Below are positions 1-64,000 of a DNA stretch of 64,000 nt, in pieces. Origin of the DNA: Kaistia hirudinis (GTDB lineage: Bacteria > Pseudomonadota > Alphaproteobacteria > Rhizobiales > Kaistiaceae); NCBI RefSeq assembly GCF_014196455.1, contig NZ_JACIDS010000001.1:124001-188000 (forward strand), read 5' to 3'. Position 1 is the stretch's first letter. Every line of letters begins with the position of its first letter. The position numbers and the translations under genes were made by a program. Under the pieces are notes generated by a model that was not told the origin of the DNA, ran no database searches, and worked only from the letters and a program-made list of their open reading frames with translations.

Positions 1-637
1 GCAGGCCGAGGGCGACGCCGCACTCCATATCGGCTCGCTCGCCGTCACGATCGGCCGCGAGGCGAATTTCGATCATCTCGTGCTGATGACCGGCGCCGCG
101 ATCGCGCGCGCACAGAGCTTCGTCACCTTCGCCGGCGAGCAGGCCCGCGCGGGCCTCTTCGGCGCGACCATGATCGGCGGCAAGCAGCATGCCGACATCC
201 TGCTCAGCGTCGATCACGCCGTGCCGAACGGCTCCAGCCGCGAGCGCTTCAAGGCGGTGATGGACGGGCGTGCCGACGGCATCTTCCAGGGCCGCATCAT
301 CGTGCGCCCCGGCGCGCAGAAGACCGACGCCCGCATGATGACGCAGGGCCTGCTCCTCTCCGAGGAGGCGACCTTCGCCGCCAAGCCGGAACTCGAGATC
401 TTCGCGGACGACGTGCAATGCGCCCATGGCGCGACGTCGGGCGAGGTCGACGAGGACCTGCTGTTCTATCTCATCTCGCGCGGCATCCCGAAGGCCGAGG
501 CCGAAACGCTGCTCGTCACCGCCTTCCTCGCCGAAGCCATCGAAGGCTTGGGCGACGAGGCGATCGGCGAAGCGTTCGAGAAGGTGGCCGTGGATTGGCT
601 CGCGCGGCGGGGTAATTCCGCGAATGGGACTGTTTGA
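1..637 (+). CDS. sufD: SufD, Fe-S cluster assembly protein (5' end outside window)
   Basis: This is the C-terminal part, about 211 residues, of SufD, a subunit of the cytosolic SufB-SufC2-SufD scaffold on which Fe-S clusters are built. The frame is open from base 2 and continues off the left edge. Family signatures seen are VDHAVPNGSSRERF, QGRIIVRPGAQKTDARMM and the C-terminal ADDVQCAHGATSGEVDEDL, typical of the SufB/SufD beta-helix core and tail. It is followed after 2 bases by the ATG of an AT-rich membrane-protein gene and then by sufS, so it sits in a suf operon. sufB and sufC are expected to the left but are not visible. Confidence 0.95.
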   Translation, partial: QAEGDAALHIGSLAVTIGREANFDHLVLMTGAAIARAQSFVTFAGEQARAGLFGATMIGGKQHADILLSVDHAVPNGSSRERFKAVMDGRADGIFQGRIIVRPGAQKTDARMMTQGLLLSEEATFAAKPELEIFADDVQCAHGATSGEVDEDLLFYLISRGIPKAEAETLLVTAFLAEAIEGLGDEAIGEAFEKVAVDWLARRGNSANGTV

Positions 638-639
638 CG

Positions 640-1278
640 ATGTCCATCCGGCGCGTTGTCATTTCGGGACTTAGGGGATTTTTGTCTCCTCGGCGCGCCG
701 TCACCACGTCGACCCTAAGTCGCAATGACTTGGGTATTCTGTTTGCTTTCAGCGTCGCGTTGGTCGCTGTTGCGGCCGTCATTTCTCGCTGGAGTGTAGC
801 TCGTATCGGCCCCGTCTACTCGTTCGAGTCATCGGGAGAACCATTAGCGACAATTGTCTATTTTATCATCTATGGACTGGCGTATGCCGTATTCGTTTTT
901 GTCATGGCATCGTTTTTGTTGGCATTCCTGAAGATCGTGAAGATAAATCCTAATATATACGAATATATTGCGTCACTTTCATTTTCATCTTTAATATTCG
1001 CCATTCTTACATCGCTAAGCGTTTTAGGAATATTTGTATTATCGAGAATCGATGAAGGATTCGTCGATGGATACAAGAACTTTGCAATGAATATTTCTGG
1101 TGTTGCTCCACTTGGGTTTTTGACAAACTCTATCATTGATCTCAGTTTTTCTAAATTTTATATTGTTGGATTTCTCGTAATTGGCTCCCTGGCAGCGACG
1201 GCCTTCACGATGTATTGGGCTAACAAGGTAATCGAATTGATCATTTCTGGAGCGCGTCTCTTGATTGGAGGTGCTTGA
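640..1278 (+). CDS. AT-rich multi-pass membrane protein inserted in the suf operon
   Basis: I do not recognise this 212-residue protein. It has about four hydrophobic spans (near residues 31-50, 70-98, 109-133 and 168-190) and a short basic N-terminus, so it is probably an inner-membrane protein. ATG at 640 was chosen over TTG at 634. The gene starts 2 bases after the sufD stop, and its TGA shares a base with the sufS ATG, so it is tightly built into the operon. Its base composition is foreign: bases 901-1080 count as 63 G+C of 180 (35 percent) against 40 of 60 in sufS at 1381-1440, and it uses codons such as ATA, TTA and AGA that neighbours avoid. This suggests transfer. A contribution to Fe-S assembly is not shown. 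Confidence 0.8.
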   Translation: MSIRRVVISGLRGFLSPRRAVTTSTLSRNDLGILFAFSVALVAVAAVISRWSVARIGPVYSFESSGEPLATIVYFIIYGLAYAVFVFVMASFLLAFLKIVKINPNIYEYIASLSFSSLIFAILTSLSVLGIFVLSRIDEGFVDGYKNFAMNISGVAPLGFLTNSIIDLSFSKFYIVGFLVIGSLAATAFTMYWANKVIELIISGARLLIGGA

Positions 1279-2519
1279 TGATCTCGATCGACGGATCAAG
1301 TGCCCCCTACGACGTCCACGCCATCCGCCGGGATTTTCCGATCCTGGCGCGGACCGTCTATGGCAAGCCGCTGGTCTATCTCGACAATGGCGCCTCGGCG
1401 CAGAAGCCGCGGGCGATGCTCGATGCGGTGATGAAGGCCTATACGGAGGAGTATGCCAACGTCCATCGCGGGCTGCATTTCCTCTCGAACGCTGCGACCG
1501 AGGCCTATGAGGATGCGCGCGAGGCCGTGCGCGCCTTTCTGAATGCCGGCTCGGTCGACGAGGTGATCTTCACCAAATCCTCGACCGAGGCGATCAACCT
1601 CGTCGCGTCCTCGCTCGGCCAGGACATCGGGGAAGGGGACGAGATCATCGTCTCGATCCTCGAGCATCATTCCAACATCGTGCCGTGGAATTTCCTGCGC
1701 GAGCGCAAGGGCGCGGTGATCAGATGGGCGCCGATCGCCGAGGACGGCACGTTCCTGCTCGATGAATTCGAGAAGCTGATCACGCCGCGCACCAAGATCG
1801 TCGCGATCACGCATATGTCCAACGTCACGGGCACGGTCGTGCCGGTCAAGGACGTGATCCGCATCGCGCATGCGCATGGCATCAAGGTTCTGGTCGATGG
1901 CAGCCAGGCGGCCGTGCATATGCCCGTCGATGTCCGTGACCTCGATGCCGATTTCTACGCGATCACCGGTCACAAGCTCTATGGCCCGACCGGCATCGGC
2001 GTGCTCTACGGCAAGAAGGCGCTCCTCTCGGCAATGCCGCCGTTTCTGGGCGGCGGCGAGATGATCCGCGACGTGACGGAGGATTTCGTCACCTATGCCG
2101 AGCCGCCGCACCGCTTCGAGGCCGGCACGCCGCCGATCGTCGAGGCGATCGGCCTCGGCGCGTCGCTGCGCTATGTGGAGGCGATCGGCCGCGAGAAGAT
2201 CGCCGCGCATGAGGCGAGCCTGCTCGCTCATGCCACGGAGCGGCTTTCGGCGATCAACAGCCTCCGGATCTTCGGGACGACGAAGGACAAGGGGGCTATC
2301 ATCGCCTTCGAGATGGAGGGCGCCCATGCGCATGACGTCTCGACCATCATCGATCGCGAAGGCGTTGCCGTGCGCGCCGGGACCCATTGCGCGCAGCCCC
2401 TGCTGACGCGCTTCGGCGTCACGTCGACCTGCCGCGCCTCCTTCGGTCTCTACAACACGCATGAAGAGGTCGACCGCCTCGCCGATGCGCTGATCAAAGC
2501 GCGCGCCTTCTTTGCCTGA
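1278..2519 (+). CDS. sufS: SufS, group II cysteine desulfurase
   Basis: A PLP enzyme of 413 residues that removes sulfur from L-cysteine as a persulfide and feeds it to the SufBCD scaffold. The PLP lysine is K233 in ITGHKLYGPTGIG and the persulfide cysteine is C371 in RAGTHCAQPL, the form seen in group II desulfurases. SSTEAINLVA and EHHSNIVPW (cofactor-binding histidine region) are also present. The ATG at 1278 overlaps the preceding stop (TGATG) and has a GGAGG at 1266-1270 inside the upstream gene, so translation is probably coupled. Length matches the family. Confidence 0.97.
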   Translation: MISIDGSSAPYDVHAIRRDFPILARTVYGKPLVYLDNGASAQKPRAMLDAVMKAYTEEYANVHRGLHFLSNAATEAYEDAREAVRAFLNAGSVDEVIFTKSSTEAINLVASSLGQDIGEGDEIIVSILEHHSNIVPWNFLRERKGAVIRWAPIAEDGTFLLDEFEKLITPRTKIVAITHMSNVTGTVVPVKDVIRIAHAHGIKVLVDGSQAAVHMPVDVRDLDADFYAITGHKLYGPTGIGVLYGKKALLSAMPPFLGGGEMIRDVTEDFVTYAEPPHRFEAGTPPIVEAIGLGASLRYVEAIGREKIAAHEASLLAHATERLSAINSLRIFGTTKDKGAIIAFEMEGAHAHDVSTIIDREGVAVRAGTHCAQPLLTRFGVTSTCRASFGLYNTHEEVDRLADALIKARAFFA

Positions 2520-2528
2520 GGAAAGACC

Positions 2529-2951
2529 ATGTCCGACGACACGCTGATCGGGGACGACGCCGCCAAGCCCGCCGAAGACGCGGCCCATCCGGCGGATGGC
2601 GCGGAGCTGCCGCTGGCCGCCCCCTCGACGATTCCGCCGGAGGAACTCGAGCAGCTGACGGCCGACATCATCGCGGCTCTCAAGACGGTCTATGACCCGG
2701 AAATCCCGGCCGACATCTATGAGCTCGGCCTGATCTACAAGGTCGACATCGACGACGGCCGCAATGTCGCGATCGACATGACGCTGACGGCGCCGGGCTG
2801 TCCCGTTGCCGGCGAAATGCCGGGCTGGGTCGAGAACGCCGTCGGCGCCATCCCCGGCATCGGCCGCGTCGACGTCAACATGACCTTCGATCCGCCCTGG
2901 TCGCAGGACCGCATGTCGGACGAGGCGCGCGTCGCGCTCGACTGGTACTGA
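2529..2951 (+). CDS. sufT: SufT-type Fe-S assembly protein (DUF59/MIP18 family)
   Basis: A 140-residue protein of the DUF59 (PaaD/MIP18) family that helps mature Fe-S proteins. The first 40 or so residues are an acidic, Ala/Pro-rich tail. The DUF59 core follows, with VYDPEIPADIYELGLIYKV, the TAPGCPVAGEMPG loop carrying the conserved cysteine, and VNMTFDPPWSQDRMSDEAR at the end. It lies 9 bases after sufS in the same operon, as in many SUF clusters. Confidence 0.93.
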   Translation: MSDDTLIGDDAAKPAEDAAHPADGAELPLAAPSTIPPEELEQLTADIIAALKTVYDPEIPADIYELGLIYKVDIDDGRNVAIDMTLTAPGCPVAGEMPGWVENAVGAIPGIGRVDVNMTFDPPWSQDRMSDEARVALDWY

Positions 2952-2958
2952 GGCTTCG

Positions 2959-3387
2959 ATGGGGCGCTCGGTTCCGCCGATCACCGGCGTGCTCGAAACG
3001 GCGATCTATGTCGCGGATGTGCCGCGCGCGGCCGCCTTCTACGAGGACGTTCTCGGCCTGTCGCGCCTCCTCGGCGACGATCGCCTCGTGGCGCTCAATG
3101 CCGGGCCGGCGAGCGTGCTGCTGATCTTTCTCCAGGGCGGCACGCCGAACGACATCGTGCTTCCCGGCGGCAGGATCCCGGCGCATGACGGCTCCGGTCC
3201 CTATCATTTCGCGCTCCGCATTCCGGCCAGCGCGCTCGACGACTGGCGCAACCATCTGAAGCAGCGGCGCGTCGCGATCACCGCTGAAATGGCCTGGCCG
3301 CAAGGCGGGCACAGCCTCTACCTCAATGACCCGGACGGCCATGTCGTGGAACTGGCGACGCCGGGGATTTGGTCGAACGATTCCTAA
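2959..3387 (+). CDS. VOC (glyoxalase/bleomycin-resistance fold) protein
   Basis: A 142-residue single vicinal-oxygen-chelate domain. The paired beta-alpha-beta modules are visible: ETAIYVADVPRAAAFYEDVL near the N-terminus, PYHFALRIP mid-way, and LYLNDPDGHVVELATPG at the end, where H and E would bind a divalent metal. VOC proteins include dioxygenases, glyoxalases and drug-binding proteins, and no substrate can be read from the sequence. It follows sufT by only 7 bases, so it is probably cotranscribed with suf, but no link to Fe-S assembly is known to me. Confidence 0.85.
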   Translation: MGRSVPPITGVLETAIYVADVPRAAAFYEDVLGLSRLLGDDRLVALNAGPASVLLIFLQGGTPNDIVLPGGRIPAHDGSGPYHFALRIPASALDDWRNHLKQRRVAITAEMAWPQGGHSLYLNDPDGHVVELATPGIWSNDS

Positions 3388-3470
3388 GTAGGCGTCATGC
3401 CTTGCCGAAGGGCCGGGGATGCACGATCTTAGGGTGAAGATGCGTCGTTCGGCGCGTGCATAGGTCTGGT

Positions 3471-3603
3471 CCTTCACCTCTCCCACAGGGAGAGGTCGAC
3501 ACACGCAGTGTGGCGGGTGAGGGGTTGGGGAATTCTCCGGAGAGGGCCGTAACCCCTCACCCGGACCTGCGGTCCGACCTCTCCCTCTGGGAGAGGTGAA
3601 AGG
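3471..3603. repeat. Long intergenic inverted repeat (REP/BIME-like) between the VOC gene and sufA
   Basis: The arm beginning CCTTCACCTCTCCC (3471) plus its inner GGCGGGTGAGGGGTT (about 3512-3527) is mirrored by AACCCCTCACCCGG (3551-3564) and ACCTCTCCCTCTGGGAGAGG (ending near 3598). Each arm also contains its own small hairpin, CTCTCCC(A/T)C(A/T)GGGAGAG. The whole can fold into a branched stem over about 130 bases. This hairpin vocabulary is common between genes of Hyphomicrobiales. It could attenuate or process the suf transcript ahead of sufA. Confidence 0.8.
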
Positions 3604-3659
3604 GCCGCTTGGCCGAGGGACTAGCCGACGGCGCTTGCGCCGAACCAGGAGACACTGCC

Positions 3660-4046
3660 ATGGGCGCTCGTCCGCGCTTTGCCGTCATGTCGCTCACCGA
3701 GGCCGCCGCCGAGCGGATCCGGGAGATCGTCGAGGATTCCGATCGGCCGGTGCTGGGCCTGCGCATCGGCGTCAAGAAGGGCGGCTGCGCCGGCATGGAA
3801 TACACCATGAAGCCGGTCGAGGAGGCCGATCCCAAGGACGAGCGCATCGAGGCGAATGGCGCGGCGGTGTTCGTCGACCCCTCGGCCGTGCTGTTCCTGC
3901 TCGGTACCGTCATGGATTTCGAGACGACCAAGCTGCGCTCCGGCTTCGTGTTCAAGAACCCGAACGAGGTCTCGGCCTGCGGCTGCGGCGAATCCGTGAT
4001 GCTGAAGCCGGCCGACATGGCCGCCGCGTCAAACGCGGCGGGGTAA
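3660..4046 (+). CDS. sufA: SufA/IscA-type A-type Fe-S carrier
   Basis: A 128-residue HesB/IscA-family carrier that receives a cluster from the scaffold and passes it to apoproteins. The three conserved cysteines are present: KKGGCAGMEY, and the CGC pair in VSACGCGESV. ATG 3660 was chosen because an AGGAGA lies about 9 bases upstream and the protein then has normal length; an in-frame upstream extension looks non-coding. It closes the suf cluster and is separated from the preceding genes by the hairpin repeat, so it may be expressed at a different level. Confidence 0.95.
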   Translation: MGARPRFAVMSLTEAAAERIREIVEDSDRPVLGLRIGVKKGGCAGMEYTMKPVEEADPKDERIEANGAAVFVDPSAVLFLLGTVMDFETTKLRSGFVFKNPNEVSACGCGESVMLKPADMAAASNAAG

Positions 4047-4076
4047 TCGCGCCCCCGCCGCTTGGGCGCATGCGCC

Positions 4077-4991
4077 TCAGCGCCGCGCGACTGCCTCCAT
4101 GATCAGCGAGCGGTGCGCGCCAACGCCGGCCATGACGCCGGCGGCCGAGGCGAGGGTCGCATTGTGCATCGGGCTCGAAGCGTCGCCGGCCGCGAAGACG
4201 CCGGGAACGCTGGTCTCCTTCATCGGATCGACCTTGATCATCAGCCCCATCGGGCCGTCTTCGAACGCGCAGCCGAGCTGATCGGCGAGCGGGCTCGCCA
4301 TATGGATCGTCGGCGCCGTGAACAGCGCATCGACGCGAACCACCCTTCCATCCGCGAGGCGCACCGCCTCGAGATTGGGCGCGTCCCCGACAAGCGCTGT
4401 GACGGGGCTGCGCTCGATCGCGACGCCGCGCGCCTCCAGAAGGGTTCGCTGCTCGGCGTCCGGCTCGAAGATGGACTGGGTGAACAGCGTCACGGCGCCC
4501 CAATCGACGACGAGGGCGGCTTGGTGCGCCGCATGCGGGCCATTCGCGAGAACGCCGAGGCTGCGACCCTCGCCGATCTCATAGCCGTGACAATAGGGGC
4601 AGTGTAGCACCGTGCGGCCCCAGCGCTCGGCAAGCCCGGGAATAGGTGGCAACTCGTCGCGCAGGCCCGTTGCCAGCACGAGCAGGCGCCCCTTCTCCTG
4701 TCCGCCGCCGCGCAGCGTGAGGAGAAAGCCGCCCTCCACGCGCTCCGCCTTGATCGCCTCGTCGTCGATGAACGTCACGGTCGAGTAGGCGGCCAGCTGG
4801 CGCCGCGCCTCGTCGCGGATCGCGGCGGGGGTGCGGCCGTCCTGGCCGAGAAAGCCATGGGACGCCACGGCGAAGCGGTTGCGCGGCAGGCCGGAGTCGA
4901 TGACCAGGACCTTGCGCCGCGCGCGGGCCAGCTGCATCGCCGCGGACAGGCCGGCGAAGCTGCCGCCGACGATAATGACGTCATGTTGCAT
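4077..4991 (-). CDS. NAD(P)/FAD-dependent oxidoreductase, thioredoxin-reductase-like
   Basis: A 304-residue two-dinucleotide-domain flavoprotein. The FAD Rossmann motif IIVGGSFAGLSAA is at residues 6-18, and a redox-active CPYC (C131, C134) sits in TVLHCPYCHGYEIG. The second FAD motif is VPGVFAAGDASSPMHN near the C-terminus. It resembles the stand-alone thioredoxin-reductase-like group rather than a recognised TrxB; the natural partner is unknown. The start has a GGAG 9 bases upstream. It is divergent from the Rrf2 gene at 5154, a common regulator/target pairing, so redox-responsive control is a reasonable inference. Confidence 0.9.
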   Translation of the reverse strand: MQHDVIIVGGSFAGLSAAMQLARARRKVLVIDSGLPRNRFAVASHGFLGQDGRTPAAIRDEARRQLAAYSTVTFIDDEAIKAERVEGGFLLTLRGGGQEKGRLLVLATGLRDELPPIPGLAERWGRTVLHCPYCHGYEIGEGRSLGVLANGPHAAHQAALVVDWGAVTLFTQSIFEPDAEQRTLLEARGVAIERSPVTALVGDAPNLEAVRLADGRVVRVDALFTAPTIHMASPLADQLGCAFEDGPMGLMIKVDPMKETSVPGVFAAGDASSPMHNATLASAAGVMAGVGAHRSLIMEAVARR

Positions 4992-5089
4992 GAGGGCATT
5001 CTCCTTATCCGGCGCGCCGGGACGCAATGTCCCGCGTGCCATGTCATGTATCTTCATAAGTTCCATATTGCGGTGACGGTCGCTGATAT

Positions 5090-5106
5090 GCAACTCGTAT
5101 TGTTGC
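5090..5106. promoter_or_regulatory. Candidate operator GCAAC-N7-GTTGC in the divergent oxidoreductase/rrf2 region
   Basis: A perfect 5-base inverted repeat, GCAAC TCGTATT GTTGC, lies 48 bases before the Rrf2 start and about 100 bases before the divergent flavoprotein start. Placement suits an autoregulatory Rrf2 site. The arms are short, so chance is possible. Confidence 0.35.
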
Positions 5107-5153
5107 GAGATAGGGCGCGGTGCCCGTCTTGGGGCATTGGAAGGCAGGGCATC

Positions 5154-5615
5154 ATGCGCAGCGACAGTCGGCTTTCCCGGATGCTGCATGTGCTGATCCA
5201 CATGGCGGATCACGAAGGGCCGATGACCTCCGAAGGCATCGCTCTGATGCTCGGCACCAATCCGGTCGTCGTGCGGCGAACCATGGGCGGCCTGCGCGAA
5301 AGCGGCTATGTGCGCTCGGAGAAGGGGCATGGCGGGGGCTGGACGCTGGCGCGGCCGCTGGACCAGATCACGCTGCTCGACGTTTACCGCGCCGTCGGCG
5401 AGCCCTCGCTCTTCGCCATCGGTCCTTCCGACGACGATCCGCGCTGCCTGGTCGAGCAGGCGGTGAATGCGGCGCTGGACGAGGCGCTGCAGGCGGCGCG
5501 GTCGCTCCTGCTCGCGCGCTTCGGCGCGATCTCGATCGCCGATGTTGCCGACGACTTCCGCGAAAGGGCGGCGCGGCTGATCGGCGGGGTTGGTCCTGCC
5601 AGCCAAACGGGGTAG
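5154..5615 (+). CDS. Rrf2-family transcriptional regulator
   Basis: A 153-residue winged-helix regulator. The Rrf2 signature is clear: RLSRMLHVLIHMA at the N-terminus, the recognition region TSEGIALMLGTNPVVVRRTM, and the wing KGHGGGWTLARPLDQITLL. It has a single cysteine (C98, in DDDPRCLVEQ), not the three that hold an Fe-S cluster in IscR/NsrR, so it is closer to the YwnA/HypR-like thiol-sensing type. It is divergent from the CPYC flavoprotein at 4077-4991, which is its likely target. Upstream in-frame codons exist but ATG 5154 gives the usual family length. Confidence 0.9.
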   Translation: MRSDSRLSRMLHVLIHMADHEGPMTSEGIALMLGTNPVVVRRTMGGLRESGYVRSEKGHGGGWTLARPLDQITLLDVYRAVGEPSLFAIGPSDDDPRCLVEQAVNAALDEALQAARSLLLARFGAISIADVADDFRERAARLIGGVGPASQTG

Positions 5616-5675
5616 GAGCGGGGCTTCACCATCGACTCGCGCAGGAGGGCCGGCTCGGCGGGCCGGTTTGGAGCC

Positions 5676-6344
5676 ATGACGTCACTGTTCGATCGCCTGA
5701 AGCGCGATGCCGCGCCGGAATGGGCCGCCTATGTCGAGCATCCCTTCGTGCGCGGCCTCGGCGACGGCTCGCTGCCGGCCGAGAGCTTCCGGCACTATCT
5801 GGTGCAGGACTATCTGTTCCTGATCGAATTCGCCCGCGCCTATGCGATCGGCGTCTACAAGGCGCCGAACCTGATGGAGATGCGGAAGGCCGCCGCCGGT
5901 GTCGAGGCCATCCTTGCCGAGACCAATCTCCATCTGACGCTCTGCGCCGGCTGGGGGCTCGACGCCGCCGCCATCGAAGCGGCACCGGCTGCCCGCGCGA
6001 CGATCGCCTATACGCGCTTCGTGCAAGAGGCGGGCCTCCGCGGTGATCTGCTCGACCTCGTGGTCGGCCTCTCGCCCTGCGTGGTCGGCTATGCGGAGAT
6101 CGGGACGGCGCTGGCTTCGCGCGCACCGCGCCTCGCCGATGACAACCATCCCTATGCGGCATGGATCCGCGAATATGCCGGCGAAGCCTATCAGGCGATC
6201 GCCGCGGAAAGCCTCGACCAGATCGAGCGGCTGGCGCGCGACTATCTGACCGAGGCGCGCTATCCTCGCCTTCTGGAGATCTTCCGTCAGGCCGTGCGGC
6301 TGGAAGCGGAGTTCTGGCAGATGGGACTGACGCTGGCGGATTGA
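5676..6344 (+). CDS. tenA: TenA-family thiamine salvage hydrolase
   Basis: A 222-residue all-helical TenA protein, which deaminates aminopyrimidines (or cleaves thiamine) to return HMP for thiamine synthesis. The family region HYLVQDYLFLIEFARAYA is at residues 40-57, and the catalytic cysteine C135 in LSPCVVGYAEIG falls at the position used in Bacillus TenA. A conserved Glu precedes the terminal FW pair (EAEFW). GGAG lies 8 bases before the ATG. thiD, another HMP-salvage gene, is in this window at 24242 but not adjacent. Followed closely by the TfoX-like gene. Confidence 0.93.
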   Translation: MTSLFDRLKRDAAPEWAAYVEHPFVRGLGDGSLPAESFRHYLVQDYLFLIEFARAYAIGVYKAPNLMEMRKAAAGVEAILAETNLHLTLCAGWGLDAAAIEAAPAARATIAYTRFVQEAGLRGDLLDLVVGLSPCVVGYAEIGTALASRAPRLADDNHPYAAWIREYAGEAYQAIAAESLDQIERLARDYLTEARYPRLLEIFRQAVRLEAEFWQMGLTLAD

Positions 6345-6352
6345 GGCGGACG

Positions 6353-6745
6353 ATGAGCGCGGACCGGGAATTCCTCGAGGAACTGTTCGAGCCGGTCGGC
6401 CGCGTCGGCTTCCGCCGCATGTTCGGCGGGCTCGGCATTTTTCGCGACGGGCTGATGTTCGGCCTCGTCGCCGGGGAGGTCCTGCACTTCAAGGCAGACG
6501 AGGCGGGCCGGTCGGCGTTCGAGGCGGAGGGCTGCGCGCCCTTCAGCTACGACACCAAGGATGGTCGGCGCACGCTGACCAGCTATTGGCGCGTGCCGGA
6601 GCGGCTGTTCGACGAGCCAGACGAATTCCGCGTCTGGGCGCTACGGGCGGTGGATGTCGCGATTCGTGCCGATGCCGGCAAATCCAGCCGCGCGGGCAAG
6701 AAAAAGCCCGCCGGAACCGCGTCCGGCGGGCTCATTCAGGATTGA
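6353..6745 (+). CDS. TfoX N-terminal domain protein
   Basis: A 130-residue protein made of a single TfoX N-terminal domain: RRMFGGLGIFRDGLMFGLV and LHFKADE near the middle, then SYWRVPERLFDEPDEFRVWA. In gammaproteobacteria TfoX governs competence, but stand-alone N-domain proteins in alphaproteobacteria have no established role. The C-terminal tail is Lys/Ala-rich, and its last codons double as a hairpin serving the opposite strand (see 6698-6732). It starts 8 bases after tenA and is probably cotranscribed. Confidence 0.85.
   Translation: MSADREFLEELFEPVGRVGFRRMFGGLGIFRDGLMFGLVAGEVLHFKADEAGRSAFEAEGCAPFSYDTKDGRRTLTSYWRVPERLFDEPDEFRVWALRAVDVAIRADAGKSSRAGKKKPAGTASGGLIQD
6698..6732 (-). terminator. 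Rho-independent terminator for the small lipoprotein gene
   Basis: On the minus strand a perfect 10-bp stem (AGCCCGCCGG at 6705-6714 against CCGGCGGGCT at 6723-6732, 8-base loop) is followed by TTTTTCTT. It lies 30 bases past the stop of the minus-strand lipoprotein gene and inside the coding sequence of the convergent TfoX-like gene. Confidence 0.85.
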
Positions 6746-6761
6746 ACGAGGCCGTGGGGCC

Positions 6762-6896
6762 TCAGTTGTTGCAGATGACGGGGCCGCCAACAGTGGTGCT
6801 GGCCTGCTGGCAGGAGCCCGTCTGGCCCTGCTGATAGACCGACTGACAGCCGGCCAGCCCCAGCAGCGAGACCAACAAGACGACAGCGACGCGCAT
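6762..6896 (-). CDS. Small lipoprotein (44 residues)
   Basis: A very short open frame with a clear lipoprotein signal: basic start MRVAVVLLVSLLGLAGC, with lipobox LAGC and the lipidated cysteine at residue 17. The mature part is only about 28 residues, Gln/Ser/Gly-rich, with two more cysteines (one in GSCQQ, one in VICNN) that could form a disulfide. It is not an entericidin that I recognise. Support comes from the lipobox, a purine-rich GGGGG tract upstream, and a strong terminator 30 bases beyond its stop. It lies downstream of the aas-type fusion on the same strand but with 75 bases between. Confidence 0.75.
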   Translation of the reverse strand: MRVAVVLLVSLLGLAGCQSVYQQGQTGSCQQASTTVGGPVICNN

Positions 6897-6971
6897 TTCC
6901 AACCCCCGGGGCCTGATAATCGATGTGCGGACTCTAGTCGGTCGACCGTGCAGTGTCGAGCCGCAACGCGC

Positions 6972-9900
6972 TCACACCGCCGCCGTCGTCGGTTGAGGTG
7001 AAGCGAAGGTGACGATCGCCGGATAGTCCGGCTTGCCGGAGCCGAGCAGCGGCAGGCGCTCGATCGCGACGATCCGCTTCGGCATGGCGAGCTCGGAGAA
7101 GCCGCGCTGGCGGGCGGCCTGCTGGAAATCGGCCAGCACCGCGCCGGGGCGCTCGCTCACCAGCACGATCTCCTCGCCGCGCCGTTCGCTCGGCACCGCC
7201 ACCGCCGCAGAGGCATGGTTCGGCCACAGTGTCGCCGCGACATCCTCGATCGCGCCGAGCGAGACCATCTCGCCGCCGACCTTGGCGAAGCGTTTCGCGC
7301 GGCCGGCGATGGTCACGAAGCCGGATGGGTCGATCGTCACGATGTCGCCGGTGTCGTACCAACCCTCCGGCGGGGGCTCGAGCACCCCCGGCGCGGCGGC
7401 GCGGTAATAGCCGCGCATGACGTTCGGGCCGCGCACGACGAGACGTCCGCCTTCGGTGATTCCCTCGACCGGTTCGAGGCGATGGTCGATGCCCGGCAGC
7501 AATTTCCCGACCGAGCCCGGACGGTTCGCCATTGGCGTGTTGATGGCGAGAACGGGCGACGTCTCCGTCGCGCCATATCCCTCCAGGATACGAATACCGA
7601 ACTTCTCCGCATAGATGCGCCGCGTCTCCGGCTTCAGACGTTCGGCACCGGCGAAGATGTAGCGGATCGAATAGAAGTCATAGGGATGCGCCATCCGGGC
7701 GTAGCCCGAGAGAAACGTGTCGGTGCCGAACAAGATCGTGGCGTTCACGTCATAGGCGATCTCCGGCACGATGCGGTAATGCAGCGGGGAGGGGTAGAGC
7801 ATCTGCCGGACGCCGGACATCAGCGGCAACAGGCAGCCGGCCGTCAGTCCGAATGCATGGAACAGGGGGAGGGCGTTCAGCACGACATCTTCGCGCGAGA
7901 AGTCGATCACGCTGGAGATCTGCTGCCGGTTGGCCTGGATCGCGCGATGGCTGAGCGAGACGCCCTTGGGCAGGCCCTCGGAGCCGGAGGTGAACAGCAC
8001 GGCCGCCTCGTCCTCGGCGTCCTGCCGGCGGGAAAAGAGCAGCCGGCTCATGAAGAGCGGCGCCAGTCCGCCGAGCATGGCGAGCAGCTTGCGCCCCGTC
8101 CCGATCTCGCCGCGAATGTCCTCAAGGAAGACGATTTCGCTGTTCTGCGAGAGGGTTGCAATGATTGGTTGAAGTCGTGCCTGATCGACGAAGCGACGCG
8201 ATGTCAGCACGAGACGCACCTCGGCGGCCGCCTGCGCGGCCTGGATCGACGCTGCGCCGGCAGAGAAATTGAGCATGGCCGGGATGCGGCCGGTCACCTG
8301 AAGGGCGAAGAAGGTGACGACCGAGACATTGGCGTTCGGCAGCAGCAGCCCGATCCGCTCGCCCTTGCGGCTCCGCCGCGCAATCGACACCCCCAGCGCA
8401 AAGGCGCCGCGCAAAATGGCGGTATAGCCGATCGGCGTGCGCGTGATGTCTTCGAGAACCGGCAGCGATCCATGCATATGCCGCGCATGGACCAGCGAAT
8501 CGAAGAGGGGTTCCACGGGCGGGCTGGTCTCGAACACCATGTCGGTCATGATGTCCTGCAGATGCGCTCCGGCCTCGGCCCGCCGCTTCCGGCCGACAAG
8601 GCCCGGCGTCAGCCCGATCGAGCGTTTCGGCAGCACCGCCAAGTGCATCTCCGGGAACAGACGGCGATGCACCTTGCCCTTGAGGCGCGAGAAGATCGAA
8701 TACTGCGCGCCGGCCACCCGCACCGGGATGACGGGAACGTCGGCGAGCGCCGCGATCATGGCCGGGCCGTCATAGACCTTCATCAGCGCGCCGGTGACGG
8801 TGATGCGTCCTTCCGGGAAAATGACGAGGCGACGACCCTCTTTCACCAGCTTGACCATGCGCCGCACGGTGAAGGGGCTGGTCGGGTCCACCGGAACGAG
8901 GTCGAAGAACAGGAAAGCAGGCTTCACCCACCAGCGCTCGGCAATGAAGGTGTTGATCGCAAAGACCGGCCGGCCCGGCAGCAGGCAGCCGATCAGGATG
9001 GCGTCGATGAACGAGGTGTGGTTGACGACGACGACCGCGGCGTCATCGCCCTCGCCATAGTTCTCGATATCCTTCACACGGGCGCGAAACAGCAGGCGGA
9101 GAATGACGCCGCCGAGCGACTTGATCGCCTCGTCGGGGACGAACTTCAGGCAGACGAATGCCGCGCCGATATTGGCGATGCCGATCACGACGAGCAATTG
9201 CAGCGTCGTGACGCCGGCCGCCAGCAGCGCGGCGGCGAGCACCGTTCCCGCCACCATGGTGCCGGCATTCATGATGTTGTTGCCGGCGATCGCCGACGAG
9301 CGTTCCTGCGGCTCGGCCCGCGACTGGAGCATCGCGTAGAGCGGCACGGTGAAGATGCCGCCGCCGAACGCCACGCCGATCAGGTCGATCACGACCCGCC
9401 ATCCCGCGACGCTGCCCAGGAAGTCCGTCAGGCCGATCGCGACGCCTTCGTTCGCGGCGCCAAGCAGGACCGAGGCATGCGAGAGGTCGAACAGGAAGGC
9501 GGCCATGATCAGCGCGCCAATCGGCGTATGGCGTGCGGAAATGTGGCCGGCCAGGACCTTGGACGCAGCAGCGGAGCCGAGCGCGATACCGACGACGAAG
9601 GCACCGACGAGCAGATTGGCGACGATCTCGTCGACCTTCAGCGTCGATTTGGCGAAATCCGGGAAGACCGACATCACGATGAGCCCGATCATCCAGAACC
9701 AGGAGATGCCGAGCACGGCGAGGAAGACGGATTTCCGGCGGCGCACGGCCGCGAAGGCAAGCTTGTTGGCGCCGATGAAATCGAAGCGGAAGGGCGGGGC
9801 GCCCGGCGCGGGCGGCGCGGAGGGGACCAGGAACGCGGCGCCGGCGCCGATCAGCGCAGCCGCGAACAGGCCGGCGACGGTCAGCCAGCTGCCGCCCAGG

Positions 9901-10433
9901 CTGACGGTCAGTCCGCCGAACAGAGTTCCGGCCAGGATCGCGACGAAGGTCGAGCCCTCGAACAGCGCATTGGCGGCGACGAGACGTTCACGCGCCACGA
10001 ATTGCGGCAGGATCGAATATTTCGCCGGGCCGAAGATCGTCGACTGGACCGAATAGAGGAACATGCCGAGCAGGGCGAGCGGGGCGGAGTGGGTGAGGAT
10101 CGCCGCCGAAGAGAGGAAGGCGAGCACGATCTCGAGCAGCCGCGTCCAGCGCACGACCAGCTTCTTGTCGACCGCGTCACAGAGACGGCCGGAAATGCCC
10201 GACAGCAGGAAGGAGGGCAGCATGAACACGGCGCCGCCGAGCGTGATCGCCACCTGAGGCGACAGGCCGAACAGGCCGGCACCGCCATAGGCGACCATGA
10301 AGCCGAAGGCGCTTTTCAGCGCATTGTCGGCAAAGGCGCCGAACCATTGCACGACGAAGAGCGGCAGGAAGCCGGGCGTTGCGAGAAGCGACGGAGCGTC
10401 ATCGGGCTTTCCGGCTTGATCGATGGCATGCAT
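6972..10433 (-). CDS. aas: Trifunctional lysophospholipid transporter / acyltransferase / acyl-ACP ligase fusion
   Basis: One 1153-residue polypeptide with three parts. Residues 1 to about 430 are an MFS transporter resembling LplT (FLPLFVVQWFGAFADNALKS at the start). Residues about 455-640 are a PlsC-type acyltransferase with NHTSFIDA (H472, D477) and FPEGRITVTG. Residues about 650-1153 are an AMP-forming acyl ligase with LFTSGSEGLPKG near 813, GYGATETSP and WYDTGDI. In E. coli LplT (lysophospholipid flippase) and Aas (re-acylation) are separate proteins; here they are joined, a form known in other proteobacteria. Role: importing and repairing lysophospholipids in the inner membrane. It is divergent from a TetR gene with two shared palindromes. 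Confidence 0.93.
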   Translation of the reverse strand: MHAIDQAGKPDDAPSLLATPGFLPLFVVQWFGAFADNALKSAFGFMVAYGGAGLFGLSPQVAITLGGAVFMLPSFLLSGISGRLCDAVDKKLVVRWTRLLEIVLAFLSSAAILTHSAPLALLGMFLYSVQSTIFGPAKYSILPQFVARERLVAANALFEGSTFVAILAGTLFGGLTVSLGGSWLTVAGLFAAALIGAGAAFLVPSAPPAPGAPPFRFDFIGANKLAFAAVRRRKSVFLAVLGISWFWMIGLIVMSVFPDFAKSTLKVDEIVANLLVGAFVVGIALGSAAASKVLAGHISARHTPIGALIMAAFLFDLSHASVLLGAANEGVAIGLTDFLGSVAGWRVVIDLIGVAFGGGIFTVPLYAMLQSRAEPQERSSAIAGNNIMNAGTMVAGTVLAAALLAAGVTTLQLLVVIGIANIGAAFVCLKFVPDEAIKSLGGVILRLLFRARVKDIENYGEGDDAAVVVVNHTSFIDAILIGCLLPGRPVFAINTFIAERWWVKPAFLFFDLVPVDPTSPFTVRRMVKLVKEGRRLVIFPEGRITVTGALMKVYDGPAMIAALADVPVIPVRVAGAQYSIFSRLKGKVHRRLFPEMHLAVLPKRSIGLTPGLVGRKRRAEAGAHLQDIMTDMVFETSPPVEPLFDSLVHARHMHGSLPVLEDITRTPIGYTAILRGAFALGVSIARRSRKGERIGLLLPNANVSVVTFFALQVTGRIPAMLNFSAGAASIQAAQAAAEVRLVLTSRRFVDQARLQPIIATLSQNSEIVFLEDIRGEIGTGRKLLAMLGGLAPLFMSRLLFSRRQDAEDEAAVLFTSGSEGLPKGVSLSHRAIQANRQQISSVIDFSREDVVLNALPLFHAFGLTAGCLLPLMSGVRQMLYPSPLHYRIVPEIAYDVNATILFGTDTFLSGYARMAHPYDFYSIRYIFAGAERLKPETRRIYAEKFGIRILEGYGATETSPVLAINTPMANRPGSVGKLLPGIDHRLEPVEGITEGGRLVVRGPNVMRGYYRAAAPGVLEPPPEGWYDTGDIVTIDPSGFVTIAGRAKRFAKVGGEMVSLGAIEDVAATLWPNHASAAVAVPSERRGEEIVLVSERPGAVLADFQQAARQRGFSELAMPKRIVAIERLPLLGSGKPDYPAIVTFASPQPTTAAV

Positions 10434-10473
10434 GGCTGTTCCCCGTTCGACCAGCTGTCATTCGACTCTTATC

Positions 10474-10486
10474 TGAACGACGTTCA
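10474..10486. promoter_or_regulatory. TetR operator 1 (TGAAC-GAC-GTTCA)
   Basis: A perfect 13-base palindrome in the divergent aas/tetR region, with the same half-sites as operator 2. Its centre lies 30 bases from that of operator 2, about three helical turns. Confidence 0.7.
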
Positions 10487-10502
10487 ATTGGCTATATCCG
10501 TT

Positions 10503-10517
10503 TTGAACATCGTTCAA
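10503..10517. promoter_or_regulatory. TetR operator 2 (TTGAAC-ATC-GTTCAA)
   Basis: A perfect 15-base palindrome (6-base arms, 3-base spacer) 41 bases before the tetR start codon. With operator 1 it gives the consensus (T)TGAAC-N3-GTTCA(A). Together they would let the TetR protein repress both divergent genes. Confidence 0.75.
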
Positions 10518-10557
10518 TATATGTTATTGCACACGCAGACGTTGATGAGCGACGAGC

Positions 10558-11199
10558 GTGGCCAGACGAAACGATCATTCCGCGGCAGAGTTGAAGCAGC
10601 TTGCGCTGGCGGCTGCCCGGACCATCGCGTCGGAGGAGGGGCTGCGCGGCGTGACGGTCCGCCGCGTCGCGGAGCGCATCGGCTATGCGCCTGGCACGAT
10701 CTACAATCTCTTCGCCAATCTCGACGATCTCATCGTTCAGGTGAATGGCGAGACCCTGCGGGGGCTCGGTGCCGCGCTGGCGCAGGTCGGAGGCGGCGAT
10801 CCTTCGACGCGGGCGCGCCGGATGACGGATGCCTATTTCGACTACGTCGAGCTCGCGCCGCGGCTCTGGGCGATGCTGTTTGATCACCGTCTGCCGGACG
10901 GTGTCGGCTTGCCCGACTGGTACCGGCAGGAATTGGATCGGCTGATCGGCGATGCTGCAAGACGTCTTGGTCCGGCGCTCGGCGATCGTTCTCCCGCGGA
11001 TGCCCGCCGAGCGGTGGTCGCAATATGGGCCTCGCTGCATGGTATCGCGACGCTCTCCGTATCGAAGAAGCTTGGCCTCGTGGCTGATGTGCCTGCCCGG
11101 GAACTCGGGCATTTCATCGTCGCCAGCATAGTATCCGGGGCCGCGACAGATGGACGTCTCAATTCATCTGATATTGTGCAATCATATAGTAAAATCTAA
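10558..11199 (+). CDS. TetR/AcrR-family transcriptional regulator
   Basis: A 213-residue regulator. The helix-turn-helix is GVTVRRVAERIGYAPGTIYN with the family FANLDDLI following, near residues 30-60, and the C-terminal part is the usual variable ligand-binding domain. GTG at 10558 is used because a TGA stop lies just upstream in frame. It is divergent from the aas-type fusion, and two TGAAC-N3-GTTCA palindromes lie between them, so it probably represses both genes. A lipid or acyl ligand is an inference from the target gene. The last codons are AT-rich. Confidence 0.9.
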   Translation: MARRNDHSAAELKQLALAAARTIASEEGLRGVTVRRVAERIGYAPGTIYNLFANLDDLIVQVNGETLRGLGAALAQVGGGDPSTRARRMTDAYFDYVELAPRLWAMLFDHRLPDGVGLPDWYRQELDRLIGDAARRLGPALGDRSPADARRAVVAIWASLHGIATLSVSKKLGLVADVPARELGHFIVASIVSGAATDGRLNSSDIVQSYSKI

Positions 11200-11255
11200 C
11201 GTCGTATGAAGCGGGCGGCAGTGGTCCGGATTGGCGTTCCGGTGAGGAGGCATGG

Positions 11256-11933
11256 GTGCAGACTTCGGAGATTGTTTCTTGGCTTAGCCGGACCAGTTTC
11301 TTTAATGGATTGGACGCTGACGAACTGACACGCTTGGCGCAGATTTCGCGCGTATCCACGCTTCCGCCCGAGTCGCTCCTGTTTTCCCAGGGCGACGATT
11401 CCGACGGCCTCTATTGTGTGACCGCCGGCATCGTCCGCATCTTCCTGACGGCGGAGGACAGCCGGGAGCTGACCATCCAGCTGTTCGAGGAGGGCGAGGT
11501 GATCGGCGAGATCGCGCTGATCGACGGCCTGCCGCGAAGCGCCGGCGCAGCCACGCTGACCGAAACGAAGCTCATCTTCGTGCCGCGGCAGCCCTTCCTC
11601 AATCTGCTCGACATTTCCTCGCGCCTGCAGCGCCAGATCCTGCTCAGCCTTTGCGAACGGCTCCGGCAGACCAATGACCAGGTCAACCGCGCCGTCTTCC
11701 ATGACCTCCGCCATCGCCTCCTGGTGCTGCTGCGGCAACTGGCGCTGATCCATGGTCGCATCGAGCGGGATGTCGCGGTCGTCGAACTCGATCTGACGCA
11801 GGGTTCCTTGGCGCAGATGCTCGGCGCGAGCCGCGAGGCCGTGAACAAGCAGATCCGGGCGCTCACCAAGGAAGGGCGGCTTTCGATCGAAGGCCACCAC
11901 ATCATCATCCACCGCTCAGCCAAGGAGCCGTAG
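11256..11933 (+). CDS. Crp/Fnr-family transcriptional regulator
   Basis: A 225-residue regulator with an N-terminal cyclic-nucleotide-binding fold (GDDSDGLYCVTAGIVRIFL; the phosphate-binding cassette region GEVIGEIALIDGLPRSAGA keeps the R-S-A of cAMP binders) and a C-terminal winged helix (TQGSLAQMLGASREAVNKQI). There are no N-terminal cysteines for an Fe-S cluster, so it is Crp-like rather than Fnr-like. GTG 11256 follows GAGGAGG by 6 bases; an ATG at 11252 is out of frame. The effector and targets are not evident. Confidence 0.9.
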   Translation: MQTSEIVSWLSRTSFFNGLDADELTRLAQISRVSTLPPESLLFSQGDDSDGLYCVTAGIVRIFLTAEDSRELTIQLFEEGEVIGEIALIDGLPRSAGAATLTETKLIFVPRQPFLNLLDISSRLQRQILLSLCERLRQTNDQVNRAVFHDLRHRLLVLLRQLALIHGRIERDVAVVELDLTQGSLAQMLGASREAVNKQIRALTKEGRLSIEGHHIIIHRSAKEP

Positions 11934-11959
11934 GCCGCGTCCTGAGGCGGGCGCCGCCG

Positions 11960-12517
11960 CTAGGCCGTGAGGCGCTTGCGCATGACCAGCAGATCCATGC
12001 TGTAATCGTCGCCGAGGTCGAGCGGGAGGATGTCGCTCGCCGAATAGCCGGAGCTACGGAAGAGATCCGCCCCGTGCAGCGGCGCGAAGGCCGACAGGAT
12101 TCCGACACGGCTCTTGCGGGCGCTCGTCTCGGTGATCGCGAGGAGGCTTCGCCCCACGCCGCGCCGGGCGAAGCGCGGATCGACATAGAAGCAAACGGCG
12201 CAAGGCAGTTCGCGTCCCTGCGCGGTCGGGATGCGGCTCCAGCCGCCCGAGCCGATCACCTCATTGCCCTTGGTCGCGACGAAGAAGGTGGGCAGCGAGC
12301 AGAGATGGAGCGTCTGCCGGAGATGGCGCTCCACGTAACGCTTGATCTTGCCGGCGCCGTAGATGTCACGGCCGGTGGCGCAGAGCGCGCCAACCTGCAT
12401 CTCGGCGAGACGCGGAAAGTCGGCCTTGGTGGCGTTGCGGATCGCGATGCCGGACAGGCCGTAATAGGCCGCGACCGTGCGCGCATAGTGGTCGAAATCT
12501 GAGAACTCTATTTCCAT
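11960..12517 (-). CDS. GNAT-family N-acetyltransferase
   Basis: A 185-residue protein with the GNAT acetyl-CoA-binding motif A, VDPRFARRGVGRSLL (R-x-x-G-x-G), preceded by a core strand ELPCAVCFYV and an N-terminal segment RNATKADFPRLAEMQ that starts the fold. The first 30 or so residues are an extra extension. The substrate is unknown. Convergent with the Crp/Fnr gene, 26 bases apart. Confidence 0.85.
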   Translation of the reverse strand: MEIEFSDFDHYARTVAAYYGLSGIAIRNATKADFPRLAEMQVGALCATGRDIYGAGKIKRYVERHLRQTLHLCSLPTFFVATKGNEVIGSGGWSRIPTAQGRELPCAVCFYVDPRFARRGVGRSLLAITETSARKSRVGILSAFAPLHGADLFRSSGYSASDILPLDLGDDYSMDLLVMRKRLTA

Positions 12518-12569
12518 GGGATCTAAAGAAATCCAGACGAATCAAAGAACATCCGGATTCTAATCCGAC

Positions 12570-12610
12570 CGGGCCGTCCTGTTGAGTGAACTCGTTCACA
12601 GGGCGGCCCG
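12570..12610 (-). terminator. Hairpin downstream of pgi (no T-tract)
   Basis: A 13-bp stem with one G-U pair, CGGGCCGTCCTGT (12570-12582) against ACAGGGCGGCCCG (12598-12610), 15-base loop. It lies 20 bases past the pgi stop on the minus strand. No run of T follows, so it may mark a 3' end or RNA stabiliser rather than a classical terminator. Confidence 0.4.
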
Positions 12611-12629
12611 TGGAAACGTGTCTTGCCCG

Positions 12630-14285
12630 CTATCCCCTGATGCGCGGGACCGCGCGGATGAGGCCAGCCGTCGAAGCGTCGCGGGTATCGGGCGACGTCT
12701 TGCCCTCAACCATGGGCAGAAGCTGGGTCGCGAGCTGCTTGCCGAGCTCGACGCCCCACTGGTCGAAGGAATCGATGCCCCAGATCGCGCCCTGCACGAA
12801 GACGGTGTGCTCATAGAGCGCGATGAGGCGTCCGAGCGTGAAGGGATCGAGCAGGCGGTAGAGGATCGTGTTGGTCGGCCGGTTGCCGGGGAAGGTCTTG
12901 TGCGGGGCGAGCCGCTCGACTTCGGCCGGGGCCTTGCCTTCGGCCGCGAGTTCGGCCCGCGCCTCGTCGGTCGTGCGGCCGCGCATTAGCGCCTCGGTCT
13001 GAGCGAAGCAGTTCGCCAGCAGCAGATGATGATGCACGTCGTCGGCCTCGTGCGGCGTCGCCGCGACGAGGAAATCCGCCGGGATCACGTCGGTGCCCTG
13101 ATGCAGCAGCTGGTAGAAGGCATGCTGCCCGTTGGTGCCGGGTTCGCCCCAGACCAGCGGACCCGTCTGCTGGGTCACGGCGGAGCCGTCGAGCGTGACG
13201 CGCTTGCCGTTCGATTCCATGTCGAGCTGCTGGAGATAGGCGGCGAAGCGCAGGAGGCGCTGGTCATAGGGCAGCACGGCCTTGGCCGGGAAGCCGAGGA
13301 CGTTGCGGTTCCAGATGCCGACGAGGCCGAGGATGACCGGCAGGTTGCGGTCGAGCGGCGTGTCGCGGAAATGCACGTCCATGGCGTGGCCGCCGGCTAG
13401 GAAGGAGCGGAAATCCTTGGCGCCGATCGCGATCATCACGGGCAGGCCGATGGCCGACCAGACGGAATAGCGCCCGCCGACCCAGTCCCAGAAGCCGAAG
13501 GCGCGCTTCACGTCGATGCCGAAGGCCGCGACCTTGTCGAGTGCCGTCGACATGGCGGCGAAATGCGCGCCGACTGCGGCCTCGCCGAGAGCATCGACGA
13601 TCCAGCGGCGGGCTGTCGCCGCGTTCGTCATGGTCTCGATGGTCGTGAACGTCTTGGACGCCACGAGGAAGAGCGTCGTCGCCGGGTTGAGGCCCGCGAT
13701 GGTGTCGTGAATATGCGCGCCATCGACATTCGAGACGAAATGGAGGCGCGGGCCGTCGTGATAGGGGCTGAGTGCGCGCGTCACCATGGCCGGACCGAGA
13801 TCCGAGCCGCCAATGCCGATATTGACGACGTCGGTGAAGGCGCCGCCGGTGCCGGCGATCGCGCCGCTGCGGATCCCTTCCGCGAAATCGGTCATCGCTT
13901 CGAGGACGGACTGAACCTCGTCGACGACGTTGACGCCGTCGAGCATGAAGGTGGCGTCCTTTGGCGCGCGGAGCGCCACATGGAGAACGGCGCGGTTCTC
14001 GGTGACGTTGATTCGCTCGCAGGCGAACATGCTGTCGCGATGCGACTCCACCTCGGCTGCCCGTGCGAGGCCGAGAAGCGCGACGAGCGTCTGCGCGTCG
14101 AGGCGGTTCTTGGAATAGTCGAGCAGCAGGCCGTCGACTTCGAGCGACAGCCGCGAGAAGCGCGACGGGTCCGCCGCGAACATCTCCCGCATCGTCCGTG
14201 ATTCGACACGATCGCGCTCGACCTTCAGAGCAGCGAACGCGCGCGCAACTTCGGCCGCCGCTGCGGCGGTTCGGACGATTGTCAT
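12630..14285 (-). CDS. pgi: Glucose-6-phosphate isomerase
   Basis: A 551-residue enzyme interconverting glucose 6-phosphate and fructose 6-phosphate in the cytosol. Signatures include [28 protein letters not shown] (sugar-phosphate binding), [13 protein letters not shown] and [19 protein letters not shown]. Length matches the bacterial family. The ATG at 14285 is preferred over the one at 14294 because GAAGGA then lies at normal distance. It is divergent from a ROK-family regulator at 14465, suggesting that a sugar or sugar-phosphate may control it. Confidence 0.97.
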
Positions 14286-14464
14286 AGCGGTCATCCTTCG
14301 AAACGGGAGAGGCCCTCGAAGGAAATACGCTGCCTGTCCCGTGGCGGCAAGGCACCAGCGGCGGCGGCGCCAAGGTGTTCGTAGTGGCCTGGTTGACGCG
14401 GACTGTCGAAATCCCTTGGAAAGGCGAGGGCGTTCGACCATTGTCCGGGCGGAGGAGACGAACG

Positions 14465-15751
14465 TTGCAGAATAAAGCCGACACAGAACTCGTCCGACGG
14501 CAAAACCGTGGACTGGTCCTCCAGACGCTTCGCCGCGTCGGACCGCTGGCGCGGGTGGAACTGGGACGAACGACCGGTCTCAGCCCGGCGACGATCTCCG
14601 CCATTACCGCCGATCTGATCTCCGAACACCTGATCGTCACCGCCTCGATCGACGAGAAGGCCGAGCGGCCGACGGGGAGGGGGCGGCCACGCGTGGCGCT
14701 GGCGCTGAACGCCGATGCGGCCTTCGTCCTCGGCGTGAAGGTGTCGCTCAATTCGGTGACGCTGATTCTCTGCGACTATGGTGGACATCTGCGCGATCGC
14801 ACGCGCCTCGCCATTCCGACGACGGGCCCGGAGGCGAAGGAGTTCGTGCCGCGCCTTGCCGAAGCGATCCGCGGCTATCTCGATGAGCGCGGCGTCCCGC
14901 ACCGCAAGCTGCCGGAGATTCCGATCGCCGTGCCGGGCGTGGTCGACGAGACTACCGGACGCCTGATCTGGAGCCCGACCGTCTCGGTCGAGGTCGGCGC
15001 GATCCCCGGACCGCTCTCCGAGGCGCTGGGCATACCCGTCTCGGTGACCAACGACGTCAACATGATGGGCCAGGCTCTCAATTCGCGCGATCCGCGGCGC
15101 TATGGCGGCACGTTCGCCGTGATCTTCATCGCCTATGGCGTCGGCATGGGCCTCTATATCGGCGGTCGGCTGTTCTCCGGCGCCTTCGGCTCCGGCGCCG
15201 AGTTCGGCCATACCAATCATATTCCCGGCGGCGCGCTCTGCCGCTGCGGCCGGCGCGGCTGCGTCGAGGCCTATGTCGCCGATTATGCGATCTACCGGGC
15301 CGTCACCAATCTGCCGCCGGATGCCCCGCCCGCCGATATCGATCCGGACGCCGCCACCATGCGGGCGCTGGAGGAGCGGGCCCGCGGCGGCGATGGGCGG
15401 ATTGCGGCGGCCTATCACCAGGCCGGCCTCGCCCTTGGCTATGGCCTCTCACGCCTGCTCGCTCTGATCAATCCGGAACGCGTCGCCTTCACGGGGCGTG
15501 GCCTCGCGGCGTTCGACCTGATGGAGAAGGGCTTCCACACCGGCCTGGAGGAAGGGCTGGTGGCGGAGATCGGACGCATGACGGAGATCGAGGTGCTTTC
15601 GCCGGAAGACGATCTCGTCGACGTCGGCATTCTGGCCGGCGCGTTGCAGCGCCTCGATCGCGACATCTTCGCGAGCGCCGATCACGAGCCAGTGCCGGGC
15701 CTTCGCCGTCCGGTCGCCCGCCCCACGTCGCGGCTCGGCGCGGACGTCTGA
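14465..15751 (+). CDS. ROK-family transcriptional regulator (NagC/XylR-like)
   Basis: A 428-residue protein with an N-terminal winged helix ([20 protein letters not shown], then [15 protein letters not shown]) fused to a ROK sugar-kinase-like domain. The ROK zinc motif is complete: [24 protein letters not shown]-binding ROK proteins usually sense a sugar or sugar phosphate. TTG at 14465 is preferred because GGAGGAGA lies just before it and an in-frame upstream extension would be Arg-rich and atypical. Divergent from pgi, its nearest candidate target; I saw no clear operator palindrome. Confidence 0.88.
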
Positions 15752-15761
15752 CGGAAGCGCC

Positions 15762-16925
15762 TCAGCGCAGCCAGTCCGCGAGGCGGCGGCTGGCCTCGTC
15801 GATGTCCTTGGTCGAACCGGCGAACGAGAAGCGGATATAGGCGTCGCCTCCGGTCGGGTCGAAATCCATGCCCGGCGTCGCCGCCACGCCTGCTTCGTTC
15901 AGCATGCGCCGGGCGAATTCGCCGGAATCATTGGTGAAGCGGCGGACCGAGGCATAGACGTAGAAGGCGCCGTCGACGGGAAAGAACTCGTCGAAGCCGA
16001 TCGCGGGCAGACGGTCGAGCAGCAGCCGGCGGTTCGCGGCATAGCCGTCCTTGATGCGCTCCAACTCGTCGGTCGTCTCGAAGGCGGCGAGCGCAGCCTT
16101 CTGCGACAGGTCGGGCGCGGAGATGTAGAGGTTCTGTCCCAGCCGTTCGACGGCGCGGACCATCGTCTCCGGCACGACCATCCAGCCGATCCGCCAGCCG
16201 GTCATGCAGTAATATTTCGAGAACGAGTTGATGACGAACGCTTCCTGCGACGTGGCGAGCGCCGTCGCCGCGACGCCGTCATAGACGAGGCCATGATAGA
16301 TCTCGTCGGAGATGAAGCGGATGCCCAGTTCCTCGGTGGCGGCGATGAGCGTGGCCAGCGCATTCGGCGTCATCATGGTGCCCGTGGGATTGGCCGGGCT
16401 CGCGACGATCAGGCCGGCGAGCGGCTTCTCGCTATGCGCTGCCTCGACGAGCTCCGGCGTGATCGCGTGGCGATCCTCGGCGCGGGTCCGCAGTTCGACC
16501 ACTTCGAGATCCAGCGCCCGCAGGATGTTGGCATAGGCCGGATATCCCGGCGCGGCGATCGCGACGCGGTCGCCAGCATCGAAGGCGGCCAGGAAGGTGA
16601 GGTTGAAGCCGCCGGAGGATCCCGTCGTCACCGCGACCCGCGCCGGATCGACCTCGATGCCGTGACGCTCGCCATAGTGACGGGCGATCCGCTCGCGCAG
16701 CGGCCGCCAGCCCAGCGCCTCGGTATAGGCGATGCGCCCGCCCTGGAGCGAGGCGATCGCCGCTTCGCGGATCGCGCGGGGCGTCGGCGCGCCGGGCTCG
16801 CCGACTTCCATATGGAGGATGCGCCGACCGGCGGCCTCCAGCGCATTCGCCGCCGAGAGGACATCCATCGCCAGAAACGGTGCAACGGCGCTGCGACGGG
16901 ACGGGGGCCGGAGGCTGATGGGCAT
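15762..16925 (-). CDS. Class I/II PLP-dependent aminotransferase
   Basis: A 387-residue fold-type I aminotransferase. Visible are MEVGEPGAPTPRAI (substrate-binding N-terminal strand), ASPANPTGTMM, SDEIYHGLVYDG and the PLP lysine in INSFSKYYCMTGWRIGW, followed by a C-terminal phosphate-binding YIRFSFAGS. The amino-acid substrate (aspartate, aromatic or other) cannot be told from this. Longer upstream frames look non-coding, and ATG 16925 starts the conserved region properly. Divergent from the M48 protease gene, convergent with the ROK gene. Confidence 0.9.
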   Translation of the reverse strand: MPISLRPPSRRSAVAPFLAMDVLSAANALEAAGRRILHMEVGEPGAPTPRAIREAAIASLQGGRIAYTEALGWRPLRERIARHYGERHGIEVDPARVAVTTGSSGGFNLTFLAAFDAGDRVAIAAPGYPAYANILRALDLEVVELRTRAEDRHAITPELVEAAHSEKPLAGLIVASPANPTGTMMTPNALATLIAATEELGIRFISDEIYHGLVYDGVAATALATSQEAFVINSFSKYYCMTGWRIGWMVVPETMVRAVERLGQNLYISAPDLSQKAALAAFETTDELERIKDGYAANRRLLLDRLPAIGFDEFFPVDGAFYVYASVRRFTNDSGEFARRMLNEAGVAATPGMDFDPTGGDAYIRFSFAGSTKDIDEASRRLADWLR

Positions 16926-17065
16926 GGCTTCGCGCGATCCTCGGACTGGTCTTGCTGCGTGTACGACTTGCAATCGCCCGAATTGACGGGCATCGCTGCG
17001 TTTCCACGTTTCCTGGCGCCGTTCCTTACAGGTCGGATGCGACGGACGAAAGGAAGGAATGCACC

Positions 17066-18451
17066 ATGACGAACGTGCGAGGGCACACGCGTCGCATGGC
17101 GAAGGGCCTCGCGCTCGCAACGATGTTTGCCGCCAGCCTGCTGGCGACCGGCGGCGCGCATGCGCAGGGAAAGGTCCTGATTCGCGACGCGGAGACGGAA
17201 GCGCTCCTGCAGGACTATGTGCTGCCGATCTTCAAGGTCGCCGGCGTCCGGTCCTCGGCGGTCGAGCTCTATATTCTTCAGGATCCGTCCTTCAACGCCT
17301 TCGTCGCGAGCGGGCAGAAGATCGTCGTCAACACCGGTGCGGTCATCGATTCCAAGACACCGAACGAGCTCATCGGTGTCCTCGCGCATGAGACCGGGCA
17401 TCTCGCGGGTGGCCATCAGGTCCAGTTGCGGCAGCAGGCCGAGACGGCGCAGCGTCTCGCAATGCTGGGCGGCATTGCGGGCATCGGTGCTGCCGTGGCC
17501 GGTGCGGCGGCTGGCTCGCCGGATGCGGCGCGTGCCGGCGGAGGGATTGCGGCAGGCGTCGGCGAGGCGGCGCGGCGATCGCTGCTTGCCTACAAGCGCT
17601 CCGAGGAAATGGCTGCCGATCAGTCCGCGCTCAACTATCTGCAGCAGACCGGCCAATCGGCGAAGGGGATGATGCGCACCTTCCAGCGCTTCGCCGACAA
17701 CACGCTGTTCGCCGAGAGCCGCGCCAATCCCTATCTGCAGAGCCATCCCTTGCCGACCGAGCGCCTCAACCTGATCGAGCGCTCGGCCAAGGCCAGCCCC
17801 TATTACGACAAGAAGGACCCGGCAGCGCTGCAGGCTCGGCACGACATGGTCCGCGCGAAGCTCGTCGCCTTCACCGGCGGCGCGTCCGACGTCATGCGCC
17901 GCTATCCGCCGAGCGACGCCTCCATGCCGGCGCGCTATGCGCGCGCCATTTCAGCCTATCGCAATGGCGACGAGCGCACGGCGCTGAAGCTGCTTGATCA
18001 GATGCTCGCGGATCAGCCCAAGAACCCGTATTTCTGGGAGCTCAAGGGGCAGATCCTGCTGGAGGGCGGACGTGGACGCGAGGCGGCGGAGCCGCTGCGC
18101 AAGGCCGTCTCCTTGGCGCCGAAATCGGGGCTGCTCCGCATCATGCTCGGCCAGACCCTGGTCGAAGCCGGCGATCCGAAATCGGTGGCGGAGGCGATCA
18201 AGAACCTCAAGATCGGCCTGCAGGCCGATCCCGATGTCGGCATCGGCTATCGCAGCCTTGCCCGTGCCTATGCGATGAGCGGCGACATTCCGATGGCGGA
18301 TCTGGCCACGGCGCAAGGCGAATTCATCGAAGGCGAATATAAGGCCGCGAAGATGCATGCCGCGCGTGCGCAGGCGGCCATGAAGCGCGGCTCACCCGGC
18401 TGGCTGAAGGCCGATGATATACTTTCCTTCAGTCCGCCCACGCCGAAGTGA
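17066..18451 (+). CDS. Periplasmic M48 metalloprotease with TPR repeats (BepA-like)
   Basis: A 461-residue protein with a signal peptide (about residues 1-33, cleavage after GGAHA), a zinc-protease domain and C-terminal TPRs. The zinc site is H108-E-T-G-H112 with a third ligand at about E181 (EEMAAD). TPR-like helices occupy roughly residues 290-430. This is the arrangement of E. coli BepA/YfgC, which degrades or assists outer-membrane proteins such as LptD; the same role here is inferred. AGGAAGGA lies 7 bases before the ATG. The DsbA-like gene follows after about 100 bases, so both may act in envelope protein quality control. Confidence 0.92.
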   Translation: MTNVRGHTRRMAKGLALATMFAASLLATGGAHAQGKVLIRDAETEALLQDYVLPIFKVAGVRSSAVELYILQDPSFNAFVASGQKIVVNTGAVIDSKTPNELIGVLAHETGHLAGGHQVQLRQQAETAQRLAMLGGIAGIGAAVAGAAAGSPDAARAGGGIAAGVGEAARRSLLAYKRSEEMAADQSALNYLQQTGQSAKGMMRTFQRFADNTLFAESRANPYLQSHPLPTERLNLIERSAKASPYYDKKDPAALQARHDMVRAKLVAFTGGASDVMRRYPPSDASMPARYARAISAYRNGDERTALKLLDQMLADQPKNPYFWELKGQILLEGGRGREAAEPLRKAVSLAPKSGLLRIMLGQTLVEAGDPKSVAEAIKNLKIGLQADPDVGIGYRSLARAYAMSGDIPMADLATAQGEFIEGEYKAAKMHAARAQAAMKRGSPGWLKADDILSFSPPTPK

Positions 18452-18552
18452 TCGGCCCGGGCGGGCAATTCCCTGCCGGCGGGCTTGATCGCACGCCGGT
18501 TTGACGTACCAACATCCCAGCGGATCAACTGAACGACGGACCCTTGGCGCCC

Positions 18553-19344
18553 ATGAAAGCAATCCCAGCAATGATCCGATCGAAGGCCGGCCTGCGGGCC
18601 GCCGTCCTTGGTGTCCTGGCGCTCGTCGTCGCCCTGCCGGCTTTTGCGGCGTCGGCGTCGTTCGATCAGGGACAGAAGGACGAGATCGGCACGATCGTCA
18701 AAGACTACCTCATGGAGCACCCCGAGGTGATCCGTGACGCGATGCAGGAGCTCGATCGTCGCGACCGCGCGGCGGAGGCCGATGCGCGCAAGTCGAACAT
18801 CACCAAGAACGCCGACCTCCTGTTCAATTCGAAGCGCCAGGTCGTGCTCGGCAATCCGCAGGGCGACGTCACGCTGGTCGAGTTCTTCGACTACAATTGC
18901 GGCTACTGCAAACGCGCCCATGCCGACCTGACCCGCCTTCTCGACGAGGACAAGAACCTCAAGGTGGTGCTCAAGGAGTTCCCGGTGCTCGGACCCGGCT
19001 CCGAAGAGGCGGCCCAGGTTGCCGTCGTCGTGCATGAGATGGCGCCGGACAAATATCGCGCCTTCCACGACGAGCTGCTGATGAGCCGCGGCGAGGTCAA
19101 TGGCGCCCGGGCCATCGCGGTCGCCGGCGATCTCGGCCTCGACACGGCGGCCATCAAGGCGCGGCTCAAGGAGCCGGAAATCGCGGCAACGATCAACGAA
19201 TCGTACGCCTTGGCCCAGTCTCTGGGGATCAACGGCACGCCGACTTATGTCGTCCAGAACGAGCTCGTCGTGGGCGCGGTCGGCTACGATACGCTGAAGA
19301 GCAAGATCCAGTCGGTGCGCGACTGCGGCGCCACCTCCTGCTGA
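18553..19344 (+). CDS. DsbA-family periplasmic thiol oxidoreductase
   Basis: A 263-residue protein with a signal peptide (cleavage near PAFAAS), an N-terminal helical extension (residues about 30-80, Asp/Glu/Arg-rich) and a thioredoxin fold with the active site C116-G-Y-C119 in FDYNCGYCKRA, cis-proline loop INGTPTYVV. The long N-terminal helix resembles BcfH/ScsC-type trimerising DsbA-like proteins, so oxidase or isomerase activity are both possible. A C-terminal cysteine pair (DCGATSC) is unusual. TTG 18544 is a possible alternative start. Confidence 0.88.
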   Translation: MKAIPAMIRSKAGLRAAVLGVLALVVALPAFAASASFDQGQKDEIGTIVKDYLMEHPEVIRDAMQELDRRDRAAEADARKSNITKNADLLFNSKRQVVLGNPQGDVTLVEFFDYNCGYCKRAHADLTRLLDEDKNLKVVLKEFPVLGPGSEEAAQVAVVVHEMAPDKYRAFHDELLMSRGEVNGARAIAVAGDLGLDTAAIKARLKEPEIAATINESYALAQSLGINGTPTYVVQNELVVGAVGYDTLKSKIQSVRDCGATSC

Positions 19345-19367
19345 TCGCAGCCCGGCAGTTGTGAAGG

Positions 19368-19400
19368 AGCCCTGCAGCTTGCGCTGCGGGGCTTTTCCTT
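19368..19400 (+). terminator. Rho-independent terminator after the DsbA-like gene
   Basis: An 11-bp stem with one G-U pair (AGCCCTGCAGC at 19368-19378, GCTGCGGGGCT at 19383-19393, loop TTGC) runs into TTTTCCTTT. It ends the protease/DsbA transcription unit ahead of aroQ. Confidence 0.8.
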
Positions 19401-19475
19401 TATCCGCCGAGACCCTATAACCGGCCAGCTCCGGCTCAGGGCCGGGGCGCACGCGAGGCCCGCAATCGGTCATCG

Positions 19476-19913
19476 ATGACGATATCCATTCTCGTTCTGA
19501 ACGGCCCCAACCTCAACATGCTCGGCAAGCGCGAGCCGGGGATCTATGGGGCCAAGACCCTCGCGCAGATCGGCGACGAGACGACGGCCTTCGGCGAGAG
19601 CCTCGGGCTCTCCGTCGATTTCCGTCAGTCCAATCACGAGGGCGTGCTGGTCGACTGGATCCACGAGGCGCTCGGGCGTCATCGCGGCATCATCATCAAT
19701 CCGGGCGCCTACACCCACACCTCCGTGGCGTTGCAGGACGCGATCCGGGCCGTCGGCCTGCCGACGATCGAAGTGCATCTGTCGAACGTCTTCGCCCGTG
19801 AAGCGTTTCGGCATCATTCCTATATTTCACCGGTGGCAGTGGGCGTCATCTGCGGGTTCGGACCGCAGGGATACACGCTTGCCCTCGAGGCGCTGAAGCC
19901 GCACGTCGCCTGA
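19476..19913 (+). CDS. aroQ: Type II 3-dehydroquinate dehydratase
   Basis: A 145-residue cytosolic enzyme of the shikimate pathway, 3-dehydroquinate to 3-dehydroshikimate. Motifs: [20 protein letters not shown] with catalytic Tyr24, [32 protein letters not shown], and [16 protein letters not shown] with His101. Length is typical of the dodecameric type II enzyme. It is followed by accB after 35 bases, an arrangement frequent in alphaproteobacteria. Confidence 0.97.
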
Positions 19914-19948
19914 TCGTGGCCGCGCCTTTGAAAGAGAGACAGAACGCA

Positions 19949-20410
19949 ATGACCGACAAGACTTCGAGCATCGACCAGGAACTGATCCGCCAGTTGGCCA
20001 TGCTGCTGACGGAAACGGACCTCACCGAAATCGAAGTCGAGCATGCCGACCTCCGCATCCGCGTGGCGCGCAACCTGACGGTCGCGCCCACGGCCGTGCA
20101 GGTCGCCGCCGCTCCGGCTACTGTAATTGCCGCGCCGGCCGTGGCTGTGTCGGCCGAGGCGAGTGCCGCGGGTCATCCGGGCGTCGTGAATTCGCCGATG
20201 GTCGGCACGGCCTATCGATCCCCAGAACCTGGGACCAAAGCGTTCATCGAGGTCGGCCAGACAGTCCGCGAGGGCCAGACGCTGCTGATCGTCGAGGCGA
20301 TGAAGACCATGAACCAGATCCCGTCGCCGCGCGCCGGCACGGTCAAGGCGATCATGGTGACGGATGGGCAGCCGGTCGAATACGGCGAACCGCTGCTGAT
20401 CATCGAATGA
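19949..20410 (+). CDS. accB: Acetyl-CoA carboxylase biotin carboxyl carrier protein
   Basis: A 153-residue BCCP that carries carboxybiotin between biotin carboxylase and carboxyltransferase in malonyl-CoA synthesis. The N-terminal helix region, an Ala/Val/Pro-rich linker (about residues 45-75) and the C-terminal biotinyl domain are visible. Biotinylated lysine is K119 in [16 protein letters not shown] 19949 has a purine-rich AAGAGAGA upstream. Its stop overlaps the accC ATG by four bases (ATGA). Confidence 0.97.
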
Positions 20411-21768
20411 GCGCGGCAAAGCCGATGTTCAACAAGATCCTCATCGCCAATCGCGGCGAAATCGCCCTGCGCATCCTGCGCGCCTGCAAGGAGCTCGGCA
20501 TCGAGACCGTTGCGGTCCATTCGACCGCCGATGCCGACGCCATGCATGTGCGCCTCGCCGATGAGAGCGTGTGCATCGGTCCGCCGCCGGCCCGGGACAG
20601 CTATCTCAACATTCCCTCGCTGCTCGCGGCCTGCGAGATCACCGGTGCCGACGCGATCCATCCGGGCTACGGCTTCCTGTCGGAGAATGCGCGCTTCGCC
20701 GAGATTCTCGAGGCGCACAACATCACCTTCATCGGGCCGAGCTCCGAGCACATCCGCATCATGGGCGACAAGATCGAGGCGAAGCGCACCGCGCAGCGGC
20801 TTGGCATTCCGGTCGTGCCCGGTTCGGAGGGCGCGCTCAAGGATGAGGCCGACGCGCTCCGCCAGGCGGCCGCGATCGGCTATCCGGTGCTGATCAAGGC
20901 GTCGTCCGGCGGCGGTGGTCGGGGCATGAAGGTCGCCCGCTCGGCGGCTGAGCTGCCGATTGCCTATGGAACCGCCCGTTCCGAGGCGAAGGCCGCCTTC
21001 GGCGACGACGCGGTCTATATGGAGAAGTATCTCGAGAAGCCGCGGCACATCGAGATCCAGGTTCTCGGCGATGGCAAGGGCTATGCCGTGCATCTCGGCG
21101 AGCGCGACTGCTCGCTGCAGCGACGGCACCAGAAGGTCTGGGAGGAGGCGGGTTCGCCCGCGCTCAACGAGGCCGATCGCAACCGGATCGGCGCCGTTTG
21201 CGCCAAGGCCGTTGCCGATCTCGGCTATTCCGGCGCGGGAACGATCGAGTTCCTCTACGAGAATGGCGAGTTCTATTTCATCGAGATGAACACGCGTCTC
21301 CAGGTCGAGCATCCGGTGACGGAGGCCATCACGGGCATCGACCTCGTGAACGAGCAGATCCGCGTCGCCTCGGGCAGCGGCCTGTCGTTCCGCCAGGAGG
21401 ACGTGAAGTTCGAGGGGCACGCGATCGAGTGCCGCATCAACGCCGAGGACCCGCACACTTTCGCGCCGTCGCCCGGCACGATCACCTATTTCCATCCGCC
21501 GGGCGGTCTTGGGGTGCGCGTCGATTCGGGCGTCTATCAGGGCTATCGGATCCCGCCCTATTACGACAGCCTGATCGGCAAGCTGATCGTCCACGGCCGC
21601 ACGCGTGTCGAATGCATGATGCGCCTTCGCCGCGCGCTGGACGAGTTTGTCGTCGACGGCATCAAGACGACGATTCCGCTGTTCCGCGAACTGGTCGACG
21701 ACAAGGACATCGCCGACGGCGCTTACGACATCCACTGGCTCGAAAAGAAGCTGGCGGTTTCGCACTGA
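20407..21768 (+). CDS. accC: Acetyl-CoA carboxylase biotin carboxylase
   Basis: A 453-residue ATP-grasp enzyme that carboxylates the biotin of AccB. The N-terminal [19 protein letters not shown], glycine-rich ATP loop [14 protein letters not shown], and [20 protein letters not shown] with metal and bicarbonate ligands are present. ATG 20407 overlaps the accB stop (ATGA); ATG 20425 is a possible internal start six codons later. Operon with aroQ and accB. Confidence 0.97.
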
Positions 21769-21880
21769 TCTCTACCCGGGCGGCTTTCGCCCGGCACGAA
21801 GTCATGGCAGATTTTGCAGGTCCAGTGGGGGCTGGGCGAGCAGGAACAGCCATGGCTGGTTGCCGGCAAGCGTTGGGTCG

Positions 21881-22558
21881 ATGACGAGCAAGTACGATTT
21901 CGCGTCCCAGATCACGCCGCAGGTGCTGCTGAAAGCCTATGCCTGCGGCATTTTTCCGATGTCCGATTCGGCGAACGATCCGGGCCTCTACTGGATCGAG
22001 CCGGAGAAGCGGGGGATCTTCCCGCTCGACGCATTTCACGTTCCAAGACGCCTCGCGCGGGCCATGCGCCACATGCCCTTCGAAATCCGGATCGATACGG
22101 ATTTCGACGGCGTGATCGCGGGTTGCGCCGGTCATTTCACATCGGCCTATCGCGACAAGACGTGGATCAACGACCGCATCCGCCAGCTCTACCGCCAGCT
22201 TTTCGCGCTCGGGCACTGCCACACCGTTGAGGCCTGGCAGGACGGTCGCCTCGTCGGCGGGCTCTATGGCGTGCGCCTCAAGGGGGCGTTTTTCGGCGAA
22301 AGCATGTTCAGCCACGCGACCGACGCGTCCAAGGTGGCGCTGGTCTATCTCGTCGCGCGGCTGAAGGCGGGCGGCTTCCGCCTTCTGGATGCGCAGTTCA
22401 CGACCGAGCATCTGGCCCAGTTCGGCGTGGCCGAGATCGACCGCGCCGATTATCACCGGCGTCTCGAGGACGCGCTGACCGTGGACGGCGACTTTTACTT
22501 GCTGGACGGTTTGCTGACGGTCGACGAGGTCTTGCAGCTGGCGAGCCAGACGTCATAG
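21881..22558 (+). CDS. aat: Leucyl/phenylalanyl-tRNA-protein transferase
   Basis: A 225-residue enzyme that adds Leu or Phe from aminoacyl-tRNA to N-terminal Arg/Lys of proteins, marking them for ClpAP through ClpS. Motifs: [61 protein letters not shown], and [15 protein letters not shown]. It follows accC by 112 bases, as in many rhizobia. Its last 64 bases overlap the 3' end of the convergent DUF2155 gene. Confidence 0.96.
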
Positions 22559-22917
22559 ACGGCGTGGTCGACGGCGTGCAGGCCGGGGCTGTCCGCGAAC
22601 ATCCAGCCCGTGAAGATCCGGCGAACCTTCCGCTGCAGCGTGATCTCGTCCACCTCGACGAAGGCGTCGGTGCGCGGCGGATCGGTCGGGGGCCGCGAAT
22701 AGCACACGCGCGGCGTCACCTGAAGGGCGCCGAACTGCACCGTCTCGTCCATATAGACGTCGAAGGTGATGATGCGGCCGGTGATCTTGTCGAGACCGGC
22801 GAACTCGGCCACGGGATTGGTGATCCGCTCGGCGCTCGCCTGCTGGATGCCGGCGGCGGCGAAGAGCGCCGCAACCGCCATCGTCCGGAGGAAGGGCCGC
22901 AGATACGAGCTTTTCAT
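22495..22917 (-). CDS. DUF2155 periplasmic protein
   Basis: A 140-residue exported protein: signal peptide to about residue 29 (ending QQASA), then a domain with [40 protein letters not shown] and [20 protein letters not shown], the pattern of the alphaproteobacterial DUF2155 family. No function is established for the family. Two cysteines (in RVCYS and LASCK) may pair. It is convergent with aat and overlaps it by 64 bases in antisense, a neighbour relation often kept in this group. Confidence 0.88.
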
Positions 22918-23221
22918 GGATCGAAACCGATGGTGGCTGGTCAGCGTGGACGGGCTGCTTAACACGGGATTCCGGCGACGAAAAGGCGCGTGGCGCGTAC
23001 CATTTCCGTCTGCGCGATTGCCGCGCATGCCGCCTCTCCCTATCATCGCCCGATCTGCCGCCGGATTCCGGAACGCCGCGTCATCGCGACCGCGGATGGA
23101 TCGGTGTCAGGCACCGTTGCTGCTTCGCGCTGCGGTGCCACGCGGCGGATTCCGGCCCCACGCGGTGCGCCAGACCGAGCGTCACCCATCAGAACGGATC
23201 CGTCCGCGATCCGAAGGAAAA
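22918..23221. other. Intergenic region, divergent DUF2155 / DMT permease
   Basis: About 300 bases between divergent starts. It must hold both promoters, and GAAGGA precedes the permease ATG. I see no gene, strong hairpin or clear palindrome in it. Confidence 0.6.
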
Positions 23222-24160
23222 ATGGAAACGTCCTCATATGGGCGACCGCTGTTCGGCGTGATGCTCAAGGTGCTGTCGACCCTCGCCTTCACGGCGATGG
23301 CGACGCAGATCAAATTCGTCTCCGACCGGTATCCGGCGGGCGAGGTCGCGTTTTTCCGCTCGGCCTTCGCGCTCATTCCCGTGCTCGGATGGGTCGCCTG
23401 GCGCGGCTTCCTGCCCGATGTCTTCGTGACGCCGCGCATCGGCGGGCATCTGCTGCGCTCCATCGCCGGCGCCACGTCGATGTTCTTCGGCTTCTCGGCA
23501 CTGGCGCGCCTGCCGCTGTCGGATGCGACGGCGATCGGCTATGCGGCGCCGTTGATGACGGTGGTGCTCGCGGCCGTGCTGCTCAGCGAGCCGGTGCGCG
23601 CCTATCGCTGGACGGCCGTGGTGATCGGTTTCGTTGGCGTCCTGGTCATTCTTTCCGATTATGTCGGTCCTGACGCAGGCCCGCATCGCAGCACCCTCGG
23701 CGCGATCTTTTCGCTGCTCGGCGCGTTTTTCGGCGCGCTCGCCGCGACGCAGACCCGGCGCCTGACCTGGTCCGAGCAGCCGGCGACGATCGTCGTCTAT
23801 TTCTCGATCTTCACCGCGCTGTTCATGCTGGCGACGATGCCGTTCGGATGGATCATGCCGCGCCTCGAGGACATGCCGCTGCTTGTGGGCTGCGGCGTCG
23901 CCGGCGGGATCGGGCAGGTCCTGCTGACGCAGAGCTATCGCTATGGCGAGGCCTCTCTGGTGGCGCCGTTCGAATATGTCTCGATGCTGTGGGCGATCGT
24001 CGTCGGCTATTTCCTGTTCTCGAACCTGCCGACGGCGACGATGCTGCTCGGCTCGCTGATCGTGATCGGTTCGGGCATGTTCGTGATCTTCCGCGAGCAT
24101 CGTCTCGGCCTCAAGCGCAGCCGGGAAGAGGCGGCGAAAATTCCAGCGGCGGATATCTAA
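23222..24160 (+). CDS. DMT-superfamily (EamA) permease
   Basis: A 312-residue inner-membrane protein with about ten hydrophobic spans in two EamA halves. The first half shows FKxLSTLAF-like TM1 and PLSDATAIGYAAPLMTVVLA, and the second shows YRYGEASLVAPFEYVSMLWA, the usual repeat signature. Members export metabolites or amino acids; no substrate can be assigned. The start has GAAGGA just upstream. The basic C-terminal tail (KRSREEAAK) fits a cytoplasmic end. Confidence 0.9.
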   Translation: METSSYGRPLFGVMLKVLSTLAFTAMATQIKFVSDRYPAGEVAFFRSAFALIPVLGWVAWRGFLPDVFVTPRIGGHLLRSIAGATSMFFGFSALARLPLSDATAIGYAAPLMTVVLAAVLLSEPVRAYRWTAVVIGFVGVLVILSDYVGPDAGPHRSTLGAIFSLLGAFFGALAATQTRRLTWSEQPATIVVYFSIFTALFMLATMPFGWIMPRLEDMPLLVGCGVAGGIGQVLLTQSYRYGEASLVAPFEYVSMLWAIVVGYFLFSNLPTATMLLGSLIVIGSGMFVIFREHRLGLKRSREEAAKIPAADI

Positions 24161-24241
24161 CGAACGCGTGTCCGGTCGCATTGTCTCCACGCGGACCGGT
24201 CCCCACTTCGCTCCACGACCATTCAGTTTGGAAGGACGCGC

Positions 24242-25042
24242 ATGACGGCGATTGCAGTGACCATAGCGGGCTCCGATTCGGGCGGCGGCGCCGGCATCCA
24301 GGCCGATCTGAAGACGTTCTCGGCGCTCGGCGTCTATGGCGCCTCGGTCATCGCTGCGCTGACGGCGCAGAACACGCTCGGCGTCACGGGGATCCATGAT
24401 GTCCCGGCTGCGTTCGTCACGGCGCAGATCGATGCCGTCTTCTCCGATCTCCCCGTCAATGCCGTGAAGATCGGCATGCTCGCCAATCCGGAGGTGATCC
24501 GCGCCGTGGCGGCGGGGCTCGACCGCTTCGAGCAGAAGGCGGTGGTGCTCGATCCCGTCATGGTCGCGACCAGCGGCGACGTATTGCTGCGCGAGGAAGC
24601 CATCGCGACGCTGATCGGGGATCTCTTTCCCCGCGCGCTGCTGGTGACGCCGAACCTTCGGGAAGCCGCCCGCATTCTGGACGGCGAGCCGGCAGTGAGC
24701 GAGGCCGAGATGGAGCGTCAGGGCGAGGCCATCGTCGCGCTCGGCGCGGCTGCCGTGCTGATCAAGGGCGGGCACGGCTCAGGGTCCGAGGCGTCGGATG
24801 TGCTGGTCACCCGCGCGGGCGAGCGGCGCTGGTTCCGGTCGCGGCGCATCGACACGGTCAACACGCACGGCACGGGCTGCACGCTGTCGTCGGCGATCGC
24901 GGCGGGGCTGGCGCTCGGGCGACCGTTGGACGAGGCGGTGGGGGAGGCGAAGGCCTATCTCTCGGCCGCCATCGCCGCATCCGACCGGTTAAGGATCGGC
25001 CGCGGGCACGGACCGGTGCACCATTTCCACGCCTGGTGGTAG
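24242..25042 (+). CDS. thiD: Hydroxymethylpyrimidine/phosphomethylpyrimidine kinase
   Basis: A 266-residue ribokinase-fold enzyme that phosphorylates HMP and HMP-P for thiamine synthesis. The N-terminal [20 protein letters not shown], mid [12 protein letters not shown] and C-terminal anion-hole [20 protein letters not shown] are diagnostic. It stands alone here rather than in a thi operon. Together with TenA at 5676 it would support salvage of HMP. Convergent with the FAA-hydrolase gene across a terminator. Confidence 0.95.
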
Positions 25043-25048
25043 TTTCCA

Positions 25049-25082
25049 ACGAAAACGGGCCGAACCTTGCGGTCCGGCCCGT
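25049..25082 (-). terminator. Terminator after the FAA-hydrolase gene
   Basis: A 12-bp stem with one mismatch (ACGGGCCGAACC at 25055-25066, GGTCCGGCCCGT at 25071-25082, loop TTGC on the plus strand). Read on the minus strand it is followed by TTTTCGTT, so it ends the gene at 25112-25960. It may also slow transcription from thiD. Confidence 0.7.
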
Positions 25083-25111
25083 AATCTTGCGGCGATGACC
25101 CTGAGGGTCGA

Positions 25112-25960
25112 TCAGCCCTTATAGGCGTGGAAGGTCTGCTGCTGCTCGCCGAGGCCGGCGATGCCGAGACGGACCACGTCGCCGTCCTTGAGATAGGTCG
25201 GCGGCTTCATGCCCATGCCGACGCCGGGCGGCGTGCCGGTGGTGATGACGTCGCCGGGATCGAGCTGCAGGAACTGGCTGATATAGCTCACCAGATGGGC
25301 GACACCGAAGATCATCGTCTTGGTGTTGCCGGTCTGGCAGCGCTTGCCGTTCACGTCGAGGAACATGTCGAGGTTCTGGACGTCGGCGATCTCGTCGGGC
25401 GTGACCAGCCACGGGCCGAGCGGACCGAAGGTCGGCGAACCCTTGCCCTTCATCCACTGGCCGCCGCGCTCCGTCTGGAAGGCGCGCTCGGACACGTCGT
25501 GGCAGACCGCGAAGCCCGCGACATAGGACAGCGCGTCCGCCTCGGAGACATAGAGGGCTGTCTTGCCGATGACGATCGCGAGCTCGACTTCCCAGTCGGT
25601 CTTCGTCGAGGCCTTCGGGATCGTGACCGGATCGTTCGGCCCGATCATCGAGTTCGGCGTCTTGTTGAAGAGGATCGGCTCCGACGGGATCGGCGAATTG
25701 GTCTCATGCGCATGGTCGACATAGTTGAGGCCGACGGCGATGAAGTTGCCGGTGCGGCTCACGACCGGACCGATGCGCCCGCCGGGCGCGACAGCCGGCA
25801 GCGTGGCCGGGTCGACCTTGGCGATCTTCTCGATCGCGCCGGCCTTGAGCGTTTCCGGGGTAATATCCGAAACGACGCTCGAGAGGTCGCGGATCGTGCC
25901 GTCCTTGTCGAGGAGGCCCGGCTTCTCCGCGCCCGCAGCGCCGAAGCGAAGGAGTTTCAT
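25112..25960 (-). CDS. Fumarylacetoacetate-hydrolase-family protein
   Basis: A 282-residue protein with an N-terminal domain (about 1-70) and an FAH catalytic fold. Seen are GLNYVDHAHETNSPIPSEPI, DWEVELAIVIGK with metal-ligand acids, and VITTGTPPGVGMGMKPP. Relatives include 2-hydroxyhepta-2,4-diene-dioate isomerase, ureidoglycolate lyase and 2,4-diketo-3-deoxy-fuconate hydrolase; the closest activity cannot be fixed. GGAG precedes the ATG at 25960. Divergent from the LysE gene. Confidence 0.9.
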   Translation of the reverse strand: MKLLRFGAAGAEKPGLLDKDGTIRDLSSVVSDITPETLKAGAIEKIAKVDPATLPAVAPGGRIGPVVSRTGNFIAVGLNYVDHAHETNSPIPSEPILFNKTPNSMIGPNDPVTIPKASTKTDWEVELAIVIGKTALYVSEADALSYVAGFAVCHDVSERAFQTERGGQWMKGKGSPTFGPLGPWLVTPDEIADVQNLDMFLDVNGKRCQTGNTKTMIFGVAHLVSYISQFLQLDPGDVITTGTPPGVGMGMKPPTYLKDGDVVRLGIAGLGEQQQTFHAYKG

Positions 25961-26076
25961 TGCTTTTTCTCCGTGTTGGCGGCCGGGATAATCGTCGAGC
26001 GTATCCATCGATGCAAGGGGCGATAGGCCTTGTTCGCGCACAGCTTTCTCGCCGTGGAGGAAAGGCTGGAGCGTAT

Positions 26077-26097
26077 TAGGTCAGTACTATTGACCTA
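26077..26097. promoter_or_regulatory. Candidate operator TAGGTCA-N7-TGACCTA before the LysE gene
   Basis: A perfect 7-base inverted repeat with a 7-base spacer (GTACTAT) centred 64 bases upstream of the LysE start and about 127 bases from the divergent FAA-hydrolase start. The spacer contains TACTAT, which could itself be a -10 box. No regulator gene is adjacent. Confidence 0.5.
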
Positions 26098-26150
26098 TCA
26101 GGCGACAAGTGGCATGGCTTGGCGGTCATGGAGCGGGAGGAGGTCCGAGC

Positions 26151-26744
26151 ATGAACCAGATCCTGGCACTGCTCGGCTTTGCGCTCGTGACGGCGTTCAC
26201 GCCCGGCCCCAACAATACGATGGTGATGGCGTCGGGGGCGAACTGGGGCTTCATGCGCAGCGCTCCGCATGTCCTTGGAATCGGCATCGGTTTCCCGGCG
26301 ATGCTGCTTGCCGTGGGTTTCGGCCTCGGTGCGGTGTTCGAGGCGTTCCCGATCGTGCATATCGTTCTGCGGTATGTCGCCTTCGCCTATCTTGTCTTCC
26401 TCGCCTGGAAGCTGGCCCGTTCCGGCCGGCCTGATGCAGCGGGCGTGCGGACCGGCAAGCCGCTGACCTTTTTCCAGGCCGCTCTGTTTCAATGGGTCAA
26501 TCCGAAGGCCTGGGTGATGGCGGTCGGGGCGCTTGCGCTCTTCGGAGAACCGAGCGCCGTCGGTGCCGCGCCCATGCTGATGCTGGCGCTGATCTTCGTC
26601 CTGGCGGGCTGGTCGTCGGCTGCGACATGGTGTCTGTTCGGGACGGCCATCGCGCGCTTCATCGATACCGGCCGACGGGCGGCGATCTTCAACGGTGCAA
26701 TGGCGATCCTGCTCGTCGTGTCGATGCTGCCGTCGCTCCTGTAG
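26151..26744 (+). CDS. LysE-family amino-acid exporter
   Basis: A 197-residue inner-membrane protein with the RhtB/LysE start: ALVTAFTPGPNNTMVMASGA near residues 11-30, and WVNPKAWVMAVGALALF mid-way. About six hydrophobic spans are visible. Family members export amino acids and related compounds; the substrate here is not known. Strong ribosome-binding site GGAGGAGGT. A palindrome at 26077-26097 lies in its promoter region. Confidence 0.9.
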   Translation: MNQILALLGFALVTAFTPGPNNTMVMASGANWGFMRSAPHVLGIGIGFPAMLLAVGFGLGAVFEAFPIVHIVLRYVAFAYLVFLAWKLARSGRPDAAGVRTGKPLTFFQAALFQWVNPKAWVMAVGALALFGEPSAVGAAPMLMLALIFVLAGWSSAATWCLFGTAIARFIDTGRRAAIFNGAMAILLVVSMLPSLL

Positions 26745-26834
26745 CGCCAGCACGCACGGGGCATGTCACAAATCTGTTGTTCGGCTGGGCTAAGCGAATT
26801 CTAATCATAGCGCAGCCGAGGACGAATCAAGATC

Positions 26835-27641
26835 ATGTCGGGCGCCGACGCTCCACGTCACCTGAGAGCGCTATTTCTCTCGGACATCCATCTCGGGACC
26901 CGAGGCAGCCAGGCTGAACTTCTGCTGGACTTCCTCAAGTGGCATGACGCCGAGACGATATACCTTGTGGGGGATATCGTCGACGGATGGCGCCTGAAGA
27001 AGAGCTGGTATTGGCCGCAGACGCATAACGACGTTGTGCAGAAACTTCTGCGCAAGGGCCGCAAGGGCGCCCGCCTGATCTATCTTCCGGGCAATCACGA
27101 CGAATTCCTGCGCGACTATCTCGGCACGCATCTTGGCGGCGTCGAGGTGGTCGACCGGATCGTGCACGAGACGGCCGATGGGAAGCGTCTGCTCGTCATC
27201 CATGGCGACCAGTTCGATGTCGTCGTCCGCCACGCCAAATGGCTCGCGCTGCTCGGCGACAATGCCTATGAGCTCGCCTTGGCGCTCAACACGGTCGTCA
27301 GCCGCATTCGCCGCAAGCTCGGCTTCGACTATTGGTCGCTCTCGGCCTGGGCCAAGCTCAAGGTGAAGAACGCCGTCAACTTCATCGGTGCCTTCGAGCA
27401 GGCGCTGGTGACCGAGGCCCGCCGGGTCGGCGCCGATGGCGTCGTCTGCGGCCATATCCACCACGCCGCCATCCATGACGAGTTCGGGCTGCGCTACGTC
27501 AACACGGGCGACTGGGTCGAGAGCTGCACCGCTATTGCGGAGCATCATGACGGGCGGATGGAGATCGTCCGCTGGTCGACGATCCAGCGTCAGCCTGAGC
27601 TTGCCATTGACGATACGGAAATCGACCAGGTTGCCGCATGA
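26835..27641 (+). CDS. LpxH-like calcineurin phosphoesterase (UDP-diacylglucosamine diphosphatase family)
   Basis: A 268-residue dinuclear metallophosphoesterase with all five blocks: LFLSDIHLGTRG, LVGDIVDGWRL, LPGNHDEF, VIHGDQFD and GHIHHA. The HGDQFD and the AKLKVKNAVNFIG region fit the LpxH-like (UDP-2,3-diacylglucosamine diphosphatase) subgroup. Its stop overlaps the start of a glycosyltransferase (ATGA), so the two are coupled. That pairing makes a role in glycolipid metabolism likely. It may not be the essential lipid A enzyme, since alphaproteobacteria commonly use LpxI for that step. Confidence 0.85.
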   Translation: MSGADAPRHLRALFLSDIHLGTRGSQAELLLDFLKWHDAETIYLVGDIVDGWRLKKSWYWPQTHNDVVQKLLRKGRKGARLIYLPGNHDEFLRDYLGTHLGGVEVVDRIVHETADGKRLLVIHGDQFDVVVRHAKWLALLGDNAYELALALNTVVSRIRRKLGFDYWSLSAWAKLKVKNAVNFIGAFEQALVTEARRVGADGVVCGHIHHAAIHDEFGLRYVNTGDWVESCTAIAEHHDGRMEIVRWSTIQRQPELAIDDTEIDQVAA

Positions 27642-28726
27642 AGCGCATTCTGATCGCGAGTGACGCCTGGCATCCCCAGATCAACGGCGTCGTGCGCACG
27701 CTGGAACGGCTGGACCGGCATCTGCCGGAACTCGGCTGGGCCACCATCATGCTCACACCGGACGGTTTTCTGACCTTTCCGTGCCCGACCTATCCCGAGA
27801 TTCGGCTTGCGGTCACGACGCCTGGCGACATCGCGCGGCGCCTGGACGCGATCAACCCGGACCACGTGCATATCGCGACGGAAGGCCCGCTTGGCTTCGC
27901 CGTGCGGCGCTGGTGCATCAAAAGGCGGCGGATCTTCACGACGAGCTATCACACGCGCTTCCCCGAGTATCTCGCGGCGCGGCTGCCGATCCCCGTCGGC
28001 TGGACCTACGCCCTTCTGCGTGCGTTCCACAATGCCGGTGCGGGCTGCATGGTCGCGACGCCGTCGATCGAGGACGAACTCAAGGCGCGCGGCTTCCATA
28101 ATTTGATGCGCTGGTCGCGCGGGGTCGACGCCGACATGTTCCGTCCCGGCCGCAATCGCAATGCGCTCGATCTGCCCAGGCCGATCTGGCTCTATGTCGG
28201 GCGTGTTTCGGTCGAGAAGAATATCGGGGCCTTCCTCGACCTCGATCTGCCGGGCAGCAAGGTCGTGGTCGGCGACGGGCCGGCGCTCGAGGGCCTGAGG
28301 CGCGCGCATCCCGACGTGACGTTCCTGGGCGCCAAGATCGACGATGAACTCGCGGATATCTATTCGGCCAGCGATTGCTTCGTCTTCCCGAGCCGCACCG
28401 ATACATTCGGAGTCGTGATGCTGGAGGCCATGGCGTCTGGGCTTCCGGTGGCCGCCTATCCGGTCGCCGGGCCGCAGGACGTGGTCGGCGGGACGGGCGC
28501 CGGCGTGCTCGACGAAGACCTTCGCGCCGCCGCGCTCAAGGCGCTGGAAATCCCGCGCGAGACCTGCCGCGACGTCGCATTACGCAGTTCCTGGCAGGCG
28601 GCGACGCGGCAGTTTCTGGACAATGTCACGGGTATCCATGGCTGGGGGCCGGCGCAGCCATCGGCCTCATGCGGTCTGCCGAGCGGGCGGGACTTGTCTC
28701 TCATCGGTACGACTGATAGCCGGTAA
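27638..28726 (+). CDS. Glycosyltransferase family 4 protein (GT-B fold)
   Basis: A 362-residue retaining GT-B transferase. The N-terminal domain has DAWHPQINGVVRTLERL, and the C-terminal domain has YVGRVSVEKNIGAFL and the E-x7-E motif region FPSRTDTFGVVMLEAMASG. It is close in pattern to alpha-mannosyltransferases and diacylglycerol glycosyltransferases of the MgtA/PimB type. It begins inside the stop of the LpxH-like gene. The last 45 or so residues (after NVTGIHGWG) are poorly conserved-looking and low in structure. Target probably a membrane glycolipid, by context. Confidence 0.87.
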   Translation: MKRILIASDAWHPQINGVVRTLERLDRHLPELGWATIMLTPDGFLTFPCPTYPEIRLAVTTPGDIARRLDAINPDHVHIATEGPLGFAVRRWCIKRRRIFTTSYHTRFPEYLAARLPIPVGWTYALLRAFHNAGAGCMVATPSIEDELKARGFHNLMRWSRGVDADMFRPGRNRNALDLPRPIWLYVGRVSVEKNIGAFLDLDLPGSKVVVGDGPALEGLRRAHPDVTFLGAKIDDELADIYSASDCFVFPSRTDTFGVVMLEAMASGLPVAAYPVAGPQDVVGGTGAGVLDEDLRAAALKALEIPRETCRDVALRSSWQAATRQFLDNVTGIHGWGPAQPSASCGLPSGRDLSLIGTTDSR

Positions 28727-28728
28727 GC

Positions 28729-29721
28729 ATGGCTCCGGATTTTGCAGATGTTGAAGCGGCGGCGCGCCGCCTCGAGGGGATGGCGTTTCGCACGCCGATC
28801 CTGACCAGCCCCGTTCTCGATGCGGCGACGGGCGGGCGCATCCTGCTCAAATGCGAGAATCTGCAGCGGACGGGGTCGTTCAAGTTTCGCGGCGCCTTCA
28901 ATGCCGTATCGGCAATCTCGGCAGAAAAGCTGGCCAACGGCGTCGTCGCCTGCTCCTCCGGCAATCACGCCCAGGGTGTTGCGGCGGCGGCAACGCTGCT
29001 CGGCGCGCCCTCGACGATCGTCATGCCGGCGGATGCGCCGCAATTGAAGATCGAGGGGACACGCCGCTTGGGCGGACGCGTCGTCCTCTACGATCGCGCT
29101 CGCGAGGATCGCGACGCGATCGCAGCGGAGATCGTGGCGGAGACCGGCGGAACCTTCGTTCATCCCTTCGATGACCCGCGCGTGATCGCCGGGCAGGGGA
29201 CCGTCGGACTGGAAATCGCCGATCATTGCGATCGGGTCGGCCTTCGGCCCGATGCCGTGTTGGTGCCTTGCAGCGGTGGCGGCTTCTCGTCCGGCGTCAA
29301 TCTGGCGGTCAGCACGCGCCTCCCCGGTGCCCGTGTTTATGTCGCCGAGCCGGAGGGCTTCGACGACTATGCCCGCTCCCTCAGCGCCGGCTCCCGGCAG
29401 CGGAACGAACGTCTTTCCGGCTCGCTCTGCGACGCGCTGCAGGCGCCGACGCCCGGCGCAATTACCTTCGCCATCAATCAGCGGCTCGACGCCGGCGCCG
29501 TCGCGGCGTCCGATGCGGAAGCGCTTTCGGCGATGGCCTTCGCCTTCATCCATCTGAAGCTGGTGGTCGAGCCGGGCGGCGCCGTCGGGCTTGCGGCGCT
29601 GCTGTCGGGCCGGTTCGACGCCCGCGGGAAATGCGTCGTGGTGGTGCTTTCCGGCGGCAATGTCGATCCGGCCGTCATGACGCAGGCACTGGCTTTCCCT
29701 GCCGCAGCGGAGCGCGTATAG
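28729..29721 (+). CDS. Threonine/serine dehydratase (PLP, fold type II)
   Basis: A 330-residue enzyme. The PLP lysine is K52 in RTGSFKFRGAFNAV, the asparagine loop is SSGNHAQGVA, and the glycine-rich phosphate loop is PCSGGGFSSGV. There is no C-terminal ACT domain, so it is like catabolic threonine dehydratase or serine/threonine racemase rather than biosynthetic IlvA. It deaminates threonine or serine to the 2-oxo acid. It starts 2 bases after the glycosyltransferase stop. Confidence 0.9.
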   Translation: MAPDFADVEAAARRLEGMAFRTPILTSPVLDAATGGRILLKCENLQRTGSFKFRGAFNAVSAISAEKLANGVVACSSGNHAQGVAAAATLLGAPSTIVMPADAPQLKIEGTRRLGGRVVLYDRAREDRDAIAAEIVAETGGTFVHPFDDPRVIAGQGTVGLEIADHCDRVGLRPDAVLVPCSGGGFSSGVNLAVSTRLPGARVYVAEPEGFDDYARSLSAGSRQRNERLSGSLCDALQAPTPGAITFAINQRLDAGAVAASDAEALSAMAFAFIHLKLVVEPGGAVGLAALLSGRFDARGKCVVVVLSGGNVDPAVMTQALAFPAAAERV

Positions 29722-29836
29722 GGAAGTCTCGTCTCGGCGGCTCCACGTTCGCGTGTTCCGGGTTTTTGCCGCGGCCGGCCCTTCGTCTCGCATCTCCCCG
29801 CTCCAGCCGTTCCCACGGCCTCGCCGCGTTGCCAAA

Positions 29837-31024
29837 ATGTCCGCCGCCCCACGCCATTTCGCATCCCGACTCTCGTTCTTCTACGCGGCGTCGTTCGTGG
29901 TGGGCGGCATCATCACGCCCTATCTGCCGGTCTGGCTGAAGCTGCGGGGGTTCACGCCCGAGCTGATCTCCGCCTGTCTCGCCTTTCCGTTGCTGGCGCG
30001 CCTGGTCTTTACGCCGATCGGCAGCTGGATGGCGGATCGGGCGCCGAATCGACGCTTTGCCATCATCCTGTTCGCGTTCGGCGCGCTGGTCCTGTTCGTT
30101 CCGGCCGCCTTCCTCGACGCCCGTCTCGGCATTCTGGTGCTCACGGGCCTGGCCGTAACGGTCGCCTCGCTGGTGCAGCCGACGACGGATGCGCTGGCGC
30201 TCACCGGCTATCGCCGCTTCGGCCTCGATTATGGTCGCATGCGGGTCTGGGGCTCGATCAGCTTCGTGGTGGTCAGCCTCGGGGCTGGCGCCATTATCGG
30301 CCATTTCGGCGAACCGATCCTGACGGAACTGCTGGTCGGTGCCTTCATGATCGCGGCCGTTTCGGCGTTTGCCTTGCCGGTCACGCCGCCAATGGAACGG
30401 GCGCTGGACGACGCGTCCAAGGTCAAGACGGTTTCAAAGTCGGCCTGGCGGATCCTGACCAAACGGAGCTTCATCGCGATCGCGCTCTCCACCAGCCTCA
30501 TCCAGGCGAGCCACGGCGTCTTCTACGGTTTCGGCTCGATCCATTGGGCGAGCCTCGGCTTTTCCGGCGACCAGCTCGGCATTTTGTGGGCGACGGGCGT
30601 TGTCGCCGAGATCCTGATGCTGCGCTTCTCCGGGCGCTTCCGCCGGATCGGTGCGGAGGGGTTCATCATCCTCGGGGCCGTCGGCGCCGTTGTGCGCTGG
30701 TCGCTGTTCCCGGTGATCACCGATTTCGCGCCGTCGCTGGCGCTCCAGGTGCTGCACGGCCTGACCTTCGCGGCGACCTTTGTCGGGATGCAGATGGGCA
30801 TCGCGCGTGACGTGGACGAAGAGCGGACGGCATCGGCGCAAGGCGTGTGTCAGGTCGTCAGCGGCGTCCTGCTGGCGGTCACCACGCTGATGGCCGGACC
30901 GCTCTACGCGCGGATCGGAATCGATTCGGCCTGGACCATGGTCGTGCCGGCCGTTCTGGGCTTGCTCGTCGTCTGGCTGCTCAGCCGGCGCGTCAGCCCC
31001 AAAGGGCAGAGGTCGGCGGGCTGA
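29837..31024 (+). CDS. MFS transporter (HcaT/LacY-like MFS_1_like group)
   Basis: A 395-residue, twelve-span permease. The first helix FFYAASFVVGGIITPYLPVW and the loop GSWMADRAPNRRFAI fit the 3-phenylpropionate/nucleoside proton symporter group. Loop GLDYGRMRVWGSISFVV, with Arg/Trp, is the group's hallmark. The substrate is unknown. ATG 29837 was chosen; an upstream in-frame start would add 28 Pro/Arg-rich residues. Its last 32 bases overlap the end of the convergent dgcA. Confidence 0.88.
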   Translation: MSAAPRHFASRLSFFYAASFVVGGIITPYLPVWLKLRGFTPELISACLAFPLLARLVFTPIGSWMADRAPNRRFAIILFAFGALVLFVPAAFLDARLGILVLTGLAVTVASLVQPTTDALALTGYRRFGLDYGRMRVWGSISFVVVSLGAGAIIGHFGEPILTELLVGAFMIAAVSAFALPVTPPMERALDDASKVKTVSKSAWRILTKRSFIAIALSTSLIQASHGVFYGFGSIHWASLGFSGDQLGILWATGVVAEILMLRFSGRFRRIGAEGFIILGAVGAVVRWSLFPVITDFAPSLALQVLHGLTFAATFVGMQMGIARDVDEERTASAQGVCQVVSGVLLAVTTLMAGPLYARIGIDSAWTMVVPAVLGLLVVWLLSRRVSPKGQRSAG

Positions 31025-31973
31025 CCAGGCTGCCCGGGTAGGCGAGGGCGTCGTCGCGATCACGCGCCAGCAGCAGCGGGCCGTCCAGATCGACGAAGTC
31101 GGCATCCTGCGCCAGCAGCACGGCAGGCGCCATGGCGAGCGACGTGCCGACCATGCAGCCGACCATCACGCCCATCCCCGCCTGCTTCGCCGCCTTGACG
31201 AGCAGCAGCGCCTCGGTCAGCCCACCCGCCTTGTCGAGCTTCACATTCACCGCGTCATAGCGCCCGGCGAGGTCGGCGAGATCCGTGGCGACATGCAGGC
31301 TCTCGTCGGCGCAGATGGCGATCGGGCGATCGACGGTTGTGAGCAATTGGTCGTGCCCGGCTGGCAGCGGCTGCTCGATCAGCTCGACGCCCGCGGCGAC
31401 GCAGGCGCGCATCGCGTTGTCGAAGCTCGCTTCCGTCCAGGCCTCGTTGGCGTCGACGACGAGCCGTGCCTGCGGCGCGCCGCGGCGAACGGCGGCGATC
31501 CGCTCAGCGTCGCCTTCGCCGCCGAGCTTGACCTTGAGCAGCAGCCGATCTCTCGCCTTGGCAGCAGCCGCCTCCATCTCGGCGGGCGTGCCAAGGCTCA
31601 GCGTATAGGCGGTGACAAGCGGCTTCGGATCGAGCCCGAGTCTTGCAGCGACCGATATTCCGGAACGCTTGGCCTCGAGGTCCCAGAGGGCACAGTCGAT
31701 CGCGTTGCGGGCCGCTCCGGCCGGCATGGCCGCGCAAAGCGCCTCGCGGTCCATTCCGGCAGCGATGGCGGCGCCCATCGCCTCGATCGCGGCGACGACA
31801 CCCTCGACCGTCTCGCCATAGCGCGGATAGGGAACGCATTCGCCGCGCCCCCGCAGGACGCCTTCGGTGATCGTCGCGACGACCACCGTGGCCTCCGTGC
31901 GGGCGCCCCGCGAAATCACGAAGCGTCCGGCAATCGGCCAACGCTCGACGGTGACGGTCAGGGCAGGGGCCAT
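30993..31973 (-). CDS. dgcA: DgcA, enolase-superfamily epimerase/racemase of the D-Glu pathway
   Basis: A 326-residue enolase-superfamily protein of the dipeptide-epimerase type. The catalytic lysines are in LLLKVKLGG and NVKLDKAGGL, and the three metal acids are in VVDANEAW, LIEQPLP and CADESL. It follows dgcN by 2 bases. In the described DgcN/DgcA route, D-glutamate is N-acetylated and then racemised by DgcA to N-acetyl-L-glutamate; by sequence alone L-Ala-D/L-Glu epimerase would be the alternative name. Context favours DgcA. Confidence 0.88.
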   Translation of the reverse strand: MAPALTVTVERWPIAGRFVISRGARTEATVVVATITEGVLRGRGECVPYPRYGETVEGVVAAIEAMGAAIAAGMDREALCAAMPAGAARNAIDCALWDLEAKRSGISVAARLGLDPKPLVTAYTLSLGTPAEMEAAAAKARDRLLLKVKLGGEGDAERIAAVRRGAPQARLVVDANEAWTEASFDNAMRACVAAGVELIEQPLPAGHDQLLTTVDRPIAICADESLHVATDLADLAGRYDAVNVKLDKAGGLTEALLLVKAAKQAGMGVMVGCMVGTSLAMAPAVLLAQDADFVDLDGPLLLARDRDDALAYPGSLVSPPTSALWG

Positions 31974-31975
31974 GT

Positions 31976-32992
31976 TCAGCCCGAACTGCCGAACAGGCTG
32001 GAGATTTTGGCGACGATCGGCGCGACGCCAGTCCGGATCGGATCGACCGCGGGCAGATCATATTCCGCCGTGGTGCGCGCGAGCACGTCCCGGGCTTCGT
32101 CGTTGCCGAGGCTCGCCGTGTTGATGGCGATTCCGACGCAGCGAATGGCCGGGTTCGTCAGCTTGCCGCAGGCGACCGTCAGGTCGATCACCTCACGGAT
32201 CGACGGGAGCGGATGCTTGACGCCGCGCATATGGGTTCGCGTCGGCTCGTGACAGACCACGAAGGCATCCGGCTGTGCGCCATGCAGCAGCCCGAGCGAG
32301 ACGCCGGCGAACGACGGATGAAAGAGTGAACCCTGACCCTCGACCAGATCCCAATGGGACGGGTCGGCCGCCGGCGCGATCCATTCCACGGCACCGGAGA
32401 TGAAATCGGCGACGACGGCATCGATTGCGACGCCGCGCCCGGAAATGAAGACGCCCGTCTGGCCAGTCGCGCGGAAATCCGCGTCGAAGCCTGCGGCGCG
32501 CATCTCCTTTTCGAGCGCGAGCGCTGTGTACTTCTTGCCGACCGAGCAATCCGTGCCGACGGTGAGCAGGCGCATGCCCGGGCGCTTGGTGCCCTTGCCC
32601 GTGGCGAAACGCTCCGAGCTGTGGCGGACATCGTGCAGCGCGGCTCCGGTGCGCCGCGCCGCGTCGCGGATGGCGGGGTTGTCGGCCAGGCGCGAATGCA
32701 GGCCGCTCGCGACGTCGAGACCGGCATCGAGCGCCTCGACGATCGTCGCGACCCAATGATCCGGCAGAACGCCGCCGGCGTTCACCGCGCCGACAATCAT
32801 CGTGCGCACCCCGGCGGCCTTCGCCTCCGCGATCGACATGTCGGGGATTCCGGCATCGGCCTTGCAGCCCGGAAGCCGCAATTGCCCCAGGCACCACTCC
32901 GGACGCCAGTCAACGATACCCAATGCCGTCTTCGCTGCGAGCGAATCCGGAACGTCACCCAAAAACAACAGATAGGGCCTGACGATCTCCAC
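31976..32992 (-). CDS. dgcN: DgcN, DUF1611 D-glutamate N-acetyltransferase
   Basis: A 338-residue DUF1611 protein with an N-terminal domain (RPYLLFLGDVPDSLAAKTA) and a C-terminal P-loop-like domain (TVGTDCSVGKKYTALALEKE), then VEGQGSLFHPSFAG and VCHEPTRTHMRG. In the described pathway DgcN N-acetylates D-glutamate. GTG 32992 is preferred because GAAGGA lies 9 bases upstream and the protein then begins just before the conserved region; TTG 33049 or GTG 33043 in the same frame would add up to 19 residues. Operon with dgcA. Confidence 0.85.
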   Translation of the reverse strand: MEIVRPYLLFLGDVPDSLAAKTALGIVDWRPEWCLGQLRLPGCKADAGIPDMSIAEAKAAGVRTMIVGAVNAGGVLPDHWVATIVEALDAGLDVASGLHSRLADNPAIRDAARRTGAALHDVRHSSERFATGKGTKRPGMRLLTVGTDCSVGKKYTALALEKEMRAAGFDADFRATGQTGVFISGRGVAIDAVVADFISGAVEWIAPAADPSHWDLVEGQGSLFHPSFAGVSLGLLHGAQPDAFVVCHEPTRTHMRGVKHPLPSIREVIDLTVACGKLTNPAIRCVGIAINTASLGNDEARDVLARTTAEYDLPAVDPIRTGVAPIVAKISSLFGSSG

Positions 32993-33051
32993 AGTGGCTG
33001 TTCCTTCGGCGAGAGGCTTGCCCGGCCGTTCGGGCTCATGCACTAACAAGT

Positions 33052-34278
33052 GTGAACCGGGAGATTAGGAGGCCCCCGACGGCGCCGCAAGGTCTGCCGC
33101 TAATTGCCTCCCGAGGGGTGGAACAGGACCGAGGTCAGTCTTTGTCGGCGACGGAAGCGGCCAGCCTTGATCTCGTTGAAGACGGCGGCGCGCTCCGGCT
33201 CATTCCGCGCGGCCGCTGGATGCTGCACGAGGCCGACAGGCTGGAGCAGGTGATCGACGAAGCGGTCGCCAGCATTACGAGCCCCGTCACCATTGATCTC
33301 GAAGAGCTCGACCAGGTCGACACCTCCGGCGCCTGGCTGATCACGCGCTTCAGCCGTGACCTCGACGCCAAGGGTGTCCATGTCGAACTGTCCGGCGGCA
33401 GCCCGAATGTTCATCGCCTGCTCGACGCGGTGCATTCCGCCGAGCAGGAAAAGGCGCCGAAGCGGCAGCATGTGAGCGTCGGGCGCGATCTCGTCGAGGG
33501 CATCGGCCGCTCGATGTATGATTCCGCGGGCGATCTCGAGGCCGGCCTCAGCATTCTCGGCAGCGTCACGCGGGGGTTTCTGCGCGCCGTCGTGAAGCCC
33601 GCGCGTTTCCGCATCACGTCGATCGTCTTTCACGTCGACCGGGCCGGCCTCAGGGCCGTGCCGATCATTTCGCTGATGTCGCTTCTCATCGGGGCGATCA
33701 TCGCGCAGCAGAGCGCGTTCCAACTCCGCCCCTTCGGCGCCGAGGTCTATGTGGTGGACCTCGTCGGCGTGCTGGTGCTGCGCGAGCTCGGCGTGTTGCT
33801 GACGGCGATCATGATCGCCGGCCGTTCGGGCAGCGCGTTCACCGCCGAAATCGGTTCGATGAAGATGCGCGAGGAAATAGACGCGCTCAAAGTGATCGGA
33901 CTCGACCCGAACGAGGTGCTGGTGCTGCCGCGCATCCTGGCCCTCATCATCGCCCTGCCGCTGCTGACCTTCATCGCCGATCTCTCGGCGCTGATCGGCG
34001 GCGGGCTGGTGTCCTGGATCTATGTCGGCCTGCCGCCATCGGCCTTCATCATGCGCCTCCGCGATGCCGTGGCGCTCAACACGCTGTTCGTCGGCCTGAT
34101 CAAGGCGCCGTTCATGGCGCTGATCATCGGCATCATCGCGGCCAATGAGGGCTTCCGCGTCCAGGGCAGCGCCGAGTCGCTCGGCGCTCGCACGACGTCG
34201 TCGGTGGTCAAGGCGATCTTCATGGTGATCGTCGTCGACGGCATCTTCGCCATCTATTTCAGCGCAGTGAGTTACTGA
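33052..34278 (+). CDS. mlaE: STAS-MlaE type ABC lipid-transport permease
   Basis: A 408-residue protein with an N-terminal STAS domain (about residues 35-125, containing IDLEELDQVDTSGAWLIT) fused to an MlaE permease (from about 165): RAVPIISLMSLLIGAIIAQQ, RELGVLLTAIMIAGRSGSAF and IGSMKMREEIDALKVIG. In E. coli the STAS subunit MlaB is separate; the fusion is common in alphaproteobacteria. It forms the inner-membrane core of a complex moving phospholipids between membranes. GTG 33052 gives the longest product; GTG 33118 is an alternative. First gene of a four-gene operon. Confidence 0.9.
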   Translation: MNREIRRPPTAPQGLPLIASRGVEQDRGQSLSATEAASLDLVEDGGALRLIPRGRWMLHEADRLEQVIDEAVASITSPVTIDLEELDQVDTSGAWLITRFSRDLDAKGVHVELSGGSPNVHRLLDAVHSAEQEKAPKRQHVSVGRDLVEGIGRSMYDSAGDLEAGLSILGSVTRGFLRAVVKPARFRITSIVFHVDRAGLRAVPIISLMSLLIGAIIAQQSAFQLRPFGAEVYVVDLVGVLVLRELGVLLTAIMIAGRSGSAFTAEIGSMKMREEIDALKVIGLDPNEVLVLPRILALIIALPLLTFIADLSALIGGGLVSWIYVGLPPSAFIMRLRDAVALNTLFVGLIKAPFMALIIGIIAANEGFRVQGSAESLGARTTSSVVKAIFMVIVVDGIFAIYFSAVSY

Positions 34279-34280
34279 TC

Positions 34281-35069
34281 ATGGCGGTGCGCGGCAGCAA
34301 GACGGCGGCAGAGCGGGATGTGGTGATCCGCGGACGCGGCATCACCGTCGGCTTCGAGGACCGCCTGATTCTCGAAAATCTCGATATCGACGTCTATCGC
34401 GGCGAGATTCTGGGGATCGTGGGCGCGTCCGGCACGGGCAAGTCGGTCCTGCTGCGCACCATCCTCGGCCTGCAGGCGAAGCAGAGCGGTTCGGTCGAGA
34501 TCCTCGGCACGCCCTATGACGATGCGGATGAACGCACCCGGCGCCTGATCGACCAGCGCCTCGGGGTCCTGTTCCAGCAGGGCGCTCTCTTCTCCTCGCT
34601 GACGGTGCTCCAGAACGTCGAACTGCCGATGCGCGAGCATCTGAAGCTGTCGCCGCGGCTGATGGAGGAACTGGCCCGGCTGAAGATCGATCTCGTCGGT
34701 CTGGCGACCGAGGCTGCCGAGAGGCTGCCGTCCGAACTCTCCGGCGGCATGATCAAGCGCGCGAGTCTCGCGCGGGCCCTCGCGCTCGATCCGGACATTG
34801 TTTTTCTCGACGAGCCGACCTCGGGGCTGGATCCCATCGGCGCGGCCGAGTTCGATCAGCTCATCGCGACTCTGCGCGACACTTTGGGGCTGACGGTGTT
34901 CATGGTAACCCATGATCTCGACAGTCTTTATACCGTTTGCGATCGAATCGCGGTGTTGGGCGACCGCCATGTCCTGATCGAGGGCACGGTGGCCGATATG
35001 CTGGCTTTCGATCATCCCTGGGTTCAGAAATATTTCCATGGCGTTCGGGCGCGCCGATTGGAAGCTTAG
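34281..35069 (+). CDS. mlaF: MlaF-type ABC transporter ATPase
   Basis: A 262-residue ATPase with Walker A GASGTGKSV, signature LSGGMIKRASLARAL and Walker B IVFLDEPTSGLDPIG. The LSGGM form and the C-terminal WVQKYFHG end are typical of MlaF, which energises the MlaE/MlaD lipid system at the cytoplasmic face. It starts 2 bases after the permease. Confidence 0.94.
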   Translation: MAVRGSKTAAERDVVIRGRGITVGFEDRLILENLDIDVYRGEILGIVGASGTGKSVLLRTILGLQAKQSGSVEILGTPYDDADERTRRLIDQRLGVLFQQGALFSSLTVLQNVELPMREHLKLSPRLMEELARLKIDLVGLATEAAERLPSELSGGMIKRASLARALALDPDIVFLDEPTSGLDPIGAAEFDQLIATLRDTLGLTVFMVTHDLDSLYTVCDRIAVLGDRHVLIEGTVADMLAFDHPWVQKYFHGVRARRLEA

Positions 35070-35080
35070 TCGGGACGGGC

Positions 35081-36451
35081 ATGGAAACGCGTGCAAACTA
35101 CGCGACGATCGGCATCTTCACCCTCGGGGTGATCATTGCCTGCTTCGCTTTCGTCTACTGGCTCGCGCGCTATGACGAGAGCGGCGCGCGCAAGCCGATG
35201 CGCATCCTCATTCCCGGGTCCGTCACCGGTCTCGCCACCGGCAGCCAGGTGCTCTTCAACGGCATCCGGATCGGCGACGTCACGCGCCTTCGGATCAACG
35301 ACCAGGATCCGAACGAGGTCGAGGCGATGGTCTCCGTCGACCCGAGCCAGCCGATCAAGAAGGACACCAAGGTTTCCATCGGAATCCAGGGCCTGACCGG
35401 CATCGCGTCGATCGAATTCATCGGTGGTTCTGCTTCCGCGCCCAATATCTTCACGCAGGAAGACGTGCCGACGCTCACCGCGCAGCCCGGTGGCCTGCAG
35501 GACCTGATGGCCAGCGCGCAGAACCTGCTCAACAAGGTCAATACGGCCGTCGATCGGGTCAACAGCGTGCTCGATACGGCCGAGCCGACGATCAAGACGT
35601 CGCTCACCAATGTCCAGAACTTCACGGACGCACTCGCCGCCAATTCGGCCGGCGTGAACGACTTCATGAGCAATGTCGGCGATCTCTCGAAAAAGGTCGG
35701 CGCTCTCTCGGGCGATCTTCAGGGGCTCGTCGCCAAGGCCGACAAGATCGTCGCGGCGGTCGACCCGCAGAAGGTCTCCGATACGCTCGCCCATATCGAT
35801 CAGATCTCGGGCAAGATCGCCGAGACTTCCGACCAGTTCCCCGCGATCGTCACCAATGTGAAGCAGGTCTCGGAACAGCTCGGCACGGCGCTCACCTCGG
35901 CACAGAAGGTCATCGACGCTGTGCCGACCGACAAGCTGCAGAGCGCGATGGAGAATATCGCGACGGTCGCGACGCGCGTCCAGGAAGCGACGGTGGACAT
36001 CGACAAGATGGTCGCGACGGCGCGCACGGCGCTGGACGACGCGCGCGATTTCACGAACTTCATCCATAGCAAGCAGCCCGAGTTCAACACGATCGTCGCG
36101 AACACGGATTCGCTGATGGGGCGGCTCAATACCGCCTCGGCGCGGCTCGACGGGCTGCTGGGCAGCGCGCAGAACATGCTCGAGAGCCCGGATGGCAAGG
36201 GTTTCTTCCAGGAAGCGACCGCCGCCGCCCACTCGATCCGCGTGATCGCCGAGGCGTTCCAGGGCAGGGCAGGCCAGATCGCCGACAACCTTGCCAATTT
36301 CACGGGCAATGGCCTGCGCAATGTCGACGGTCTGGTGAACCAGCTGCAGCGGACCACGTCGAAGTTTGACCAGACGTTGAATTCCATCCAGAACAATCCG
36401 CAGGGCTTCGTATTCGGAAACTCGACCGTCAGGGAATACAATCGGAAGTGA
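35081..36451 (+). CDS. mlaD: MCE (MlaD-like) lipid-transport protein with long helical tail
   Basis: A 456-residue periplasmic protein anchored by one N-terminal helix (GIFTLGVIIACFAFVYWLA, residues about 10-30). The MCE domain (about 38-120) has SVTGLATGSQVLFNGIRIG and GLTGIASIEFIGG. The rest, about 330 residues, is a long amphipathic or coiled helix rich in Ala, Asp, Ser and Val, much longer than E. coli MlaD (183 residues) and more like PqiB/YebT or mycobacterial Mce tails, which form a channel or barrel across the periplasm. ATG 35081 follows mlaF by 11 bases. Confidence 0.92.
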   Translation: METRANYATIGIFTLGVIIACFAFVYWLARYDESGARKPMRILIPGSVTGLATGSQVLFNGIRIGDVTRLRINDQDPNEVEAMVSVDPSQPIKKDTKVSIGIQGLTGIASIEFIGGSASAPNIFTQEDVPTLTAQPGGLQDLMASAQNLLNKVNTAVDRVNSVLDTAEPTIKTSLTNVQNFTDALAANSAGVNDFMSNVGDLSKKVGALSGDLQGLVAKADKIVAAVDPQKVSDTLAHIDQISGKIAETSDQFPAIVTNVKQVSEQLGTALTSAQKVIDAVPTDKLQSAMENIATVATRVQEATVDIDKMVATARTALDDARDFTNFIHSKQPEFNTIVANTDSLMGRLNTASARLDGLLGSAQNMLESPDGKGFFQEATAAAHSIRVIAEAFQGRAGQIADNLANFTGNGLRNVDGLVNQLQRTTSKFDQTLNSIQNNPQGFVFGNSTVREYNRK

Positions 36452-36452
36452 G

Positions 36453-37100
36453 ATGATGGGACAGGTCCGCACGATGATCGCCACGAATGCACGATCCGCC
36501 CGTCGCCTTGGCCCGGTGGCCTTGGCGCTCTGCGGGCTTCTGCTCCTGTCCGGATGCGTCGGCTCGCTGTTCACCAGTCCGCCGCCGGCCACCTATGATC
36601 TGACCGGCCCGGCGGATCTGAGGGGTATCAAGGGTGGCAGCACCGCGCAGATTCTCGTTCCTGCGCCCTCCGCCCTCAAGGTTCTCGACAGCCAGCGCAT
36701 CGTCGTGCGGCGCGGGTCGCTGGTCGCCTACTATCCGAACGCCCAGTACGCCGACACGCTGCCGCGCGTCGTCCAGGCCCGCATCATCGAGGCGTTCGAG
36801 CGCACCAAGCAGGCGCGCGCCGTCGGACGCCCGGGCGAGGGGCTCTCGATCGATTATCAGTTGCTGAGCGACATCCGCATCTTCGGCTATGAGGTCGATG
36901 CGTCGGGCAGCGGCACTGCCGTGGTCGAGATCTCCGCGCGCATGATGAACGACCGCAATGGCCGTGTCGTCGCCTTCCGCGTGTTCCGCGGCGAGGCCCC
37001 GGTGGCGGCTGATGACGCCAGCGCCGTCGTCGCCGGACTGAATGCGGCGCTCGACGATGTGCTGCGTCAGATGGTGGCCTGGTCGCTCGGCAAGACCTGA
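36453..37100 (+). CDS. ABC-type transport auxiliary lipoprotein (PqiC-like)
   Basis: A 215-residue lipoprotein: signal with LCGLLLLSGC lipobox at about residues 27-36, then the PqiC/ABC_trans_aux domain with PATYDLTGPAD, SQRIVVRRGSLVAYYPNAQ and LPRVVQARIIEAFE. In Pqi- and Tgd-like systems this is the outer-membrane partner of the MCE protein. It starts 1 base after the MCE stop (ATG 36453, or 36456), closing the four-gene lipid-transport operon. Confidence 0.9.
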   Translation: MMGQVRTMIATNARSARRLGPVALALCGLLLLSGCVGSLFTSPPPATYDLTGPADLRGIKGGSTAQILVPAPSALKVLDSQRIVVRRGSLVAYYPNAQYADTLPRVVQARIIEAFERTKQARAVGRPGEGLSIDYQLLSDIRIFGYEVDASGSGTAVVEISARMMNDRNGRVVAFRVFRGEAPVAADDASAVVAGLNAALDDVLRQMVAWSLGKT

Positions 37101-37123
37101 ACCCCGCCCGTGCTTTCGCCTGA

Positions 37124-38182
37124 TCAGGCGACGTCGCGCGCGACGCCTGCGATTGGCATCGATTCCGAGACCACGCAGTTGCGGCCGGCGCGCTTGGCCG
37201 CATAGAGGCACGCATCGGCCCGCTCGATCATCGATTGCGGCGTATCCCCGGCCCGATGGGTCGCGATCCCGACCGAGATCGTGATGTGCCCAAGCGGCTC
37301 ATCCGTCGAACGCTTGACCAGTTCGCGCGTCATCACGGCCTGTCTTATGCGCTCGCCGACTTTGACGGCCTGTGTCTCGGTGGTGTCGCGCAGGATGATC
37401 GCAAACTCCTCGCCGCCATAGCGGCAGGCGATGTCGAGGCTCTTGATGCTCTGCTTGGCGGATTGCGCGACGAGCCGGAGCACCTGATCGCCGGTCTGGT
37501 GGCCGTAGCGATCGTTGAACTGCTTGAAATGATCAATATCCGTCAGGATCAAGGAAAGCGGCACAACCTGCTCGCCGGCTTCATCGACCGCCCGCTGGAT
37601 GGCGAGGTCGAAATGCCTTCGCACCGAAAGCGTCGTCAGCGGGTCGCAGATGGACTCGTAGCGGATCGATTCGATATTGGTGCGCAGCGCGCTGAACTGG
37701 GCGTTGGACCGTGCGAGCCGGGCTTCGAGGGCGCGTTTGCGATCCTCGATCCGCTGCGTGGCTTCGATGAGCTCATGCAAGGCGGCGGCCGAGCCGCCTT
37801 TCGACGCGCCGCTGCCGAGATAGGCGACGGTGTTGGCGAGCTGCGCGCCATATTGCGCCGTCTCGGCGAGAATCTGCTCGATTCCCTCGGACAGAGCCGC
37901 GATTTCGCGTGAGGCGGTGCCGCCGATTTCCTCGATACGATCGCCGATATGCTCGGAAGAGAGGAAGACCTCGTGCAGTCTCTGGACATCGTCGAGCGTA
38001 ATGCGCCCTTTCGCCTCCAGAACCGCGTTCACAGCGCGATTGAGCGAGCGATTGAAGCCGGCCGAATAGGCATACCAAAACTCGAAATTGCGCGGCGTCG
38101 CCGGCAATTCGTGTGTCTTGAGATGGTCTAGTGCCGCTTCGGCAATGCCGATCGTCCTGCGATGCTCACGTCGCTTGGTCAT
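37124..38182 (-). CDS. GGDEF-domain diguanylate cyclase
   Basis: A 352-residue soluble protein. The N-terminal 165 residues are helical with no recognised sensor domain, and the C-terminal GGDEF domain has YESICDPLTTLSVRRHFDLA, LTDIDHFKQFNDRYGHQTGD and the active site RYGGEEFAI. It should make cyclic di-GMP. The product-inhibition site that precedes GGEEF is K-S-L-D instead of R-x-x-D, so feedback control may be weak. It begins with basic MTKRREHRR and lacks membrane spans. Convergent with the lipid-transport operon. Confidence 0.92.
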   Translation of the reverse strand: MTKRREHRRTIGIAEAALDHLKTHELPATPRNFEFWYAYSAGFNRSLNRAVNAVLEAKGRITLDDVQRLHEVFLSSEHIGDRIEEIGGTASREIAALSEGIEQILAETAQYGAQLANTVAYLGSGASKGGSAAALHELIEATQRIEDRKRALEARLARSNAQFSALRTNIESIRYESICDPLTTLSVRRHFDLAIQRAVDEAGEQVVPLSLILTDIDHFKQFNDRYGHQTGDQVLRLVAQSAKQSIKSLDIACRYGGEEFAIILRDTTETQAVKVGERIRQAVMTRELVKRSTDEPLGHITISVGIATHRAGDTPQSMIERADACLYAAKRAGRNCVVSESMPIAGVARDVA

Positions 38183-38463
38183 CCCGCACCCCGGGCAGCC
38201 CCCGCTCCCGCCTGCTCGATCCCCGTCATGGTACAATCTATGCGCGATTAGTCTAAGCAGATGTTAAAGTCTTGCGGCGGATTCTGATCAAATCACCTCA
38301 GATTCGATCGCGGCGCCATCATGGACGCAATTCCGCCGAGCATGGCCGGGGGCAGCCATTGTTGAGACAACGAAGCGCTTTGCTCGAAGCGGAGGTGCTT
38401 TGCGGGCATGGAAGCGCAATCGCATCGAGGCGATCGGTTCCGATCCATGCCGGAAGGCGGGAC

Positions 38464-39957
38464 TCAGCTGGACGGGGCGCGAACCGGTCGCAGCAGGAAC
38501 TGCGGCACGTGATCGCCGAGTCCGACCACAGGCTCGTCATCGGAGTCACGGCGCGAGCCGCGCGCCGGCTTGGGCGGCCGCGCTGGAGCCTGTCGGGAGT
38601 CGGCTTCGCGGAGCGGAGGCTTCGCTTGCGGAGCCGGCTTGGCGCTCGCCGCGCGCGGGGCAGGTGCCCTCGGCTCGCGGGGGGCTTCTTCCGCCTTGGC
38701 TGTCTCAGGCTTGGCTTCCGACCGTGCACCCTCAGACCGGGCGCCCTCGGACCGAGCACCCTTGGCCGGCCGGCGGCGACGCGACGAACGATCCTCGTCG
38801 CCGGCGCTATCGGAAGCGGACTGAGCATCGACGCCGACGCCTTCGATCCATTTGACGCCGTCACCGGTCAGCTTGTCGATCGCCGAGAGGTACTTCTGGT
38901 CAGCCGGACCGACCAGCGTGATGGCGGTGCCGGAGCGGCCGGCGCGTCCCGTGCGGCCGATGCGATGCACATAGTCGTCGGCATGCGTCGGGATATCGAA
39001 ATTATAGACGTGCGAGACGTCCGGAATATCGAGGCCGCGCGCCGCCACGTCGCTGGCGACGAGCAGGGTCAGGCGGTTGTTCTTGAAGGCATCCAGCGTC
39101 GCCATACGGGCGCGCTGGTCCATGTCGCCATGCAGCGCGCCGACGGAGAAGCCGTGCTTCTCGAGCGAGCGGGCGAGAACGGCAACCTCGCGCTTGCGAT
39201 TGCAGAAGATGATCGCGTTCTTGAGATCGGTCGCGCTACGGATCAGCTCGCGCAGGACGACCCGCTTGTCGGCGGATTCGCGGCCCGTATGAACGAAGAG
39301 CTGCGTCACCGTCTTGGCGGTCGTCGCCGGGCGGGCGACTTCGACGCGGATCGGATTCGACAGGAACATGTCGGCGAGATGCTGGATCTCGGGCGGCATG
39401 GTGGCGGAGAAGAACAGGGTCTGCCGCGTGAAAGGCAGCAGCTTCACGATCCGCTCGATGTCGGGAATGAAGCCCATGTCGAGCATGCGGTCGGCTTCGT
39501 CGATGACGAGGATCTCGACGCCGCTGGTGAGCAGCTTGCCGCGTTCGCAATGATCGAGCAGGCGGCCGGGCGTCGCGATCAGGACGTCGACGCCGCGATC
39601 GAGCTTCTTCTCCTGGTCGCCGAACGAAACGCCACCGATGAGCAGGGCGACGTTGAGCTTGTGGTTCTGGCCGTATTTGTTGAAGTTCTCTTCAACCTGC
39701 GCCGCCAGTTCGCGCGTCGGCTCCAGGATCAGCGTTCGCGGCATGCGCGCCCGGGCCCGACCCTGCTCGAGCAGCGTGATCATCGGCAGGACAAAGCCCG
39801 CCGTCTTGCCCGTACCGGTCTGCGCGATGCCGAGAACATCACGGCGCTGCAGAACATGCGGGATCGCCCCCGCCTGGATCGGCGTGGGAACGGTATAGCC
39901 GCTTGCCTCAACGGCAGCGAGCACCTTGGGGCTAAGCCCTAGCGATGAGAAGGTCAT
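38464..39957 (-). CDS. rhlE: DEAD-box RNA helicase (RhlE type)
   Basis: A 497-residue helicase acting on RNA structures, usually in ribosome assembly or decay. The core (residues 1-370) has the Q motif, AQTGTGKTAGFVLP, PTRELAAQV, VIDEADRMLDMGF, SATMPPEI, ASDVAARGLDIPDV and HRIGRTGRAGRSG. The C-terminal 120 residues are a disordered Arg/Ala/Pro/Glu tail with GARSE repeated three times. ATG 39957 is used; TTG 39963 would add two residues. Confidence 0.94.
   Translation of the reverse strand: MTFSSLGLSPKVLAAVEASGYTVPTPIQAGAIPHVLQRRDVLGIAQTGTGKTAGFVLPMITLLEQGRARARMPRTLILEPTRELAAQVEENFNKYGQNHKLNVALLIGGVSFGDQEKKLDRGVDVLIATPGRLLDHCERGKLLTSGVEILVIDEADRMLDMGFIPDIERIVKLLPFTRQTLFFSATMPPEIQHLADMFLSNPIRVEVARPATTAKTVTQLFVHTGRESADKRVVLRELIRSATDLKNAIIFCNRKREVAVLARSLEKHGFSVGALHGDMDQRARMATLDAFKNNRLTLLVASDVAARGLDIPDVSHVYNFDIPTHADDYVHRIGRTGRAGRSGTAITLVGPADQKYLSAIDKLTGDGVKWIEGVGVDAQSASDSAGDEDRSSRRRRPAKGARSEGARSEGARSEAKPETAKAEEAPREPRAPAPRAASAKPAPQAKPPLREADSRQAPARPPKPARGSRRDSDDEPVVGLGDHVPQFLLRPVRAPSS
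38716..38760. repeat. Triple 15-bp tandem repeat in the rhlE tail
   Basis: Three near-identical 15-base units (38716-38730, 38731-38745, 38746-38760) encode GARSE three times on the minus strand. The differences are all in third codon positions, so the peptide repeat is kept while the DNA has drifted. Confidence 0.8.
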
Positions 39958-40107
39958 ATCCAAGAAGATCTGGGCCCGGGGGGCTGCGTGGGTCGCCGTG
40001 CGGGCGGGTCACCATCGATGAATGACAAGCGCAGATACGGGCATTCAGGCCGATTTGTCAAATCTTTCAAGCAATTTCGGTAAATGTCCGGGCGATTTTG
40101 GTGCCGA

Positions 40108-40548
40108 CTAGTTGCTCGCGGGCCCGAAACGATAGCTGCCGTCGTCTTCGACGATGAGTTCGTAGCTCGCCGGATCGTCGCCGGAAGGGTGGGCGATGGC
40201 GACAAACACGGTCAGGCCGTTCTCGAGATCGGTGGTGAAATCGGAAACGGCGAGCTTCTGGGCCGCGACCTCGGCGATTTCGATGCTTCGTTCGAGGCTC
40301 GGCGTGCCGTCCGCGCCGAGGACGAGCCACTGCACGAAGAGATGCGATGTGCCATCGCCGCTTCGCGACAGGACCACACGGTAGAGCCCCTTCTTGCCAT
40401 CCTTTTCCCAGCTGCCGGGCACGCGGATTTCGCGGATGGAGGGATCGATCGCGGCGACGTTGTCGGCGAGCGGATCGGCGAAGGCAGGGGCGGCGGCGAA
40501 GGCGAGCACGAGGGCGAGAAGGGCCGGCTTGGCGAAGGCGTGGGGCAT
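40108..40548 (-). CDS. Small exported protein of unknown function
   Basis: A 146-residue protein with a signal peptide (MPHAFAKPALLALVLAFAAA, cleavage after AFA near residue 24). The mature part of about 120 residues has alternating strand-like segments (LYRVVLSRSGDGTSHLFVQW, LTVFVAIAHPSGDDPASYEL) and no cysteines, so it is probably a soluble periplasmic beta protein. I do not recognise the family. AGGAG lies 7 bases before the ATG. It lies 88 bases downstream of the esterase-GntR gene on the same strand, with hairpins between. Confidence 0.75.
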   Translation of the reverse strand: MPHAFAKPALLALVLAFAAAPAFADPLADNVAAIDPSIREIRVPGSWEKDGKKGLYRVVLSRSGDGTSHLFVQWLVLGADGTPSLERSIEIAEVAAQKLAVSDFTTDLENGLTVFVAIAHPSGDDPASYELIVEDDGSYRFGPASN

Positions 40549-40566
40549 GGCGCACTCCTGAAGGCG

Positions 40567-40587
40567 GGGCCGGCCGTTCGCCGGCCC
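40567..40587 (-). terminator. GC hairpin after the esterase-GntR gene (no T-tract)
   Basis: Perfect 8-bp stem GGGCCGGC/GCCGGCCC with a 5-base loop, 50 bases past the fusion gene's stop on the minus strand. No T run follows, so termination is uncertain. Confidence 0.3.
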
Positions 40588-40636
40588 AAAGCCTCTATCG
40601 CCCCGCCGGGCCGGCTGGCAAGGCCGGCGGCAGGCT

Positions 40637-42517
40637 TCAGGCACCGGCAGGCGCGGGCTGCGGTGTTGCTTCCGCGGCGGGGCCGGAATGCGCGACGCAG
40701 CTGATGAGAAGCAGCGTCTCGGAGAGGGCGCCGTCGATCAGATAGGCCATTTCCTGCAACGCGCCCTCGGCATCGCGCGCCACGATCCGCTCGAAAACCT
40801 TGGCGTGGTCGGCGACCGGATCGCCGCCGGGACGGGCCGGGGCCACCGCTTCCTGCAGCGCGAGCGACCATTGCAGCGTCACCTGGATCGCCGGCCACAT
40901 CGCGGCCAGCACATCATTCTCGCTGCAGGCGATCATCCTCTCGTGGAAGTCGAGCACCGCCTGCTGCCAGCCGGCATCCGCCGGTCCGCGCGTTGCCATG
41001 TTCGACATCGCCTCGGCGAGACCGGCCAGTCCGGCGTCGTCGCGCCGCCGGGCCGCGAGTGCCGCGGCGCTGGGCTCGACGACCTTGCGCACCTCGAACA
41101 GGCTGCGGACAAAGGCGGGCGTACAATTGGATTCGAGGTGCCAGGCGAGCACGTCGGGATCCAGAAGCCGCCAGCTCGAGCGCTCATTGATGCGCGTGCC
41201 GACCTTGGGCAGCGAATTGACGAGGCCCTTCGCGGCCAGCGTCCGGACCGCCTCGCGATAGGCGCCGCGCGAGACGCCGAGGGCTGTGCTGGCCGCGTCC
41301 TCGGTCGGCAGGATCGATCCCGGCGGATAGGTGCCGCCGATGATCTCAGTTGCCAGCCGATGGGTGACGGCGCCGTGCGAGCGCGAGCGGCTGGTCAGGA
41401 ACGGGCTGCGGATCGGTGCGATCCGCACGGTGCCGGCATCAGGCAGCCGGTCGTCGCCCATCATGACCGTCGCGGAGAGCCGTCCGGACGGCTCGCCCTG
41501 CAGCGCGCGGACGAGGCTCGCCGGGGCGGCGGGATGGAGATCGCCGAGCGATCGGCGCCGCTCGTCGACATAGTGCACGATCGACCCGGCGCTGGTGGTC
41601 ACGCTGTCGACGATGCCGGCGAAGTGCAGCGCGCCATGCGTCATGCCGGACCAGAGCGAGAGCGCGACATCGACGCCGCAATGGGCGAGGCCGCTATAGA
41701 AGGCGAGCGTGTCGTCGAGCAGCAGGTCGCACTCGGCGCCGATGCAGAGCGTCGGCGGAAAGAAGCTGAGATCCGCGCCGACCGGTGTTAGCTTCTGTCG
41801 CTCAGTGGGCGGGACATGCGGCGCATAGAGGTTCCAGAACCACCGCATCTGCGTTTCGCCGAGCCCGAACCTCCCGTCGCCGTAGAGCTTGTGCGAGGAG
41901 AGGTTCATCTGCGGCGAATAGGCGCCGTAGATCGAGATGAAGCCGGCAAGACCGGCCGCGATCTCCGGGCCGGCGGAGAGGAGCGCCATGGCCATGACAT
42001 TGGCGCCGGCCGAGTCTCCGGCGAGGAAGATCGTGCGGCCATCGCCCTGATGCTCGCGGACCACCGTGCTGACCACCGCGGCGGTCTGCTGGATCGCCGC
42101 CGGATAGGGATGCTCGGGCGCCAGCGCATAGTCGACCGAGATCACCTGGCTTCCCGTCGCGGCGGCCAGCCAGCGACAGATATGGTCATGCGTATCGACA
42201 CTCCCGATCACCCAGCCACCGCCATGGGCGAACACCAGGACGGAGCGATAGGCGCGCGGGGTATAGACGCGGGTCCGCACCGGTCCGCGCTCGGCAGCGA
42301 AGACCTGCTGCGACACGGACATCGGATGCGTCCGTGCGTCCAGCGCGACCAGGCGGGCGAACTCGTCGAACCAGATCCGCGAGGCTTCGATGTCGAAGAC
42401 GCCCTCGGGGACCAGATGCTGTTGCATCGACTGGATCTGTTCGAGCTTCGCCGCCAGGTCACGCGCGACTGCGCCCGAAGTCTGTCCGCGCGAGCGGCTA
42501 TCGAGCAGGAGCGCCAT
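40637..42517 (-). CDS. Alpha/beta-hydrolase (HSL-type esterase) fused to a GntR/FadR-type regulator
   Basis: A single 626-residue frame with two unrelated halves. Residues 1 to about 320 are an HSL-family esterase: oxyanion HGGG at 98-101, nucleophile S169 in AGDSAGAN, acid in AECDLLLDD (264-269) and H294 in GMTHG. Residues about 375-445 are a GntR winged helix (AVTHRLATEIIGGTYPPGSI, LPTEDAASTALGVSRGAYRE), and about 455-600 an FCD ligand-binding domain (LFEVRKVVEPSAAALAARR, VLDFHERM, ADHAKVFERI). The linker, about 320-375, is loosely structured. It is the last gene of a sugar ABC operon, 28 bases after the permease. Likely a regulator joined to an enzyme acting on the same imported ligand; that is inference. 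Confidence 0.88.
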   Translation of the reverse strand: MALLLDSRSRGQTSGAVARDLAAKLEQIQSMQQHLVPEGVFDIEASRIWFDEFARLVALDARTHPMSVSQQVFAAERGPVRTRVYTPRAYRSVLVFAHGGGWVIGSVDTHDHICRWLAAATGSQVISVDYALAPEHPYPAAIQQTAAVVSTVVREHQGDGRTIFLAGDSAGANVMAMALLSAGPEIAAGLAGFISIYGAYSPQMNLSSHKLYGDGRFGLGETQMRWFWNLYAPHVPPTERQKLTPVGADLSFFPPTLCIGAECDLLLDDTLAFYSGLAHCGVDVALSLWSGMTHGALHFAGIVDSVTTSAGSIVHYVDERRRSLGDLHPAAPASLVRALQGEPSGRLSATVMMGDDRLPDAGTVRIAPIRSPFLTSRSRSHGAVTHRLATEIIGGTYPPGSILPTEDAASTALGVSRGAYREAVRTLAAKGLVNSLPKVGTRINERSSWRLLDPDVLAWHLESNCTPAFVRSLFEVRKVVEPSAAALAARRRDDAGLAGLAEAMSNMATRGPADAGWQQAVLDFHERMIACSENDVLAAMWPAIQVTLQWSLALQEAVAPARPGGDPVADHAKVFERIVARDAEGALQEMAYLIDGALSETLLLISCVAHSGPAAEATPQPAPAGA

Positions 42518-42545
42518 TGTTCAGTCTCCGAATTTCATGGCGGGG

Positions 42546-43568
42546 TCAGCGACGGGCCTTGAAGCGCCGGCTGCGCTGAGCCTGGTCCCAGGCGACGGCC
42601 GCGACGAGGATCACACCGATGAAGATGTTCTGATAGAGCGGATTGACGTTGACCACGGCGAGGCCGTTGTTCAGCACGGCGAAGAGCAGGACGCCGAGCG
42701 CGGTGCCGCCGATCGTTCCCGTGCCGCCGAACAGGCTCGTGCCGCCGATGATGATCGCGGTGAGGACCTGGAAGGTGAGGGAGGAACTGCCCGCCGATGG
42801 CGAGGCGGTGCTGGTCCGAGCCATGAAGAAGATGCCGGCCAGCGCGGTGACGCCGCCCGAAAGCGCATAGAGCTTCAGATCGAGCGCATTGACGCGCACG
42901 CCATTGGCGAGCGCCGCCGCCCGGTTTCCGCCGGTGATGCGCGTCTCGTAGCCGAAGCGCGTATGCTCCAGCAGGATGTGGAACACGATGCCGAAGATGA
43001 CCGCGTAGCAGACGAGATAGGGCACGCCGAAGAGCTTGCCCTGGCCGATGGCGTTGAAGGCGTCGGGAAACCCGAAAAGGTTGGTACCGCCGGTATAGAC
43101 CGTGATCGCGCCGCCGGCGGCGAAGAACATGCCGAGCGTGGCGATGAGGGGCGGGACCTTCAGATAGACGATGACGGCGCCATTGATCGCGCCGAGCACC
43201 GCACCGGCCGCGACCGCGAGGATGATCGCGAGCGGCCATGGCACGCCGGCCAGGATCAGCGCGCCGGCGACGATGCCGCCGAAGGCATAGAGGGCGCCGA
43301 TCGAGAAATCGAGGCCACCGCCGACGAGGATCATCGTCGAGGTGCAGGCGACGATGAAATAGAGCGCGCCCGAACGCAGGATCTCGATGATGTTTCCCTG
43401 GCTCAGGAAGACAGGATTCAGCGTCTGGAACACGATCGCGACGATGATCACGACGAGGGCGAGGCCAGCCTGCTGTCCCGCGGAGAGGATCGCGCGCCAC
43501 TTGCCGCCATCCTCGTCGCGCGCCGCACGCGCGGCCGGCGTCCCGGCGAGCTTGTTCTCAATGGTCAT
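42546..43568 (-). CDS. Sugar ABC transporter permease (RbsC/FrcC family)
   Basis: A 340-residue inner-membrane permease with about eight to ten spans. Family marks are ILVGGGLDFSIGALYAFGG near residues 80-98, LGAINGAVIVYLKVPPLIAT and GGTSLFGGTGTIGGTALGVL near the C-terminus. It forms the channel for the binding protein and ATPase encoded just upstream, and its start overlaps the end of the ATPase gene by 11 bases. The substrate class is a monosaccharide or derivative. Confidence 0.93.
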   Translation of the reverse strand: MTIENKLAGTPAARAARDEDGGKWRAILSAGQQAGLALVVIIVAIVFQTLNPVFLSQGNIIEILRSGALYFIVACTSTMILVGGGLDFSIGALYAFGGIVAGALILAGVPWPLAIILAVAAGAVLGAINGAVIVYLKVPPLIATLGMFFAAGGAITVYTGGTNLFGFPDAFNAIGQGKLFGVPYLVCYAVIFGIVFHILLEHTRFGYETRITGGNRAAALANGVRVNALDLKLYALSGGVTALAGIFFMARTSTASPSAGSSSLTFQVLTAIIIGGTSLFGGTGTIGGTALGVLLFAVLNNGLAVVNVNPLYQNIFIGVILVAAVAWDQAQRSRRFKARR

Positions 43569-44331
43569 CGCGCCGCACTCCGGTGATCAGGCTGATGATG
43601 TCGCTCTTGTTCGTCTCGGAGACCTTGCGCACGCCCGCGGTCTGGCCGAGCCGCATGACATGGATGCGGTCGGCGACCTCGAAGACGAACCCCATGTCGT
43701 GGCTGACGCAGATGACGGCGGCGCCGCGGCTCCGGAGCGAGCGGATAAGATCGGCGGCATGGGCGGTCTCGCGCACGCCGAGCGCGGCCGTAGGCTCGTC
43801 GAGCAGCACGACCGAGGCGCCGGCCCGCATGCCGCGGGCGATGGCAACGATCTGGCGCTGGCCGCCGGAGAGCATGCCGATCGGCGTGCGGACGGATTTC
43901 ACGGTGACGCCGAGATCATCGAGCAGGTGCCGGGTGTCGGCCTCCATCCGGCGCTTGTCGACGAAGGGGCCGCGCGTCGGCAACTGGCCGATGAACATGT
44001 TGGTCGCGACGTCCAGGCATTCGACGAGCGCGAGATCCTGGAAGACCGTGGCGATGCCGGCATTGCGAGCATCGGCGGGGCTGCGCAGATGGCGCTCGAC
44101 GCCATCCACCGAGATCGTTCCCGAGTCGGGATGATGCACGCCGCTGATCACCTTGATCAGGGTCGATTTGCCGGCGCCGTTGTCGCCGACGATGGCGAGG
44201 ATTTCGCCGGGCTCGACCGACAGGTTCACGTGCGAGAGCGCGTGAACCTGTCCGAAGGACTTCGAGATGTCCTTCAAGTGAAGCCCGGCGGTCCTCGCAT
44301 GAGCCGGAAGCGCATGCGAGGCGTTGGTCAC
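43558..44331 (-). CDS. Sugar ABC transporter ATPase, single-domain FrcA type
   Basis: A 257-residue ATPase with one nucleotide-binding domain: Walker A GDNGAGKST, Q-loop ATVFQDLAL, signature LSGGQRQIV, Walker B VVLLDEPTAAL and switch His CVSHDMG. CUT2 transporters usually have a double-domain RbsA of about 500 residues; the half-size form matches Sinorhizobium FrcA of the fructose system. GTG 44331 overlaps the stop of the binding-protein gene (GTGA). Confidence 0.93.
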   Translation of the reverse strand: MTNASHALPAHARTAGLHLKDISKSFGQVHALSHVNLSVEPGEILAIVGDNGAGKSTLIKVISGVHHPDSGTISVDGVERHLRSPADARNAGIATVFQDLALVECLDVATNMFIGQLPTRGPFVDKRRMEADTRHLLDDLGVTVKSVRTPIGMLSGGQRQIVAIARGMRAGASVVLLDEPTAALGVRETAHAADLIRSLRSRGAAVICVSHDMGFVFEVADRIHVMRLGQTAGVRKVSETNKSDIISLITGVRRDDH

Positions 44332-45263
44332 TTGGCGAGTTCCTGGTCGAGCGTCTCGGCGGTGATGAAGGTGATGCCGGTGTCGACGCTCTTCGGCACG
44401 GCTTCGCCCTTCGACAGCGCGATGATCTTCTCGACGGCGCCCGACGCCATGCCGCAGAAATTCTGCTTGCTGGTGCCATAGAGCGTGCCGTCCTTGAGGC
44501 CGGCCACGACTTCCGGCGTCACGTCGTTGACGACGCCGACGACCTTGCCGGTCAGGCCCTTCTCCTTGATGGCGGTGGTGATGCCGGCGACTGCATTGCC
44601 TTCCCAAGAGAGCACGACATTGACGTCCGGATGCGCCGTGAGCGTCCGGCTGACGACGTCGGTCGTCTGCGTCGGATCGCCGGCATCATAGGCTTCGGCC
44701 ACCAGCGTGACATTGCCGAGCGCGGGCAGCGCCTTGACGAAGCCGTCGACGAAGACGCGGTGCACGCCGCTCGGCTGGTTGCCGAGGATAATGACGTTCT
44801 GCGGGCCGCCGCGCTTGGCGATGTTCTCGGCGACGACCTTGCCCTGGTTGGCGTAGTCCGTGCCCAGCACGATGTCCTGGACGCTGGTCGTGTCGCCGGT
44901 ATTCATGGTCGCCACATACATGCCGGCAGCCTTCGCTTCCTTCATCAGCGGCTCATACATGGCCGAGCTGAAGGGAACGAGGATCAGGCCGTCCGCGCCG
45001 GTGGCGATATATTGCGAGATGCGGTCGAGCACGAACTGCTCGTCCATCTGCAGGCCGGTCGGGCCGGACGTCACGCCCTCGATGCCCGCCTTCTTCACGG
45101 CTTCGTTGAAGCACTTGTCCGCTTCCTGGAACACCGGATAGGCCGGCAGCGGGTTGGCGAAGGCGATCTTCTTGACCGGACGCAGGTCGTCGGCTGAGGC
45201 GGCACCGGCCGACAGCGCAAGCATCATCGCGGCGACAGACGTCGCCAATACGCGCAGTTTCAT
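44328..45263 (-). CDS. Sugar-binding periplasmic protein of an ABC importer
   Basis: A 311-residue type I periplasmic binding protein: signal peptide about residues 1-24 (MMLALSAGAASA), then the Peripla_BP_4 fold with ISQYIATGADGLILVPFSSA, GTDYANQGKVVAENIAKRGG and VVGVVNDVTPEVVAGLKDG. It delivers a sugar to the permease/ATPase. First gene of the operon that ends with the esterase-GntR fusion; GAGGAAAA precedes its ATG. Confidence 0.93.
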   Translation of the reverse strand: MKLRVLATSVAAMMLALSAGAASADDLRPVKKIAFANPLPAYPVFQEADKCFNEAVKKAGIEGVTSGPTGLQMDEQFVLDRISQYIATGADGLILVPFSSAMYEPLMKEAKAAGMYVATMNTGDTTSVQDIVLGTDYANQGKVVAENIAKRGGPQNVIILGNQPSGVHRVFVDGFVKALPALGNVTLVAEAYDAGDPTQTTDVVSRTLTAHPDVNVVLSWEGNAVAGITTAIKEKGLTGKVVGVVNDVTPEVVAGLKDGTLYGTSKQNFCGMASGAVEKIIALSKGEAVPKSVDTGITFITAETLDQELAK

Positions 45264-45739
45264 GATTTTCCTCCCGTCGGCGATCTCCTCCCGCCGAACG
45301 GATCGAATTATCGAGGGGAATCGAAACGCGTCAATGCGGTGACCCCATCTACTCCAACCATAGGCCGCAAAAATTGCTAATCGGATGGCCCATCGCACTG
45401 AAATGGGCCGGAAATGACCTGTATTGTCGGAGTATTGGTTCACCAGCTTGCTGCCGGGAGGCGCAAAGCGAGCCGGTCCCGCACCGGCATAAAGCCTTCC
45501 GGGCGGATCGACGGGCGCGTCTCGGACAGCGCTGAACGCGACCGGTCGCCATCGGCCGGCGTGTGGAAGCGGGGGCGTGGAGATGGAGCGCGAATAGGGC
45601 TTGCCCGGCCGTTGTGGCAGGACCGCCGAGCCGACGCAGCAGCGTAAGCCGCTGCCGGTTCCCCGCCGAGGGGCAGCGCAAAACGCTGCCCTTCACCTGA
45701 GGGCGGAAGAATGAAGACCGGGCGGCGCGGCGCTTGGCC
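45264..45739. other. Non-coding region upstream of the sugar ABC operon and downstream of parE
   Basis: 476 bases with no credible gene. The part nearest 45263-45400 is AT-richer and should hold the operon promoter. TGGT-TC-ACCA (45436-45445) is a possible GntR half-site pair. GGGCAGCG-CAAAA-CGCTGCCC (45671-45691) is a perfect 8-bp hairpin 50 bases past the parE stop, without a T-tract on either side. Confidence 0.6.
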
Positions 45740-47785
45740 TCAGATGTCCAGTTCTTCCGCGAAGGCGGCGTTGTCCTGGATGAAGCGGAAGCGCTCCTCG
45801 GGCTTGTTGCCCATCAACTGCTCGACCGTATCGCGGGTGAGCTCGATCTCGCCGTCGATGATGTCGACGCGGAGCAGCATGCGCTTCGCGGGATCCATCG
45901 TCGTTTCCTTGAGCTGTGACGGCAGCATTTCGCCGAGGCCCTTGAAGCGACCGATCTCGATCTTGCCCTTGCCGGTGAATTCCTTCTGCAGCAATTCGTC
46001 CTTGTGCGCGTCGTCGCGGGCATAGAGAGTCTTGCCGCCCTGGCTGATGCGGTAGAGCGGCGGGACGGCGAGGAAGAGGTGGCCGGAGCGGATCATCTCC
46101 GGCATCTCGCGATAGAAGAAGGTGATGAGCAGCGACGCGATATGGGCGCCGTCGACATCGGCGTCCGTCATGATGATGACCTTGTCGTAGCGAAGGTCGT
46201 CATTGCGATAGTTGTTGCGCGTGCCGACGCCCAGCGCCTGCATCAGGTCGGCGAGCTGTTGGTTCTGGGCCAGCTTCTCGCGTCCGGCATTGGCGACGTT
46301 GAGGATCTTGCCGCGGAGCGGCAGCACGGCCTGGCTCGCCCGGCTGCGGGCCTGCTTGGCGGAGCCGCCTGCGGAATCGCCCTCGACGATGAAGATCTCG
46401 CTGCCCTGCGCCGCGGATTGGCTGCAATCCGCCAGCTTGCCGGGCAGGCGCAGCTTGCGCACGGCCGTCTTGCGGCTGACTTCCTTTTCCTGCCGGCGGC
46501 GAAGTCGTTCCTCGGCCCGCTCAATCACCCAGTCAAGCAGCCGCGTAGCTTCCTGCGGCGAGGCGGCGAGCCAATGGTCGAACGGGTCGCCGATCGCTTT
46601 CTCGACGATGCGGGTCGCCTCGCCCGAGGCGAGGCGGTCCTTGGTCTGGCCGACGAATTCGGGTTCGCGGACGAAGACGGACAGCATCGCCGCGCAGGAT
46701 GTCATCACGTCCTCGGCGGTGATCGCGGCGGCGCGCTTGTTGCCGGTCAGTTCGGCATAGGCCTTGAGGCCGCGGAGCAGGGCTGTGCGCAGGCCCTGTT
46801 CATGGGTGCCGCCATCCGGCGTGGGGACCGTGTTGCAGTAGGAGCGGACATAGCCGTCGCCGGGGAACCAGGCGACGGCCCATTCGGCCGCGCCGTGGCC
46901 GGACTGCTTGTCGGTCCGGCCTGAGAAAATCTGCGACGTCACGAGATTTTCGCCGGTCAGGGCGTCGGCGAGATAGTCCTTGAGGCCGCCGGGGAAATGG
47001 AACTCGGCCTCGGCCGGCGTATTGGCGTCGCCCTCGAGCAGTTCGGCGTCGCAATTCCAGCGGATCTTCACGCCGCCGAACAGATAGGCCTTGGAACGGG
47101 CCATGGCGAAGATGCGCGACGGCTTGAAATGCGCGCTCTTGCCGAAGATGTCCGGGTCGGGACGAAAGCGGGTGCGCGTTCCGCGGCGATTATGGACTTC
47201 GCCGACCGCGACGAGGGCCGATGTCGGCTTGCCGCGCGAAAAAGTCTGTCGATACAGGCGCTTGCCGCGCGCGACCTCGACTTCGAGGCTCTCCGAGAGC
47301 GCATTGACGACGGAGACGCCGACGCCGTGCAGGCCGCCCGAGGTCTCGTAGACCTTCGAATCGAACTTTCCGCCCGAATGCAGCGTCGTCATGATGACTT
47401 CGAGGGCGGACTTGTCCTTGAACTTGGGATGCGGGTCGACCGGAATGCCGCGGCCATTGTCGTTGACCGTCAGATAACCGTCCTTCTCGAGATAGACCTC
47501 GATGAAGGTCGCATGTCCGGCGACGGCCTCGTCCATCGAATTGTCGATGACTTCGGCAAAGAGATGATGGAGCGCCTTCTCGTCCGTTCCGCCGATATAC
47601 ATGCCGGGACGGCGGCGGACGGGCTCGAGCCCTTCGAGAACCTCGATATCGGCGGCGGAATAGTCGGACTCGGCGGACGAATTCGTCGGGCTGGCGGGGG
47701 CAGGGCGGCGCGGGCGCGGGGCGCGCTCCTCGATGTCCTCGATGCGCGTGGCTGCCTGGCCGAACAGGTCCTTGGTGTCGTCCAT
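45740..47785 (-). CDS. parE: DNA topoisomerase IV subunit B
   Basis: A 681-residue GHKL ATPase subunit of topoisomerase IV, which decatenates daughter chromosomes. The ATP fold has EVIDNSMDEAVAG, VNDNGRGIPVDPHPKF and SGGLHGVGVSVVNALS; the Toprim end has IFIVEGDSAGGSAKQARSR, LPLRGKILNVANA and MTDADVDGAHIASL. A C-terminal segment GRFKGLGEMLPSQLKETTMD identifies the ParE/GyrB tail without the GyrB insert. The first 40 residues are an Ala/Pro/Arg-rich extension. GGAG sits 5 bases before the ATG at 47785. Confidence 0.96.
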   Translation of the reverse strand: MDDTKDLFGQAATRIEDIEERAPRPRRPAPASPTNSSAESDYSAADIEVLEGLEPVRRRPGMYIGGTDEKALHHLFAEVIDNSMDEAVAGHATFIEVYLEKDGYLTVNDNGRGIPVDPHPKFKDKSALEVIMTTLHSGGKFDSKVYETSGGLHGVGVSVVNALSESLEVEVARGKRLYRQTFSRGKPTSALVAVGEVHNRRGTRTRFRPDPDIFGKSAHFKPSRIFAMARSKAYLFGGVKIRWNCDAELLEGDANTPAEAEFHFPGGLKDYLADALTGENLVTSQIFSGRTDKQSGHGAAEWAVAWFPGDGYVRSYCNTVPTPDGGTHEQGLRTALLRGLKAYAELTGNKRAAAITAEDVMTSCAAMLSVFVREPEFVGQTKDRLASGEATRIVEKAIGDPFDHWLAASPQEATRLLDWVIERAEERLRRRQEKEVSRKTAVRKLRLPGKLADCSQSAAQGSEIFIVEGDSAGGSAKQARSRASQAVLPLRGKILNVANAGREKLAQNQQLADLMQALGVGTRNNYRNDDLRYDKVIIMTDADVDGAHIASLLITFFYREMPEMIRSGHLFLAVPPLYRISQGGKTLYARDDAHKDELLQKEFTGKGKIEIGRFKGLGEMLPSQLKETTMDPAKRMLLRVDIIDGEIELTRDTVEQLMGNKPEERFRFIQDNAAFAEELDI

Positions 47786-48331
47786 CGTCGCTCCATTCCG
47801 GTCGGGGCCGCAGAGATGAGGCGTGGGCGCCGTCGAATCAAGCACGAATCTTGCCACGAGCCGCGCCGCCGCACGAGGGCATGGCCCGTGATCGCCCGCA
47901 GGCCGCCAATGGCGACGGCCCGGGCATGGATCGGGCGCCCCTCGGAAAATGTGGCCGGCCACCTCTCGCGCTTGTGTCGTCTCCGCAACAGTGTGGCCGC
48001 AACTCAACCGAGTCCGGTCCGCCCGGGCTCACCTGCCGCCTTTCAGCCATAAACAGAAACGAGCGTCGCAATCATCCGGGGGCGGATAGGATCGACCTTG
48101 CAGAGTATCGGCGACTTTTTTCATTGGCGTTCCATTGCGTGCGCGACCGATACGGTGGCCGCACAGATGGCAGCAGCGGGCGGCCCAGCTTTCGCCAGAA
48201 ACGTGGTCCATTTTCCGAGACATCGGGTCACGGGTCGCGAAGTAGGGCTGCAGTCTGCAGTGCGTGCCTGGATGAGTTGGACTCCGCTCGCCCTCGACAG
48301 GGTGAGGTCTTCGATTTCGAAATGGCGGGCT
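47786..48331. other. Non-coding region between divergent parE and the ExoR-like gene
   Basis: About 546 bases. An open frame runs through it into the ExoR-like gene (from TTG 48098), but its residues before 48332 look non-coding. I see no RNA gene, repeat or clear operator. Confidence 0.5.
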
Positions 48332-49159
48332 ATGCGTATTCGTGACGCGTTCGGCGGTTTGGCCCTCATTGGCCTCGGGGTGATCTGCTCCGCCTCGACC
48401 TTCTTTCCGCGCGATGCCGCCGCGCTCGACGCCAAGACTCTCGACAAGAACGCGACCCCGGTCGAGGCTTTCCGCTTCGGCTTCAACGCCTACAAGCAGG
48501 GCGACAAGACCGCCGCGGTCGAGGCGCTGACCTATGCCGCCGAGAAAGGGCATGCCGCCGCGCAGTGGAAGCTCGGGCGGATGTATGCCGAGGGCGACGG
48601 GCTCGCCAAGGACGACATGAAGGCGTTCGAGCTCTTCAGCGAAGTCGCCGATGCCCATGCCGACGACAATCCCAACGCCGCCTCGGCCCGGTTCGTGTCG
48701 AATGCCTTCGTGGCGCTCGGCCGCTATTATCGCGACGGCATACCGAACAGCGCGGTGACGCCCGATTTCGGCCGCGCCCGGCAGATGTTCTCCTATGCGG
48801 CATCGTATTTCGGCGATTCCGATGCGCAGCTCAATCTCGCCCGCATGTTCTATGAAGGGCAGGGCGGCGAGCGCGACCCGCGGCAGGCGGTCCGCTGGGC
48901 CAAGCTCGCGGCGAACAAGGGCAATGTCGGCGCGCAGGCGCTGCTCGGCCATATGCTGTTCGAAGGCGAGGGCGTCTCGCGCGAACCGGTGATCGGCCTC
49001 ATGTTCCTGACCGTGGCGCGCGATCGCTCCCAGCCGCTCGATCCCTGGATCCAGGAGATGCAGGAGCAGGCGTTCTCGCTCGCGACCGAGACCGAGCGGC
49101 GCACGGCGCTCGCCATGGCCGACGACTGGCTGAACAAGAACGTCAAGGCGGGCCCCTGA
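48332..49159 (+). CDS. exoR: ExoR-like periplasmic Sel1-repeat protein
   Basis: A 275-residue exported protein with a signal peptide (about 1-30) and Sel1/TPR-like repeats: AVEALTYAAEKGHAAAQWKL, ARMFYEGQGGERDPRQAVRW and LGHMLFEGEGVSREPVIGLM. Length, the intermediate GRYYRDGIPNSAVTPDF segment and the end (WIQEMQEQAFSLATETERR) resemble Sinorhizobium ExoR (268 residues), the periplasmic inhibitor of the ExoS/ChvI two-component system controlling exopolysaccharide and motility. The identification is from pattern memory, and another Sel1 protein is possible. ATG 48332 gives the expected signal peptide; a 353-residue form from 48098 lacks one. Confidence 0.75.
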   Translation: MRIRDAFGGLALIGLGVICSASTFFPRDAAALDAKTLDKNATPVEAFRFGFNAYKQGDKTAAVEALTYAAEKGHAAAQWKLGRMYAEGDGLAKDDMKAFELFSEVADAHADDNPNAASARFVSNAFVALGRYYRDGIPNSAVTPDFGRARQMFSYAASYFGDSDAQLNLARMFYEGQGGERDPRQAVRWAKLAANKGNVGAQALLGHMLFEGEGVSREPVIGLMFLTVARDRSQPLDPWIQEMQEQAFSLATETERRTALAMADDWLNKNVKAGP

Positions 49160-49338
49160 GGCGCCGCGAGCCAGATCTGTCGCCGCCGCAGCACATAGGC
49201 GGGGGATTGCACTGCATCGAGGCACTGCGCGGCTTGATAGGGTGAACCCCTTCGGGCGATGATCGTCGTCCGCCCTCCCGGAGCGCGCCGCCGATGCGGC
49301 GGCATGACCGGCCGAGCGGCCGCGTGGAGGAGCATCGG

Positions 49339-49437
49339 ATGGCCCCCGTCGCCGCAAAGCGATGGCGATCGAGCATGGAACGGCCGATGGCGCGCCGGTC
49401 CCGATCGAGGGCAGCGACGGCCAAGGCCGCGTCATGA
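49339..49437 (+). CDS. Possible 32-codon leader peptide coupled to the OmpA-repeat gene
   Basis: A short frame starting at ATG 49339, 8 bases after a strong GGAGG (49326-49330), encoding an Arg/Ala/Ser-rich 32-residue peptide (MAPVAAKRWRSSMERPMARR at the start). Its TGA overlaps the ATG at 49434 of the large envelope gene (ATGA). The large gene itself has only a weak AAGG site, so the leader may deliver ribosomes by coupling. The peptide may have no function of its own. Confidence 0.45.
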   Translation: MAPVAAKRWRSSMERPMARRSRSRAATAKAAS

Positions 49438-51569
49438 GCCGCTGGCGCCTCTATCTCATTCCCTGCCTCGTGGTTGCGACGCTGCTGACCGGCGTGGCGC
49501 TGGTGCTCAATCTGCGCCGGGTCGAGGCCGAGCTCGCGGCGCAGGTCGACGCCATCCTCGTCGCCGACGGCCAATCCTGGGCCAGCGCCGAGGTCAGCGG
49601 CCGCACGGCGACGATCATGGGAACCGCGCCCACCCTCATCGCGCAGCGATTCGCGCTCGAATCGGCCGATCGCGTCTGGGGCGTCGCGCGCGTCGTGGAT
49701 GGCAGCGGACTGCTGCCGCTGCAGCCGCGCTATTTTTGGACCGCGACCAAGCGGGGGGACCGGCTGGAGATCACCGGCTTCGTGCCGTCCGAGGACGAGC
49801 GCGTCGCGATCATCGCGACCGCGAAGCGCCTGCTGCCGGCTCTTCAGATCGATGACAAGACGCAGCTGGCGCGCGGCCAGCCGGTCGATTTCCTGCCCAT
49901 CGTCCAATATGCGATCGCGCGCATGACGGAGCTCGCCGAGGGATCGGTCTCGGTGAACGGGCCGGCGCTGACGATCGACGGTACCGCCCGCAACGAGGAG
50001 GAATTCGCCTCCGCCGCCCATGCCCTCTCCGTCGCGCTGCCGGCGAGCGCGTCGCTGCATTCGATCCGCATCCTGCCGCCGCGGACGGAGCGCTTCGCCT
50101 GGCGGCTCGATTTCGACGGCCGAAATGCGGTCATGACCGGCTTCGTGCCGTCGGACCGCGCCCGCGCCGATGTCGAGGCGGCGCTCCGCGCGACGATCCC
50201 GGATATCGTGTTCGACGATCGGGCCGTGCTCGCCTCCGGCGCGCCGGAGAGCTTCGCCTCGGCCGCCACCTTCGCCGCCTATCAGCTGGCGCATCTCAGC
50301 GAGGGCTGGGCCAGCCTGGACGGGACAGTGCTGAGCATGGAGGGCAAGGCGCGCAGCGTGGCGGATTACGAGCAGGCGCTGGCCGAGATCGATGCGCGCG
50401 AGGGCCGCACCGGCAACAGCATCGAGTTCGGATCGATCGATATCGTCCCGGCCGCCGTCGACCCCTATGTCTGGCGCGCCGAGCGCTCGCCGACCGCCCT
50501 GACGCTGAGCGGCTATGTGCCGAATGCGGAGGTGCGGGCGAGCGTCCTCGCCAAGGCGTCCACGCTGTTCGCCGGCCTTCCGATCGTGGATCACCTGCGA
50601 GTCGCGGAAGGCGACCCCAAGATGGACTGGATCGGCGCCATCAGCTTCGCCCTCGAACAGCTCTCGCGCCTCGGCAAGGGCTCCGTCGCGCTGACGGGCC
50701 GCCAATACGATGTCGCGGGCGAGGCGCTGTCGACGCCGGATTTCCACCTGATCGAGACCGAGCTGGCCAAGACGCTGCCCGCCAGCATGGAGCTGCGCCA
50801 TAAATCGGTCGCGCCCGCGCCGATCTCGCCCTACCTCTTCTCCGCCGTCCGCAGCACGGACCGGCTGACTTTCGCTGGCTATGTGCCGACCGATGACGCG
50901 GCGCGCGCGATCGTCGCGCTCGCCGAGCCGAAGTTCCAGGACGAGAAGATCGACATCCGTCTCGAACTCGCCGGTGGCGTGCCGGATCAATTCGTCGATG
51001 CGGTCGGCGCCGGTCTGCAGGCGGTGAGCCGGCTCAATGGCGGGCGGATCGACCTCGTCGATACCCGCCTCTCGGTGTCCGGCGTCGCCGTCTCCGAACC
51101 GGCGCGGGCCGCCATCGAGGCGGGCCTTCGCCGGGGCCTTCCGGACGGGTACGACCTCGCGACGTCGATGACCGTCGCGATCAGCGGTGAACCCCTTTCG
51201 GGCGCCGAATGCCAGGCCGCGCTCCGCGCCGAGCTGGCGCAGGACCAGATCGCCTTCGACGGCACCAAGGCGAATGTGCTCGAGGACAGCTACGGCCTGA
51301 TCGACCGGCTCGCGGCCATCATGCAGCGCTGCCCGGCCGCGACCATCGAGGTGGCCGGCCATACGGATTCGTCCGGCAGCCCGCGGCGCAACCAGTCGCT
51401 GAGCGAGGAGCGGGCGCGGGCCGTCGTTGATCTGCTCGTTGCCGATGGCGTGCGCCGCGAGCGGCTCGACACGATCGGCTATGGACAATCGCGGCCGATC
51501 GCGTCGAACTCGACGAATGCCGGCCGGGCGCAGAACCGGCGCATCGAATTCAACATCGTGGGACAATAG
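49434..51569 (+). CDS. OmpA-family envelope protein with four BON-like repeats
   Basis: A 711-residue protein: short basic N-terminus and one hydrophobic span (RLYLIPCLVVATLLTGVALV, residues 4-23), a large periplasmic part, and a C-terminal OmpA peptidoglycan-binding domain (IEVAGHTDSSGSPRRNQSLS, RAQNRRIEFNIV). The periplasmic part holds four copies of a unit reading (Y/F)-x-W/F-x-A followed by L-(T/E)-(I/L/F)-(T/S/A)-G-(F/Y)-V-P: ITGFVPSEDER, MTGFVPSDRAR, LSGYVPNAEVR and FAGYVPTDDAA. It may tether the inner membrane to peptidoglycan. ATG 49434 is favoured by the ATGA overlap; an in-frame ATG at 49362 would add 24 residues. Confidence 0.87.
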   Translation: MSRWRLYLIPCLVVATLLTGVALVLNLRRVEAELAAQVDAILVADGQSWASAEVSGRTATIMGTAPTLIAQRFALESADRVWGVARVVDGSGLLPLQPRYFWTATKRGDRLEITGFVPSEDERVAIIATAKRLLPALQIDDKTQLARGQPVDFLPIVQYAIARMTELAEGSVSVNGPALTIDGTARNEEEFASAAHALSVALPASASLHSIRILPPRTERFAWRLDFDGRNAVMTGFVPSDRARADVEAALRATIPDIVFDDRAVLASGAPESFASAATFAAYQLAHLSEGWASLDGTVLSMEGKARSVADYEQALAEIDAREGRTGNSIEFGSIDIVPAAVDPYVWRAERSPTALTLSGYVPNAEVRASVLAKASTLFAGLPIVDHLRVAEGDPKMDWIGAISFALEQLSRLGKGSVALTGRQYDVAGEALSTPDFHLIETELAKTLPASMELRHKSVAPAPISPYLFSAVRSTDRLTFAGYVPTDDAARAIVALAEPKFQDEKIDIRLELAGGVPDQFVDAVGAGLQAVSRLNGGRIDLVDTRLSVSGVAVSEPARAAIEAGLRRGLPDGYDLATSMTVAISGEPLSGAECQAALRAELAQDQIAFDGTKANVLEDSYGLIDRLAAIMQRCPAATIEVAGHTDSSGSPRRNQSLSEERARAVVDLLVADGVRRERLDTIGYGQSRPIASNSTNAGRAQNRRIEFNIVGQ

Positions 51570-51577
51570 GGGCGGCC

Positions 51578-51706
51578 TTGGCCTATCTGATCGTCCAGTA
51601 CTGGCACTATCTGGCGGCTTCGGCGGCCTGCGGCGTGCTGGTCGGCTGGTGGGCCCAGGGCACGCGTCGCAGCCGCCGGACCGAGCCGGGAGACGAGCTC
51701 CCATGA
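51578..51706 (+). CDS. Small single-span membrane protein (42 residues)
   Basis: A short gene from TTG 51578 to a TGA that overlaps the next ATG (ATGA at 51703-51706). AGGGGCGG precedes it at good distance, and it begins 8 bases after the OmpA-repeat gene. The peptide has one hydrophobic helix (YLAASAACGVLVGWWA, about residues 12-27) and a basic-acidic tail (TRRSRRTEPGDELP). I know no function; coupling suggests a partner of the two flanking envelope proteins. Confidence 0.6.
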   Translation: MAYLIVQYWHYLAASAACGVLVGWWAQGTRRSRRTEPGDELP

Positions 51707-52506
51707 TCCAGCACGCCGTCGAACTCTGGGTCGCGATCGCCGCCTGCTTCCTGCTCGGAAGCCTGGTCGGCTCGCTGCTGCATCGCACGATCGCGCTCAC
51801 CGGCGCGGCGCGGTGGCAGGCCCATCTCGTTCACGGCGTCGATCGGGCCATTCGCGTCATGGAATGGCGCGTGATGCCGTGGCGCACCGGCGGGCCCGTA
51901 CCGCTGCCGCGCGTCGCGTCGATCCCGCCGCCGGATTTCAGCCATGCCGAGCCCGTTCCGGTGGCGCCGCCGCAGATCTGGGAAGATACCGGACTGCCGG
52001 TCGGGGCTCCGAGCCTCGAACCCGTCGTGGCGCGCTCGGTGTTCGACGATGAAAGGCTGCGCGAGGCCGTCGACCGGGGCGATGCCGCCGGCACACGGCC
52101 CGTCGTGCTGGCCGGTCCGCGCCATGGCAGCCCGGACGAGCTGACGGCCATACGCGGCCTCGGCAAGCGCCACGCCGCGCGGCTCGCCGCGATCGGCATC
52201 TATCATTTCAGCCAGATCGCCGCCTGGACTCCGCAGGAGGTCGCCTGGATCGGGGCCTTCCTCGATATTGGCGACGCCGTGCGCGAGCGCGACTGGGTCG
52301 GGCAGGCGACGCGCGTCGCGGGTTCCGACGATCCGGAGGCCGCGATCCGCACGCCGCCGAAAAAGCCGCCGAAGCAGCGCGCCAAGCGCGGCAAGGGCAA
52401 GAAGCAGGCGGAGGAGGTGTCGGCCGATCCGGCAGCCGAGCCGACAGAGGCTGGGACGGCCGAGACATCGACCGGCGCGTCGAAGGCGGACGGCGAGTCC
52501 GTCTGA
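51703..52506 (+). CDS. Membrane-anchored protein with helix-hairpin-helix domain
   Basis: A 267-residue protein with an N-terminal membrane helix (LWVAIAACFLLGSLVGSLLH, residues 8-27), a Pro-rich linker, a helix-hairpin-helix-like domain near residues 143-195 (ELTAIRGLGKRHAARLAAIG, then YHFSQIAAWT) and a Lys/Ala-rich disordered tail. The same domain occurs at the end of some alphaproteobacterial NuoE proteins and other proteins and need not bind DNA. Last gene of the coupled envelope set 49339-52506. Confidence 0.8.
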   Translation: MIQHAVELWVAIAACFLLGSLVGSLLHRTIALTGAARWQAHLVHGVDRAIRVMEWRVMPWRTGGPVPLPRVASIPPPDFSHAEPVPVAPPQIWEDTGLPVGAPSLEPVVARSVFDDERLREAVDRGDAAGTRPVVLAGPRHGSPDELTAIRGLGKRHAARLAAIGIYHFSQIAAWTPQEVAWIGAFLDIGDAVRERDWVGQATRVAGSDDPEAAIRTPPKKPPKQRAKRGKGKKQAEEVSADPAAEPTEAGTAETSTGASKADGESV

Positions 52507-52518
52507 CGCGCTGCCGTT

Positions 52519-53379
52519 TCAGCCGGCGACGCGCGCGAGGAAATCCGTGATCCGTGCCGCGACGGGGCCGTCGAGTTCCGGCGCGTGGCCCTGGCCCTCG
52601 ACCTCGAAGGATTCGAGCTTCGGATGCGCCGCGCTCATGGCGGCGACCGTCTCGCGACTCAAAAGGTGAGAGCAGGCGCCGCGGACGACCAGCACCGGGG
52701 CAGCGGCAAGGCTCGCAAAGGCCGGCGAGAGGTCGACCGGCGGCGCATCCGCCTTGATCTCGCTGAAGCCGGCGGCGACGTTCGGATCATAGTCGGCAAC
52801 GGGCAGCCCGTCCTGCTCGGCAAAGATCAGATGCGCCTGCCGCAGCCAGTCGTCCGGCCCGAAGGCGGGGAATTCGTCGCCGAGCGATTCGGCGAGCTGG
52901 TCGGCCGCATCGCGCCAGCTTGCGGGCGGACGCGCCTTGCCGAGCCGCGCGCCGATGCGCCGGAGGCCCGCCGTGTCGATGACGCTGCCGATATCGTTGA
53001 GCACAGCCGCGCCGACCGCCGCGGGCGCCATGCCTCCGATCACCATGGTGACGATGCCGCCGCGCGAGGTCCCGATGAAGGCGGCACGCGCGATGCCGCG
53101 ATCTGCCATGCCTTCGAGCACGTCCTGCGCCTCGACGACCGGGAGATAGCTCTTCCCCGTCGGGTCGCGATCCGAGCGGCCGCGACCGCGCAGATCGAAG
53201 GCGATCACGCGCCGGCCCTCGGCCCGAAGCCGCAGCGCCAAGGCGTAAAAATCCCGGACGGTGCGAGTCAGGCCCGGAAGGCAGACAGCCGGGAGGAGGG
53301 CAGGGTTGTCGCCGCGATAGTCCTCGCCATGGAGGCGCAGGCCGTCGCGGCTCTGGAAGAAGAACGACTCAGATTCCAT
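52519..53379 (-). CDS. Alpha/beta hydrolase
   Basis: A 286-residue single-domain hydrolase. The oxyanion strand is VCLPGLTRTVRDFY, the nucleophile is in FIGTSRGGIVTM, and the catalytic His is in EGQGHAPEL. The usual acid after strand 7, expected in a V-R-G-x-x-S-D-L-L context, is replaced by His (VVRGACSHLLS), so catalysis may be altered or another acid used. The substrate is unknown. It follows the lytic transglycosylase by 13 bases on the same strand and is convergent with the HhH gene. Confidence 0.87.
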   Translation of the reverse strand: MESESFFFQSRDGLRLHGEDYRGDNPALLPAVCLPGLTRTVRDFYALALRLRAEGRRVIAFDLRGRGRSDRDPTGKSYLPVVEAQDVLEGMADRGIARAAFIGTSRGGIVTMVIGGMAPAAVGAAVLNDIGSVIDTAGLRRIGARLGKARPPASWRDAADQLAESLGDEFPAFGPDDWLRQAHLIFAEQDGLPVADYDPNVAAGFSEIKADAPPVDLSPAFASLAAAPVLVVRGACSHLLSRETVAAMSAAHPKLESFEVEGQGHAPELDGPVAARITDFLARVAG

Positions 53380-53392
53380 TCCCGGGCCGCCG

Positions 53393-55528
53393 TCAGCCCG
53401 GCCGGCCGCGGTGGAGGTCCTGGTTGATCACCAGGGCCGGCTCGCCGAGCCGTGCGCGATAGACCTGCAGGTTCTCCGTGCAGCGCTGGACGTAGTTGCG
53501 CGTCTCGGTGAAGGGGATGCGCTCGATCCAGTCGATCGCGTCGACATTGGGATCGCGCGGGTCGCCATACTGCGCCACCCACTGCATCACGCGGCTCTTG
53601 CCGGCATTATAGGCGGCGAACGACATGATGTAGGAGCCGTTGAAGTCGCCGACGAGGTCCGCGAGATGGGCAGCGCCCAGCGTCGCGTTGTAGCCGGGAT
53701 CGGAGGTCAGGCGCTTCGCGTTGAACGGCACGCCGGTCGACTTCGCGACCATCTTCGCCGTCGCGGGCATCAGCTGCAGCAGGCCGAGCGCGCCGGCGCG
53801 CGAAACCGCTGCCGGGTTGAAGGCGCTTTCCTGGCGGGCGATCGCATAGACGATCGACTTCTCGATGCTGGTCGTCTTCACGGAGCGCGGGATCGCGGCG
53901 ATCGGGAAGGCGAGCGTCTCCACCGGCAGGCCGCGGACATAGGCCTTCTTGCCGATCTGCAGCGCGATCTGGTGCTTGCCGCTCTTCTCCGCCATCTGCG
54001 CCAGCAGCGCGATCTCGGACGGGTTGGTCAGCGTGTCGGCGAGCTGCATGTAGAATGCCTGCGCGCGGTCGTCATAGCCTGCCGCCGAGAAGCGCTGGAT
54101 CGCCTGGACCATCTCGCGGCTGGCGAAGCGCTTCTTCGTCGCGCCATCGGCCTCCGGCGGCTTCGACAGCGCGAGCTGCTTCATGCCGAGCTTCGCCGCG
54201 GCGAGCTGGCCGTAGAAGGTGGTCGGATAGGCGGCGGCGAGACGGTACTGCGCGACGGCCTCGGCCTTGTCGCCCATCGCCTCGGCGGAGCGGCCGAGCC
54301 AATATTCGGCGCGCGACTGGCTGAGCGGCATGGTCGACACCGCCTGGATCGCCGCGAAATGGCGGCGTGCCGTGGCGGGGTCGTTCAGGAAGCGCAGCGC
54401 GTACCAGCCGGCATGGAATTCGGCGTCGGCCTGGTTGCTGCTCGATTCGGCGGCGTGCTCCGCGACGAGCTTGTAGGCCGTGCGGGGATCGCGGAGGTCG
54501 AGCAGTTCGCGCGAAAGCACGCGCCGCTCGATCCACCACGCATCGGGATCGACCAGCTTGCTCGGCTCGCGCGGCGCCTGCAGCATGACCTTGGCGGCGT
54601 CCTGATAACGCTCGGCGCGGCGCAGGAACTGCGTCTTCGAATAGAGATAGCCGGGATCCTTCTGCAGCCGGCCCGGCACCTTTGTCAGCAGCGCGGCTGC
54701 GTTCTTGTCGCGGCGGATGACCGCCGCGCGCGCCGCGGCCAGCTGGCGCGTGTCGGCATCGAGCAGCTTGGAGACGGCGAGACCCTCGGTCGCGTCGTCG
54801 TCATAGAAGAACTTGTCCATGCGGGCCTTGTGGTCCGCCGGCGTCAGAAGATTGCCGAACTGCTGCAGGATCTGCTGCTCGTTCGCATCGGAGAAGGAAT
54901 CCTTGCGCCAGCGCGGACGCAGCAGCGCGGCGGCTTCCTTGGTCTTGCCGGCCTGGACCAGTGCGCCGGTCAGGAGGATCAGCCCCTCCGAGGAGCCCGG
55001 ATCGGTGCCGGAGAAGGCGGAGATGATCGTCTGCGGATCGGCGTTCATCCGCTTCAGCGCCTGTTCGGCGCGGCGGCGCAGCATCGATTGCCCCGGCCAG
55101 TCGGCCAGCTCTTGCGCGGTCTGCGTGATTTCCGTGACGGTGACGTCGGGACTGCCGCTCTGCGCGACCAGCCACTGGATGATGTGCCGGTTGGTCTGGT
55201 CGGGCATCATGCGCCCGATCGCCGCCGCCTTGCCGACCTGGCCGTCGTCGATGAGCTTCAGCGCCGCCTCGAGGCCGAGCTGGCTCGGGGAGAGCGAGGT
55301 CAGGAGGTCGTTGGCTGGCGCCGCCGCGCTGGCGCGCTGGACCGATTCCGGCTTGCTGACGGGCGTGATCGCCGCCGTCACCATGTCGTCGTCGCCCTGG
55401 CGCGACGGATTGGGCCGCGGCTTGGGGGCGGCAAAGGCGTCGCTGACCGGGCCGAATGCGATCAGCGCACCGAGCGCCGCCCGCAGGATCCGGTTCCGCC
55501 GTCGCTTGTCGCCAAAATACTGCGCCAT
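53393..55528 (-). CDS. Soluble-type lytic murein transglycosylase (Slt70-like)
   Basis: A 711-residue periplasmic enzyme that cleaves peptidoglycan glycan strands with anhydro-muramic acid formation. A signal peptide (to about AFAA, residue 34) is followed by a long alpha-superhelical U/L region (about 70-540) and a C-terminal SLT domain with catalytic E567 in [20 protein letters not shown], then [11 protein letters not shown], and [15 protein letters not shown]. Length fits the family. ATG 55528 has a purine-rich site upstream. Divergent from dapA. Confidence 0.93.
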
Positions 55529-55826
55529 CGTTCCGCTCTTCCTCTTTGCCGGTCGGCGGGCGAAATCATGGTCGCTCAACCATACAGCAGCCATGATCGC
55601 CGTCACAGTCCGGTTCGTGGACGTCGTCCGCCAAGCGTACGGGGTCCATGGTGAACAAAGGCTTGACGCCCGGTCTCCCGCCCGAGGACCCGGTCCTTGC
55701 CCTGCCACGAAGCTGAGACTATGTTCCCGGCCCGAGGTAAGACGCGACACGATCGCGGCACCTCGCCGTCTCCGCTCTATCGGGACGGAATCAGGCCAAT
55801 TGACGGCAATGGGACGGAAGCGGGTC
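55529..55826. other. Divergent promoter region slt / dapA
   Basis: About 298 bases between the two start codons, expected to hold both promoters. I could not identify convincing -35/-10 pairs or an operator. Confidence 0.5.
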
Positions 55827-56702
55827 ATGTTCAGGGGTTCGATCACGGCGATGGTCACGCCGATGAGCGCGGCGGGCGTCGACGAGGCCCGGCTTCGCGC
55901 CTTCGTGGATTGGCAGATCGCCGAGGGCACGCACGGCCTTGTGCCGGTCGGCACCACGGGCGAAAGCCCGACGCTGAGCCATGACGAGCACAAGCGCGTG
56001 GTCGAGATCACGATCGAGGTCGCGGCCGGCCGCGTCCCCGTGATCGCCGGTGCCGGCTCGAACAACACGCTCGAGGCGATCGACCTCGCCCGCCACGCGG
56101 AGCACGCGGGCGCGGACGCCGTGCTCGTCGTCACGCCCTATTACAACAAGCCGAACCAGGAAGGGCTCTACCAGCACTTCAAGGCGATCAACGACGCCAT
56201 CGGCATCCCGATCATCATCTACAACATCCCGCCGCGCTCGGTGATCGACATGAGCGTCGAGACGATGGCGCGGCTGTTCGAGCTGCCGAACATCATCGGC
56301 GTCAAGGACGCCACGGCCAAGCTCGACCGCGTCAGCCTGCAGCGCCACGCCATGGGCCCGGAGTTCCTCCAGCTCTCGGGCGAGGACGGCACGGCGCTCG
56401 CTTTCAATGCGCATGGCGGCCATGGCTGCATTTCCGTGACCTCGAATGTCGCGCCGAAGCTGTGCTCGGAGTTCCAGGAAGCGTGCCTGTCCGGCGACTA
56501 CGCCAAGGCGCTCGCCTACCAGGACCGCCTGATGCCGCTGCACAACGCGCTGTTCATCGAGCCTAACCCCACCGGCGTGAAATACGCGCTCTCGCTGCTC
56601 GACCGTGTCGAGGATCGCGTGCGCCTGCCGCTGGTGTCGATCTCCGAGACCACCCGTTCCGCGATCCGCGCCGCCATGGTGCATGCGGGGCTGGTCAACT
56701 GA
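55827..56702 (+). CDS. dapA: 4-hydroxy-tetrahydrodipicolinate synthase
   Basis: A 291-residue TIM-barrel aldolase that condenses pyruvate with aspartate semialdehyde, the first step of the DAP/lysine branch. The Schiff-base lysine is K160 in [13 protein letters not shown]. The catalytic Thr-Tyr-Tyr set is in [25 protein letters not shown] (Tyr 105-106) and [13 protein letters not shown] 55827 gives normal length with GGAAG upstream; ATG 55809 is six codons earlier. smpB follows after 13 bases. Confidence 0.96.
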
Positions 56703-56715
56703 CCGGAACACCGCA

Positions 56716-57192
56716 ATGACCGCCGCCCCGGACAGCGCGCGCTACAAGCTGGCGGCCGACAATCGCCGCGCCCGGTTCGACTTCGAGATCGGACAGACCT
56801 TCGAGGCCGGCATCCAGCTGACCGGCACGGAGATCAAGTCGCTGCGTGGCGGCCGCTCGACGATCAGCGACTCCTATGCGGCGGAGCGGGGTGGCGAGGT
56901 CTGGCTCTACAACGCCTATATCCCGGAATATCTCGAGGCCAACCGCTTCAACCACGAGACGCGCCGCCCGCGTAAGCTGCTGCTGCACAAGAAGGAGATC
57001 GGCCGCCTCGCCGTCGCCGTGCAGCGCGAGGGGATGACGATCGTCCCGCTCAAGATCTATTTCAACGCCAAGGGGCGGGCGAAGGTCGAGATCGCGCTCG
57101 CGCGCGGCAAGAAGCTGCACGACAAGCGCGCGACCGAAAAAGAGCGGGACTGGAACCGCGAGAAGAGCCGTCTGCTGCGCGACCGCGGCTGA
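56716..57192 (+). CDS. smpB: SsrA-binding protein
   Basis: A 158-residue RNA-binding protein that partners tmRNA in rescuing stalled ribosomes. Motifs: [34 protein letters not shown], and the C-terminal [20 protein letters not shown] with a basic tail. dapA-smpB adjacency is common in alphaproteobacteria. The tmRNA gene was not found in this window. Confidence 0.96.
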
Positions 57193-57632
57193 ACGCGTCT
57201 TCCAGGCATCCCCGGAACAATCCACCTACCGGATCGGCCCGCCGCCGTTCAGCTCCGCGCGCCGTCGCGTGGGGGCGATCGCTATGGCTGCCTCTGTCAC
57301 CACCGCCTCAAGCTGGATCGACCTTTGGCCAGTTCGAAGTTCACCGCCGTCGGGATCGTGTCGTGGCAGGGCTGGCCTGGCTAACCGGCCTTCCTGCGGC
57401 ATGCGTCGAGATGGTCAGAGAGTCTGGATTGCCGGGTCAAGCCCGGCAATGACACCGGCTGGACGTGTGAAGAGCTAAGAGGCCTCAGGGACGATTGCCT
57501 CTCAGGGAGGCAGAAGTGCAGAGCGGCCCATCCATCGCCCATGCGATTTGTGCTTGGAGGACGACGTCCCGTGCGGGTCCGGACCGCCATGGCCGCGATG
57601 AGTCTCCAGCCACGGTTCCCGCGCCGCGGACG
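57193..57632. other. Intergenic region between smpB and the porin
   Basis: About 440 bases with only small, compositionally non-coding frames. It contains the palindromic repeat at 57428-57450 and ends at the porin terminator. I see no tRNA or tmRNA. Confidence 0.6.
57428..57450. repeat. Intergenic palindromic repeat ATTGCCGGG-N5-CCCGGCAAT
   Basis: A perfect 9-bp inverted repeat with a 5-base loop (TCAAG), flanked by GG and GAC. This 'attgccgggtcaagcccggcaat' unit is a familiar dispersed element in Hyphomicrobiales genomes. One copy is in the window. Confidence 0.7.
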
Positions 57633-57660
57633 AAAAAAGGCCCGCCTCGCGGCGGGCCTT
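57633..57660 (-). terminator. Rho-independent terminator of the porin gene
   Basis: A perfect 10-bp stem (AAGGCCCGCC/GGCGGGCCTT, 57637-57660, loop TCGC on the plus strand). On the minus strand it is followed by a run of T (57633-57638). It lies 47 bases past the porin stop. Confidence 0.85.
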
Positions 57661-57707
57661 CAGGCTTTTCCCAGGGGTGGGTTCAGGAAGTCAGGTCGAG
57701 TTCTTGA

Positions 57708-59006
57708 TTACCAGGAACGCTTGAGCCAGAGCACGCCCGACCAAGCGTCGCCGTCGGCGATCGACCCTTCGCCTTCGACCTTGTTGTAGGAGCCCTCGAG
57801 CAGGACATCGAGGCCCTTGACCGGCGTCCAGCCAACACCGGCGATGCCGCGCCACGCATCGAGCGAGTCGGCGCCATGCCAGGCTCCGTCGCCGCTATAG
57901 GAGGCGTAGCCTGCCGAGATCGCCGACCAGACGGACGGGGTCCAGACATGCTTGTAGGACGCACCGACACTCCAGCTGGTGCCCTCGGCGACCGCAGCGA
58001 TCGTCTGCGTCGTGTATCCGGAGAGGCCGGCCACCGAGGTGCCGCCAGCGATACCCGTGAACGAGTTCGCGTTGTCGCCATAGGCGGCGGCGATCACGAA
58101 CTTGTCGCCAGCGGAGAAGCTGTCGAGCGCGAACTCGACATTGCCGCCGACGGCCCAGCCCTGCTGCGAAGTGTAGGTCAGCGGATCGGCCGCCGAGCCC
58201 GTGCCCGTACGGTCGAGCGCGATCTCGGTGTAGGCGGCGGCGATCTTCGTCGAGAAGATGCCCGAGGAATAGCTCACCGCGCCGATGACGCTCGGGATGT
58301 TATCCGAACCGCCCTGGTAGTAGACTTTCGACACGCCAACGGGCGGCGTCGTGCCCGTCGCATACAGCGTCGTGCTGCTCTGCAGGCCGTCGGTGTTGCC
58401 GGTCGAACCACGGTCGCGCTGGTCTTCGACCGAGAGCGCGAGGCCGAAGCCGTTGACAGCGTAGTTCAGCTGGATCTGGTCGGCCGTCGTGTCCGAGCCG
58501 AAGAAGCCCGTGTCGTTGTAGCCACGGCCGAAATCGAACAGCGAGGTGAAGTAACCAGCCTTGATCGGTCCGAGCTGCAGGTAGGCGCTGTCGATATAGG
58601 CGGTCTTGGTGACGGCGTTGGCGGCCTGCGTCAGCGACTCGCTGAACGAGCCGGTGTTGCCCGTCTGGGCGCGCATGTCGATGAAGCCGGTCAGGTTACC
58701 GAACTCGGTGACCGAGGACGCGGTCAGCTGGATCGACACTTCGGTGTAGAAGTTCGACCACTGCGAATTCGGATAAGCGCTGTTGTAGTCACCGTAATCG
58801 GTGTTGCCGACCGAGGTGCCGAACTTCACATAGCCGCCGACCTTGATGCAGGTGTCGGTGCCGGGCGAATAGTAGAAGCCCGCGCCGAAAGCGTCGCAAA
58901 CCTTCACATAGTCGACCGGCTCGGCGACCGTGAGATCCGCCGCGTGAGCGCCGCCGACCGCGAACATGGCTGCCGCCGAGCCGAAAAGCAGTTTCCTTAG
59001 AAGCAT
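57708..59006 (-). CDS. Rhizobial-type trimeric porin
   Basis: A 432-residue outer-membrane beta-barrel. Signal peptide (residues 1-22, GSAAAMFAVGGAHA), then the family start VDYVKVCDAFGAGFYYSPGT and CIKVGGYVKFGTSVG with the conserved cysteine pair, constriction region AYLQLGPIKAGYFTSLFDFG, and a C-terminal strand ending in Trp (WLKRSW), the aromatic signal for Bam insertion. Ser/Thr/Gly-rich composition fits a barrel. It is monocistronic with its own terminator, and GGAG precedes the ATG. Confidence 0.95.
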   Translation of the reverse strand: MLLRKLLFGSAAAMFAVGGAHAADLTVAEPVDYVKVCDAFGAGFYYSPGTDTCIKVGGYVKFGTSVGNTDYGDYNSAYPNSQWSNFYTEVSIQLTASSVTEFGNLTGFIDMRAQTGNTGSFSESLTQAANAVTKTAYIDSAYLQLGPIKAGYFTSLFDFGRGYNDTGFFGSDTTADQIQLNYAVNGFGLALSVEDQRDRGSTGNTDGLQSSTTLYATGTTPPVGVSKVYYQGGSDNIPSVIGAVSYSSGIFSTKIAAAYTEIALDRTGTGSAADPLTYTSQQGWAVGGNVEFALDSFSAGDKFVIAAAYGDNANSFTGIAGGTSVAGLSGYTTQTIAAVAEGTSWSVGASYKHVWTPSVWSAISAGYASYSGDGAWHGADSLDAWRGIAGVGWTPVKGLDVLLEGSYNKVEGEGSIADGDAWSGVLWLKRSW

Positions 59007-59374
59007 GGTGGTTCTCCGGTTCTTAGGGGCCAGACTTGCTTTCCTCCCCCGTCGCTGATGCGCCGGAAAAGCGTCCGTCTGACCGCTGTCGTTGCGGGTC
59101 GGCGTCCAGCCCCCCGGCAAACAAATTGGTATCGCCGTTCGCCGGAGTCGTGAAGCGGCGATACCGGGCGGTAAGCTGTTTATAAGGGTGAGTTACCAAA
59201 TAGCTACAGATGGCGAATGTTGATACGGGCAAAATCGCCATTAAATCATTTAATATCAGTAGGTTGCATTAAATCTCACGGAAATGTTACCAGTCGGTAC
59301 AAGCGACGAAAATGTCACGCATTCTGCGTCAATGTTGCGGTATTTTTCCGGAGGTTTCTGGATTGTGGCGCGCG
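59007..59374. promoter_or_regulatory. AT-rich upstream region of the porin gene
   Basis: 368 bases with no gene, clearly AT-richer than its surroundings between about 59160 and 59345. It includes the near-palindrome TTAAATCATTTAA (59241-59253). This is the expected promoter and leader of a highly expressed porin, but no -35/-10 pair of good spacing could be fixed. Confidence 0.4.
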
Positions 59375-60016
59375 TCAGGCGCCAATGTGGCGCCGCACCG
59401 AGGCGAACACGTCGCGGAACATGTCCGGCGTCAGGACGCCTGTGTTCGTGTTGTAGCGGGAGCAGTGATAGCTGTCGAAAACGGTCAGGCCGTCGATCTC
59501 ATGGATCGCGCCATGGCCGAAGCGATGGGCTGCCATGCGCCGGCCGAGCGCGACGATCAGCGAATCATGCGCGATCTTGCCGAGCGCGACGACAGCCGTG
59601 AGGCGGGGCATGGCGGCGATGGTCTCGCCGAGGAAAGGCCGGCAAGTCCGGATCTCTTCCGTCGTCGGCTTGTTCTCCGGCGGAACGCAGCGCACGGCAT
59701 TGGTGATGGCGGCGTCGACGAGTTCCAGCCCGTCATCCGGGCGCGCCTCGAAGCGGCCGCGGGCAAAGCCGAACGCGATGAGCGTTCCATAGAGAAGGTC
59801 ACCGGCGTAGTCGCCGGTGAAGGGGCGTCCGGTGCGGTTGGCGCCCCTGAGCCCCGGCGCGAGGCCGACGATCAGCAGGCGCGCGTCGGCAGCACCGAAG
59901 GAGGGGACGGGCGCATTGTGCCAGCCGGGCTCGCGCTCGCGCCAATGCTCGCGAAAGCCGACCAGACGCGGGCAGAGCGGACAGTCGCGATCGGGGCCGA
60001 TCGAGGCGAGACTCAT
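59375..60016 (-). CDS. Uracil-DNA glycosylase, family 5 (UDGb-like)
   Basis: A 213-residue uracil-DNA glycosylase of the family 4/5 fold. Motif 1 is GLAPGLRGANRTGRPFTGDY and the C-terminal motif is FDSYHCSRYNTNTG. Cysteines in DCPLCPRL, AVRCVPP and RTCRP match the four that bind a 4Fe-4S cluster. Motif 1 GLAPG rather than GEAPG points to family 5, which removes uracil, hypoxanthine and related lesions. Minus-strand neighbour of the NYN protein with 28 bases between. Confidence 0.9.
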   Translation of the reverse strand: MSLASIGPDRDCPLCPRLVGFREHWREREPGWHNAPVPSFGAADARLLIVGLAPGLRGANRTGRPFTGDYAGDLLYGTLIAFGFARGRFEARPDDGLELVDAAITNAVRCVPPENKPTTEEIRTCRPFLGETIAAMPRLTAVVALGKIAHDSLIVALGRRMAAHRFGHGAIHEIDGLTVFDSYHCSRYNTNTGVLTPDMFRDVFASVRRHIGA

Positions 60017-60044
60017 AGGGATAGGCGGCTGGGGCGCGCTCGCG

Positions 60045-60647
60045 TCAGACTTCCTCGTCGAACTCGTCCTCGAAGCTCGCCGGTGCCTGCTGGCGCTCGG
60101 CCGCGCGATGCGCGCGCTCGCTCGGGTCACGGCCGACCTTGGACTGCAGCGTGACGATGTCGATGAAGTGGTCGGCCTGGCGGCGCAGCTCGTCGGCGAT
60201 CATCGGCGGCTGCGTGGCGAGCGTCGAGACGACGGACACCTTGCGGCCCTTGCGCTGAACCGCCTCGACCAGGGAACGGAAATCGCCGTCGCCCGAGAAG
60301 AGCACGATGTGATCGACATGATCCGCGAGCTCCATCACGTCGATCGCGAGCTCGATGTCCATGTTGCCCTTGATCTTGCGGCGGCCGGTCGAATCGAAGA
60401 ACTCCTTGGTCGGCTTGGTCACGACCGAGTAGCCATTGTAGTCGAGCCAGTCGATCAGCGGGCGGATCGAGGAATATTCCTGATCTTCTGACAGGGCGGT
60501 ATAATAATACGCCCGCAGCAAATAGCCTCTGGACTGGAATTCCGCCAGGAGCTTCTTGTAGTCTATATCGAAGGCGAGCGACTTGGCTGTCGCGTAGAGA
60601 TTGGCACCGTCAATGAAAAGTGCAATCTTCTCTCTGGATTCGAGCAT
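60045..60647 (-). CDS. NYN-domain (LabA/DUF88) putative ribonuclease
   Basis: A 200-residue PIN-like protein with IALFIDGANLYATAKSLAFD at the start, KGNMDIELAIDVMELA and VLFSGDGDFRSLVEAVQRKG, whose acidic residues form a metal site. The LabA/NYN family is thought to cut RNA. The C-terminal 35 residues are an acidic, disordered tail (ending EDEFDEEV). Divergent from rpoZ. Confidence 0.9.
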   Translation of the reverse strand: MLESREKIALFIDGANLYATAKSLAFDIDYKKLLAEFQSRGYLLRAYYYTALSEDQEYSSIRPLIDWLDYNGYSVVTKPTKEFFDSTGRRKIKGNMDIELAIDVMELADHVDHIVLFSGDGDFRSLVEAVQRKGRKVSVVSTLATQPPMIADELRRQADHFIDIVTLQSKVGRDPSERAHRAAERQQAPASFEDEFDEEV

Positions 60648-60904
60648 AATATTTAGTGTCCAACTGGGTTGGCGTGTCTGCACTTCTGCGGTGCAGCGCG
60701 TGGGGATCCGAACCGGCAACTTTGAATCAATATCGTGGGAAACGGGCCCTCGCAAACGTTTCGCTAAGACTTGCGGCGAAATGGTAAACTGCCGGGAAAA
60801 CGGGTGACGTAAAGTGCGGTGATATCGGATCTGCCTTGCTTTCTCCCCATACGCCGCTTATGTGTCCCCGCTCGAACCCCGTCAGGATCCGTTGAGGAGA
60901 CCCC

Positions 60905-61285
60905 ATGGCACGCGTGACCGTGGAAGATTGCGTCGACAAGGTCGACAATCGCTTCGAACTCGTCCTGCTCGCCGCGCATCGCGCCCGTATGATCGCCAGC
61001 GGCTCGCAGCTGACCATTCATCGCGACAATGACAAGAACCCCGTCGTTGCACTGCGCGAGATCGCCGACGAGACGATCGCCCCGGACGATCTCAAGGAAG
61101 ATCTCATCCACTCGCTGCAGAAATATGTCGAGGTGGACGAGCCCGAGCAGGATCTGGCGATGCTGGCCGCCGGCGACGAGGACGTTGCCGAGGACAATGG
61201 CGTCGCTTTCGACCGCATGTCGGAAGAGGAACTGCTGCGCGGCCTCGAGAGCATGGTTCCGCCCGACAAGCAGGACGATTTCTAA
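60905..61285 (+). CDS. rpoZ: RNA polymerase omega subunit
   Basis: A 126-residue omega subunit that helps assemble RNA polymerase and binds ppGpp. [20 protein letters not shown] and [11 protein letters not shown] are family signatures. The acidic C-terminal extension is typical of alphaproteobacteria. GAGGAG precedes the ATG. rsh, encoding the ppGpp enzyme, lies directly downstream. Confidence 0.97.
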
Positions 61286-61403
61286 GGCGTTCCGAGCGCC
61301 GGTTCCGCGCGAGGCTGCCATCGTAGACGACAGAAGGCGCGCTTATATTGGTTGAGTGTGGCCGGGATCAGTCCCGGCTCCGTATCGCCCGGAAGCCGCG
61401 CCC

Positions 61404-63602
61404 ATGATGCGCCAGTACGAGCTCCTCGAGCGGGTCCAGCGGTATAATCCGCAGGCCGACGAGGGGTTGCTCAACAAGGCCTATGTCTATGCCATGCAGA
61501 AGCATGGCACGCAGAAGCGCGCCAATGGCGACCCCTATTTCTCGCATCCGCTCGAAGTCGCGGCGATCCTGACGGATCTCAAGCTCGACGATTCGACCAT
61601 CGCGGTTGCGCTGCTGCACGACACGATCGAGGATACCGACGCGACGCGGTCCGAGATCGACGGCATGTTCGGCGAGGATATCGGCCGCCTCGTCGAGGGC
61701 CTCACCAAGATCAAGCGCCTCGACCTCGTTTCCAAGCGGGCGGCGCAGGCCGAGAATTTCCGCAAGCTGCTTCTCGCCATCTCCGAGGATGTGCGCGTCC
61801 TGCTGGTCAAGCTGGCGGACCGGCTGCACAATATGCGCACCCTCCATTTCATGCCGGAGGAGAAGCGCGGCCGCATCGCGGAAGAAACGCTCGAGATCTA
61901 TGCCCCGCTCGCCGGGCGCATGGGCATGCACGACATGCGCGAGGAACTCGAGGAGCTGGCCTTCAAGGTGGTCAATCCCGAGGCTCATCGCGCCATCACC
62001 GATCGCCTCGCCGAGATCCGCGTCAAGAATCGCGGCTTGATCGAGGAGATCGAGAAGGATCTCGGCGACAAGTTCACCAAGAACGGCATGGAAGCGAAGG
62101 TCTATGGCCGCGAGAAGCGACCCTATTCGATCTTCCGCAAGATGGAGCGCAAGGCCGTCTCCTTCGAGCAGCTTTCGGATATCATCGGCTTTCGCGTGAT
62201 CGTCGAAAAGCTCTCGGATTGCTACGCGGCGCTCGGCATCGTGCACACGACCTGGCCGACCGTGCCGGGGCGTTTCAAGGACTATATCTCGACGCCGAAG
62301 CAGAACGATTACCGTTCGATCCATACGACGGTGGTCGGTCCCGGCCGCCAGCGCGTCGAGCTGCAGATCCGCACGCGCGACATGGACGACGTCGCCGAAT
62401 ACGGCATCGCGGCGCATGCGCTCTACAAGGACAAGGTCGGCGGTCGCCGTTCGGACGAGAGCCGCGCCTATACCTGGCTCCGCCGTACGGTCGAGATGCT
62501 CGCCGAGGGCGACACGCCGGAGGAGTTCCTCGAGAACACCAAGCTCGAGCTCTTCCACGACCAGGTGTTCTGCTTCACGCCCAAGGGCCGGCTCATCGCG
62601 CTGCCGCGCGGCGCGACGCCGATCGACTTCGCCTATGCGGTCCATACCGACATCGGCGACACCTGCGTCGGCTGCAAGCTGAACGGGCGCATGATGCCGC
62701 TGACCACGGAGCTGAAGAACGGCGACGAGGTCGAGATCATCACCGCCAAGGGGCAGGTGCCGCCGCCCGCCTGGGAATCGATCGCCGTCACCGGCAAGGC
62801 GCGTGCCTCGATTCGCCGCGCCGCGCGCACCGCGATCCGCAAGCAATATGCCGGCCTCGGCCGCAAGATCGTCGAGCGCGCCTTCGAGCGGGCAGGGCGT
62901 GAATTCTCCGAGGAGAAGCTGAAGGGCGCGCTGTCGCGCCTCGCGCAGCAGAATGTCGAGGACATGCTCGCCTCGGTCGGGCGCGGCGAGATCCCGTCGG
63001 CGAATGTGCTGAAGGCGGTCTATCCCGACCACAAGGAAGAGCGCGCGGCGGTGCCCAAGGGCGGCAATGGCGCCGGCGAGGCGGGCTGGTTCGGCCTCAA
63101 GCAGGGCTCGGGCATGATGTTCCGCGTGCCCGGCGAGGCGCCCGACGCGCATGCCATCCCGATCCGCGGCCTGCATGGCGATGTGCCGGTGCGCTTCGCG
63201 CCCGAGGGCGGCGCGGTGCCGGGCGACCGGATCGTCGGTATTCTGGCGCCGGGCGAGGGGATCACGATCTATCCGATCCAGTCGCCGAGCCTCAAGGAAT
63301 TCGACGATCAGCCCGAGCGCTGGCTCGACGTGCGCTGGGATATCGACGCGGCCAATCGCGAGCGCTTCCCGGCGCAGATCGAGGTGATCGCCATCAACGA
63401 GCCGGGCACGCTCGCCCAGATCGCCCAGGTGATCGCCGACAATGACGGCAACATCTCCAACCTGAAGATCGTGAAGAGCGCGCCCGATTTTTCGCAGTTG
63501 TCGATCGACCTCGAAGTGTGGGACTTGAAGCATCTGAACCGCCTTCTCGGCGATTTGCGCGAGCGCCACGTGGTCTCCTCGGCCAACCGCGTCAACGCAT
63601 GA
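61404..63602 (+). CDS. rsh: RelA/SpoT homologue, bifunctional (p)ppGpp synthetase/hydrolase
   Basis: A 732-residue long-form RSH enzyme. The hydrolase HD domain has [16 protein letters not shown] (H72, D73), the synthetase domain has [20 protein letters not shown] and [20 protein letters not shown], then TGS ([20 protein letters not shown]) and a C-terminal ACT ([20 protein letters not shown]). Intact HD residues mean it should both make and destroy (p)ppGpp, as the single RSH of most alphaproteobacteria does. ATG 61404 or 61407. Its TGA overlaps an ATG in the pyrE frame. Confidence 0.96.
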
Positions 63603-63631
63603 GCGCGCCAGGCCAGAATCGAAGCGAAGCG

Positions 63632-64000
63632 ATGAACCAGTCCGAAGTCCTCGACATCTTCCGTCAGTCCGGCGCCCTGCTCGAGGGCCATTTCATCCTG
63701 ACGTCGGGCCTCCGCAGCCCGATCTTTCTGCAGAAGGCGCGCGTCTTCATGCATCCGGACCGGACGGAGCGGCTCTGCAAGGCGCTGGCCGACAAGATCC
63801 GCGCGAGCGGCATCACCTTCGACGCGATCGTGTCGCCGGCGATCGGCGGCCTCATCCCGGGTTACGAGACCGCGCGCCATCTCGGCGTGCCCGCGATGTG
63901 GGTCGAGCGCGAGAACGGCGTCTTCCGCCTGCGCCGCTTCGAGATGAAGCCGGGCACGCGCGTGCTCGTGGTCGAGGACATCATCTCGACCGGCCTTTCC
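63632..64000 (+). CDS. pyrE: Orotate phosphoribosyltransferase (3' end outside window)
   Basis: The first 123 residues of PyrE, which joins orotate to PRPP in UMP synthesis. Seen: [39 protein letters not shown] and the PRPP-binding [11 protein letters not shown] at the right edge. The frame runs off the window. ATG 63632 matches the usual start; ATG 63599, in frame and overlapping the rsh stop (ATGA), would add 11 residues. Confidence 0.94.

Follow-up and report, generated by a model that had tools for sequence, protein, structure and literature searches.

The window analysed here (64,000 nucleotides of the Kaistia hirudinis contig NZ_JACIDS010000001.1, forward-strand positions 124,001 to 188,000) contains one open reading frame in which an esterase is followed by a transcription factor of the GntR family. 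The locus raises the question whether such a composite protein is genuine, and how catalysis and DNA binding might work together on one chain.

The fusion gene and its relatives

Translation of the minus strand from 40637 to 42517 confirmed the uninterrupted 626-codon frame described in the initial annotation. The complete esterase and the complete GntR winged helix-turn-helix (wHTH) with FCD domain, which had been read from the sequence by a model, were all recovered by Pfam above the curated cut-offs: Abhydrolase_3 with an E-value of 3.7e-50 (171 bits, cut-off 25), GntR with 7.6e-13 (48.4 bits, cut-off 27) and FCD with 1e-19 (71.6 bits, cut-off 24.3). The HGGG motif, Ser169 within GDSAG and His294 were found where they had been placed, and the catalytic acid, previously confined to residues 264-269, could be narrowed to Asp264. 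Based on Pfam and motifs, the esterase domain is classified as HSL/family IV type (Abhydrolase_3), and the regulator half is assigned by Pfam to the FadR/FCD subfamily of GntR proteins. The gene is composed as follows:

40637..42517, minus strand: esterase-GntR-FCD fusion gene, 626 aa, stop-free frame
41630..42238, minus strand: Abhydrolase_3 esterase domain, residues 94-296 (HGGG 98-101, Ser169, Asp264, His294)
41405..41569, minus strand: linker, residues 317-371
41189..41371, minus strand: GntR winged helix-turn-helix, residues 383-443
40733..41101, minus strand: FCD domain, residues 473-595 (Val521 replaces the metal Asp; His525 and His571 kept)

A search for end-to-end two-domain proteins in related genomes, the check proposed with the first description, was successful. 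Co-linear, single-frame fusions were found in four other genomes: G004 of the same genus (90% identical to that of the window), G026 of the same family (58%), Devosia equisanguinis (NZ_UZWD01000009.1, 50%) and G467 (47%), the last of which turned up when the D. equisanguinis family was searched. The window-type fusion was present in 3 of the 28 genomes of the window's family (window counted), in 2 of 136 genomes of the D. equisanguinis family and in 2 of 397 genomes sampled from the order, both belonging to the window's genus. The class sample (385 genomes) and the phylum sample (398 genomes) held no window-type fusion beyond the window's own copy. At most three candidates per genome were scored in the order, class and phylum samples, and the scan of genome contigs relied on six exact peptides, which copies like that of G467 would escape; rare or distant fusions of this type may therefore be missed. 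The viral contigs scanned contained no relative, no plasmid matched the window fusion at 1e-50, and at 1e-20 none of 299 plasmid records covered 80% of it.

Alignment of the five full-length fusions showed a complete catalytic triad in every one, the oxyanion motif HGGG in four (HGGA in D. equisanguinis) and an identical MALL start, preceded by GGAG in the window and G004. Invariant columns made up 104 of 250 in the esterase, 25 of 76 in the wHTH, 35 of 130 in the FCD domain and none of 55 in the linker. Between the window and G004, dN/dS was 0.086 for the whole gene, 0.081 for the esterase, 0.052 for the wHTH, 0.051 for the FCD domain and 0.092 for the linker, and stayed at 0.02-0.10 in all parts but the C-terminal tail (0.375). 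Both domains and the linker are thus under purifying selection between these two genomes, and the linker, judged by its value, also evolves as coding sequence. The esterase-GntR fusion is a real and conserved class.

Importer operon and predicted operator

The gene order around the fusion is shared by the window, G004 and D. equisanguinis, where genes for a Peripla_BP_4 binding protein (SBP), a single-domain ATPase and a permease come first and the fusion fourth, the permease being scanned with Pfam in the window only. The upstream genes in the window are:

42546..43568, minus strand: permease of a sugar-type ABC importer (BPD_transp_2, Pfam)
43558..44331, minus strand: ABC ATPase with a single domain, overlapping the stop of the SBP gene; 257 aa on the assumption of the same start as in G004
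44328..45263, minus strand: periplasmic binding protein (Peripla_BP_4), ATG at 45263

Three of the five fusions close this same operon, and the other two are divergent from an importer. The importer genes divergent from the G026 fusion encode a Peripla_BP_4 protein, a short ATPase and a permease. The G467 fusion diverges from a different importer and is adjoined by an FMN_dh gene. Binding proteins at the fusion loci are accordingly of the Peripla_BP_4 type in four and SBP_bac_8 in G467. At an E-value of 1e-40, 3 of the 61 near genomes had a match to the SBP of the window, namely its own, G004 (98%) and G007 (32%), and G026 carries the fusion without an orthologue of this SBP. Because of these differences one common substrate is not assured. 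A rhizopine importer was rejected for the window SBP (54.6 bits against a model cut-off of 420).

Downstream of the fusion, a short secreted-looking protein is encoded at 40108-40548 (minus strand), and by eye G004 has a similar gene in the same position. For the longer 178-aa frame found there, neither Pfam nor NCBIfam gave a match at 0.001.

Three elements were located upstream of the SBP gene:

45422..45434, minus strand: predicted operator TACTCCGACAATA, 158 nt ahead of the SBP start
45349..45361, plus strand: weaker candidate site CTACTCCAACCAT, rank 5 in the PWM scan
45307..45334, minus strand: promoter-like TTGACG-16-GATAAT, both hexamers identical in G004

The predicted operator is conserved in G004 and is identical at 11 of 13 positions to sites beside the three nearest stand-alone GntR regulators (G017, G015 and G004), which are the top three by E-value and 45-47% identical to the regulator of the window. 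All three have TACTCATACAATA in their divergent intergenic regions. Each is neighboured by a dehydratase-like gene, which Pfam identifies as ILVD_EDD in G017 and G015, and by an FMN_dh gene; CUT1-like importer genes, as read from the translations, lie near them.

The pattern TACTCNNACAATA, which is partly fitted since its NN positions were set where the window and stand-alone sites differ, had one match in the window and none in 100 shuffles, and one exact match in the 5.26-Mb genome (control 0). Across 74 sequences (521 kb, several overlapping) it occurred only in the window, in the G004 operon and at the three stand-alone regulators. A PWM trained without the window and G004 operon sites gave the highest score among 127,976 to the window site (12.3 versus 10.89 for the next), its training sites coming partly from a Gibbs run that took in the window. 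De novo Gibbs sampling of four fusion loci picked the same site with a score of 42.26, narrowly above all 12 Markov shuffles (best 41.68). The exact TACTCNNACAATA pattern was absent from the fusion loci of D. equisanguinis, G026 and G467, which hold looser variants only (TTAGTCCAACTAA, TAACTCTGACAAA, TTTGTCAGACAAG), and from G040, the fourth-nearest regulator. A longer, looser operator pattern with three mismatches was found twice against 1.13 expected, which is not above chance. According to PMC4494728, GT and AC are usually 3 nt apart in sites of the FadR subfamily. The TACTCCGACAATA site fits TNGTNNNACNA at five of six fixed positions and is equalled by three other sites in the region, so that this consensus alone singles out nothing.

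The earlier proposal that the region upstream of 45263 is a target of the fusion regulator is supported by the candidate operator located there, and this region is a probable target. For a simple repressor, the position of the main site well upstream of the promoter-like element is unusual. The weaker candidate is situated just upstream of the -35-like hexamer and overlaps a block conserved in G004 (GAGTAGATGGG, minus strand). In G004, which has a stand-alone relative besides the fusion, a TACTCNNACAATA match adjoins each of the two (L047 5482-5494 and L044 4911-4923), and cross-talk between them is therefore possible.

The explanation that we favour, by a modest degree of confidence, is a one-component, self-regulated importer switch whose esterase processes the imported compound. 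The fusion would be a one-component DNA-binding esterase, the GntR winged helix of which, dimerised by FCD, would bind TACTC-NN-ACAATA upstream of the SBP-ATPase-permease-fusion operon, and the bound protein would control the importer and its own gene. In the cytoplasm, the esterase domain would hydrolyse the imported, presumably sugar-like, compound in its ester or lactone form, and the DNA-binding state would depend on whether the domain is occupied or on its product. The conserved fusion and operon, the intact triad, the recurrent operator-like site and the loss of the FCD metal aspartate are seen in the sequence; that the protein is catalytically active, dimerises, binds DNA and regulates its own gene is inferred, as are the nature of the substrate and the coupling of the two halves.

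Reversed fusions and the seat of sensing

Proteins with the same two functions in opposite order were also encountered. G018 and G027 encode proteins of 565 and 566 aa with GntR-FCD first and Abhydrolase_3 last; they came from seven stretches around long-frame search matches, and the five long-frame esterase matches inspected (L050-L054) comprised two reversed fusions and three ordinary proteins. A third reversed fusion (67%) is present in G250, from another family, as one frame of 598 codons with both domains detected by Pfam. The reverse-order GntR-FCD-esterase fusions are located at:

L050, 961-2658
L051, 1129-2829
L063, 1498-3291, minus strand

Reversed fusions occur in 2 of the 28 genomes of the window's family, and in G018 a binding-protein gene directly follows. 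Seventy-five plasmid records match the reversed type, 28 of them over at least 80%; among the plasmid matches listed, 11 of 20 are annotated as a GntR gene adjoining an alpha/beta hydrolase gene, and the other nine are without usable annotation. In S. meliloti, Sinorhizobium sp. and R. leguminosarum the regulator and hydrolase genes share 4 nt, and downstream of them lie importer genes together with sugar isomerase-like and Gfo/Idh genes, the latter two being called by Pfam in S. meliloti. In the order sample, with at most three candidates per genome scored, 35 of 397 genomes had reversed-type matches at 1e-50, which were fused in two, adjacent but separate in 19 and neither in 14; the regulator came first in all 19 adjacent pairs. 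The reverse-order fusions and the adjacent pairs, followed by importer genes in the three regions named, link the esterase and regulator functions, and their joining in opposite orders suggests that the esterase and gene-switch jobs belong together.

Phylogenetic trees were constructed for both halves; G250 was left out and both trees carried long-branch warnings. The five window-type regulators grouped together (100/99) and were joined with the three stand-alone GntRs at 91/94. The reverse-type regulators grouped with the rhizobial pair (100/100), apart from the window type, to which they are 28% identical. G018 and G027 did not group with each other in the regulator tree and did so weakly (82/63) in the esterase tree. 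Domain order and phylogeny favour at least two joinings, and the fusion of esterase and regulator probably arose at least twice, independently.

Two further proteins, L055 1629-2999 (plus strand, G018, 456 aa) and L056 1677-3083 (minus strand, G022, 468 aa), each contain two GntR and two FCD stretches as covalent double regulators, and by eye both adjoin SDR and sugar-kinase-like genes.

The closest solved structure to the regulator half by sequence is the D-galactonate repressor DgoR (7c7e, E-value 4.1e-23). According to PMC7674646, Asp146, His150 and His195 of DgoR surround a metal in the proposed D-galactonate pocket. The Asp146 position is Val521 in the window fusion (codon 40955-40957), and a visual alignment pairs His525 and His571 with His150 and His195. 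The five window-type fusions have V, V, V, V and A at the Asp position. The aspartate is kept in all 22 other aligned regulators (17 stand-alone proteins, two reversed fusions and three pair genes, some of them near-identical and not all independent), including the five reversed or paired regulators compared, with G250 outside the comparison. D. equisanguinis has Tyr in place of the second metal histidine, and in G026 Leu replaces Arg477, the residue that lines up with DgoR Arg102 by eye. A metal-dependent, DgoR-like FCD class was rejected for the fusion, as the Asp/His/His triad is without Asp in all five. One ancestral change could account for the loss in all of them. Either the FCD domain senses a different, metal-independent ligand, or sensing has moved to the esterase; the loss shifts weight towards the esterase domain as part of the sensor.

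A strong form of the second option, which we put forward tentatively, is that the intact esterase took over sensing from FCD, and that substrate binding or the acyl-enzyme would switch the GntR DNA-binding dimer directly. If true, this would be a bacterial hydrolase-receptor transcription factor which destroys its own signal and resets itself.

Mere co-production is the rival that survives best, and is nevertheless rather doubtful: the domains would be joined for equal dosage, FCD would sense as usual and the esterase would be a separate catabolic enzyme, with no allosteric coupling. The long linker without a conserved column agrees with this, as do the rhizobia, in which the related pair is encoded by neighbouring genes (with a 4-nt overlap in three annotated regions), and the purifying selection on the whole FCD domain, which may still bind a ligand when metal-free. 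The occurrence of fusions in both orders speaks against it, and so does the metal aspartate, the loss of which in the window-type clade alone indicates that usual FCD sensing is altered there.

Inhibition by a trigger enzyme, in which the fused esterase would hold or block the regulator until substrate comes, is improbable. The analogy is E. coli Aes, an enzyme with acetyl esterase activity that, according to PMC10427625, interacts directly with MalT and thereby inhibits it, an effect that inducer impedes; an esterase can therefore act on a sugar regulator in trans. The Aes model matches the fused esterase with an E-value of 1.4e-41, below the model's cut-off. Set against this, MalT is not a GntR protein, and the structure model of the fusion built from five sequences (mean pLDDT 50.5, regulator mostly below 50) is too poor for a contact surface.

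It is very unlikely that two proteins are made, the regulator being translated from an internal start near Met352/Met353, as the initial annotation had considered. The linker of the window does have two in-frame Met codons, and three of four relatives have at least one. These vary in number and place: G004 has one (Met352), G026 none, D. equisanguinis three, mostly elsewhere, and G467 one, elsewhere. By eye, no Shine-Dalgarno-like sequence directly precedes codon 352 in the window. An internal start was rejected as Met352-Met353 is not kept as a pair among the five fusions.

An assembly or sequencing artefact joining separate genes, likewise raised at the outset, or a fused pseudogene, can practically be dismissed, since the same joined frame recurs in five genomes and dN/dS between the window and G004 is 0.086.

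Comparison with known systems

Beyond the initial annotation, the analysis adds a second fusion of reverse order, the two-gene form in rhizobia and the loss of the FCD metal aspartate. Among the open-licence PMC titles and abstract starts listed as matches, no description of an esterase-GntR fusion was found. The survey PMC5882156 counts 76 companion domains for GntR, and the words hydrolase and esterase do not occur in its main text. Among the NCBIfam matches listed, none of 22 models reaches its cut-off for the fusion.

The alpha/beta hydrolase fold is used as a receptor in the plant hormone receptors GID1 and D14, which are not DNA-binding, and GID1 is without a working triad.

To our knowledge, MocR is the known GntR-enzyme fusion. 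The MocR/GabR subfamily joins a GntR wHTH to an aminotransferase-fold domain, as described in PMC6917764. It resembles the window protein in carrying a GntR wHTH and an enzyme-fold domain on one chain, but the enzyme of the window is an alpha/beta hydrolase, is N-terminal and is accompanied by a full FCD domain. Membership in MocR was rejected, as Pfam detected no aminotransferase domain and the weak PdxR and YczR matches cover only the wHTH end of those models. DgoR, an E. coli GntR/FadR protein with FCD, has 229 residues and is without an esterase.

Aes and MalT offer a likeness in that an esterase of the same broad family acts with the transcription factor of a sugar regulon. Aes, however, acts in trans and on a STAND activator, whereas the arrangement in the window is covalent and involves a GntR regulator. 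Orthology to Aes was rejected (PRK10162.1, 142.4 bits against a cut-off of 389).

The rhizobial GntR/hydrolase pair and its fused form (G018, G027, G250) carry the same two functions, tied to import, but in opposite order and from a different GntR branch. Together they suggest a little-noticed esterase link to regulators of sugar-type importers. In a few alphaproteobacteria, an esterase and a DNA-binding switch thus form one protein beside a nutrient importer, which it probably controls. With one operon, one predicted operator and one active-site serine, the fusion would make a compact test case for whether catalysis can be coupled directly to transcription.
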